33,417 nt of DNA, taken from NCBI GenBank assembly GCA_009377585.1, contig WHTS01000033.1:1-33417 (forward strand). The letters run 5' to 3'. Below are positions 1 through 33,417 of this stretch, in pieces. Under the pieces are notes generated by a model. The model was not told the DNA's origin. It was given only the letters and a program-made list of their open reading frames with translations, and did not search any database. Each line of letters begins with the position of its first letter. Within the stretch, counting starts at the first letter, position 1. Source of the stretch: Betaproteobacteria bacterium. GTDB lineage: Bacteria > Pseudomonadota > Gammaproteobacteria > Burkholderiales > WYBJ01. The translations under genes and the position numbers were made by a program.

Positions 1-98
1 CTAGCGAGCTTGTGCCGAATGGCCGTTGGCCCGAAGGCAGAGCGGAGCGGAGCGCGGAAAGGGGCTTGTCAGCCACTTTTCGGATCATCGATAAGGCG
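1..98 (+). repeat. Alpha-family leader repeat (partial copy)
   Basis: The first 11 bases match 11489-11499 exactly. Positions 54-98 match 11646-11690 at about 39 of 45 positions and end in the same ATAAGGCG. In both places the repeat stops a few bases before a gene start, at the phosphodiesterase here and the dehydrogenase at 11692. The part between differs, so this copy is partial or diverged. Translation in the phosphodiesterase frame is possible, but the sharing with a non-homologous locus argues that it is not coding. Confidence 0.75.
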
Positions 99-104
99 TG
101 CGTC

Positions 105-1250
105 TTGGCGGGTGCCGCGATTCGCCTGCGCTGGTCCGTGATTCCCTTGCTCGGCGCGCTCGGTGCGGCGCCCGCCGGCGGCGGCGACGCAGCCCCGCGA
201 CCCGCAGCAAGAGAAAAACCCATTGTCATCGCGCATCGCGGCGCAAGCGGGTATTTTCCCGAGCACACGCTGGCAGCGTATGGGGCCGCGATCGACATGG
301 GCGCCGATTTCATCGAGCCGGATCTGGTCATGACCCGAGACGGCATGCTCATTGCCCGGCACGAGAACGCGCTCGCGATCGTGGACGAAGCGACCGGCGG
401 CGTGATCGAGACGACCACCAACGTGCACACGCTGCCGCAGTTCGCCGCGCGCCGCACCACCCGGTTGGTGGACGACAAGCGCATCACCGGCTGGTTCGCG
501 GAGGACTTCACGCTTGCCGAGATCAGGACGCTGCGAGCGCGCGAGCGCATTCCCCGGGAACGTCCGCGCAACACCGAGCACGACGACCGTTATCCGATTC
601 CGACGCTCCAGGAGATCATCGATCTCGCCAAGCAGCGCAGCGCCGAGCTCGGACGCGCGATCGGCATCTACCCGGAAACCAAGCACCCGAGCTATCACGC
701 CGCGATCGGCCTGCCGTTGGAGCCGGCGCTGCTCGAAGTGCTGGCCGCCAACGGCTGGAACGACGTGCTGGCGCCGGTTTTCATTCAATCGTTCGAGACG
801 CAGAACCTGCGCGCGCTGCGCCGCGTGACCAGCGTGCGGCTGATTCAATTGCTCGATGCCCGAGGCCGACCCTGGGATTTGCAGGCGAGCAGCGATCCTC
901 GCACCTATGCGGACCTGGCCACGGCCGAGGGCTTGCGTGAAATCGCCCGCTATGCCGATGGCGTCGGCCCGCACAAGGCGCTCGTGATCGGACGCACGCT
1001 CGCCGGCGGCCTGGACCTGCCGAGCCAGTTCGTGCGCGACGCGCACGCCGCCGGATTACTCGTGCATCCGTGGACATTCCGCGCCGAGAACGCGTTCCTG
1101 CCGCTCGAATTCCGCCGTGGCGACGACCGTGCCGAACGCGGCGACGGGCAAGGCGAGGTCGCCGCTTTCCTGCGAACCGACATCGACGGATTCTTCACCG
1201 ATCATCCCGACGTCGGTGTCGCGGCGGTCGCGGCGTTGCAAGCCCGCTGA
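105..1250 (+). CDS. Glycerophosphodiester phosphodiesterase (GlpQ/GDPD family), probably exported
   Basis: This enzyme is predicted to hydrolyse glycerophosphodiesters to glycerol-3-phosphate and an alcohol. The GDPD signature is clear: IAHRGASG with the catalytic histidine and arginine, followed by PEHT, IEPD and ARHE, then YPETKHP with a metal-binding glutamate, and FTDHPD near the C-terminus. The frame is open from a GTG at 12, but 1-98 belongs to a dispersed repeat. I therefore prefer the TTG at 105, preceded at 7 bases by AAGG. It gives a signal-peptide-like N-terminus (basic residues, then VIPLLGALGAAPA) and a protein of about 381 residues, as expected for periplasmic GlpQ-type enzymes. 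The next gene, tctA, is convergent. Family assignment is firm; the start and export are inferred. Confidence 0.9.
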   Translation: MAGAAIRLRWSVIPLLGALGAAPAGGGDAAPRPAAREKPIVIAHRGASGYFPEHTLAAYGAAIDMGADFIEPDLVMTRDGMLIARHENALAIVDEATGGVIETTTNVHTLPQFAARRTTRLVDDKRITGWFAEDFTLAEIRTLRARERIPRERPRNTEHDDRYPIPTLQEIIDLAKQRSAELGRAIGIYPETKHPSYHAAIGLPLEPALLEVLAANGWNDVLAPVFIQSFETQNLRALRRVTSVRLIQLLDARGRPWDLQASSDPRTYADLATAEGLREIARYADGVGPHKALVIGRTLAGGLDLPSQFVRDAHAAGLLVHPWTFRAENAFLPLEFRRGDDRAERGDGQGEVAAFLRTDIDGFFTDHPDVGVAAVAALQAR

Positions 1251-1354
1251 ATGCGCGTCTTGCTTCACTTTCCCATCCGTACCGCACCCAGTCACAGTCG
1301 TGGCTGTACGTCGGTATCTTGGCCGCAAATAGCCACCACCCGAGCGGGTCGGCT

Positions 1355-2546
1355 TCAAACTGCCTCGCCACCCCCTTCGACGTAGGCCTGTTCCTTCTTT
1401 TTGCGGATGGTTGGCAGAACCATCGCGACAAGAAGCAGGATGCTCGCGAGCATGAAGCCCGCGCTGATCGGCCGTGTGAAGAACACCATCGGGTCGCCGC
1501 GCGAAATCAGCAGCGCCCGGCGCAGGTTCTCCTCCATCAGCGGACCGAGCACGAAGCCCAGGATCAGCGGCGCCGGCGGACACTCGAGCTTCACCAGCGC
1601 GTAGCCCAATATCCCCATGATCCCGACCAGGTACAAGTCCATGGGGCTGTTGTTCACGCTGTAGTTGCCGATCGCGCAGAACATGATGATCGACGGGAAT
1701 AACCACCGATACGGCACCTTCAGCAGCTGCACCCACATCCCCACCAGCGGCAGGTTCAGCACTACGAGCAGCAGGTTGCCGATCCACATGCTCGCGATCA
1801 GCCCCCAGAACAGATCCGGCTTCGAGGTCATCACCTGCGGCCCCGGGGCAATGCCCTGAATCGTCAGCGCCCCGAGCATCAGGGCCATCGTGCCGCTACC
1901 CGGAATGCCCAACGTGAGCGTCGGGATGAACGCGGTCTGCGCCGCGGCGTTGTTCGCCGCCTCGGGACCCGCAACGCCCTCGATCGCTCCCTTGCCGAAA
2001 CGCGATGGATCCTTCGCGAGCTTCTTCTCGACCATGTAGCTGGAAAACGCCGAGATTGCCGGACCTGTGCCCGGAAGCGCCCCGAAGAACGCCCCTACCG
2101 CCGTGCCGCGCAGCACCGGCATCGCCGAACTCTTCAGATCCTGCCAGGTCGGCATGATGCTTGTGATCTTGCTGGCAGCCCGCGAAGAACGAGCCCAGCG
2201 CGGCAATCGCCAGCGCCGGACCCGCACGCCCGTTGCGCGCCATCTGGTAGCCGTCGATACACGTAACCACCGAGGCCGTCTCCCCCGGCAGGTTCATCAG
2301 GATCGAGGTCGTCGAGCCGCCGTACTGCGAGCCGTAGTAAATCCCCGACAGCATGATCATCGCCGGCACCGGGGCAAGATTGAAGGTGATCGGCAGCAGC
2401 ATCGCGATCGTCACCAGCGGCCCCACCCCGGGCAGCACGCCGATGGCGGTGCCCACGAATACGCCGATAAAACAGTACACCAGGTTCTGCAGCGACAGCG
2501 CGACCTCGAAGCCCAGGATCAGATTACTGAACATTTCCATGGTCAT
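1355..2546 (-). pseudogene. tctA: TctA, large membrane subunit of a tripartite tricarboxylate transporter, internally deleted and frameshifted
   Basis: TctA proteins are about 500-residue membrane permeases working with TctB and a TctC/Bug receptor. Here the N-terminal part reads normally (TAIGVLPGVGPL, YGGSTTSILMNLPGE) as far as GSFFAG near 2178. The frame then changes and reading resumes with [33 protein letters not shown] and LILGFVLGPLMEENLRRAL to a normal C-terminus. The two pieces total about 397 residues, so roughly 105 codons (several membrane segments and the conserved ELTDG region) are absent and the reading frame is lost. The start is the ATG at 2546, overlapping the tctB stop as ATGA, so translational coupling was the original arrangement. 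Either this is a genuine pseudogene or the assembly dropped a segment. Confidence 0.85.
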
Positions 2547-2995
2547 TGCCACCAGAACAGAGGATAGGGAAGTCCCAGCCCGTAGATGAATACCGCCCAG
2601 GCGAAGGTGATCATCACGATCATCAGGATGATCACTTCTTTCAGGCGGAACTCATGTCCGGCCAGTGTGGAGATCGCAAACAGCACGATCAGCGAGGGAA
2701 TGAAGCCGGCATGATCCATCAGCCAGCCATAGATCCAGAACGCCACCGTGATCAGCGCCAGCGGCTTCCAGCCCCAGATGCCTTCCACGCGCTCGGGAAA
2801 GCGAAAGCCGCGGATGCCCACGTACAAGCCGAATGCCACCAGAATGCCGGCCAGAACTCGCGGGAAATACCCCGGTCCCATGCGCAGCGCGCTGCCGAAC
2901 GGATAGTCGAGCGCCATGTAGAAACCCGCGGCGCCCACGCCCATCATTAGCAAACCTGCCAGAAAGTCCTTGTTGTTGCGAAGCTCGACACTCAT
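2543..2995 (-). CDS. tctB: TctB, small membrane subunit of a tripartite tricarboxylate transporter
   Basis: This 150-residue protein is predicted to have four membrane helices. The first follows KDFLAGLLMMGVGAAG, then comes the family motif MGPGYFP around residues 39-45, with three more hydrophobic stretches after residue 45. Length and topology match TctB. In TTT systems TctB forms the membrane complex with TctA and takes substrate from a periplasmic Bug/TctC receptor. A GGGAG Shine-Dalgarno sequence lies 6 bases before the ATG. tctA follows with an ATGA overlap but is broken, so this subunit may have no working partner. No tctC gene is adjacent; the only Bug receptor in the window is at 23798. 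The dehydrogenase gene 409 bp upstream suggests a hydroxy- or tricarboxylate substrate, an inference only. Confidence 0.92.
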   Translation of the reverse strand: MSVELRNNKDFLAGLLMMGVGAAGFYMALDYPFGSALRMGPGYFPRVLAGILVAFGLYVGIRGFRFPERVEGIWGWKPLALITVAFWIYGWLMDHAGFIPSLIVLFAISTLAGHEFRLKEVIILMIVMITFAWAVFIYGLGLPYPLFWWQ

Positions 2996-3151
2996 CGGCG
3001 GCTCCCGCGCGCGGATGTCGAGTGCGGTCGGCGATTTTTCATCTGTTCCTCGGTTCCTTTTGCGTTCGACAGGCTTCGTTCGCCCATTCGCTTGCGCCTA
3101 GGCGCGGCAGACGGGCAGGGAACGTCAACCCTCGGCTGGCATGGATGAAAA

Positions 3152-3157
3152 AGTATA
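3152..3157 (-). promoter_or_regulatory. Possible -10 element for tctBA
   Basis: TATACT on the minus strand lies in the only AT-rich patch of an otherwise GC-rich gap, about 155 bases upstream of tctB. I could not find a good -35 hexamer at 16-18 bases, so this is only a candidate. Confidence 0.25.
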
Positions 3158-3369
3158 TTTAGCGCGGGATTGCTATCGCCCCTCCCTCTCCGAAAGGCGA
3201 TGCTCCGATTGAGCGGTGTGATTTCGACTCGCATGCAGAACGGGACCCGCTTGCCTGTGAGTCAAAAGACCTGGCGCCCGGGCTCCATTCGAACCGGCAA
3301 GCAGGCTAGATGGCTACGCTTACTCGAACCTTACAGCAAGGCCGCATTCGTGCAGGGCTGTCGCCCTAG

Positions 3370-3389
3370 ACCTCCCGCGTCAGGGAGGT
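3370..3389 (-). terminator. Hairpin after the tartrate/D-malate-type dehydrogenase gene
   Basis: A perfect 7-bp stem (ACCTCCC with GGGAGGT, 6-base loop) begins 15 bases past the stop codon at 3405 on the minus strand. No run of T follows, so it is either a weak terminator, an mRNA-stabilising hairpin or chance. Confidence 0.3.
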
Positions 3390-3404
3390 GCGCAGCGTGA
3401 ACGC

Positions 3405-4472
3405 CTAGATCGCCGCGGCGATCGCCTTGCCCAGATCCTGGGTGGTCGCGGTTCCGCCGATGTCCGGGGTGCGCGGCGCGCCGCTGCGAGGTTCGAGCGC
3501 CTTCTCGATGGTGGCGACGATATGCGCGCCGGCGTGCGGGTAGCCGAGGTGCTCGAGCATCATCGCCCCCGACCAGATCGCGCCGATCGGATTGGCGATG
3601 CCCTTGCCGGCGATGTCGGGCGCGGAACCGTGCACCGGCTCGAACAGGGAAGGATAAATGCGCTCGGCATTGATGTTGCCCGAAGGGGCAATGCCGATCG
3701 TGCCGCAGCAGGCGGGGCCGAGGTCGGAGAGGATGTCGCCGAACAGGTTGGAGGCAACCACCACGTCGAAAAAATCCGGCCGCTGCACGAAGTGCGCAGT
3801 CAGGATATCGATGTGGAACTTGTCGACGCGCACCTCCGGGTACTGCTTGGCCATCGCGCTAACGCGCTCGTCCCAGTACGGCATGGTGATCGAGATGCCG
3901 TTGGACTTGGTGGCCGAAGTCAGATGCTTCTTCGGGCGCTTCTGCGCCAGCTCGAAGGCGAACTTGAGAATCCGGTCGGTTCCCTTGCGCGTGAAAGTCG
4001 CCTGCTGCATCACCACTTCACGCTCGGTGCCTTCGAATGCGCGCCCGCCGATGGAGGAATACTCGCCCTCGGTGTTCTCGCGCACGATGAACATGTCGAT
4101 GTCGCCCGGCTTGCGATCGGCCAGCGGTGAGCGGATACCCGGCATGAGCCGCGCGGGGCGAATATTCGCGTACTGGTCGAACTCGCGCCGGAACTTGATC
4201 AGCGAATCCCACAGCGACACATGGTCGGCCACGATCGCGGGCCAGCCGCAGGCGCCGAAGTACAGGCAGTCGTGGCCGCCCACGCGATCCTTCCAGTCTT
4301 TCGGCATCCAGGTGCCGAGGCTCGCGTAGTACTCGCTGCTCCAGTCGAAGTGATCGAACTCGAGCGCGAGGCCGAACTTGCGTGCCGCCGCATCGAGCAC
4401 CCGCAGCCCTTCGGGCATCACCTCCTTGCCGATACCGTCGCCTGGAATGACTGCGATCCGATGCTTGCTCAC
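3405..4472 (-). CDS. Tartrate/D-malate-type dehydrogenase, isocitrate/isopropylmalate dehydrogenase superfamily
   Basis: This enzyme is predicted to catalyse NAD-dependent, metal-dependent oxidation, often with decarboxylation, of a 2-hydroxy acid such as D-malate or tartrate. The N-terminal [13 protein letters not shown], the [13 protein letters not shown] phosphate/substrate loop, the SATKSNGI lysine region, [12 protein letters not shown] with metal-binding aspartates, and [15 protein letters not shown] are all present. Length (355 residues) fits TtuC/DmlA rather than LeuB, and [17 protein letters not shown] is typical of tartrate dehydrogenases. The frame is open further upstream, but the GTG at 4472 has GGGAGG 5 bases before it and begins just at the conserved fold. 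It lies 101 bp downstream of the amidotransferase-like gene on the same strand and upstream of tctBA, which suggests a carboxylate uptake and oxidation unit. The exact substrate is not determined. Confidence 0.88.
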
Positions 4473-4573
4473 GTCCGCCTCCCGGGGAATCCCTCTGCCC
4501 AAACTCGTGCATTGCTCGCGCATTGCCCGCGCGCCGCGCGATTCTACGCCAACGCCGCCGGCCGCCGGCCGCG

Positions 4574-5353
4574 TCAGGCGCGACGGCGGGCTTCGCCCAG
4601 GAACTCTTCCAGGATCGGACCGCTGTCGAGCACCCTGTCGTCGTCGGGGCGATGGAATTCAGGATGCCATTGCACACCCAGGACGTAGCTGCGGCCTTTC
4701 AGGCGAACGGCCTCGATGACATCGTCGGCGTTCGAGCGGGCCTCCACCACGAGGTCGCGGCCGAGCTTGCGCACGGCCTGGTGATGCAGGCTGTTGACGC
4801 ACGCGCTCTGCAGCTCGGGATAAAGGCGCGCAAGCCCCGATCCGCTTTCGATGCGGACATCGTGGCAGTTGCCCTCATAGATCTCGCGGTCGCGGTGAGT
4901 GGTCTGGGGTCCGACCTGCGTGGGCAGATCCTGGTAGAGCGTGCCGCCGAGGGCCACGTTGATCAGCTGGATGCCGCGGCAGACACCGAGCACGGGCTTG
5001 CCCGCCTCGAGAAACTCGTTGAAGAGCTCGATCTCGTAGTCGTCGCGCATGCGATCGCCGGCCCATTCCGGCTGCAGCGGCTCTTCCCCGTAGCTCGCCG
5101 GGCTCAGATCGGCGCCGCCCTGCAACACCAGACCGTCGAGCTCGCGCGCGTAGTCGCGCAAGCGCATGTTGCTCCGATGCAGCACGCCGTCGCTGTTGAT
5201 CGACGGAATCATCAGCACCAGGACGTCGCGCGACATCACCCAGTTCGCCATGGCCTGCTCGAGGTATTGAACCGTCTTGCGCAGCGACCCGGCCACGCCC
5301 GGGCGCGGGTGCAGGAAACGGGCGGACAAGCCGATTCGAAGCGCGCGCGCCAT
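4574..5353 (-). CDS. Class-I glutamine-amidotransferase-like hydrolase (peptidase C26, PuuD-like)
   Basis: The fold is that of gamma-glutamyl hydrolases, which cleave gamma-glutamyl amides such as gamma-glutamyl-GABA. The nucleophile Cys125 sits in VLGVCRGIQLINV, and the His230/Glu232 pair is in VQWHPEF, so the triad is complete. QGGADLSP near residues 78-84 and YQDLP near 140-144 are typical of the C26 family. At 259 residues it matches PuuD-type stand-alone enzymes with no synthetase domain. It begins one base after the stop of the TPP-dependent enzyme, so the two are almost certainly co-transcribed. No other putrescine-pathway genes are nearby, so a different gamma-glutamyl or amide substrate linked to the TPP enzyme is equally possible. 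Confidence 0.88.
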   Translation of the reverse strand: MARALRIGLSARFLHPRPGVAGSLRKTVQYLEQAMANWVMSRDVLVLMIPSINSDGVLHRSNMRLRDYARELDGLVLQGGADLSPASYGEEPLQPEWAGDRMRDDYEIELFNEFLEAGKPVLGVCRGIQLINVALGGTLYQDLPTQVGPQTTHRDREIYEGNCHDVRIESGSGLARLYPELQSACVNSLHHQAVRKLGRDLVVEARSNADDVIEAVRLKGRSYVLGVQWHPEFHRPDDDRVLDSGPILEEFLGEARRRA

Positions 5354-5354
5354 T

Positions 5355-7046
5355 TCAGTGCCCCCCGCCGCCTCCCGGCGTCTTGGCCGGCAATGGGAAA
5401 TATTCGGCGACCGGGATTTCGATGATGCAGGGCTTGCGGGCGGCGAGTGCGGTGCTGACGGCGTCGCCGATCTCCTCGGGCCGGATCACGTAGAAACCGC
5501 GCGCACCGTAGACTTCGGCCAGCTTGTCGAAGCGCGGATTGGCGAGGTCGACGCCGATGTAGCGCGCACCGAAGTGGCGTTGCTGCTGCGCCTTCTCCGC
5601 CCCGTGGCAGCGGTTGTTGAGCACGATGCCCACGAGCGGAATGTCCCAGCGCACCGCCGTGTTGATCTCGCCCGAGGTGTAGAGAAAACCGCCGTCGCCC
5701 TGAATGCTGATCGCCGGCCGGTCGGGGCGGCCGAGCTGGGTGCCGAGCCCGACGCAGTAGCCCATGCCGAGCCCGCCGTGCCCGGCATAGTTGAAGAAGG
5801 TGCGCGGCTCATCGAAGCGCAGCCGATCGTATGCAAGCCCCGGTGCGATGCCCGCGTCCAGGGTGACCATGCAATCGCGCGGCAGCACCTTGTTGAGCTC
5901 CGGATACACCCGTTGCGGCATCATGAACGCTTCGCTTGCGAGCGAACCTTCGGCCTCGAGCCGGGCCTTGCGGCCGGCGGCCAGGGCCGCGAGCTCATTG
6001 GCCCAGTCCGGATTGGGCCTGGGCGCTTTCGATTCGGCGCGCAGCCGCTCGAGCAGTTGCCGCGCGAGCGTTTTCGCATCGGCCACGATGCCGACCGCGA
6101 CGGGGAAGTTGCGCCCGATCTCCTGCGCATCGATATCGACCTGGATGATGCGGGTGCTGCGATCGAGCACGCTCCAGTTCCAGTGCGTCGTCGCCTGGTT
6201 GAGCCGCGTCCCCAGCGCGAGGATGACATCGGCGCGATGCATCGCCTGCGCGGCTTCCGCGGCGCCGCGGCCACCGGCAGGGCCGACGAACAGGCGATGG
6301 CTGTTCGGCACCGCGTCGTTGTGCCCGTAGGAGGGCACCAGCGCCATGTCGATCCACTCGGCCAGCGCGACCGCATCTCCCGTCGCTTCGGCATCGACCA
6401 CGCCGCCGCCGGCGAGCAGCAGCGGGCGCTTGGCCGAAAGCAGCAGCTGCGCCGCGCGCTGCAGCGCTCTAGCATCCGCGGGCAGGTGCTGATCCACGGG
6501 CCGATACTGCGCGGGCGATGTAATCTCGGCCTCGATGGTCTGGTTGTCCAGCAGGTCGCGCGGGATGTCGACGAACACCGGGCCGCGCTTGCCCGTGAGC
6601 GCCGCGCGCAAGGCGTCGTGCATCATCTCGACGATGCGTTCCGCCTTGTTCACCTGCCGCGCCCATTTCGTGAACGGCCGGAAAATCTCCACCAGGTCGA
6701 ACGCCTGCGCGCCGTCGCGGTAGATGTGGTCGCGCACCACGTCGCCTGCGATCACGACCACCGGCGCGCGGCCTTTCCACGCGAGCGCGATGCCGGTGGC
6801 GAGATTGATGGTGCCGGGCCCGGAAGTCGCAATGCATGCCGCCGGCTTGCCGCAGGCACGCGCATAGCCGTAGGCCATGAAGGCCGCGCCTTCCTCGTGG
6901 CGCGTGTCGACGAAGCGGATGTCGTCGCGGCCTACCAACTCGGTCACGATGCTGTTGGTGGTGGTGCCGACCACGCCGAAGGTGTATTCGACTCCCTCGG
7001 CGCGCAAGGCCTCGATCACGGCTCGTCCTGCTGGCATGGCTGGCAT
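5355..7046 (-). CDS. Thiamine-pyrophosphate-dependent enzyme, acetolactate-synthase-like
   Basis: This 563-residue protein has the three-domain architecture of the acetolactate synthase/benzoylformate decarboxylase family. The N-terminal pyrimidine-binding domain carries the activating glutamate in RHEEGAAFMAYG (Glu51), followed by SGPGTIN. The central domain spans about residues 190-335. The C-terminal pyrophosphate-binding domain has GDGG at 450-453 and NN at 477-478, about the usual 25-30 residue spacing. The family includes decarboxylases, carboligases and lyases of 2-oxo acids. No regulatory subunit (IlvH) is nearby, arguing against a biosynthetic acetolactate synthase. It heads a minus-strand group with the C26 hydrolase (1-base gap) and probably the hydroxy-acid dehydrogenase, whose 2-oxo product could be its substrate. 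That link is inference. Confidence 0.9.
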   Translation of the reverse strand: MPAMPAGRAVIEALRAEGVEYTFGVVGTTTNSIVTELVGRDDIRFVDTRHEEGAAFMAYGYARACGKPAACIATSGPGTINLATGIALAWKGRAPVVVIAGDVVRDHIYRDGAQAFDLVEIFRPFTKWARQVNKAERIVEMMHDALRAALTGKRGPVFVDIPRDLLDNQTIEAEITSPAQYRPVDQHLPADARALQRAAQLLLSAKRPLLLAGGGVVDAEATGDAVALAEWIDMALVPSYGHNDAVPNSHRLFVGPAGGRGAAEAAQAMHRADVILALGTRLNQATTHWNWSVLDRSTRIIQVDIDAQEIGRNFPVAVGIVADAKTLARQLLERLRAESKAPRPNPDWANELAALAAGRKARLEAEGSLASEAFMMPQRVYPELNKVLPRDCMVTLDAGIAPGLAYDRLRFDEPRTFFNYAGHGGLGMGYCVGLGTQLGRPDRPAISIQGDGGFLYTSGEINTAVRWDIPLVGIVLNNRCHGAEKAQQQRHFGARYIGVDLANPRFDKLAEVYGARGFYVIRPEEIGDAVSTALAARKPCIIEIPVAEYFPLPAKTPGGGGGH

Positions 7047-7099
7047 GTGGGCTCCTCGGTTGTGTGCGTTGTTCCTTCACTGCGTTTCATGAGTGAAAC

Positions 7100-7170
7100 G
7101 TGAAAAGTGAAAAGGGGAAGCGGCTTACGCCGCGGGTGCTTCACTTTTCACCTTTCACCTTTCACCTTTC
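7100..7170. repeat. Compound inverted repeat with TTTCACC tandem tail
   Basis: The 12-bp arms GTGAAAAGTGAA (7100-7111) and TTCACTTTTCAC (7140-7151) are perfectly complementary. They enclose an inner hairpin, GCGGC-TTAC-GCCGC, at 7120-7133. The right arm continues as about three 7-bp TTTCACC units. It lies in the 205-bp gap between the divergent TPP-enzyme and phosphatase genes. A related structure occurs at 29150-29204, so this belongs to a dispersed family. Confidence 0.8.
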
Positions 7171-7251
7171 AGCAGCTATTGTGCGCCAGGCGAGAACACG
7201 ATCCAATATGCCGCTTCACCTTCCGATCCACCACAGGGAAGAACCGACGAC

Positions 7252-7893
7252 ATGCCGATCACGCGTCTTTGCCTGGTCCGCCACGGCGAAACCGAATGGA
7301 ACGCCGAAGGCCGCGTCCAGGGCCAAACCGACGTTCCATTGAGCGCCGTGGGACTCGCCCAAGCGCAGGCCGCAGCCGAGGTGCTGTACCGGCACGATTT
7401 CACGGCCATCTATTCAAGCGACCTCATCCGCGTGCGCCAGACCGCGGAGCCGAGCGTGCGCAAGCTCGCCCTGCCCTTGCAGCTCGATGCGGCGCTGCGC
7501 GAGCGCCATTTCGGCATCTTCGAGCGGCTGCTCTATACCGAGGTGCGCAGCCGCTATCCCGAGCACTACGCGCGCTTTCAGCGCAAGGACCCCGACTACG
7601 ATTTCGAGACCGGCGAAAGCCTGCGCGTCTTCCACCAGCGCTCGCTGGGCGCGGTGAAGTCGATCGCCGAGCGCCACGTCGGCGAGCAGGTTCTCGTTTT
7701 CACCCACGGCGGCGTGCTCGAAATGGTGTATCGGCATGCGCGCGCGCTGGGGTTTTCGGCGCCGCGCGATTTCGGCATACCCAATTGCGGCGTCAACTGG
7801 GTCGAGATCACGACCGGCGGCTGGGATGTGCAGTGCTGGGCGGACATCGGGCACTTGAGTGCGTGCGACAGCGTGGACGACGGGGGGCGATAA
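7252..7893 (+). CDS. Histidine phosphatase family protein (phosphoglycerate-mutase-like)
   Basis: The catalytic motif LVRHGETEWN (Arg10, His11, Gly12, Glu13) opens the protein. It is followed by SSDLIRVRQTA with the second arginine (Arg62), the acid RER near residue 84, and FTHGGV with the second histidine (His152). This is the complete active site of the branch-1 phosphatases such as GpmB, CobC and PhoE. At 213 residues it has the size of the small cofactor-independent phosphatases. The substrate cannot be told from sequence; cobalamin or sugar-phosphate enzymes in this family look alike. It converges directly on the following minus-strand gene with no intergenic base. A repeat-rich region lies upstream. 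Confidence 0.9.
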   Translation: MPITRLCLVRHGETEWNAEGRVQGQTDVPLSAVGLAQAQAAAEVLYRHDFTAIYSSDLIRVRQTAEPSVRKLALPLQLDAALRERHFGIFERLLYTEVRSRYPEHYARFQRKDPDYDFETGESLRVFHQRSLGAVKSIAERHVGEQVLVFTHGGVLEMVYRHARALGFSAPRDFGIPNCGVNWVEITTGGWDVQCWADIGHLSACDSVDDGGR

Positions 7894-9129
7894 TCACCGC
7901 TTGTCGCCGACCGAAATCAAGCCCGCACGCACCGCTACCTGCAGGTTCGCCTCGGGCTCGCGCTGGTAGCTGACGCGAAACGTGAGCGGCTTGACGTTCG
8001 GTTGCGTCTGATACGCCTCGGCCAGCGCCCGCTGCGCTTCCTTGTCGAAGAGCGAGTGCGGCTTGGTGAAACGGCCGTACAGCGTGACGTCGAAGTGCTT
8101 CGCCAGCCGACTGTACTCGATGCCCGTTTCGTCCTGCACGATGCTCGGTGCATGCCCGAGCAGCGCATCGCGCACGACGCTGAAGCGCGCGCTCTGCAAT
8201 AGGTGCGAGGCGGCCTTCAACACCGTGCGATTCGCCGCCATGCGCTCGATCCAGACCCGCAGCTCGGGACGCGCGTTCAAGGAAGCATCGGCGAGATTCA
8301 TGCGCACGTAATCGAGCTCGACCTTGCGCCCGTTCTTGTCCAGCATGATGCGCACCGAGCTCCAGGTAGCGGGATCCGAGCGCGACCCCGGATGCGGCTC
8401 GAGCCCCGCGCCGGCGGCGTTCACGCGCACCGGTTCGACCGACACGATGCGGTAGCCCGCGCGCGCGGCAAAGGCGATCAGCCGCCCGGTGGTGCCGGCA
8501 CGCAGCCCCGGCCTCTTCGCTTCCTCGTCCAGATCGAGCGTGCGGAAAAAACCCATGGACGCGAACTGCTGCCACGACTCGCCGAAGCGGCCGAGAAAAT
8601 CGGCCAGATCGGCGGCGTTCGCGCGCGCAAGCGCGGGCGGCGCCTCGGCGCGCTGCAGGGCGACCAGCACGTAGCGATTCGCTTCCGGATACAACCGCTG
8701 CACGGTGGCGAAATCCGGCCCGGCGAAAGGATAGAACACGGTGGCGCCCTTGGCGGGCGGCAATTCGGCGTGCGCCCATTGCTGCATCGGCGTGCCGATG
8801 CGCCGTTCGTACGCGTTCCAGCGTGCCGTGGCTGCCCGGGCATAGTCGCGCAATTCGCTTGCGGTCAGATCGAGCGACGGCGGCACCTCGGTTTGCAGCC
8901 CGGCGAGAATGCGCGCCGTCGTATCGGGATCCAGGGAGGCAGCGATACCGGGTGCCGGCCATGCCAGCGCGAGAGCGCACATCATGGCGACCAGGCGGCT
9001 GCGATGGCGCGCTCGGCGCCTGTCCCGCGGCCGTTCGCACGCATGCAGGGGCGTGCAGCGCGTGCTGCGGCGGGTGAGTGGGTTCGTTGTCGGAACAGTG
9101 GATGTCGAGCCGGTCACACGAACGGTCAA
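7894..9129 (-). CDS. Exported protein of unknown function
   Basis: I do not recognise this family. The longest frame starts at a TTG (9129) with a strong AAGGAG 6 bases upstream, giving 411 residues. The first 45 residues are Arg/Thr-rich and low in structure, then an Arg-rich run (RRRARHRSR) leads into a hydrophobic MMCALALAWPAPGIAAS. That is a plausible signal peptide with cleavage after AA near residue 64. The true start may therefore lie nearer residue 30-49 (ATG at 8985). The mature part is soluble, with regular alternation and conserved-looking stretches (FYPFAGPDFATVQRLYPEA, WSSVRIMLDKNGRKVELDY), and no cysteines or metal motifs. It converges on the phosphatase gene and is divergent from the HtrA-type protease. 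Confidence 0.7.
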   Translation of the reverse strand: MTVRVTGSTSTVPTTNPLTRRSTRCTPLHACERPRDRRRARHRSRLVAMMCALALAWPAPGIAASLDPDTTARILAGLQTEVPPSLDLTASELRDYARAATARWNAYERRIGTPMQQWAHAELPPAKGATVFYPFAGPDFATVQRLYPEANRYVLVALQRAEAPPALARANAADLADFLGRFGESWQQFASMGFFRTLDLDEEAKRPGLRAGTTGRLIAFAARAGYRIVSVEPVRVNAAGAGLEPHPGSRSDPATWSSVRIMLDKNGRKVELDYVRMNLADASLNARPELRVWIERMAANRTVLKAASHLLQSARFSVVRDALLGHAPSIVQDETGIEYSRLAKHFDVTLYGRFTKPHSLFDKEAQRALAEAYQTQPNVKPLTFRVSYQREPEANLQVAVRAGLISVGDKR

Positions 9130-9162
9130 ACGGCACTCCTTGGTAGCGTCCTGAGTCAGAAG

Positions 9163-9236
9163 TTCGTCACCCCCGCGAACGCGGGGGTCCAGGCGGAGTC
9201 TCGTTCTGGATTCCCGCTTGCGCGGGAATGACGAAT
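9163..9236. repeat. Double-hairpin palindromic intergenic repeat
   Basis: Two hairpins lie side by side: CCCCCGCG-AA-CGCGGGGG at 9170-9187 and TTCCCGC-TTGC-GCGGGAA at 9211-9228. Both are enclosed by the outer arms TTCGTCA (9163-9169) and TGACGAA (9230-9236), so the whole block is one large dyad. This architecture (GTCA-stem-TCCAG ... CTGGA-stem-TGAC) is a common intergenic palindrome in Proteobacteria. It sits between the divergent genes at 9129 and 9436. Confidence 0.85.
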
Positions 9237-9435
9237 TGCAACGAATTTACGATTCTACCGGCCCCGAGCTTTGGACGTGCAATCGCAATCGGCGGTGTAA
9301 GCTTACGCGCCCGTCCGCTTGGCGGACAGCCGCTTGGTTCGCCTGGCGGACGGCCCGCTCGGGCCACCGGGCGGACAGCCGCTTGCCCACCGAGGCGCGC
9401 ATCAGCTGCATTTTCCGCGAGCAGGAGTTTCCAGC
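9237..9435. other. Leader region of the HtrA-like gene with short direct repeats
   Basis: The region contains two exact copies of GGCGGACAGCCGCTTG (9321-9336 and 9370-9385) and an imperfect third between them (about 9345-9363), a period near 24 bp. An open frame runs through it into the protease, but the repeats are not conserved protease sequence and the Shine-Dalgarno lies at 9421-9425. I therefore treat it as untranslated leader. I see no clear promoter. Confidence 0.55.
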
Positions 9436-10581
9436 ATGGCCATGCATTCGCACACATCCCTGCGCCGGCAACGAGGCGCCGCCACCGGGCTGGTGCTGCT
9501 CATCGTCGTCGTCGCCGCGCTGCTTTGGTGGTTCCAGCCGTGGGAAGGAATGCGGCTGCCGGGCTCGGCGCCCGAGGCCGTGCCCCGGCCCGTCATCGCG
9601 CGCGGCACGCTGGCTGAAGACGAGCAGAACAACATCGCCGTATTCAAGACCGTGTCGCCCTCGGTGGTGCACATCACCACGCTCGGTCTGCAACGCGGAT
9701 TCTTCTCGCTCGACGTGATGCAGGTGCCGCGCGGGACCGGCACCGGGTTCATGTGGGACGAGGCGGGCCATATCGTCACCAACTTCCATGTCATCGAGGG
9801 CGCGAGCGGCGCGCGCGTGACCTTGCAGGATCAATCCACCTGGGATGCGGCGCTGGTGGGCGCATTCCCGGACCGCGATCTCGCCGTGCTGCGCATCGGC
9901 GCGCCGAAGGACAGGATCAAGCCGATCATGCTCGGCGCGAGCCGCGATCTCGTGGTCGGGCAGAAGGTCTATGCCATCGGCAATCCATTCGGGCTGGACC
10001 AGACGCTCACCACCGGGATCGTGAGCGCGCTCGAGCGCGAGATCGAGGCGGTCACCAAGCGCACGATCCGCGGCGTGATCCAGACCGACGCAGCGATCAA
10101 TCCCGGCAACTCGGGCGGCCCGCTGCTCGATTCCGCCGGGCGCTTGATCGGCGTCAACACCGCGATCTACAGCCCCTCTGGCGCTTCGGCCGGAATCGGC
10201 TTTGCGATCCCCGTGGACGAAGTGAACCGCATCGTTCCACGCCTCATCAGCGAAGGCAAGTTCGTGCGCCCGACGATCGGCATCCAGGCTGCGCCGCCCG
10301 CGCTGCAGCAGGCGCTGAAGCTGCCGGAAGGCGTGGCGGTCGCCGGCGTTCTGCCCGGCAGCCCCGCCGAGAAGGCCGGGCTCAAACCGTTCATGCGTGC
10401 GCGCGACGGCAATGTGGTCCTGGGCGACATCATCGTCGCGTTCGACGCCAAGCCCGTAATGACCCTGGACGATCTGCTGGAGCTGCTCGAGCGCCATCAG
10501 CCGGGCGATACGGTCACGCTCACCATCGTGCGCGGCCAGGAGAAGATCGAACAGAAGGTCACGCTTTCCGTCGGACAATAG
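9436..10581 (+). CDS. Membrane-anchored trypsin-like serine protease with PDZ domain (HtrA/DegS type)
   Basis: This is a periplasmic quality-control protease. One membrane anchor at residues 18-33 follows a basic N-terminus, which resembles DegS/HhoB rather than the cleaved signal of DegP. The catalytic triad is complete: His118 in VTNFHVIEGA, Asp148 in DRDLAVLRI and Ser226 in NPGNSGGPLLD. A single PDZ domain spans about residues 280-378, beginning at PTIGIQ and including GVLPGSPAEKAGL and GDIIVAFD. At 381 residues it has one PDZ domain as in DegS, not two as in DegP. The start is the ATG at 9436 with AGGAG about 9 bases upstream; the open frame reaches back further into a repeat region. No rse/sigma-E genes are adjacent, so a role in envelope stress is inferred from family only. 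Confidence 0.93.
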   Translation: MAMHSHTSLRRQRGAATGLVLLIVVVAALLWWFQPWEGMRLPGSAPEAVPRPVIARGTLAEDEQNNIAVFKTVSPSVVHITTLGLQRGFFSLDVMQVPRGTGTGFMWDEAGHIVTNFHVIEGASGARVTLQDQSTWDAALVGAFPDRDLAVLRIGAPKDRIKPIMLGASRDLVVGQKVYAIGNPFGLDQTLTTGIVSALEREIEAVTKRTIRGVIQTDAAINPGNSGGPLLDSAGRLIGVNTAIYSPSGASAGIGFAIPVDEVNRIVPRLISEGKFVRPTIGIQAAPPALQQALKLPEGVAVAGVLPGSPAEKAGLKPFMRARDGNVVLGDIIVAFDAKPVMTLDDLLELLERHQPGDTVTLTIVRGQEKIEQKVTLSVGQ

Positions 10582-10656
10582 AGGGCACGGCGGGAGCAAG
10601 ACGTTGCAGGCCGCGTGCTACGATGATCGGAGAGGGAAGCGTCGTGTCCCCGTGTC

Positions 10657-10680
10657 CGTATCGAACTGTCGTCCGATACG
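10657..10680. promoter_or_regulatory. Inverted repeat upstream of the alpha/beta hydrolase
   Basis: CGTATCG (10657-10663) and CGATACG (10674-10680) are perfect 7-bp arms separated by 10 bases, ending 22 bases before the ATG at 10703. The centre-to-centre spacing of 17 bp would suit binding of a dimeric regulator, but an RNA hairpin near the ribosome site is equally possible. Confidence 0.35.
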
Positions 10681-10702
10681 CAATGATCCCTAAGGAGGCG
10701 CC

Positions 10703-11488
10703 ATGAAGACCCAGACCAACGGCATCGAAACGCATTACACCATCGACGGCGACGGCCCCTGGCTGGTGTTCAGCCATTCGCTCGCGTGCAACGTTGCCAT
10801 GTGGGCGCCGCAGGTGGCGGAGTTCTCCAAGCGCTACAAGGTGCTGTGCTACGACACGCGCGGGCACGGGCAAAGCAGCGCCCCGGGCGGGGCTTACACG
10901 CTGGACCAGCTGGCCGACGACGCCAAGGCGCTGCTCGATGCGCTCGGCATCCGCAGCTGCCATTGGGTGGGCCTGTCGATGGGCGGGATGATCGGCCAGA
11001 CCTTCGCCCTGAAATATCCCGGCATCTTCAAGACCATGACCCTGGCCGACACGACCAGCAGCTATCCGCCAGATGCGGCGCCGACGTGGCAGGCACGGAT
11101 CAAGACCGCCAGCGAAAACGGGATGGAACCGATCACCCAGCCCACGCTCGAGCGCTGGTTCACCGAGCCGTTCCGCAAGAGCGGGCCGAAGATCGTGTCC
11201 GACATCGCGCAAGCGATCCGCGCCACGCCGGTCGCGGGATTCGTCGGCTGCTGTCACGCCATTCCGCAAATCAATCTCACCTCGCGCCTGCGCGAGATCA
11301 AGTCGCCCACGCTGGTGATCGTCGGTGACCAGGATCCCGGCACGCCGCCCGCGATGGCGCGCGAGATCCACGACAACCTGCCCGGCTCGGAGCTGGCCGT
11401 GATTCCATCGGCGGCGCATCTTTCCAATCTGGAGCAGCCGCAGGCGTTCAATTCGGCCTTGGCGACATTCCTGCAGCGCAACGCCTAG
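10703..11488 (+). CDS. Alpha/beta hydrolase, 3-oxoadipate enol-lactonase-like
   Basis: This is a 261-residue single-domain alpha/beta hydrolase. The nucleophile elbow is GLSMGG (Ser92), the acid is Asp211 in VGDQDPGTPP, and the histidine is His239 in AAHLSNLEQP, giving a complete triad. The oxyanion-hole region is FSHSLACN, and YDTRGHGQSS follows, all typical of PcaD-type enol-lactone hydrolases from aromatic degradation. No other beta-ketoadipate genes are present, so the true substrate may be another lactone or ester. A very strong ribosome site (AAGGAGG, 6 bases before ATG) suggests high expression. A 7+7 inverted repeat lies just upstream. The stop codon abuts the alpha-family repeat region. 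Confidence 0.88.
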   Translation: MKTQTNGIETHYTIDGDGPWLVFSHSLACNVAMWAPQVAEFSKRYKVLCYDTRGHGQSSAPGGAYTLDQLADDAKALLDALGIRSCHWVGLSMGGMIGQTFALKYPGIFKTMTLADTTSSYPPDAAPTWQARIKTASENGMEPITQPTLERWFTEPFRKSGPKIVSDIAQAIRATPVAGFVGCCHAIPQINLTSRLREIKSPTLVIVGDQDPGTPPAMAREIHDNLPGSELAVIPSAAHLSNLEQPQAFNSALATFLQRNA

Positions 11489-11690
11489 CTAGCGAGCTTC
11501 CGATAAGTGCTTTACAGCTCGCTCCCTCACCCACAACCCCTCCCTTGCAGGGCGCGCATCGGCATGCAGGCCGATGCCGTTCGGCCGGCACGGACCATGG
11601 TCCGTGAATTCCCGGCCTCACCCCGAAGGGAGAGGGGAGCGCATTGCGGAAAGCGGCTTGCCAGCCACTTTCCGGATTCTCAATAAGGCG
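11489..11690 (+). repeat. Alpha-family repeat, uninterrupted copy
   Basis: This gap holds the full alpha element. It begins with CTAGCGAGCTT (as at 1-11). Then come a stem GCATCGGC/GCCGATGC (11556-11563 and 11570-11577), the 12-bp palindrome GGACCATGGTCC (11592-11603), and a tail (11646-11690) shared with 54-98. The 5' half also matches 20266-20321 and 20434-20459, where the palindrome is interrupted by 112 bp. The element ends one base before the dehydrogenase ATG. Confidence 0.85.
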
Positions 11691-11691
11691 C

Positions 11692-12693
11692 ATGGCGACC
11701 AGGGGGCGCAAGACGGCCGGCGCGCGGGCGCGCAAGGCGGCCGTGGCGCGCAGCCGCAGCGAAGCGCCGGTCGGCATCGTCGGGCTCGGCATCATGGGCG
11801 GCGGCATGGCGCAGGCGCTGCTCGGCGCCGGTCGCGCAGTGGTGGGTTACGACCCGGATCGCGCCGCGCGGACCCGCTTGCAACGAGCCGGTGGCCGGGC
11901 GCTGGCGACCGCCACTGCGGTCGCGCAGCAAGCCGACGTGGTCATCACTTCGCTCGCGACGGTGGCCGCGCTCGACGATGTGGTGGCAAAGCTCGCCGCC
12001 GCACGCCGCCCGTCGGGGCGCGCGCCGCTCGTCGTCGTCGAATCGAGCACGCTGCCGCTTGCCGACAAGGACCGCGCCCACGATCGGCTCGCGCGCGCCG
12101 GCGCGATCGCCATGGATTGCCCGATCAGCGGCACTGCGGTGCGCTTGCAGGAGCGCGCCTGGACGATCTACGCGAGCGGCCCCAGGAGCGCGTACCGGCG
12201 GGTGCGGCCGATTTTCTCAGTATTCACCGACAACGCGCCCTACGTCGGCCGCTTCGGCCACGGCACGCGCATGAAGTTCGTTGCCAATCACCTGGTCGCG
12301 ATCCTCAACGTTGCGACGGCCGAATCGCTCACCTATGCACGCCGGCTCGGGCTCGATCCAGAGCTCGTGCACAAGCTGGTGGCGACGAGCCCGATCATCG
12401 GCACCGGCGTCTACCGCCTGCGCGGGCGTTTCATGGTGGACCGGAGTTATCGGCCGGCAACGATGAAGGTCGAAGTGTGGCAGAAGGACATGCAGGTGAT
12501 CGGCGACATGGCGCGCGCGGTGGGCGCGCCGGTGCCGCTTTTCAGCAACTGTGCGGCGCTCTATAACGCGGCGATGGCGCTGGGCCTCGCGCAATCCGAT
12601 TCGGCATCGGTGTGCGAGGTGTTCGATGCGATGACGGGAGGCGGCACGCGAGGTTGGCGCATCAGGGGAAGGTCGAAGTCGATGCGAGGTTGA
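11692..12693 (+). CDS. NAD-binding 3-hydroxyisobutyrate-dehydrogenase-like protein
   Basis: This is a member of the beta-hydroxyacid dehydrogenase family (HIBADH, tartronate semialdehyde reductase, GarR type). The Rossmann motif is VGIVGLGIMGGGMA at 27-40. DCPISGT at 142-148 corresponds to the substrate-binding loop, and the catalytic lysine is Lys195 in GTRMKFVANH. The ATG at 11692 adds a basic, low-complexity tail (about 23 residues rich in Arg, Lys and Ala) ahead of the Rossmann fold. A GTG at 11743 with AAGG upstream would remove most of it. The last 15-17 residues (after EVFDAMTGG) are also Arg-rich and unlike the family. The stop codon falls at the edge of a 21-bp repeat array, so the original C-terminus may have been replaced by repeat invasion. 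The 2-hydroxy-acid substrate is unknown. Confidence 0.85.
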   Translation: MATRGRKTAGARARKAAVARSRSEAPVGIVGLGIMGGGMAQALLGAGRAVVGYDPDRAARTRLQRAGGRALATATAVAQQADVVITSLATVAALDDVVAKLAAARRPSGRAPLVVVESSTLPLADKDRAHDRLARAGAIAMDCPISGTAVRLQERAWTIYASGPRSAYRRVRPIFSVFTDNAPYVGRFGHGTRMKFVANHLVAILNVATAESLTYARRLGLDPELVHKLVATSPIIGTGVYRLRGRFMVDRSYRPATMKVEVWQKDMQVIGDMARAVGAPVPLFSNCAALYNAAMALGLAQSDSASVCEVFDAMTGGGTRGWRIRGRSKSMRG

Positions 12694-12858
12694 CCTTGAG
12701 TTTTCGGCGGACTACCTTGGGCTTTCGACGGACTACCTTGGGCTTTCGGCGGACTACCTTGGGCTTTCGGCGGACTACCTTGGGCTTTCGGCGGACTACC
12801 TTGGGCTTTCGGCGGACTACCTTGGGCTTTCGGCGGACTACCTTGGGCTTTCGGCGGA
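12692..12858. repeat. 21-bp tandem repeat array
   Basis: Seven full 21-bp units (12709-12855) contain ACTACCTTGGGCTTTCGG, with one base change in the first, and are preceded by a degenerate partial unit. Because 21 is a multiple of three and no unit contains a stop, several frames remain open on both strands and produce long low-complexity translations. None has a start region or composition that suggests a real protein. The array begins at the stop codon of the preceding dehydrogenase. Confidence 0.95.
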
Positions 12859-13184
12859 CCACCCCGTCCGCGACACTGTCGCGTCCCGCCCCTCCTCGTC
12901 GAGGAGGGGAATGCTTTATTCTCCCCGCCTCTCACGAGGCGGGGTGGCGCGAAGCGCCGGGGTGGTGTGGTTTCCCCTCTTCTCACGAGGCGGGGTGTCA
13001 CGAAGTGACGGGGTGGTGTGGCTTCCCCTCCTCTCTCACGAGGCGGGGTGGCGCGAAGCGCCAGGGTGGTGTCTTTCCCCTCCTCTCACGAGGAGGGGTG
13101 TCACGAAGTGACGGGGTGGTGTCTTTCCCCTCCTCTCACGAGGAGGGGTGTCACGAAGTGACGGGGTGGTGTGGTTTTCCTCGC
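12859..13184. repeat. Gamma-family array of about 50-bp double-hairpin units
   Basis: There are five direct units, starting near 12922, 12973, 13024, 13077 and 13127, plus one inverted unit (12859-12911). Each has hairpin 1, CCCC(T/G)CCT with AGG(A/C)GGGG around a CTCACG loop, and hairpin 2, GTCAC-GAA-GTGAC or GGCGC-GAA-GCGCC, then GGGGTGGTGT. The inverted unit has CCCCTCCTCG/CGAGGAGGGG and CGCGACA/TGTCGCG in the same order when read from the other strand. Arms change in matched pairs between units. The array fills the gap between the convergent dehydrogenase and cupin genes. Confidence 0.93.
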
Positions 13185-13185
13185 G

Positions 13186-13743
13186 TCATGCCACCTGGGT
13201 ATCGACCACCAGATTGCCCTTGTGGTCGCGCGCGAGCCCGGTCCCTTGCGCTTCCTGCAGCACCCCGGGATACCACTGCACCTTGCCACAATCCGGACCG
13301 CCGATCAGCGTGAGCAGCGTTCCTTTGCCCTCGCCCACGTAGCGAAAGCCGCGATACACCCCGACCGGCACGTGCACGGTGTCGAACGGCTGCAGCACGA
13401 TTTCGCGCTCGCCTTCGTCGGTCATGAAGGTCACCACCCACGGCCCGATCAGCGGCATGAAGACTTCCTCGGTGGTATGCGCGTGCAGCTTGGTGCCGTT
13501 GCCCGGCTCGCACTGGATCATGCCGAGATTGAAGCCGTGCGCGGGCAGCGGAATGTTCGGCCGCAAATCCGGCAAATCCGTACGCTCGACCACACCGTTG
13601 CCAATGATGTTGATCTTGTTGCGGCGCGAGCCCGGCAAGCGGCTGTCGACGAACGCCTCCTCGGAGCCTTTCAGATCGCGAAAGCGGGCGATGTACTGAT
13701 TCATCTCCCCGATGCTGATGTTGCGCGTTTCGATATCCGCCAT
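13186..13743 (-). CDS. Cupin-domain protein
   Basis: This is a single-domain cupin of 185 residues. Cupin motif 1 is seen as GTKLHAHTTEEVFMPLIG, with probable metal ligands His87, His89 and Glu93. The fourth ligand, His124, is in DTVHVPVGVYRGF. The motifs identify a metal-binding beta-barrel but not the reaction; relatives include dioxygenases, isomerases and sugar-binding proteins. The start ATG at 13743 is preceded by GGAGG at 6 bases; the open frame extends upstream into a 17-bp repeat array and is not favoured. It is divergently arranged with the deacetylase-like gene at 13926, sharing a short repeat-containing control region. The 3' end abuts the gamma array. Confidence 0.88.
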   Translation of the reverse strand: MADIETRNISIGEMNQYIARFRDLKGSEEAFVDSRLPGSRRNKINIIGNGVVERTDLPDLRPNIPLPAHGFNLGMIQCEPGNGTKLHAHTTEEVFMPLIGPWVVTFMTDEGEREIVLQPFDTVHVPVGVYRGFRYVGEGKGTLLTLIGGPDCGKVQWYPGVLQEAQGTGLARDHKGNLVVDTQVA

Positions 13744-13791
13744 GGCGCACCTCCGGGCACGAAAACACCGATGCTCGTTCGGCCCGGGCCG

Positions 13792-13871
13792 CTTGTCAAC
13801 GCGTGCCACTTGTGAACGCGTGCCGCTTGTGAACGCGTGCCACTTGTGAAGGCGTGCCGCTTGTCAACGCG
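13792..13871. repeat. 17-bp tandem repeat between divergent genes
   Basis: About 4.7 copies of a 17-bp unit, CTTGTGAACGCGTGCCR, lie between the divergent cupin (start 13743) and deacetylase-like (start 13926) genes. Units alternate at the last base (A, G, A, G) and a few carry GTCAAC in place of GTGAAC. The period is not a multiple of three, so it is not coding. The position in a shared promoter region would allow it to act as an array of binding sites. Confidence 0.92.
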
Positions 13872-13925
13872 GCCAAGCGATCTTGCGGTAGACTTGTCCG
13901 GCGAGAATCGACGGGAGGAGAGAAC

Positions 13926-14855
13926 ATGCCGGGACAAAATCTGCACGCCCTGCCGGCAATCGCGCCGACAGAGGAAACGGCCCTGCGCCCGACCGAGCGC
14001 TTCGACTATTCGGCCATCGTCGATCGGCCGAAGCTGAAGCTGCCGCGCGGCGCGCGCATGATCGTATGGCCGGTGCTCAACATCGAGGAATGGAGCATCG
14101 AGCGGCCGGTGCCGCGCGGGCTGTCGGTGCCGCCGGGCGGGCAAGCCGTGATTCCCGACATCCAGAACTGGGGCTGGCACGAGTACGGCATGCGGGTAGG
14201 CATCTGGCGACTGATCGAGTCGTTGCGCCGTCATCGCATCAAGCCCACGGTGTCGATCAACGCCAAGGTGTGCGAAACGCGCCCGCGCATTGCCGCCGCG
14301 CTGCGCGACGAAGGCTACGAATTCATGGCGCATACCTACGAACAGATCCCGATCCACAAGATCGAAGACCAGCCCGCCATGATCCGCCACACCAAGGAGG
14401 TGCTCACGCGCTTCCTGGGCAAGCCGCCGAGCGGCTGGCTCGGTCCCGGCCGCGGCCAGACCTGGGCCACGCTCGATCACGTCGCCGCCGCCGGCTTCAG
14501 CTGGTTCGGCGACTGGGTGATGGACGATCAGCCGTTCTGGGCGCGGACCGCATCCGGTCCGATTCTCTCGGTGCCCTATTCGGCCGAGCTGAACGACATC
14601 ACCATCATGATCACCGGGCTGCACGAGTCCGATGCGATGCTGAAGCGCGTCAAGGACGCGTTCAACGCCCTGTACAAGGAATCGGCCAAGAGCACGCGCA
14701 TCCTCGCCTTCGGCGTGCATCCGTATGTCTCGGGCGCGGCGCACCGCATCAAGTATTTCGACGCCATGCTCGCGTCCTTGCGCAAGCACAAGGACGTGCT
14801 GTTCTGGAACGGCGGCCAGATCCACGAGTGGTTCGCGGCGCAGGTTCAGGCGTGA
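13926..14855 (+). CDS. Polysaccharide-deacetylase-like (PuuE/allantoinase type) hydrolase
   Basis: This 309-residue protein of the NodB-homology superfamily resembles the cytosolic allantoinase/amidase branch (HEYGMRVG at 85-92, TVSINAKVCE, EFMAHTYEQ, GWLGPGRGQTWAT, DWVMDDQP). There is no signal peptide, so action on cell-surface polysaccharide is unlikely. Enzymes of this branch hydrolyse cyclic ureides or amides using a metal held by Asp and His residues. The start ATG at 13926 is preceded by GGAGGAG. The stop codon TGA forms the first bases of the beta-family repeat that follows. Together with the cupin, the ABC importer and the SDR it may form a small-molecule uptake and degradation cluster; the substrate is unknown. 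Confidence 0.87.
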   Translation: MPGQNLHALPAIAPTEETALRPTERFDYSAIVDRPKLKLPRGARMIVWPVLNIEEWSIERPVPRGLSVPPGGQAVIPDIQNWGWHEYGMRVGIWRLIESLRRHRIKPTVSINAKVCETRPRIAAALRDEGYEFMAHTYEQIPIHKIEDQPAMIRHTKEVLTRFLGKPPSGWLGPGRGQTWATLDHVAAAGFSWFGDWVMDDQPFWARTASGPILSVPYSAELNDITIMITGLHESDAMLKRVKDAFNALYKESAKSTRILAFGVHPYVSGAAHRIKYFDAMLASLRKHKDVLFWNGGQIHEWFAAQVQA

Positions 14856-15041
14856 GCTTACCGGGCGAGGGGCGGTCGTCGTTCGCTTACCGGGCGAGGG
14901 GCGGCGACATGAGCTTCCCGGGCGAGGGGCCCCACGCAGTGGGGATCGACCGCAAAGCGAATCGCCGCCTGGGCGCTAGAGCCTCGGCGGTTCATTCGCA
15001 TCGACCGTTCGGAGGCGCCGGCGTGACGCGGCAGACGCGCA
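14853..15041 (+). repeat. Beta-family composite repeat, copy 1
   Basis: Three units of 28-29 bp starting with GCTTACCGGGCGAGGGG (14856, 14885, and 14913 with one change) are followed by the hairpin CCCCAC-GCA-GTGGGG (14930-14944) and GATCGACCGCAAAGCGA. A tail ends in GTTCGGAGGCG. The same order of parts recurs at 19163-19495, and in reverse at 20322-20433. It fills the gap between the deacetylase-like gene and the ABC permease gene. Confidence 0.9.
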
Positions 15042-15044
15042 CGC

Positions 15045-16769
15045 ATGGCTGACGGCACGGTGCGCCTGCCGTCCGCGCCTGCGCGGGCGCGGACGTTCGC
15101 CGGATTGCGCACGCTCAAGTCGCCGCAAGGATGGCTGCCGGCGCTCGCCGTCGCGATCGGCGTTGTCCTGATCGCGAGCCCGTTTCTCGCCACCGTGGTG
15201 CGCAGCCTCCTCGTCGGCGAGGATGGCAGCCTTGCGGCGGGGCTGGGCAACTTCATCGGCATGTTCGGCAACAAGCGCTTCTGGGAAGCGCTTGGCATGA
15301 CGGCGATCATGGGAACCGGGGCGACGCTGCTCGCCTGCCTGTTCGGCCTCGGGCTCGCCTGGATCGTCGCCCGCACCGATCTGCCCGGGCGCAACTGGTT
15401 CGATACGCTCAACCTGATTCCGTTCTTCCTGTCGCCGTTCGTCGGTGCGGTCAGCTGGACCTATCTCGCGGCGCCGAACGTGGGATTGCTCAACCAGTTG
15501 CTGGCGGCATTGGGCTTGCCTGCCGACATGCTCAACATCTATTCGGTCGGCGGCGTAATCTGGGTGCTGGCGCTTTTCTATACGCCCTACGTCTATCTTT
15601 TCATCATCAGCCCCATGCGGCGCATGGACCCGGCGCTGGAGGATGCGGCGCGGGCGCACGGCGCAGGCTTCTGGTTGACGCTGCGCCACGTCACCGCGCC
15701 GCTCATGATGCCGGCATTGCTCTCGGGGGCGCTGGTGGTGTTCGTCACCAGCGCGGGCCTGTTCGACGTGCCGCTCGCCCTCGCCTCGCCGCACGGTATT
15801 CGCACCATTCCGACCACGGTGTTTCAGTTGGTGCAATACCCGTCGGACTACGGGCTCGCCTCGGCCATTGGCGTGATGGTGATGGCGGTCACGGTACTGA
15901 TCACGCTGATGCAGCGCAACTACCTCTCGCGGCGCAGCTTCGCGACGGTGACGGGCAAGGGATACCGGCCGCGCACCGTTCAGCTCGGCCGCTGGAAGAT
16001 GGCCGCGCTCGCGCTGGAGCTCGTCTATATCGGCGGTGGCGTCGTGGCGCCGATGGCGGCGCTCGTCATGGTGGCGCTGTCGCCGCTATGGACGGGGAAA
16101 CCCGAGCCAGCGAGCTTTACGCTCGCCAATTTCGAGTTCGTGCTGTTCAATCACGACATGGCCCGGCGCGCCATGATGAACAGCCTCATCGTCGCCACGC
16201 TCGGTGCGACGGTAGGCGTGCTCGTCGGTACACTGCAGTCGTATTATTTGCAACGCGGCCGCAGCCGCCTGCGCACGATCATGGACGCATTCCTGTCGCT
16301 GCCGATCGGCATCCCGGGCATCATCCTGGGGCTCGGCTTCCTGATCCTTGCGCTGCGCACGCCGCTCTACAGCACCTTATGGATCATACTCATCGCCTAC
16401 ATCGCCCGCTTCCTGCCGTTCGCGACTCGCGGCATCTCGGCCATGCTGGTCTCGCTCAGCACCGACCTGGAGGAGAGCGCGCGCGCCGGCGGCGCCACCT
16501 GGCTGCAGACGATGCGCATGATCGTGCTTCCGCTCATCTGGCCGGCGATCCTGGCGGCGTGGCTCATGCTCTTCGTCATCTTCATCCGCGAGCTGGGAGC
16601 GACGATTCTGCTCTACGCCCAGGGCACCGAGACCATCAGTGTGGCCATGGTGATCATGGGCGAGATGAATTTCGGCTACGTCGCAGCGCTCGCGGTCATC
16701 CAGGCGCTGCTGCTGTTCGTTGCCTTCGTGCTGTTCCGCCTCACCCGCAGCTCCCTGCTGGAAAACTAG
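15045..16769 (+). CDS. ABC transporter permease, fused double-domain (FbpB/AfuB-like)
   Basis: This 574-residue inner-membrane protein has two MetI-type permease domains in tandem. Each carries the EAA loop that contacts the ATPase: EDAARAHGAGFWLTLRHVTA near 199-218 and EESARAGGATWLQTMRMIVL near 476-495. About twelve membrane helices are visible. This fused arrangement is typical of iron(III), thiamine or phosphonate importers of the FbpB group. It is the first gene of an operon with the ATPase (7-base gap) and the solute-binding protein (52-base gap). The start has no strong Shine-Dalgarno; the repeat-derived GGAGG lies about 23 bases upstream, too far to serve. Substrate remains open. Confidence 0.93.
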   Translation: MADGTVRLPSAPARARTFAGLRTLKSPQGWLPALAVAIGVVLIASPFLATVVRSLLVGEDGSLAAGLGNFIGMFGNKRFWEALGMTAIMGTGATLLACLFGLGLAWIVARTDLPGRNWFDTLNLIPFFLSPFVGAVSWTYLAAPNVGLLNQLLAALGLPADMLNIYSVGGVIWVLALFYTPYVYLFIISPMRRMDPALEDAARAHGAGFWLTLRHVTAPLMMPALLSGALVVFVTSAGLFDVPLALASPHGIRTIPTTVFQLVQYPSDYGLASAIGVMVMAVTVLITLMQRNYLSRRSFATVTGKGYRPRTVQLGRWKMAALALELVYIGGGVVAPMAALVMVALSPLWTGKPEPASFTLANFEFVLFNHDMARRAMMNSLIVATLGATVGVLVGTLQSYYLQRGRSRLRTIMDAFLSLPIGIPGIILGLGFLILALRTPLYSTLWIILIAYIARFLPFATRGISAMLVSLSTDLEESARAGGATWLQTMRMIVLPLIWPAILAAWLMLFVIFIRELGATILLYAQGTETISVAMVIMGEMNFGYVAALAVIQALLLFVAFVLFRLTRSSLLEN

Positions 16770-16776
16770 CCGCGCC

Positions 16777-17958
16777 ATGAACCAGATCGCAGAGCCACTT
16801 TCAGAACCACTTTCCACCCCGCCGCTCACCGCCGTGCAGCAGCACTTCGTTCGCGTCGAAGCCTTGCGCAAGTCCTTCGGCGCCATGGAAGCGCTCAAGG
16901 GCGTCGGGTTCGACGTCGAACAGGGGAGCACCGTGTCGTTGCTGGGACCGAGCGGCTGCGGCAAGACCACGGTGCTGCGCTCGATCGCCGGGCTCGAAAC
17001 GCCGGATGCCGGCCGCATCCGCATCGGCGAAGAGATCGTCTACGACAGCGATCAGGGGCTGAACCGCCCGCCCGAGCGGCGCCAGATCGGGATGGTGTTC
17101 CAGTCGTACGCCGTCTGGCCACACATGAGCGTGGCGCAAAACGTCGGCTTCCCGCTCAAGATTCGGCGCGTGGCCGCGGCCGAGGTTGCCGAGCGGGTCG
17201 GCAAGGCGCTCGACCTGGTGGGGTTGCACGGCCTGGGCGAGCGGCCCGCGACCAACCTGAGCGGCGGCCAGCAGCAGCGCGTGGCGCTCGCCCGCGCGAT
17301 CGTGCACGAACCGCGGCTGGTGCTGTTCGACGAGCCGCTGTCGAATCTCGACGCGCGCCTGCGCCACCAGATGCGCACGGAGCTGAAGCTGCTGCAGGAC
17401 AGGCTCGGCTTCACTGCGATCTACGTCACCCACGATCAGGAAGAGGCGCTGGCGCTTTCCACCAAGGTGATCGTGATGAACCACGGCGTGGTGGAAGCGA
17501 TGGCGGCGCCGCGCGAGCTGTTCGCGCAGCCCGCGACGCCGTTCGTCGCCCACTTCCTGGGCTTCGACAACATCCTGGATGGCAGCGTCGAAGCGGCAGC
17601 GCCACGAGGCGCGGACGGCGCCATGAGCGTCGAGGTCGCGCTCGCCAACGGCTGCCGGCTGCGCTGCCCCTGGCGCCGCGCCGAGGCCGCCGCGGCCGGG
17701 ATGCCTGTCAGCGTCGCGTTCCGCAGCGAGCGCGTCGCGATCGCGCCCGCGCAAGCCGCGACGTTGCCGGAGAATACGTTTCGCGGCACGGTCGCCGCCA
17801 GCGTCTATCTCGGCCTCAACGTCGATTATCTGGTCGAGGCGGGCAATCTCACGCTGCGCGTGCTCGCGCCCGGCGAGTTCCCGATCGCAACCGGCGTCGA
17901 GGTGGCAGTCAACGTGCGCGCGCAAGACTGTATCGTCTATCCGCGCGCTAGAGCGTGA
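16777..17958 (+). CDS. ABC transporter ATP-binding protein (FbpC/PotA-like)
   Basis: This is the cytoplasmic ATPase that powers the adjacent permease. Walker A is GPSGCGKT (57-64), the Q-loop Gln109 is in MVFQSYAVWP, the signature is LSGGQQQR (161-168), Walker B is LVLFDE (181-186) and the switch histidine is His219 in VTHDQ. A C-terminal extension from about residue 245 has the beta-strand pattern of a TOBE domain, as in importers of the iron/polyamine/maltose group. At 393 residues the length is normal. Its ATG lies 7 bases after the permease stop, so translation is probably coupled. Confidence 0.95.
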   Translation: MNQIAEPLSEPLSTPPLTAVQQHFVRVEALRKSFGAMEALKGVGFDVEQGSTVSLLGPSGCGKTTVLRSIAGLETPDAGRIRIGEEIVYDSDQGLNRPPERRQIGMVFQSYAVWPHMSVAQNVGFPLKIRRVAAAEVAERVGKALDLVGLHGLGERPATNLSGGQQQRVALARAIVHEPRLVLFDEPLSNLDARLRHQMRTELKLLQDRLGFTAIYVTHDQEEALALSTKVIVMNHGVVEAMAAPRELFAQPATPFVAHFLGFDNILDGSVEAAAPRGADGAMSVEVALANGCRLRCPWRRAEAAAAGMPVSVAFRSERVAIAPAQAATLPENTFRGTVAASVYLGLNVDYLVEAGNLTLRVLAPGEFPIATGVEVAVNVRAQDCIVYPRARA

Positions 17959-18010
17959 TTCATCGACCGCAAACGTTTCAGCACACACGTTCATGACGAG
18001 GAGAAAGAGC

Positions 18011-19111
18011 ATGTCGAAATTGGCCGCAATCCTGGGGCTCGCCGCAACCCTTGTGCTTACGTCGGCGCCGCTGGCGACCTACGGCGCCGACGACCCGCCA
18101 GCCGTGAAGGCGGCGGCGGCCGGCGCTCAGGACGCGTTGCGCAAGACGATCGCGCAAGCGGCTAAGGAAGGCGAGATCAGCTACTGGGACGCCGTCATAC
18201 AGCCGTCGACCAACAACGCGCTGGCCGAGGGCTTCCGCAAATACTACGGCCTGCCGTCGAGCTTCAAGGTGAATTACAGCCTGTCGGCGACCGGCGCGCT
18301 GGTGACACGGGTCGACCAGGAATTCGGCGCCGGGCGCGTGACCATCGACGTGGTCGGCATCGCGTCTCTGCCCTGGGTGCACGAAAAGGTGCGCGCCGGT
18401 CACGTGATGAAGTACGACTCGCCCCAGTACCCGGCATACAAGGCGGCGATGGAAAAAGGCCTCGGGCTCGACGGCTACTTCGCCTTCAACGGCGCGTACC
18501 TGTTCGTGCCGATGTGGAGCAGCGACAAGCTCGACTTCAAGAGCAGCTCGTACAAGGACGTGCTGGGCGCCGTGCAACCGGGCCGGCTGACGATCGGCGA
18601 TGCCAGCAAGTCGGTGACGTATCTGGCCACCTACATGGCGCATCGCGACGTGCTGGGAATCGACTTCTTCAAGGAGCTCGCCGCGATGAAGCCGGTGCTC
18701 GCGCTGCGCTCCGAGCTGATCGCCAGCCAGCTCGTGACCGGCCAGTACCAGCTCACCTGGTCCGGCATGCCGACCCGCGCCTATCAGTTCAACCAGAAAG
18801 GCGGCAAGCTCAAGTTCATCCTGCCGAAGGAAGGTGTGGTGCTGCTGCCGCAGGCGCAGTTCATCACCGCCAAGGCGCCGCATCCGAACGCAGCCAAGCT
18901 CTGGCTGGACTTCGTGCTTTCGGAGGAGGGCCAGAAGATCGTCGTCAACGGCGAGGCGCTCATCTCCGGGCGCAGCGGCTTCAAGAGCCCGCTGCCCGAA
19001 TACGCGCCGCCGATCGACAGCCTGAACGTCATCAAAATGGACTGGGCCAAGATTTCGACTGCGGACATGAGCAAGGCGCGGGCCGAATGGGTCGGCATGT
19101 TCAACCCATGA
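18011..19111 (+). CDS. Periplasmic solute-binding protein of the ABC importer
   Basis: This 366-residue protein has a clear signal peptide (MSKLAAILGLAATLVLTS, with cleavage near YGA at 25-26) and the two-lobe fold of the iron/molybdate-type group (ISYWDAV, FGAGRVTIDVVG, WSGMPTRAYQFNQKGGKL, then a C-terminal SEEGQKIVVNGEA). It would bind the substrate in the periplasm and hand it to the fused permease. I do not see the adjacent tyrosine pair in the C-lobe that binds iron in FbpA; the YY near residue 78 is in a different place. An organic substrate is therefore plausible. GAGGAG lies about 9 bases before the ATG. It is the last gene of the three, which is less usual than first. Confidence 0.9.
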   Translation: MSKLAAILGLAATLVLTSAPLATYGADDPPAVKAAAAGAQDALRKTIAQAAKEGEISYWDAVIQPSTNNALAEGFRKYYGLPSSFKVNYSLSATGALVTRVDQEFGAGRVTIDVVGIASLPWVHEKVRAGHVMKYDSPQYPAYKAAMEKGLGLDGYFAFNGAYLFVPMWSSDKLDFKSSSYKDVLGAVQPGRLTIGDASKSVTYLATYMAHRDVLGIDFFKELAAMKPVLALRSELIASQLVTGQYQLTWSGMPTRAYQFNQKGGKLKFILPKEGVVLLPQAQFITAKAPHPNAAKLWLDFVLSEEGQKIVVNGEALISGRSGFKSPLPEYAPPIDSLNVIKMDWAKISTADMSKARAEWVGMFNP

Positions 19112-19162
19112 GCGCGAAACGGCCCCAACGCGCTTCCTGGTCCCAACCGGAAGCGGCGCCAT

Positions 19163-19495
19163 GAGCTTACCGGGCGAGGGGGGTCGTTGCGAGCTTACCG
19201 GGCGAGGGGGGTCGTTGCGAGCTTACCGGGCGAGGGGCCCCGCTTGCGGGGATCGACCGCAAAGCGAGCAACGCCGGCCACCGACGGCTTGGCGGTTCAT
19301 CTGCCGCTACGGTTCGGAGGTCGCCCCGCTTGCGGGGATCGACCGCAAAGCGAGCAACGCCGGCCACCGACGGCTTGGCGGTTCATCTGCCGCTACGGTT
19401 CGGAGGTTGCCCCGCGCAGTGGGGATCGACCGCAAAGCGAAGGGCGCTAAGCCGCTAGAGGCTTGGCGATGGATCTGCCTGGACGGGTCGGAGGC
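19163..19495 (+). repeat. Beta-family composite repeat, copy 2, with 86-bp tandem part
   Basis: Two exact 28-bp units (19163-19190 and 19191-19218) and a truncated third start with GAGCTTACCGGGCGAGGGG. They are followed by three 86-bp units (19238, 19324, 19410), each opening with a hairpin: CCCCGC-TT-GCGGGG twice, then CCCCGC-GCA-GTGGGG. GATCGACCGCAAAGCGA follows each. The last unit ends in GGTCGGAGGC just before the SDR start at 19499. This accounts for nearly all of the 387-bp gap. Confidence 0.93.
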
Positions 19496-19498
19496 GGC

Positions 19499-20254
19499 AT
19501 GAGCACCGCAAGCCGGACGGCGCTGGTGACCGGCGCTGCGCAAGGTCTGGGGTCTGCGATCGCGCTGCGCCTGGCGCGCGAAGGCTACGATGTCGCCGTG
19601 TCCGATCCGACTGCGGAAAAGCTGCTGACCACCGTGCACGCCATCGAGGCGCTCGGCCGGCGCGCGCACACGGTCGAGCTCGAACTGCGCGACCAGGCGA
19701 GCATCGAGCGCGCGTTCGCCCAAGTCGTGCAGGCGTTCGGCACGCTGGACGTGCTGGTGAACAACGCCGGAATCACGCTACGCCGCAGCGCCCTGGAGGT
19801 CTCGCGCGAGGAATGGAACGACGTGATCGCCGTCATGCTGAGCGGCACGTTCTTCATGAGCCAGCAGATGGGCCGGTACCTGGTCGCGGCCGGACGACCC
19901 GGCGCGATCGTGAGCCTCGCATCCACCCACGGGCTGGTCGGGCTCGCCGAGCGCTCGACCTACGGCATCGCCAAGGGCGGCATCATCCAGATGACCCGCA
20001 TGCTCGCGATCGAATGGGCTGCACACGGCATTCGGGTGAACGCGATTGCGCCCGGAACGGTGGAGACGCCTTCGCGCAAGGCACACTTCGATGCCGACCC
20101 GGCGGCGCGCCCACGCATGCTGGCGCGCATTCCGAGCGGCCGCTTCGGCCTGCCGGAAGAGGTGGCCGCGGCGGTCGCGTACCTGGCGAGCCCCGATGCG
20201 GCGTACGTGACCGGGCAGACGCTGGTGATCGATGGCGGGTTGACTGCGGCCTGA
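19499..20254 (+). CDS. Short-chain dehydrogenase/reductase (3-oxoacyl-ACP-reductase-like)
   Basis: This is a classical SDR of 251 residues. The cofactor motif TGAAQGLG is at 11-18, NNAG at 88-91, catalytic Ser142 in SLASTHG, and Tyr155/Lys159 in STYGIAKGG, so the active site is complete. The C-terminal PDAAYVTGQTLVIDGG is typical. Substrate could be a sugar, hydroxy acid or acyl thioester; cofactor preference is not certain. The start ATG at 19499 has GGAGG 5 bases upstream, and that sequence is the end of the preceding beta repeat. Physically it follows the ABC importer operon after 387 bp of repeats. Confidence 0.92.
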   Translation: MSTASRTALVTGAAQGLGSAIALRLAREGYDVAVSDPTAEKLLTTVHAIEALGRRAHTVELELRDQASIERAFAQVVQAFGTLDVLVNNAGITLRRSALEVSREEWNDVIAVMLSGTFFMSQQMGRYLVAAGRPGAIVSLASTHGLVGLAERSTYGIAKGGIIQMTRMLAIEWAAHGIRVNAIAPGTVETPSRKAHFDADPAARPRMLARIPSGRFGLPEEVAAAVAYLASPDAAYVTGQTLVIDGGLTAA

Positions 20255-20321
20255 CGGTGTCTCCCTCACTTGCAGTGCGCGCATCGGCATGCAGGCCGAT
20301 GCCGTTCGGTCGGCGCGGACC
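20255..20321 (+). repeat. Alpha-family repeat, left half of interrupted copy
   Basis: TTGCAG followed by GCGCGCATCGGCATGCAGG and the stem GCATCGGC/GCCGATGC (20281-20288 and 20295-20302) matches 11544-11596 closely. It ends in CGGACC at 20321, where the 11592 copy continues into ATGGTCC. Confidence 0.85.
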
Positions 20322-20433
20322 GCCTCGACCAGCTTGGCGAAGGCTCAACGATCGGTGCTCCGGCGGTTGGCGTCGACTCGCTTTGCGGTCGATCCCCACA
20401 AGTGGGGCCCCTCGCCCGGTAAGCTCGCGCCGC
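20322..20433 (-). repeat. Beta-family element in reverse orientation, interrupting an alpha repeat
   Basis: Read on the minus strand this block begins GCGAGCTTACCGGGCGAGG and continues with the hairpin CCCCAC-TT-GTGGGG (20394-20407) and GATCGACCGCAAAGCGAG. It is the same sequence as in copy 2 at 19217-19268. After about 60 bp it diverges. It lies exactly between GGACC and ATGGTCC, two parts that are contiguous in the alpha copy at 11592-11603. Confidence 0.85.
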
Positions 20434-20580
20434 TATGGTCCGCGAATTCCCGCCCTCACCCCTCACCCCCCAGCCCCTCTCCCGGAGGGAGAGGGGAGCG
20501 TGTCTTACCTCTCGCCTGGCAGAAGGAAGTTTGTCTTCCCTCTCCCTCCGGGAGAGGGACCGAGGGTGAGGGTGAGCAAT
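20434..20580 (+). repeat. Alpha-family right half and CCCTCTCC inverted repeats
   Basis: ATGGTCCGCGAATTCCCG resumes the alpha repeat. Beyond it lie two palindromes of a type common in proteobacterial gaps: CCCCTCTCCCGGAGGGAGAGG, ending near 20495, and CCCTCTCCCTCCGGGAGAGGG near 20538-20560, followed by a GAGGGTGAGGGTGAG run. No gene is visible before the metallophosphoesterase at 20652. Confidence 0.8.
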
Positions 20581-20651
20581 CGACCATGCATGCCTCGCGC
20601 GCGGGGCGCGGCGCTTGCTGACGAAACGGCACTGCTACAACTCTTCGTGCG

Positions 20652-21113
20652 ATGCGTATAGGCCTCATCTCGGACACGCACAACCTCTTGCGCGAAGAAG
20701 CGCGTCATGCGCTCGCCGGCGTCGATCGGATACTGCACGCCGGCGACATCTGTACACGCGTCGTTCTCGACCAGCTCGAGGCCATCGCGCCGTTGAGCGC
20801 GGTTCGAGGCAATAACGACCACGGCCCGTGGGCGGACGCGCTGTCGGAGACCGCGGTCGTGCCGGTGGCAGGCGTGCGGATCCTGATCGTGCACGACCTC
20901 GCGACGCTCGCGATCGATCCGCAAGCCGAGGGGTTCGACGTGGTCGTCAGCGGGCATTCGCATCGGCCGCGCGTGGAACAGCGCGGGGCAGTGCTCTACG
21001 TGAATCCCGGTAGCGCCGGCCCGCGCCGCTTCCGCTTGCCCGTCTCGGTGGGCTTTCTGGATATCGGTGCAGGCCGCATCGACGCGCAGCTCGAGGAGCT
21101 GCGCGTGGCCTGA
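20652..21113 (+). CDS. Metallophosphoesterase, YfcE/MJ0936-like
   Basis: This is a compact 153-residue calcineurin-type phosphodiesterase. All metal-binding motifs are present: ISDTHN (Asp8, His10), HAGD (Asp32), GNND (near 53-56), VHD, and GHSHRP near the end. NPGSAGPRR is typical of the YfcE/YfcJ group, which hydrolyses small phosphodiesters or phosphomonoesters. The family has broad substrate range in vitro and the natural substrate is often unknown. The ribosome site is weak and the upstream 400 bases are repeats, so transcription might start within the repeat region. It converges on the arginase-like gene with an 11-base gap. Confidence 0.92.
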   Translation: MRIGLISDTHNLLREEARHALAGVDRILHAGDICTRVVLDQLEAIAPLSAVRGNNDHGPWADALSETAVVPVAGVRILIVHDLATLAIDPQAEGFDVVVSGHSHRPRVEQRGAVLYVNPGSAGPRRFRLPVSVGFLDIGAGRIDAQLEELRVA

Positions 21114-21124
21114 GCAGAAGGAAG

Positions 21125-22069
21125 CTACGCGACGCGGGCAATCCGCTGGAGAGCCTCGCCCGAGCCGGCGCCGAGGACCATCTCGGCAATCGCCAGCGCG
21201 TGCTCGAGTGTGACGCCGTTGCGGTCCCGCCGCGGGTTGTACTCCGCGATCTCGAAGCCGCGCAGGCGCGAATCGCCAGCGACCAGCGCGAGCGCTTCGA
21301 TCAGCTCCTGCGCGCGCATGCCACCCGGCGCCGGCGTGCCCACGCCGGGCGCGTCGCGCGGATCGATTACATCGAGATCGAGCGTGATGCCGTAACCGGC
21401 CGGCGCGCCACCAACGATCGCAACCGCTTCCGCCAGCGCATCGGCCACGCCGCGGCGCGTGATCTCTTCCATGCCGATTACGCGCACGCCGATGCGATCG
21501 AGCAGCGCCCGTTCTTCGGGCTCGTAGCTGCGGGCGCCGAGCACGCACACGTGCTGCGGCAGTACCTTGGCGCCCGGCACCAGGCAATCGGTGAAGGCAG
21601 CATCGCCGTGGCCGAGCAGGGCGGCGAGCGGCATGCCGTAGATCAGCCCGGTATGCGAAGTCTGCGGCGTGTGACTGTCGAGGTGAGCATCGACCCAGAG
21701 CAGGCCGAGGGTTCCGCGCCCGCGGTTCGCCGCCGCAACACCGCTCCAGGTGCCGACCGCGCACGAGTGGTCGCCGCCGATCACGAGCGGGAACGCGCCA
21801 TTGCCGATCGCATCGCTCACCGCTTGCGCCAACCGAGGCCCGAGCCGCGACATCGCCGCGGTGGGCTGGGCTGCGTGGCCGCGAGCCGGCTGCAATATTG
21901 CGCCCCAGCGCGCATCCAGTCCGCCTGCCTGCAGACGCTCGGCCAGCCCGGCCGCACGCAGGCTGTTCACCGCGCCCGCTGCGCCGGCATCGCGCCCGCC
22001 CACGCCGCTGCGCACACCGATGATCTCGACGCGAGTACGCGTCCGGTTCTGCTGTCGTTCCTGCGTCAT
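21125..22069 (-). CDS. Arginase/agmatinase/formiminoglutamase family protein, arginase-like
   Basis: This is a binuclear manganese ureohydrolase of 314 residues. The ligands are visible: GGDHS (His101), VDAHLDSHT (Asp127, His129, Asp131) and DLDVIDP (Asp231, Asp233). Glycine-rich PGVGTPAPGG and a C-terminal EIAEYNP resemble arginase more than agmatinase. It would release urea from arginine or a related guanidino compound. The open frame reaches back to 22213, but the extra 48 residues lack family similarity, so the ATG at 22069 is preferred, though its ribosome site is weak. It is on the same strand as mpl upstream but separated by 169 bp. No urease or ornithine-pathway gene is nearby. Confidence 0.9.
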   Translation of the reverse strand: MTQERQQNRTRTRVEIIGVRSGVGGRDAGAAGAVNSLRAAGLAERLQAGGLDARWGAILQPARGHAAQPTAAMSRLGPRLAQAVSDAIGNGAFPLVIGGDHSCAVGTWSGVAAANRGRGTLGLLWVDAHLDSHTPQTSHTGLIYGMPLAALLGHGDAAFTDCLVPGAKVLPQHVCVLGARSYEPEERALLDRIGVRVIGMEEITRRGVADALAEAVAIVGGAPAGYGITLDLDVIDPRDAPGVGTPAPGGMRAQELIEALALVAGDSRLRGFEIAEYNPRRDRNGVTLEHALAIAEMVLGAGSGEALQRIARVA

Positions 22070-22238
22070 TGCACTGTCTCCATGCACTCGCCGGCTTGTG
22101 GCCGGTGGCGTCACGCCCAAGAATGAGAAAGGGCCACCGTTTGGGCAGCCCCCGAAACCGTGAACGTCGCCACTCGCTCCCTGATGAGCACTCGGCGCGA
22201 TCCATCGGATCAATTCACGCGCAAATTAGAGACCTCCC

Positions 22239-23615
22239 TCACCCCACAGTTCCCCCCACGCTCGATTTATTTGTGAGACGCCCGAGTAGCTTGCCGTGCA
22301 GGCCGCCGAAGCCGCCGTTGCTCATCACCAGCACCGAATCGCCGGCGTGCGTCTCGGCGGCGATTGCCTCGATCAGCGCATCGAGCTCGTCGATCACCAC
22401 GGCCTTGTCTCCGAGCCCCGCCAGCGCCGAGCGCACATCCCAGCCATTGCCGCCGCCGAAGCAGAACACGCGATCCGCGCCGGCGAGACTGTCGCCCAAC
22501 GCATCGTGCCACACCCCGAGCTTCATCGTGTTCGAGCGCGGCTCGAGCACCGCGATGATCCGTCGCCGGCCGATCTTGCCGCGCAAGCCGGCGATAGTGG
22601 TTTCGATCGCGCTCGGGTGATGCGCGAAGTCGTCGTACACGGCGACGCCGCACGCTTCGCCGATCCGCTCCAGGCGGCGCTTGACGTTGCGAAAACCCGC
22701 CAGTGCCTCGATCGACACGTGCGCAGCGACGCCGAAGTGCCCTGCCGCCACCATGGCCGCCAAGGCGTTGAGCTGATTGTGTCGGCCGAGCAGATCCCAT
22801 GCCAGCGTCCCGATGCGCCGGCCCGCGTGGAAAATGTCGCAGCCGCCCCGCTCGTCGGGCGCGCCCGCTTGCCAGCCATCGTCAGCTCCGAAATATTCCA
22901 CTGGCGTATAGCAGCCGCGCTCGAGCACGCGCGCGAGGTTCGCGTCGGCGCCGTTCACGGCGATCAGCCCCGAGCGCGGCAGCATGCGCACGAGGTGGTG
23001 GAACTGGGTCTCGATCGCCGCCAGGTCGGGAAAGATGTCGGCGTGGTCGAACTCCAGGTTGTTGAGGACTGCGACCCGGGGGCGGTAGTGCACGAACTTG
23101 GAGCGCTTGTCGAAGAAGGCGGTGTCGTACTCGTCGGCCTCGATCACGAACGGCGCATCGCGCCCGCCCAAGCGTGCCGACACGGTGAAGTTCAGCGGTG
23201 CGCCGCCGATGAGAAAGCCGGGCTCCAGGCCCGCACATTCGAGAATCCAGGCCGCCATCGCGGTCGTCGTCGTCTTGCCGTGGGTGCCGGCAATGGCGAC
23301 GACCTGACGCGTGAAGAGGATGTTCTCGGCGAGCCATTGCGGGCCCGACGTGTACGGCAGGCCCCGATCGAGGATTGCTTCCATGAGCGGATTGCCGCGC
23401 GTGACCACGTTGCCGACCACGTAGACGTCGGCGCCGAGCGCGAGCTGCTCCGAACCGTAGCCTACGATGAGCTCGATGCCCTGGGCAACGAGCTGGGTGC
23501 TCATGGGCGGATAGACATTGGCATCGCAGCCGGTGACGCGATGGCCGGCCTCGCGCGCGATGGCTGCGATGCCGCCCATGAACGTCCCGCAGATGCCGAG
23601 GATGTGCAGGTGCAT
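22239..23615 (-). CDS. mpl: UDP-N-acetylmuramate:L-alanyl-gamma-D-glutamyl-meso-diaminopimelate ligase (murein recycling)
   Basis: Mpl attaches recycled murein tripeptide to UDP-MurNAc in the cytoplasm. The N-terminal Rossmann-like domain opens with MHLHILGICGTFMGGIAAIA, the P-loop is AIAGTHGKTTTTAM, and the Mur-ligase central domain has IEADEYDTAFFDKRSKFVHY and NLEFDHADIF, which distinguish Mpl from MurC. DDFAHHPSAI and LEPRSNTMKLG follow in the C-terminal domain. At 458 residues it has the usual length. The start ATG at 23615 is chosen because the upstream eight codons are not part of the family; no strong Shine-Dalgarno is seen. It is divergent from the Bug receptor gene. The presence of Mpl supports a proteobacterial host. 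Confidence 0.96.
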   Translation of the reverse strand: MHLHILGICGTFMGGIAAIAREAGHRVTGCDANVYPPMSTQLVAQGIELIVGYGSEQLALGADVYVVGNVVTRGNPLMEAILDRGLPYTSGPQWLAENILFTRQVVAIAGTHGKTTTTAMAAWILECAGLEPGFLIGGAPLNFTVSARLGGRDAPFVIEADEYDTAFFDKRSKFVHYRPRVAVLNNLEFDHADIFPDLAAIETQFHHLVRMLPRSGLIAVNGADANLARVLERGCYTPVEYFGADDGWQAGAPDERGGCDIFHAGRRIGTLAWDLLGRHNQLNALAAMVAAGHFGVAAHVSIEALAGFRNVKRRLERIGEACGVAVYDDFAHHPSAIETTIAGLRGKIGRRRIIAVLEPRSNTMKLGVWHDALGDSLAGADRVFCFGGGNGWDVRSALAGLGDKAVVIDELDALIEAIAAETHAGDSVLVMSNGGFGGLHGKLLGRLTNKSSVGGTVG

Positions 23616-23723
23616 GCTGGCGGCGGAGTGTACCGCCATCCCGCATCAACGGGAATCCGGTGGAGATTTTCCGCGGTCCCGACCGCGCGAACTGGGTGTA
23701 GGATTGATCGCCCGGATTTTCAG

Positions 23724-23737
23724 GGCGGCATGCCGCC
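23724..23737. promoter_or_regulatory. Perfect 14-bp palindrome between mpl and the Bug receptor gene
   Basis: GGCGGCATGCCGCC is a perfect palindrome in the 182-bp gap between two divergent genes, 61 bases before the receptor start. It could be an operator; chance is possible in GC-rich DNA. Confidence 0.25.
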
Positions 23738-23797
23738 GCGCCCGGCTGGCCATTGCGCAGAACGGCGGCGGAAAGATAAGCCAAGAGGAGGAACACC

Positions 23798-24781
23798 ATG
23801 TTGGCTCGGCATGGAGTACGGCGGCAGGCGCTGCTCGCCGCTGCGATGGCTGTCGTCCTCGTTGCACCGGCATTCGCCCAGAACTATCCGACTCGGCCCG
23901 TTCGCGTCATCGTCCCCTACCCGCCCGGCGGCGGTACCGACATCCTGGCCCGCCCGATCATGGCCAATGTGTCCGAGCGCATCGGCCAGCAGGTCCTGGT
24001 CGACAATCGTGGCGGCGCGACCGGCATGCTCGGCACCGACCTGGTCGCCAAGGCCGCGCCCGACGGCTACACGGTGCTGCTCTCCGCCTCGCCCGAGCTG
24101 GTGCTGAACCAGCACGTGTTCAAGAAAATGGCCTACGACGTGCTGCGCGATCTGCGCCCGGTGACTCAGGTCGCGACCACGCCGACCATCATCGTGTCGA
24201 TCCCGTCGTTCCCGGGCAGGACGGTAAAGGAGGTGATCGCGCTCGGACGCCGGCATCCCGGCTCGCTCACCTACGGCACCACCGGCGTCGGCAGTCCGCA
24301 TCACCTGGTGGGCGAGCTGCTACGCCTGCGCGGCAAGGTGGATCTGATACATGTCCCGTACAAGGGCGGCGGACCGCAAGTCGCCGACACCCTCGGCGGC
24401 CACGTCATCATTTCGATCTTCACGCTGCCGGTGGTGACGGCGCACGTGCAGAGCGGGCGGCTGCGCGGCATCGCGGTATGCACGTCGAAGCGCTCGCCCG
24501 CCGTGCCCGATGTGCCGACGATGGAAGAGTCGGGCTTCCCGGGGATCGACATCAGTCAGTGGTTCGCGGTGTCGGTCCCGCGCGGCACGCCGGACGAGGT
24601 GGTGAAAACGCTCTATACGGCGGTGAGCGAAGCGTTGCGGGCGCCCGCCATCCGCAAGCGCCAGCTCGAACAAGGCTACGAGCCGATCGGCAGCCCGCCC
24701 GAAGTCTATGCGCAATACCTCAAGCGGGAGATCGACAAGTACGGCAAGCTCATCAAGGACACCGGGATCTTGATGAACTGA
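23798..24781 (+). CDS. Bug-family (TctC) tripartite tricarboxylate transporter receptor
   Basis: This periplasmic receptor of 327 residues belongs to the large family expanded in Burkholderiales. A basic N-terminus and hydrophobic core (ALLAAAMAVVLVAPAFA) form a signal peptide, probably cleaved after AFA near residue 27. The mature part has the family hallmarks YPTRPVRVIVPYPPGGGTD, LVDNRGGATGMLGTD, LTYGTTGVGSPHHLVGE, HVPYKGGGPQ and VPTMEESGFPG. It has a strong GAGGAGG ribosome site. There is no tctA or tctB next to it. Bug receptors bind diverse carboxylates or nicotinamide-like compounds, so no substrate is proposed. The following minus-strand gene begins convergent with a 3-base gap. Confidence 0.95.
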   Translation: MLARHGVRRQALLAAAMAVVLVAPAFAQNYPTRPVRVIVPYPPGGGTDILARPIMANVSERIGQQVLVDNRGGATGMLGTDLVAKAAPDGYTVLLSASPELVLNQHVFKKMAYDVLRDLRPVTQVATTPTIIVSIPSFPGRTVKEVIALGRRHPGSLTYGTTGVGSPHHLVGELLRLRGKVDLIHVPYKGGGPQVADTLGGHVIISIFTLPVVTAHVQSGRLRGIAVCTSKRSPAVPDVPTMEESGFPGIDISQWFAVSVPRGTPDEVVKTLYTAVSEALRAPAIRKRQLEQGYEPIGSPPEVYAQYLKREIDKYGKLIKDTGILMN

Positions 24782-24784
24782 GGA

Positions 24785-25627
24785 TCAATTGTCCTCGTCG
24801 AAGAACGCGAGCGTGCGGATCTCGATGCTCCGGCGCGGCAACGCATCCGCCGGCGCCAGCGGATTCTCGAACGAGGTGTGCGGAACGAAGCGGGCGCGGC
24901 CGTCCTGCTTCGAATCGAACACTTTGAACACCAGTGCTTCGTCGCGGCGCATGTCGGGAAAGTAGTGCCACTGGTGCGCCGGGTTGTAGCTCAGGCGGTA
25001 GGTCTGGCCGACCCGGCCCGGATAACGTCGCTCGCTCACGTGCAGATCTTCGGCGGCGACCGTGCGCGCATCCGCGATCGTCAGCGGATTCTTTACGATC
25101 GGATGCGCGATGGAGCGCCAAGCCTGGATGATGGCGAAACGGCGCGCGAGCAAGGTCTCCGCCTCCTCGGGCAGAAGATCACGCACCCGCTGCGGCCCCG
25201 ACCATTCGGTGTAGTCGTTGTGCGCCGACAGCACCGGCTCGCGAATGAGGCGTGATTCCCGCTCCTGCTCGTCGCCCGAGCGCAAGGTGTGATCGAACAG
25301 CAACACGCGCACCGCGCCCGAGACCCGCTTCACCAGCTCGACTGCCTCGGCATAGTAGACGCGCTTCAGCTCCTCGGGATCGAAGAAATCGCGCATTTGC
25401 GTCGCATGGTCCACCAGGACGAAGCCCTGGCGATCCAGGCTCAAGCTCGCCCGCAGCGGCCGCGCGTTGCGGATCGGCATCATCTTGCTTTCGTAGCTGC
25501 CGGTCGTGTGCCGCCGGATGTTGTTGGGCCCGAAGGTCTCGTTGACCAGCTTTTCGCCCGTATCGAGTGCGTAGCTGATGGGCGCGGTGACGACGTCCGG
25601 ATCGGCGACGGCTGCGATATCGTTCAT
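24785..25627 (-). CDS. CmcJ/NvfI-like oxidoreductase, putative Fe(II)/2-oxoglutarate type
   Basis: This 280-residue protein matches the family named after fungal NvfI and streptomycete CmcJ, often annotated as a methyltransferase or hydroxylase. Characteristic stretches are AHNDYTEWSGPQRVRDLLP (135-153), AIIQAWRSI, YNPAHQWHYFPDM, DEALVFKVFDS and RARFVPHTSF with IEIRTLAFF at the end. His136, Asp138 and His250 could form an HxD...H iron triad and Arg271 could bind 2-oxoglutarate, by analogy with such dioxygenases; this is inference. There is a GGGAGA site 7 bases before the ATG. It converges on the Bug receptor gene. The substrate is unknown, and bacterial members are usually uncharacterised. 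Confidence 0.82.
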   Translation of the reverse strand: MNDIAAVADPDVVTAPISYALDTGEKLVNETFGPNNIRRHTTGSYESKMMPIRNARPLRASLSLDRQGFVLVDHATQMRDFFDPEELKRVYYAEAVELVKRVSGAVRVLLFDHTLRSGDEQERESRLIREPVLSAHNDYTEWSGPQRVRDLLPEEAETLLARRFAIIQAWRSIAHPIVKNPLTIADARTVAAEDLHVSERRYPGRVGQTYRLSYNPAHQWHYFPDMRRDEALVFKVFDSKQDGRARFVPHTSFENPLAPADALPRRSIEIRTLAFFDEDN

Positions 25628-25663
25628 GGCACTCTCCCGACAGTTGGCACGGCATTCCCGATG

Positions 25664-26284
25664 TTACGCCCGCCGGCGCTTGCGCAGCCAGGCGAACAAT
25701 CCGACCATGAGCGGAAAAACGAGGAAAGCGACGAAGACATAGAGGAAGGTACGTTCGCCGAAGTCCGGCACGTCCTTCAAAACGCTGCCGGCCAGGGCGC
25801 CCGGCGTCATCAGCAGCGGCAGCCACACGATCGCCGAGGCGACGTTGGCGACCTGGAAACGCCCCTGCGGCATCGCCATCATGCCGGCCACGAGCGGAAC
25901 GACCGCGCGCAAAGGGCCGAAGAAACGTCCCAGGCAGATGCTCAACACGCCCCAGCGCAGAAAAAAGCGATGACCGCATTCGATCAGGCCGGGGTCTTTG
26001 CGGAAGGGCCACAGCCGCGGCACCCCGCGGCCGAAGTAGCGTCCGATCCAGTAGGAGACCGCGTCGCCCAGGCAGGCGCCGAGTATCCCCCAAGGCAGGA
26101 TCAGCCACGGATCGAGCGTGCCGGCGCCGATCAACGTGCCCGAGGCGACGATCATCGCGGTGAACGGCACCAACAGCGAGAAGAACGCGAGCGATTCGGC
26201 AAAGGCGAGCGCGAATACCGCCGGCCCCGCCCAGCGACCGTTGGCGGCGATGAACGCCGTTGCGTCCGCGACCCACTGCTCCAA
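25664..26284 (-). CDS. DedA family membrane protein
   Basis: DedA proteins are inner-membrane proteins related to the VTT/SNARE-associated domain and act in membrane lipid flipping and envelope homeostasis. This 206-residue member has several hydrophobic helices, the early VFALAFAESLAFFSLLVPF segment, GACLGDAVSYWIGRYFGR, and the signature GRFFGPLRAVVPLVAGMMAMP near 118-138 with a conserved arginine. The start is a TTG with AAGGAG 6 bases upstream; no better start is visible. A 36-base gap separates it from the CmcJ-like gene on the same strand, so they may be co-transcribed, but the functions do not obviously match. Confidence 0.92.
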   Translation of the reverse strand: MEQWVADATAFIAANGRWAGPAVFALAFAESLAFFSLLVPFTAMIVASGTLIGAGTLDPWLILPWGILGACLGDAVSYWIGRYFGRGVPRLWPFRKDPGLIECGHRFFLRWGVLSICLGRFFGPLRAVVPLVAGMMAMPQGRFQVANVASAIVWLPLLMTPGALAGSVLKDVPDFGERTFLYVFVAFLVFPLMVGLFAWLRKRRRA

Positions 26285-26428
26285 ATCCTGCTCCTTGTCT
26301 CCGGCGGGTCAGCCGGGGTCCGATAATAAACTGGAACAATCATGCCACGCCGCTGCAGGAACCCAGCGGCATGCACAGTAGAATGCCAACCTTTGTTCGC
26401 TCACCCACCGCCTGAACGGAGATTCTGC

Positions 26429-27421
26429 ATGCTGCCTGCCACGATGACCGCAATAACAATCGCCCAAGCCGGCGGCCCGGAAATGCTTAGACCCGGGGCC
26501 CGTCCGGTGCCGCGGCCGGCAGCCGGCGAAGTCCTGATCAAGGTTGCCTATGCCGGCATCAACCGGCACGACTGCAGCCAGCGCAAGCGCGGTTTCGGAC
26601 CGAAAAGCGCGACCGACATCCCTGGCCTGGAAGTGGCGGGCGAGGTCGTCGAGGTCGGCCCCGGCAACACCCGCTGGAAGCCGGGCGATCGCGTCTGCGC
26701 CCTGGTCAACGGCGGCGGCTACGCGCAATACTGCATCGCGCTCGAGCCGCTCGTGCTGCCGATTCCCGCTGGCTACGATTTGAAGCAGGCGGCGTGCCTG
26801 CCCGAGGCCATGTTCACGGCCTGGTTCAACGTCTTCACGCTGGGGCACCTTGCGAAGGGCGAGTGGCTGCTGGTGCACGGTGGCTCCAGTGGCGTCGGCA
26901 CGACCGCGATCCAGCTCGGGCGGCTGGAAGGTGCGAATGTGATCGCCACGGCGGGCTCGGCAGCGAAGTGCGATGCGTGCCTCAAGCTCGGCGCGCAGCA
27001 CGCGATCAACTACAAGGATGCCGATTTCGTCGCCGAGGTGAAGCGCATTACCGGCGGCCGCGGCGTCGACGTGATCCTCGACATGGTAGGCGGCGCCTAT
27101 GCCAAGCGCAACGTCGAATCGCTCGCGACGGACGGGCGCCTGGTGCACATCTCCACCGGCGGGCCGGTAGAATTCTGCGTGTCGTTGAGCGACGTCGCGG
27201 CGAAGCGTGCCGTCGTCACCGCATCGCGCATGCGCCCGCTGGAGCTCGACAAGAAGCGTGCGGTCGTGGATGAGCTGATGGCGCGCGTCTGGCCGCATCT
27301 GGGCGGCCGCATCGACCCGGTGATCGACAGCGTTTTTTCGCTCGAGCAGGCAGCATCCAGCCACGCCCGCATGGAATCGAGCGCGCACATCGGCAAGATC
27401 CTGCTCGAGGTGAGCGCCTGA
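26429..27421 (+). CDS. Zinc-independent quinone-oxidoreductase-like enzyme (medium-chain dehydrogenase family)
   Basis: This 330-residue MDR protein resembles NADPH:quinone reductase/PIG3. IPGLEVAGEVVEVGPG (64-79) and GDRVCALVNGGGYAQY mark the catalytic domain, and VHGGSSGVGTTAIQLG (149-164) is the nucleotide-binding motif. The classical zinc ligands of alcohol dehydrogenase are absent, which is normal for this branch. It would reduce quinones or enals with NADPH. GGAG lies about 8 bases before the ATG at 26429; a second ATG at 26444 is possible. It is followed after 129 bp by the thiolase-like gene in the same direction. Confidence 0.92.
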   Translation: MLPATMTAITIAQAGGPEMLRPGARPVPRPAAGEVLIKVAYAGINRHDCSQRKRGFGPKSATDIPGLEVAGEVVEVGPGNTRWKPGDRVCALVNGGGYAQYCIALEPLVLPIPAGYDLKQAACLPEAMFTAWFNVFTLGHLAKGEWLLVHGGSSGVGTTAIQLGRLEGANVIATAGSAAKCDACLKLGAQHAINYKDADFVAEVKRITGGRGVDVILDMVGGAYAKRNVESLATDGRLVHISTGGPVEFCVSLSDVAAKRAVVTASRMRPLELDKKRAVVDELMARVWPHLGGRIDPVIDSVFSLEQAASSHARMESSAHIGKILLEVSA

Positions 27422-27511
27422 AATCCAGCGTTTCGTCATATGGACGACGCCGAACGGCCCGCGCACCGGAACGCCCACGCGGCGGCAGCGGCCGAGCCAC
27501 GGCCAGACGGG

Positions 27512-27517
27512 TACAAT
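27512..27517 (+). promoter_or_regulatory. Possible -10 element of the thiolase-like/DUF35 operon
   Basis: TACAAT lies 33 bases before the ATG at 27551 in an otherwise GC-rich gap. No good -35 is found at 16-18 bases, so confidence is low. Confidence 0.3.
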
Positions 27518-27550
27518 GAATTTCTGCTCGACATTCCTTGAGGGGGTTCT

Positions 27551-28717
27551 ATGACGATCAAAGGCAAGGCGTACATCGTGGGCGCTTACGAGCATCCCAC
27601 GCGCAAGGCGCCGGAAAAATCGGTGGCGCAGCTGCACGCCGAATGCGCCAAGGGCGCGATCGAGGACGCGGGCCTGACCAAGGACGACATCGACGGCTAC
27701 TTCTGTGCCGGCGACGCGCCCGGCATGGGCGGCATCAGCATGGCGAACTACATGGGTCTCAGGTTGAAGCACATCGATTCGACCGACACCGGCGGTTCGT
27801 CCTACCTGGTGCACGTCGGCCATGCGTGCGAAGCCATCGCCAGCGGCAAGTGCAACGTCGCCCTCATCACGCTTTCCGGCCGGCCGCGCTCGGAGGGCTC
27901 GTCCGGCACCCAGGTCCGCAGCCGCGGCACCGGCGTGCCCGAAGAGCCGTTCGAGATTCCCTATGGCCCGGTGACGGTCAACTTGTACGCCATGGCGGCG
28001 ATGCGGCACATGTATCAGTACGGCACGACCGCCGAGCAACTCGCCTGGGTGAAGGTGGCCGCCTCGCATCATGCGCAACACAATCCGAACGCGATGCTGC
28101 GCGAGGTGGTGACGGTGAAGGACGTGCTGGAGTCGCCGATGGTGGCCGACCCCCTGCACCGGCTCGATTGCTGCGTCGTGAGCGACGGCGGCGGCGCTCT
28201 GATCGTCGCCCGGCCCGAGATCGCAAAGAAGCTGAAGCGGCCGCTGGTGAAGATTCTCGGAACGGCCGAGGCGCCCAAGCATACGATGGGCGGCAAGCTC
28301 GACCTGACCTATTCCGGCGCGGCCTGGTCCGGACCGCGTGCGTTCGAAGAAGCCGGCGTCAAGCATTCCGACGTCAAGTACGCCTCGATCTACGACAGCT
28401 TCACCATTACGGTCGTGATGCAGATCGAGGATCTGGGCTTCTGCAAGAAGGGCGAAGGCGGCAAGTTCGTCGCCGACGGCAATCTCATCTCGGGCAGCGG
28501 CAAGTTCCCGTTCAATACCGACGGCGGCGGGCTGTGCAACAACCACCCGGCCAATCGCGGCGGCATGACCAAGGTCATCGAGGCCGTGCGGCAATTGCGC
28601 GGCGAGGCGCATCCCGCCGTGCAGGTGAAGAACTGCGACATTGCGCTCGCGCACGGCACCGGCGGCTCGCTCGGACACCGGCACGGCAGTGCCACGGTCA
28701 TCATGGAAAGGGAGTAG
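27551..28717 (+). CDS. Thiolase-fold protein lacking the nucleophilic cysteine (SCP2-thiolase/Ltp2-like)
   Basis: The 388-residue sequence has a full thiolase fold: a SVAQLHAECAKGAIEDAGL start, DIDGYFC, SDGGGALIVARPE, and the conserved NHPANRGGM with His332. At the position of the acyl-accepting cysteine (CxSG in thiolases), however, the sequence is TGGSSYLVHVGHA (80-92). The second catalytic cysteine near the C-terminus is replaced in AHGTGGSLG by His368. Claisen condensation by the normal mechanism is thus unlikely. It is followed after 4 bases by a DUF35 gene, the arrangement of steroid side-chain retro-aldolases (Ltp2 with the DUF35 domain of ChsH2) and of other thiolase-DUF35 complexes. 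I infer a CoA-thioester aldolase/lyase or condensing partner role. GAGGGG precedes the ATG. Confidence 0.9.
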   Translation: MTIKGKAYIVGAYEHPTRKAPEKSVAQLHAECAKGAIEDAGLTKDDIDGYFCAGDAPGMGGISMANYMGLRLKHIDSTDTGGSSYLVHVGHACEAIASGKCNVALITLSGRPRSEGSSGTQVRSRGTGVPEEPFEIPYGPVTVNLYAMAAMRHMYQYGTTAEQLAWVKVAASHHAQHNPNAMLREVVTVKDVLESPMVADPLHRLDCCVVSDGGGALIVARPEIAKKLKRPLVKILGTAEAPKHTMGGKLDLTYSGAAWSGPRAFEEAGVKHSDVKYASIYDSFTITVVMQIEDLGFCKKGEGGKFVADGNLISGSGKFPFNTDGGGLCNNHPANRGGMTKVIEAVRQLRGEAHPAVQVKNCDIALAHGTGGSLGHRHGSATVIMERE

Positions 28718-28721
28718 GACG

Positions 28722-29123
28722 ATGGCAACCCCATATCAGGACAGGAAGCTGCCGGACCCCATGCTCAACGTCGGCGACGAGCGCTATTTCGAGGCGGCCG
28801 GGCAAGGCAAGCTGCTGCTCAAGAAGTGCAACGACTGCAAGGAAGTGCACCACTTCCCGCGCGCCATCTGCCCCTTCTGCTTCAGCACCAAGCTCGACTG
28901 GGTGGAAGCGAAAGGCACCGGCACGATCTACAGCTACAGCGTGACGCGCCGGGCCGGCCCGATTCCCTATTGCATCGCGTATGTGACGCTGGACGAAGGC
29001 ATCAGCGTCCTGACCAACATCGTCGATTGTGATCTGGACACGGTCAAGATCGGGCAGAAGGTGAAGCTCACCTTCAAGAAGACCGAAAACGGAACTTCGA
29101 TGCCGATGTTTGTATTAGCGTGA
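28722..29123 (+). CDS. DUF35 protein: Zn-ribbon plus OB-fold partner of a thiolase-like enzyme
   Basis: This 133-residue protein has the rubredoxin-like zinc ribbon at 36-53 (Cys36 and Cys39 in KKCNDCKE; Cys50 and Cys53 in ICPFCFS), then an OB-fold starting at GTGTIYSYSVTRR. DUF35 proteins bind CoA thioesters and form stable complexes with thiolase-superfamily enzymes, shuttling the substrate or completing the active site. It begins 4 bases after the thiolase-like stop with GGGAG ahead of the start, so expression is coupled. An inverted repeat at 29150-29204 follows. Confidence 0.93.
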   Translation: MATPYQDRKLPDPMLNVGDERYFEAAGQGKLLLKKCNDCKEVHHFPRAICPFCFSTKLDWVEAKGTGTIYSYSVTRRAGPIPYCIAYVTLDEGISVLTNIVDCDLDTVKIGQKVKLTFKKTENGTSMPMFVLA

Positions 29124-29149
29124 GGCGCTGGACGGCAGAGGTACAGGGG

Positions 29150-29204
29150 GAAGAGTGAAGGCGCTGCGGGCGTTCTCCTTTCACTCTTCACTTCTTCACT
29201 CTTC
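29150..29204. repeat. Inverted repeat, possible bidirectional terminator
   Basis: The arms GAAGAGTGAAG (29150-29160) and CTTCACTCTTC (29194-29204) are complementary over 11 bases, with another partly complementary copy of the right arm near 29179-29189. They lie between the convergent DUF35 and SDR genes, so transcription from both sides would meet the hairpin. It resembles the compound repeat at 7100-7170 (GTGAA/TTCAC arms, GC-rich centre, duplicated right arm). Confidence 0.7.
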
Positions 29205-29210
29205 ACGCAC

Positions 29211-29987
29211 TCAATACATCACCAACCCGCCGTTGGCATAAAGCAGCTGACCGGTGATGTAACTCGCCCCCGGTCCACAGAGAAACCGGACCGTATCCGC
29301 GACCTCGCGCGGATCGCCCAACCGGGCCATGGGAATTCCCTTCGCGTCGCCGCGTACCGTGCGCCCGGCCGCCCGCGTGGTGTCCATCCGGCCGGGCGAG
29401 ACGCAATTAACGCGTATGTTCTGCTCGGCGAATTCCCGCGCGAGCGCGCGCGTCAGACCTAGCATCCCGTGTTTTGCGACCGAACCGTGCACGCGCCGGC
29501 TGGCTCCGGACAGTGCCTGCGTGCCGCCGAGCGTCACGATGCTGCCGCCGCCGGCCTCGAGCATCGAGGGCAGGCACGCCTGTGCGAGATGAAACGAGCC
29601 ATCGAGCGAGATCGCCATGATGCTGCGCCACTCCTCGGCGCTGATCTCGAGAAACGGCGTTTCCTTGCGCACCGAAGCGTTCAGCACCAGGATGTCGACC
29701 TTGCCGAAGCGTTCGATCACGCCGTCCACCATCCGCTTCACCGCGTCCGGGTCGGCAATGTCGGCCATGAAGACTTCCGCCTGACCGCCGTTTTCCCGTA
29801 TTTCGGCGACGACACGGTCGGCATCCTCGCGCGACTTGCGCGTGTTCACCGCCACTGCCGCGCCGGCTTGCGCGAGTGCAAGCGAGGTTGCCGCTCCGAT
29901 ATTGCGTGCGCCGCCCGTGACCAGCGCCACCTTGCCTGCCAGCTCGTTGCCCGGATTGATGCTGCCCATCGATGTCGTTGCCGCCAT
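29211..29987 (-). CDS. SDR-fold protein with degenerate active site
   Basis: This 258-residue protein has a well-kept cofactor site (VTGGARNIG at 23-31, LNAS at 102-105) and the classical C-terminal SDR pattern (VNCVSPGRMDT, GASYITGQLLYANGG). In the active-site helix YxxxK reads GSVAK: Lys172 is kept but the tyrosine position is Gly168 (His at 167). The serine position, about 13 residues before, reads GGT in LGGTQALSG. Unless another residue takes over, normal dehydrogenase chemistry is unlikely. Frameshifts are not the cause, since reading continues normally. The ATG at 29987 has AAGGAG 6 bases upstream; the frame upstream of it is not favoured. It converges on the DUF35 gene. Confidence 0.88.
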   Translation of the reverse strand: MAATTSMGSINPGNELAGKVALVTGGARNIGAATSLALAQAGAAVAVNTRKSREDADRVVAEIRENGGQAEVFMADIADPDAVKRMVDGVIERFGKVDILVLNASVRKETPFLEISAEEWRSIMAISLDGSFHLAQACLPSMLEAGGGSIVTLGGTQALSGASRRVHGSVAKHGMLGLTRALAREFAEQNIRVNCVSPGRMDTTRAAGRTVRGDAKGIPMARLGDPREVADTVRFLCGPGASYITGQLLYANGGLVMY

Positions 29988-30198
29988 GTTGCCGCTCCTT
30001 GCCTCGGAATCGAACGACGCAGCATAGCCGATTCGGGCAGGTGCCGGCAGTTCTTGCACTCGCGGCGTCGCCGCGCCGGCCGCTGGACTTGGGACATGCT
30101 TTTGACGTAGACCAACGGCCTTGCGTTGCAGCGCGAGCGTTGCGCATCGCGGATGCCGAAATCGGCGACAATAAGTGGTTCCGGTAATCGAGTCGCAG

Positions 30199-30585
30199 AT
30201 GCTGATTCGAGCTGCCTGCCTCGCGGCCGTTGTACTGCTCTGCGCCTGCACGGACGGCGCGACGCGCATCGCCTACGATATCGAGTCGGGCGTCGAGGCG
30301 TTTCGGCGCTCGGACGCCGCCACGTACACCATCCGCCACGTTCCCGAGCGGCTATTCGACGGCTGCGGCGAGGCGTACACGGTGCAGTTGAGCGCGAACT
30401 CGTCGCTGGTCATCTGGTGCAAGAAATCCGGCAGCGGTGAAGTGACATCGAGCCACGCGACCACGTACCATCTGCGCTTCGTCAAGGTTCCGAAAACGTT
30501 CAAGCTGGACAAGGCCGCCGGCGAAGCGACGATCATCGACCTGGCGAAGGCTGACGGAACCATCGTCGTGACCAGCGTTCGATAG
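30199..30585 (+). CDS. Small putative lipoprotein of unknown function
   Basis: The N-terminus (MLIRAACLAAVVLLCACTDG) has a positive residue, a hydrophobic core and a lipobox-like LCAC, with acylation at Cys17, so I infer a 128-residue lipoprotein. Asp at position 19 (+2 relative to the cysteine) could favour inner-membrane retention. The rest is a small beta-rich domain with one cysteine pair candidate (Cys in DGCGEA and IWCKK). No family is recognised. A GTG at 30175 is an alternative start; no strong Shine-Dalgarno is seen for either. The next gene starts 19 bases downstream, so the two may be co-transcribed. Confidence 0.72.
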   Translation: MLIRAACLAAVVLLCACTDGATRIAYDIESGVEAFRRSDAATYTIRHVPERLFDGCGEAYTVQLSANSSLVIWCKKSGSGEVTSSHATTYHLRFVKVPKTFKLDKAAGEATIIDLAKADGTIVVTSVR

Positions 30586-30604
30586 GGGTCTGAATACCGT
30601 AGCC

Positions 30605-31111
30605 ATGCCCGCAGCCAGAATCACACTTCGCCCGGCCACTCTCGCCGACGTTGCCTTGCTGCGGCACTGGGACGAGCAGCCGCACGTGCTGGCCTCGGAC
30701 CCGAACGACGATTGGCAATGGGAAGTCGAGCTCGGCCGCTCGCCGGACTGGCGCCAGCAGCTGATCGCGGAGCTGGACGGACGGCCGATCGGCTTCGTGC
30801 AGATCATCGACCCGCAGCGCGAAGAGACCCACTACTGGGGCGACGCGCCGGCGAGGTTGCGCGCGATCGACATCTGGATCGGCGAGCACGACGATCTGGG
30901 CAAGGGCTACGGCAGCCGCATCATGGCGCTCACGCTCGAGCGCTGCTTCGCCGATTCCGCGGTAATCGCGGTGCTGATCGACCCGCTCGCGAGCAATATC
31001 GGCGCGCACCGCTTTTACGAACGGCTCGGCTTCCACTTCCTCGAGCGCCGCCGCTTCGGCGCCGCCGAGTGCTTCGTCTACCGGCTCAACCGCGCGAACT
31101 ACCGGCCGTAG
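30605..31111 (+). CDS. GNAT-family N-acetyltransferase, AAC(6')-like
   Basis: This is a 168-residue acetyl-CoA-dependent acetyltransferase. The acetyl-CoA pyrophosphate loop is in DLGKGYGSRIM (near 97-107), preceded by the beta-strand IDIWIGEHD and followed by VLIDPLASNIGAHRFYERLGF. This set resembles the aminoglycoside 6'-N-acetyltransferase group and many chromosomal proteins with no resistance role. Similarity by eye cannot show aminoglycoside activity, and no other resistance gene or mobile element surrounds it. It starts 19 bases after the lipoprotein gene and is likely in the same transcript. Confidence 0.85.
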   Translation: MPAARITLRPATLADVALLRHWDEQPHVLASDPNDDWQWEVELGRSPDWRQQLIAELDGRPIGFVQIIDPQREETHYWGDAPARLRAIDIWIGEHDDLGKGYGSRIMALTLERCFADSAVIAVLIDPLASNIGAHRFYERLGFHFLERRRFGAAECFVYRLNRANYRP

Positions 31112-31128
31112 GCCGTAACGAGAGCCGG

Positions 31129-31142
31129 CCGTGCTGGCACGG
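31129..31142 (+). terminator. Small hairpin after the GNAT gene
   Basis: CCGTGC-TG-GCACGG forms a 6-bp stem 17 bases past the stop at 31111. There is no T-tract and the loop is too small to be ideal, so it is a weak terminator candidate. Confidence 0.2.
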
Positions 31143-31291
31143 TCGTTCACCGCGATGGCGTCGCCAGCGGCGCCTTGCCCGGGCGGCTGGTTCGTGGCCC
31201 CCAAAGCGGGCCGGCACGCGCGCTGTAAAGCACACCGACAAGGGAACGTGCTACAACCGTCCATTCATGACGGCAAAATGCGGAACCGAGA

Positions 31292-31795
31292 ATGACAGCT
31301 TCCAACGATGCCGGCTGGAATCCGGTTTTCGGCTTCCTTGCCTGGCTGGTCACCGTGGCGCTGGCCGCCGGTCTCGCCGCCATCGCTTCGGCCGACGCAC
31401 CCGAGCTCTATGCCAGGCTGGTGAAGCCCGAATGGGCGCCGCCCGCGTCGATCTTCGGCCCGGCCTGGATGGTGCTCTACTTCCTCATGGCCATGGCGGC
31501 CTGGCTCGTATGGCGCGATCGGGGCTTCGCACGCGCACCGCTCGCGCTTGGTCTATTCCTGGTCCAGCTCGTGGCTAACGCACTTTGGAGCTGGCTTTTC
31601 TTCGCATGGCGGCAGGGCCTTCTCGCTCTCGTCGACATCGTGGTCCTGGCTGCGCTGATCGTCGTCACGATCGCAGCCTTCTGGCGCATCCGGCCGCTCG
31701 CCGGCGCACTGCTCCTCCCCTACCTCGCCTGGGTCGTCTATGCGGCCGTGCTCAATTACCGCGTGTGGCAGCTCAATCCGGACCTGCTCCCTTGA
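31292..31795 (+). CDS. tspO: TspO/MBR family membrane protein (tryptophan-rich sensory protein)
   Basis: This 167-residue protein has five membrane helices and the tryptophan-rich pattern of TspO: WAPPASIFGPAWMVLYFLMA, NALWSWLFFAWRQG, AAFWRIRPLAGALLLPYLAWVVYAAVLN and the C-terminal RVWQLNP. Bacterial TspO binds porphyrins and related ligands and has been linked to tetrapyrrole regulation and stress. No carotenoid, photosynthesis or cobalamin genes are in the window to suggest its ligand. It is separated by 180 bp from the GNAT gene and 105 bp from the following hydrolase; I find no clear promoter. Confidence 0.94.
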   Translation: MTASNDAGWNPVFGFLAWLVTVALAAGLAAIASADAPELYARLVKPEWAPPASIFGPAWMVLYFLMAMAAWLVWRDRGFARAPLALGLFLVQLVANALWSWLFFAWRQGLLALVDIVVLAALIVVTIAAFWRIRPLAGALLLPYLAWVVYAAVLNYRVWQLNPDLLP

Positions 31796-31900
31796 CCCTG
31801 TCGGTGTGATCGAACGGGCCCGCGCGGCGCCCCGCTATTGAGCTTCGGCGCGCGGGCTGCGAACATCGGCGGAACTTCGAATGCGACAGGAGCAGCTTCG

Positions 31901-33417
31901 ATGAGCGCTTACCAGAGCGAGGTCCGGGACGGCATGCGCATCGACTGGGACGTGCCGATCGCGATGGACGACGGCCTGGTGCTGCGTGCCGATGTTTTTC
32001 GCCCGATTGCCGAGGGCCGCTATCCGGCGATCGTGAGCTACGGGCCCTACGGCAAGGGGCTCGCGTTCCAGGACGGCTACAAGACCGCCTGGGAAATCAT
32101 GTGCCGCGAGAACCCGGACGCCGTCAGCGGCACGAGCAACCAATACCAGAACTGGGAAGTGGTCGATCCCGAGAAGTGGGTGGCCGACGGCTATGCGATC
32201 GTGCGCGTCGACTCGCGCGGCGCGGGGCGCTCGCCTGGCTTCCTCGCGCACAACAACGCGCGCGAAAACCGCGATTTCGCCGATTGCATCGAATGGGCCG
32301 CGGCGCAAACCTGGTGCAGCGGCAAGGTGGGGCTCAACGGTATCTCGTACTATGCGTCGAGCCAGTGGCGCGCAGCCGCGATGCAGCCGCCGCATCTGGC
32401 CGCGATCTGCGTCTGGGAGGGCTGGGTCGACAACTACCGCGATTCGACCCATCACGGCGGCATCGTGTGCGTGTTCCGCAAGAACTGGCAGGACATGCAG
32501 GTGAAGACCGTGCAGCACGGGGTGGGCAGCCGCGGCGCGAAAAGCCGCCTCACGGGCGAGCTCGTATGCGGACCGGAGACGCTGCCGGAGGAAACACTCG
32601 AGCGCAATCGCGAGGACATGTGGGCGGACATCCTGGCGCAACCGCTCGATGGTCCGTACTACCGCAGCCGCAGCGGCGATCTGTCGAAAGTGAACGTCCC
32701 GCTGCTGTCATGCGCAAACTGGGGCGGCCAGGGGCTGCACCCGCGCGGCAACTTCGAGGGCTTCATGCGTGCAACCTCCGCGCAGAAGTGGCTCGAGGTC
32801 CACGGCGGCTCGCACTGGGCGCCGTTCTATACCGACTATGGCGTGGCGCTGCAAAAGCGCTTCTTCGATCATTTCCTGAAAGGCGAGCACAACGGCTGGA
32901 ACGAGCAGCCCAAGGTGCTGCTCAACGTCCGCCATCCCGGCGAGAAGTTCGTCCAACGCACCGAAAACGAATGGCCGCTCGCGCGCACGCGTTGGACACG
33001 GTTCTATCTCGACCCGGACGGCATGCGGCTTACCGCCCAGCCGCCGAGCAGCCGCAAGACTCTCAGCTACGAGCCGCTCGCCGCCGGGCTCACGTTCCAC
33101 TCCGAGCCGCTGGCCGAGCCGACCGAGATCACCGGGCCCTCGGCTCTCAAGCTCTTCGCCTCGTCGGCCACGACCGATGCCGACTTCTTCATCGTCCTGC
33201 GGGTGTTCGATCCGGACGGCAAGGAACTGGTCTTCCAGGGTGCGCTCGATCCGCATACGCCGATCGGCCAGGGCTGGCTGCGGGCCTCGCACCGTAAGCT
33301 CGACCCGAAGCTCACCCTGCCCTATCGGCCGTATCACACGCACGACGAACTGCAGCCGCTCACGCCCGGAGAACTTGTCGAGCTGGACATCGAGGTCTGG
33401 CCGACGAGCATCGTCGT
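31901..33417 (+). CDS. CocE/NonD family hydrolase (X-Pro dipeptidyl-peptidase-like), truncated by window end
   Basis: The gene starts at ATG 31901 with AGGAG about 8 bases upstream and stays open for 505 codons to the edge of the window, so the 3' end is missing. The alpha/beta-hydrolase domain has MDDGLVLRADVFRP, then VRVDSRGAGRSPG (102-113) and the nucleophile Ser149 in LNGISYYASSQW. His305 in VHGGSHWAPFY is the probable catalytic histidine. A second, jelly-roll type domain begins near residue 380 (LAEPTEITGPSALKLFASS). The family hydrolyses esters and amides, for example cocaine esterase and glutaryl-7-ACA acylase. The catalytic acid is not obvious: the segment that usually has GW..D reads ANWGGQGLH. 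No signal peptide is seen. Confidence 0.93.
   Translation, partial: MSAYQSEVRDGMRIDWDVPIAMDDGLVLRADVFRPIAEGRYPAIVSYGPYGKGLAFQDGYKTAWEIMCRENPDAVSGTSNQYQNWEVVDPEKWVADGYAIVRVDSRGAGRSPGFLAHNNARENRDFADCIEWAAAQTWCSGKVGLNGISYYASSQWRAAAMQPPHLAAICVWEGWVDNYRDSTHHGGIVCVFRKNWQDMQVKTVQHGVGSRGAKSRLTGELVCGPETLPEETLERNREDMWADILAQPLDGPYYRSRSGDLSKVNVPLLSCANWGGQGLHPRGNFEGFMRATSAQKWLEVHGGSHWAPFYTDYGVALQKRFFDHFLKGEHNGWNEQPKVLLNVRHPGEKFVQRTENEWPLARTRWTRFYLDPDGMRLTAQPPSSRKTLSYEPLAAGLTFHSEPLAEPTEITGPSALKLFASSATTDADFFIVLRVFDPDGKELVFQGALDPHTPIGQGWLRASHRKLDPKLTLPYRPYHTHDELQPLTPGELVELDIEVWPTSIV

What the first reader, a model, noticed from the sequence alone, without database searches (positions are those of the whole stretch)
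20266..20516. A beta-family repeat interrupts an alpha-family repeat at the centre of a palindrome: empty and filled sites in one window
At 11592-11603 the alpha repeat reads GGACCATGGTCC without a break. At 20317-20440 the same two halves (GGACC and ATGGTCC, each flanked by matching sequence) are separated by 112 bp (20322-20433). At least the minus-strand first half of that insert is the beta element found tandemly at 19163-19268. The simplest reading is that a short non-coding element moved into the other repeat. No target duplication is visible. Alternatively the uninterrupted copy is a deletion product.
Basis: partly seen in the sequence, partly recalled or inferred. Interest (0 to 1): 0.7.

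Follow-up and report, generated by a model that had tools for sequence, protein, structure and literature searches.

The report
Hairpin element mirroring its insertion site
The repeat-inside-a-repeat in this window is real, and the inserted piece belongs to a family of about 110-base mobile hairpins, found in an order of beta-proteobacteria, that sit at the joints between neighbouring genes and carry a short stretch complementary to the host sequence beside them.

Summary
Of 84 alpha left halves found in the genome, 75 are empty (74 at gap 0, 1 at gap 1) and 9 are filled at the same point by a beta piece (113 bp once, 114 bp seven times, 228 bp once) with fixed ends. The insert here is 113 bp, 20322-20434, not 112. 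Filled alphas are not significantly closer to each other than random sets. Alpha itself sits inside other hairpin repeats.

Following beta outward gave the larger result. Its core is a covarying hairpin without an Rfam match, found at E<=1e-5 in 40 of 399 genomes of the order, and only in our own among 369 drawn from the class. In 62 of 101 clusters examined it starts on the stop codon of an upstream frame (control 24%). Orthologous empty and filled sites exist. The codon before the stop tends to recur before the downstream start. About 7 nt after the core complement the host flank: at least 6 bp in 75 of 85, against 19 in shuffles.

The mobilising enzyme is unknown. The alpha insertion lacks these hallmarks and is a special case.

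The parts
11542..11621 (+). alpha repeat, empty copy: three hairpins, palindrome GGACCATGGTCC at 11592-11603
20267..20321 (+). alpha repeat, filled copy, left half
20322..20434 (-). 113-bp beta insert at the apex of the alpha palindrome; core hairpin 20360-20428 on the minus strand
20435..20459 (+). alpha repeat, filled copy, right half
20451..20500 (+). gamma hairpin repeat on the right side of this alpha copy (it overlaps the right half of alpha by a few bases)
14852..15022 (+). beta array; its first TGA (14853-14855) is the stop codon of the 333-aa ORF 13854-14855 (allantoinase/polysaccharide-deacetylase-like, below the curated cut-off)
19161..19498 (+). beta array between ORF 17993-19111 (weakly like an ABC transporter substrate-binding protein) and the short-chain-dehydrogenase ORF that starts at ATG 19499 behind GGAGG; three 28-bp left-arm copies, then about 86-bp units

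Best explanation
Beta is a non-autonomous mobile hairpin element of about 103-110 bp. Shown: its core hairpin covaries; it lies mostly between the stop codon of one gene and the start codon of the next and brings its own GGAGG; at junctions where relatives lack it, the relatives mostly have the two genes overlapping by four bases (xTGA); the last codon before the stop tends to be repeated directly before the downstream start; and about 7 nt after the core are complementary to the host sequence before the insertion, so that the hairpin stem runs on into the upstream gene. Inferred: beta inserts into an NNN-TGA site with a duplication of about 6-10 bp, and the flank-matching arm is written, or rewritten, from the host flank during or after insertion by fold-back synthesis on the hairpin. 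In the window, a special 113/114-bp beta lineage whose copies lack these hallmarks has entered the apex of a second hairpin repeat, alpha, which itself had entered gamma and delta hairpin repeats. The filled palindrome is therefore derived and the empty one ancestral.
For: Two-state site: 75 empty, 9 filled, fixed ends. Filled alpha halves scatter among empty ones: mean pairwise difference 4.06 against 6.0 in random sets, P 0.13, and 0.33 within contexts. Core covariation: 96.4% of 302 cells paired against 87.6 shuffled and 24-39 slid; 33 double-sided changes against 11.9; one of the five measures, further pair types, showed no excess. 62 of 101 clusters have at nt 2-4 the TGA of an upstream frame of at least 60 codons, 19 more another such stop within -30 to +4, 7 a TGA there with a shorter open frame, 13 none. 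Control in the same loci away from the units: 834 of 3722 TGA and 52 of 218 xTGAGC close such a frame, against 62 of the 74 clusters that have TGA there. Empty against filled: ftsW|murG (named) overlaps by four bases in G104 and G180, holds one unit in G271, G061 and G143, two in G014; own genus, G001 runs through the L049, L050 and L053 junctions at 82-84% with a four-base overlap and long frames on both sides. Direct repeat: 35, 34, 31 of 41 identical at -2, -1, 0 against 17.4, 18.8, 21.0 shuffled. Complementary arm: at least 6 bp in 75 of 85 distinct flanks, shuffled mean 19.2, maximum 31 in 300 shuffles; within genomes, score 293 against at most 241 in 2000 permutations.
Against: The alpha insert shows no target duplication, no TGA at its left end, and does not fold into the canonical extended stem (z 0.23). 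No mobilising enzyme was identified. Only positions -2 to 0 of the direct repeat are strong; -3 to -7 are weak. At the L054 junction the relative G002 has no overlap: its start follows the stop by a base. The arm-flank match could be selected rather than copied. 39 of 101 clusters do not start on the stop of a frame of at least 60 codons, and the 101 are drawn from the best-scoring loci. 21 of 101 dropped out of the first register test because my anchor failed; a looser anchor kept 98. Many genomes are drafts or metagenome bins.
Confidence: 0.72

Rival explanations
1. The flank-matching arm is a guide: beta chooses targets by base pairing of its 7-nt arm with the sequence before the stop codon, as IS608 chooses a tetranucleotide or IS110 a target by bridge RNA.
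For: Some copies in different places share both arm and target: in the own genome L054 and L057 share the arm TGCCGCC beside GGYGGYATGAGC flanks, and the outer flanks and main units of L049 and L050 read alike by eye; in G156, G341 and G118 several copies share TAGCGGC-like flanks and CGCCGCT-like arms.
Against: In G312, G367 and G395 the 7 copies with distinct flanks carry 7 different arms that mostly fit their own flank although the cores are nearly alike; in G156 5 of 6, in G143 4 of 5 are distinct (copies with the same 8-nt flank were collapsed first, which favours diversity). A mutating guide should leave many mismatched copies, but 75 of 85 fit over at least 6 bp.
Confidence: 0.28
2. Selection after insertion: the extended stem is needed for function (for example control of the downstream gene), so arms that fit the host codons were selected.
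For: The left copy fits the arm better than the right copy in 27 of 36 single units, the reverse in 4, equal in 5; A-T against C-G exchanges between flank and arm can be read by eye in ftsW|murG elements.
Against: Needs up to seven matching changes per site in copies whose cores hardly differ.
Confidence: 0.25
3. Empty alpha copies are deletion products of an ancestral alpha-beta composite.
For: The 9 inserts share derived features, so the composite may have one origin; beta can be lost down to a remnant, as in G241 and G329.
Against: 75 of 84 copies are exactly empty, several with compensatory changes in that stem; in the same-genus G001 no match covered the insert, and of 13 G001 loci printed 8 show the two halves adjacent, the other 5 no right half or another stretch; precise loss so many times is costly.
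Confidence: 0.1
4. Beta entered alpha once, and the filled state spread between alpha copies by gene conversion or with alpha itself.
For: Shared derived insert features; 0-2 differences in the last 70 nt among seven of nine inserts (the other two carry an indel or a second unit).
Against: The 40-nt arm differs by 3 to 13 of 40 between inserts (L031 shifted by an indel), and the filled alphas match different empty alphas.
Confidence: 0.45

Closest known systems
REP/BIME and REPIN elements with RAYT transposases; GTAG and CGTC families (PMC3733652, passages and section 7 read)
   Same: Short non-coding hairpins, many copies, in some genomes inserted inside palindromes; that paper names REP elements within palindromes in three species
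   Different: Beta has no GTAG or CGTC tag that I could see, is about 110 bp, sits on stop/start junctions, repeats the flank and matches it with an inner arm; in two of the paper's three cases empty target palindromes were not found (in the third hundreds occur), here 75 were
IS200/IS605 elements such as IS608 (PMC5934647, abstract and outline read)
   Same: Hairpin DNA and target recognition by base pairing between element and flank
   Different: No transposase in beta; pairing is about 7 bp instead of 4; direct repeats of the flank, which IS608 does not make (recalled)
MITE-like repeats such as ERIC, NEMIS/Correia, RUP (recalled)
   Same: Small, near genes, target duplication
   Different: TA duplication and terminal inverted repeats (recalled) are not seen in beta; beta shows a longer repeat that includes the stop codon
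IS110/IS1111 with bridge or seek RNA (search listing only)
   Same: Programmable base pairing with the target; REP palindromes as targets
   Different: No RNA-coding IS or transposase in beta; no dinucleotide core at the alpha site
Burkholderiales-1 RNA motif of Weinberg 2010 (PMC2864571, passages read)
   Same: Candidate structured motif listed for Burkholderiales

Membership tests
REP/RAYT system | GTAG or CGTC tetranucleotide at the foot of the hairpin | tested here: not met
   Of 22 aligned betas 18 begin xTGAG, three GCGAG, one TTCGC; none GTAG or CGTC at the stem foot
REP/RAYT system | RAYT gene flanked by the same repeat | tested here: not met
   In the own genome the single Y1 gene is flanked by an inverted repeat that is neither alpha nor beta; 40 of 52 beta genomes have a Y1 match against 182 of 347 others, Fisher P 0.0009, or 31 of 40 against 191 of 359 at E<=1e-5, P 0.004, not corrected for kinship
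MITE | terminal inverted repeats and a fixed-length target duplication | tested here: inconclusive
   Direct repeats found, strong at 6 bp and weaker beyond; terminal inverted repeats not seen by eye
IS200/IS605 derivative | HUH transposase acting on the ends | not testable with these tools
   No Y1 match in 12 of 52 beta genomes, several of them incomplete
Known Rfam family | covariance-model match | tested here: not met
   No match up to E = 1 overlaps alpha or beta in window 11000-21000 or beta in 9 loci; gamma gave microRNA-model hits below their cut-offs
Protein-coding gene | open frame kept between copies | tested here: not met
   Loop and arm lengths vary by non-multiples of three and array periods of 86 and 28 nt shift the frame

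The most novel reading that the evidence does not exclude
Beta is a new class of mobile element that inserts at overlapping stop and start codons and writes an inverted copy of its target into itself, so that element and host gene together form one hairpin; the host flank then exists three times (direct, inverted, direct), and the inner copy can pair with either outer one, which would make each insertion a ready-made switch between two cistrons.
Probability: 0.35. Interest if true: 0.95.

Novelty: new variant of a known kind. Interest (0 to 1): 0.8.

Why it matters
Overlapping ATGA junctions couple the translation of neighbouring genes and are hard to enter without harm. An element that enters there, keeps both the stop and the start, adds a ribosome-binding site, and has an arm that matches the host codons would be a new way for small non-coding DNA to spread through operons, including ones such as ftsW-murG. 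It also makes a testable case: orthologous empty, single, double and remnant sites exist side by side in one genus.

Tried and rejected
TnpA-REP/RAYT as mover: one Y1 gene in the genome, flanks unrelated, no match in 12 of 52 beta genomes, though Y1 is commoner in beta genomes than in others. Rfam: nothing on alpha or beta. Beta as a small coding gene: frames not kept. IS110-type insertion at alpha: no dinucleotide repeated on both sides (by eye). Clustering of filled alphas: no significant signal. Junction L044 gave no contiguous empty site in the genus; L054 is contiguous in G002 but without an overlap; L188 (filled in G003) holds a short beta-like start and a non-beta hairpin in the own genome. 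A first register test of the arm lost 21 of 101 clusters through a rigid anchor; it was repeated with a looser anchor (98 of 101 kept, 85 distinct flanks). Paper searches for a stop/start element, intercistronic repeats, MITE junctions and nested repeats listed nothing on this element; that covers only the open library, and Burkholderiales-1 could not be compared.

Rows dropped: the 101 clusters come from the best-scoring loci and the fetches; of the own genome only six loci are among them, and its arrays with partial left units, the window's two included, are not. For one search, 46 of 101 clusters were chosen by hand (TGA at nt 2-4 and a downstream xTGA start); L204, L040, L212, L225 and L248 had a start but were left out, and 5 more that repeat a gene pair were dropped for the count of 41. 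For one search six of the nine junctions printed were sent. Alpha copies: 80 of 84 read. For one search right copies were compared in 36 single units only. The 433-kb sample was partly chosen for alpha.

Full report
Observation. The window is contig C33, 1-33417, of a 6.76-Mb draft genome in 242 contigs. In the genome 84 alpha left halves and 87 right halves were found with up to three mismatches, against 0 and 3 for the reversed control patterns. Paired by position, 69 left halves are at gap 0, one at gap 1, seven at 114, one at 113, one at 228, and five have no right half at that cut-off. Reading 80 of the 84, those five are at gap 0 with four mismatches. So the site has two states, 75 empty and 9 filled. 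No other insert was seen at this point.

What alpha is. Alpha is about 80 bp with three hairpins. Over 80 copies (63 distinct), 1945 of 2000 pair cells are paired; 54 compensatory cells in distinct rows compare with a shuffled mean of 19.4 and maximum 30; most of them come from three pairs. The apex stem itself shows GGACC/GGTCC changed to GAACC/GGTTC. Alpha lies inside other hairpin repeats, by a coarse text classification gamma at two points and delta at one. Gamma and delta stretches without alpha and with like surroundings are present in a 433-kb sample that was partly chosen for alpha: 15 gamma-like, two of them beside an alpha, and 6 delta edges, with 16 alpha left halves. So beta in alpha in gamma is a three-level nest.

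One or many insertions into alpha. The alpha parts of filled copies are not significantly closer to each other than random sets (P 0.13; 0.33 within contexts), and each has an empty copy within 0-3 differences; the alpha of the window's filled copy is identical to that of an empty copy on C29. The inserts, however, share a final T, GCGAGC at the left, and an arm of some 31-40 nt that one search finds only inside alpha. I read this as one beta lineage adapted to or caught in alpha, spread by repeated entry or by gene conversion; the data do not separate these.

What beta is elsewhere. Outside alpha, beta mostly starts on xTGAGC and ends on GGAGG before a start codon. Eighteen diverse copies give a 17-pair hairpin with clear covariation on four of five measures. 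A covariance model finds it at E<=0.001 in 52 of 399 genomes of the order, 27 of 159 genera, with 12 candidates scored per genome; counted from the same table, 40 of 399 pass E<=1e-5. At that stricter cut-off only our own genome matched among 369 drawn from the class. A DNA pattern in a named collection hit seven stretches, all titled Burkholderiales, Betaproteobacteria or beta proteobacterium.

Junctions. Of 101 clusters of units, 62 have their nt 2-4 on the TGA of an upstream frame of at least 60 codons, 19 have another such stop within -30 to +4, 7 have TGA there with a shorter open frame, and 13 have none. In the same loci, away from the units, 834 of 3722 TGA (22%) and 52 of 218 xTGAGC (24%) close a frame that long, against 62 of the 74 clusters with TGA at that point. 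Where a downstream start was found it commonly lies 107-119 nt after the start of the last unit, behind a GGAGG-like stretch.

Empty and filled sites in relatives. With the hairpin left out, one junction of a genus was searched in 11 genomes; 10 matched. The two genes are ftsW and murG, both over the curated cut-off. G104 and G180 have the plain four-base overlap with long frames on both sides; G271, G061 and G143 hold one unit, G014 two plus a 17-nt remnant, and G241 and G329 a 24-nt remnant fused in frame to murG. In G300 and G356 the site is broken across contigs. In the own genus, four genomes were searched with six junctions. G001 runs through three of them (L049, L050, L053) without the array of the own genome, at 82-84% identity; G002 and G003 do so as well, mostly with small gaps, and the overlaps checked there, xTGA, join long frames. 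At L054 G002 is contiguous but the start follows the stop; L044 gave no contiguous partner. At these junctions the codons before the stop are alike in empty and filled genomes, so I take the left flank to be host sequence.

Direct repeat. In 41 junctions the bases at -2, -1 and 0 before TGA agree with those before the downstream xTGA in 35, 34 and 31 cases; shuffling partners gives 17.4, 18.8 and 21.0. Positions -3 to -7 are weaker, P 0.003 to 0.1; -8 to -12 show nothing (-13: P 0.03). This fits a duplication of roughly 6 to 10 bp, eroded with age.

The complementary arm. The bases that follow the core are the reverse complement of the host flank: GCCAGCATGAGC with GTGCTGGC, GACAACGTGAGC with CGTTGTC, GAGGCTATGAGC with ATAGCCTC, GTCATGG with CCATGAC. 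In 85 distinct flanks, 75 pair over at least 6 bp (best of eight registers, one mismatch and G-T allowed), against a shuffled mean of 19.2 and maximum of 31 in 300 shuffles; mean length 7.2 against 4.2. A stricter fixed-register count on 71 flanks agrees: 332 paired of 497 cells at -1 to -7 against a mean of 240 and maximum of 269. The excess holds when partners are exchanged only within a genome: 293 against at most 241 in 2000 permutations, 40 elements in seven genomes. In G312, G367 and G395 the 7 copies with distinct flanks have 7 different arms while the cores are nearly alike. The arm fits the left flank better than the right repeat in 27 of 36, worse in 4. Three folds: in G014 a stem whose outer nine pairs take in the A and T of the ATGA and seven bases of ftsW before it (z -2.96); in L207 seven pairs, six of them before GTGA (z -1.78); in the alpha-borne copy no such stem (z 0.23).

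Mechanism. Shown: position, empty sites, direct repeats, complementary arm. Inferred: insertion at xTGA, with fold-back synthesis on the hairpin writing the arm. A guide that selects targets, and selection for pairing after insertion, remain open; the shared TAGCGGC and GGTGGC sites speak for a guide, the diversity of arms within a genome against it. No enzyme was found; a Y1 transposase is commoner in beta genomes (40 of 52 against 182 of 347; 31 of 40 against 191 of 359 at the stricter cut-off) but gave no match in some of the richest, which are incomplete drafts.

Comparison with the literature. Insertion of REP elements into palindromes is described for three species (PMC3733652, section 7). 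Base-paired target choice is known for IS608 (PMC5934647, abstract). None of the papers that my ten searches listed is visibly about this element, judged from titles and the starts of abstracts; an unregistered motif named Burkholderiales-1 could not be checked.

Verdict. The larger finding is the junction element and its flank-matching arm.

Noticed in passing
window 12693-12860: Tandem array of a 21-bp unit (ACCTTGGGCTTTCGGCGGACT)
   Followed up: no
window 12920-13180: Array of about 50-bp delta hairpin units; the same delta repeat is a host for alpha elsewhere in the genome
   Followed up: partly
window 13785-13869: 17-bp tandem repeat (CGTGCCACTTGTGAACG)
   Followed up: no
L189 and L190 (murG starts of G241 and G329): The first 24 nt of beta are fused in frame to murG, giving it a new N-terminus (MSHPARGP); an element remnant turned coding sequence
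   Followed up: partly
L152, L159, L180, L210, L239, L248: A gene that matches NADH-quinone oxidoreductase subunit A in L152 (under the curated cut-off), and looks alike at its end in the others, is followed by beta in several genomes, a few bases after the stop rather than on it
   Followed up: no
L235, L237, L240, L250, L252 (G395): Betas sit at the same point of a gamma-like hairpin repeat in five loci, a second case of beta inside a repeat
   Followed up: partly
L081 (C27:50223-50549): A single RAYT-like Y1 transposase gene (REP_Tyr_transpos, under the curated cut-off) with its own flanking inverted repeat, unrelated to alpha and beta
   Followed up: yes
L141 (C5:107012-107038): An alpha copy whose flanks are not a known repeat and may lie in or beside a coding region
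   Followed up: no
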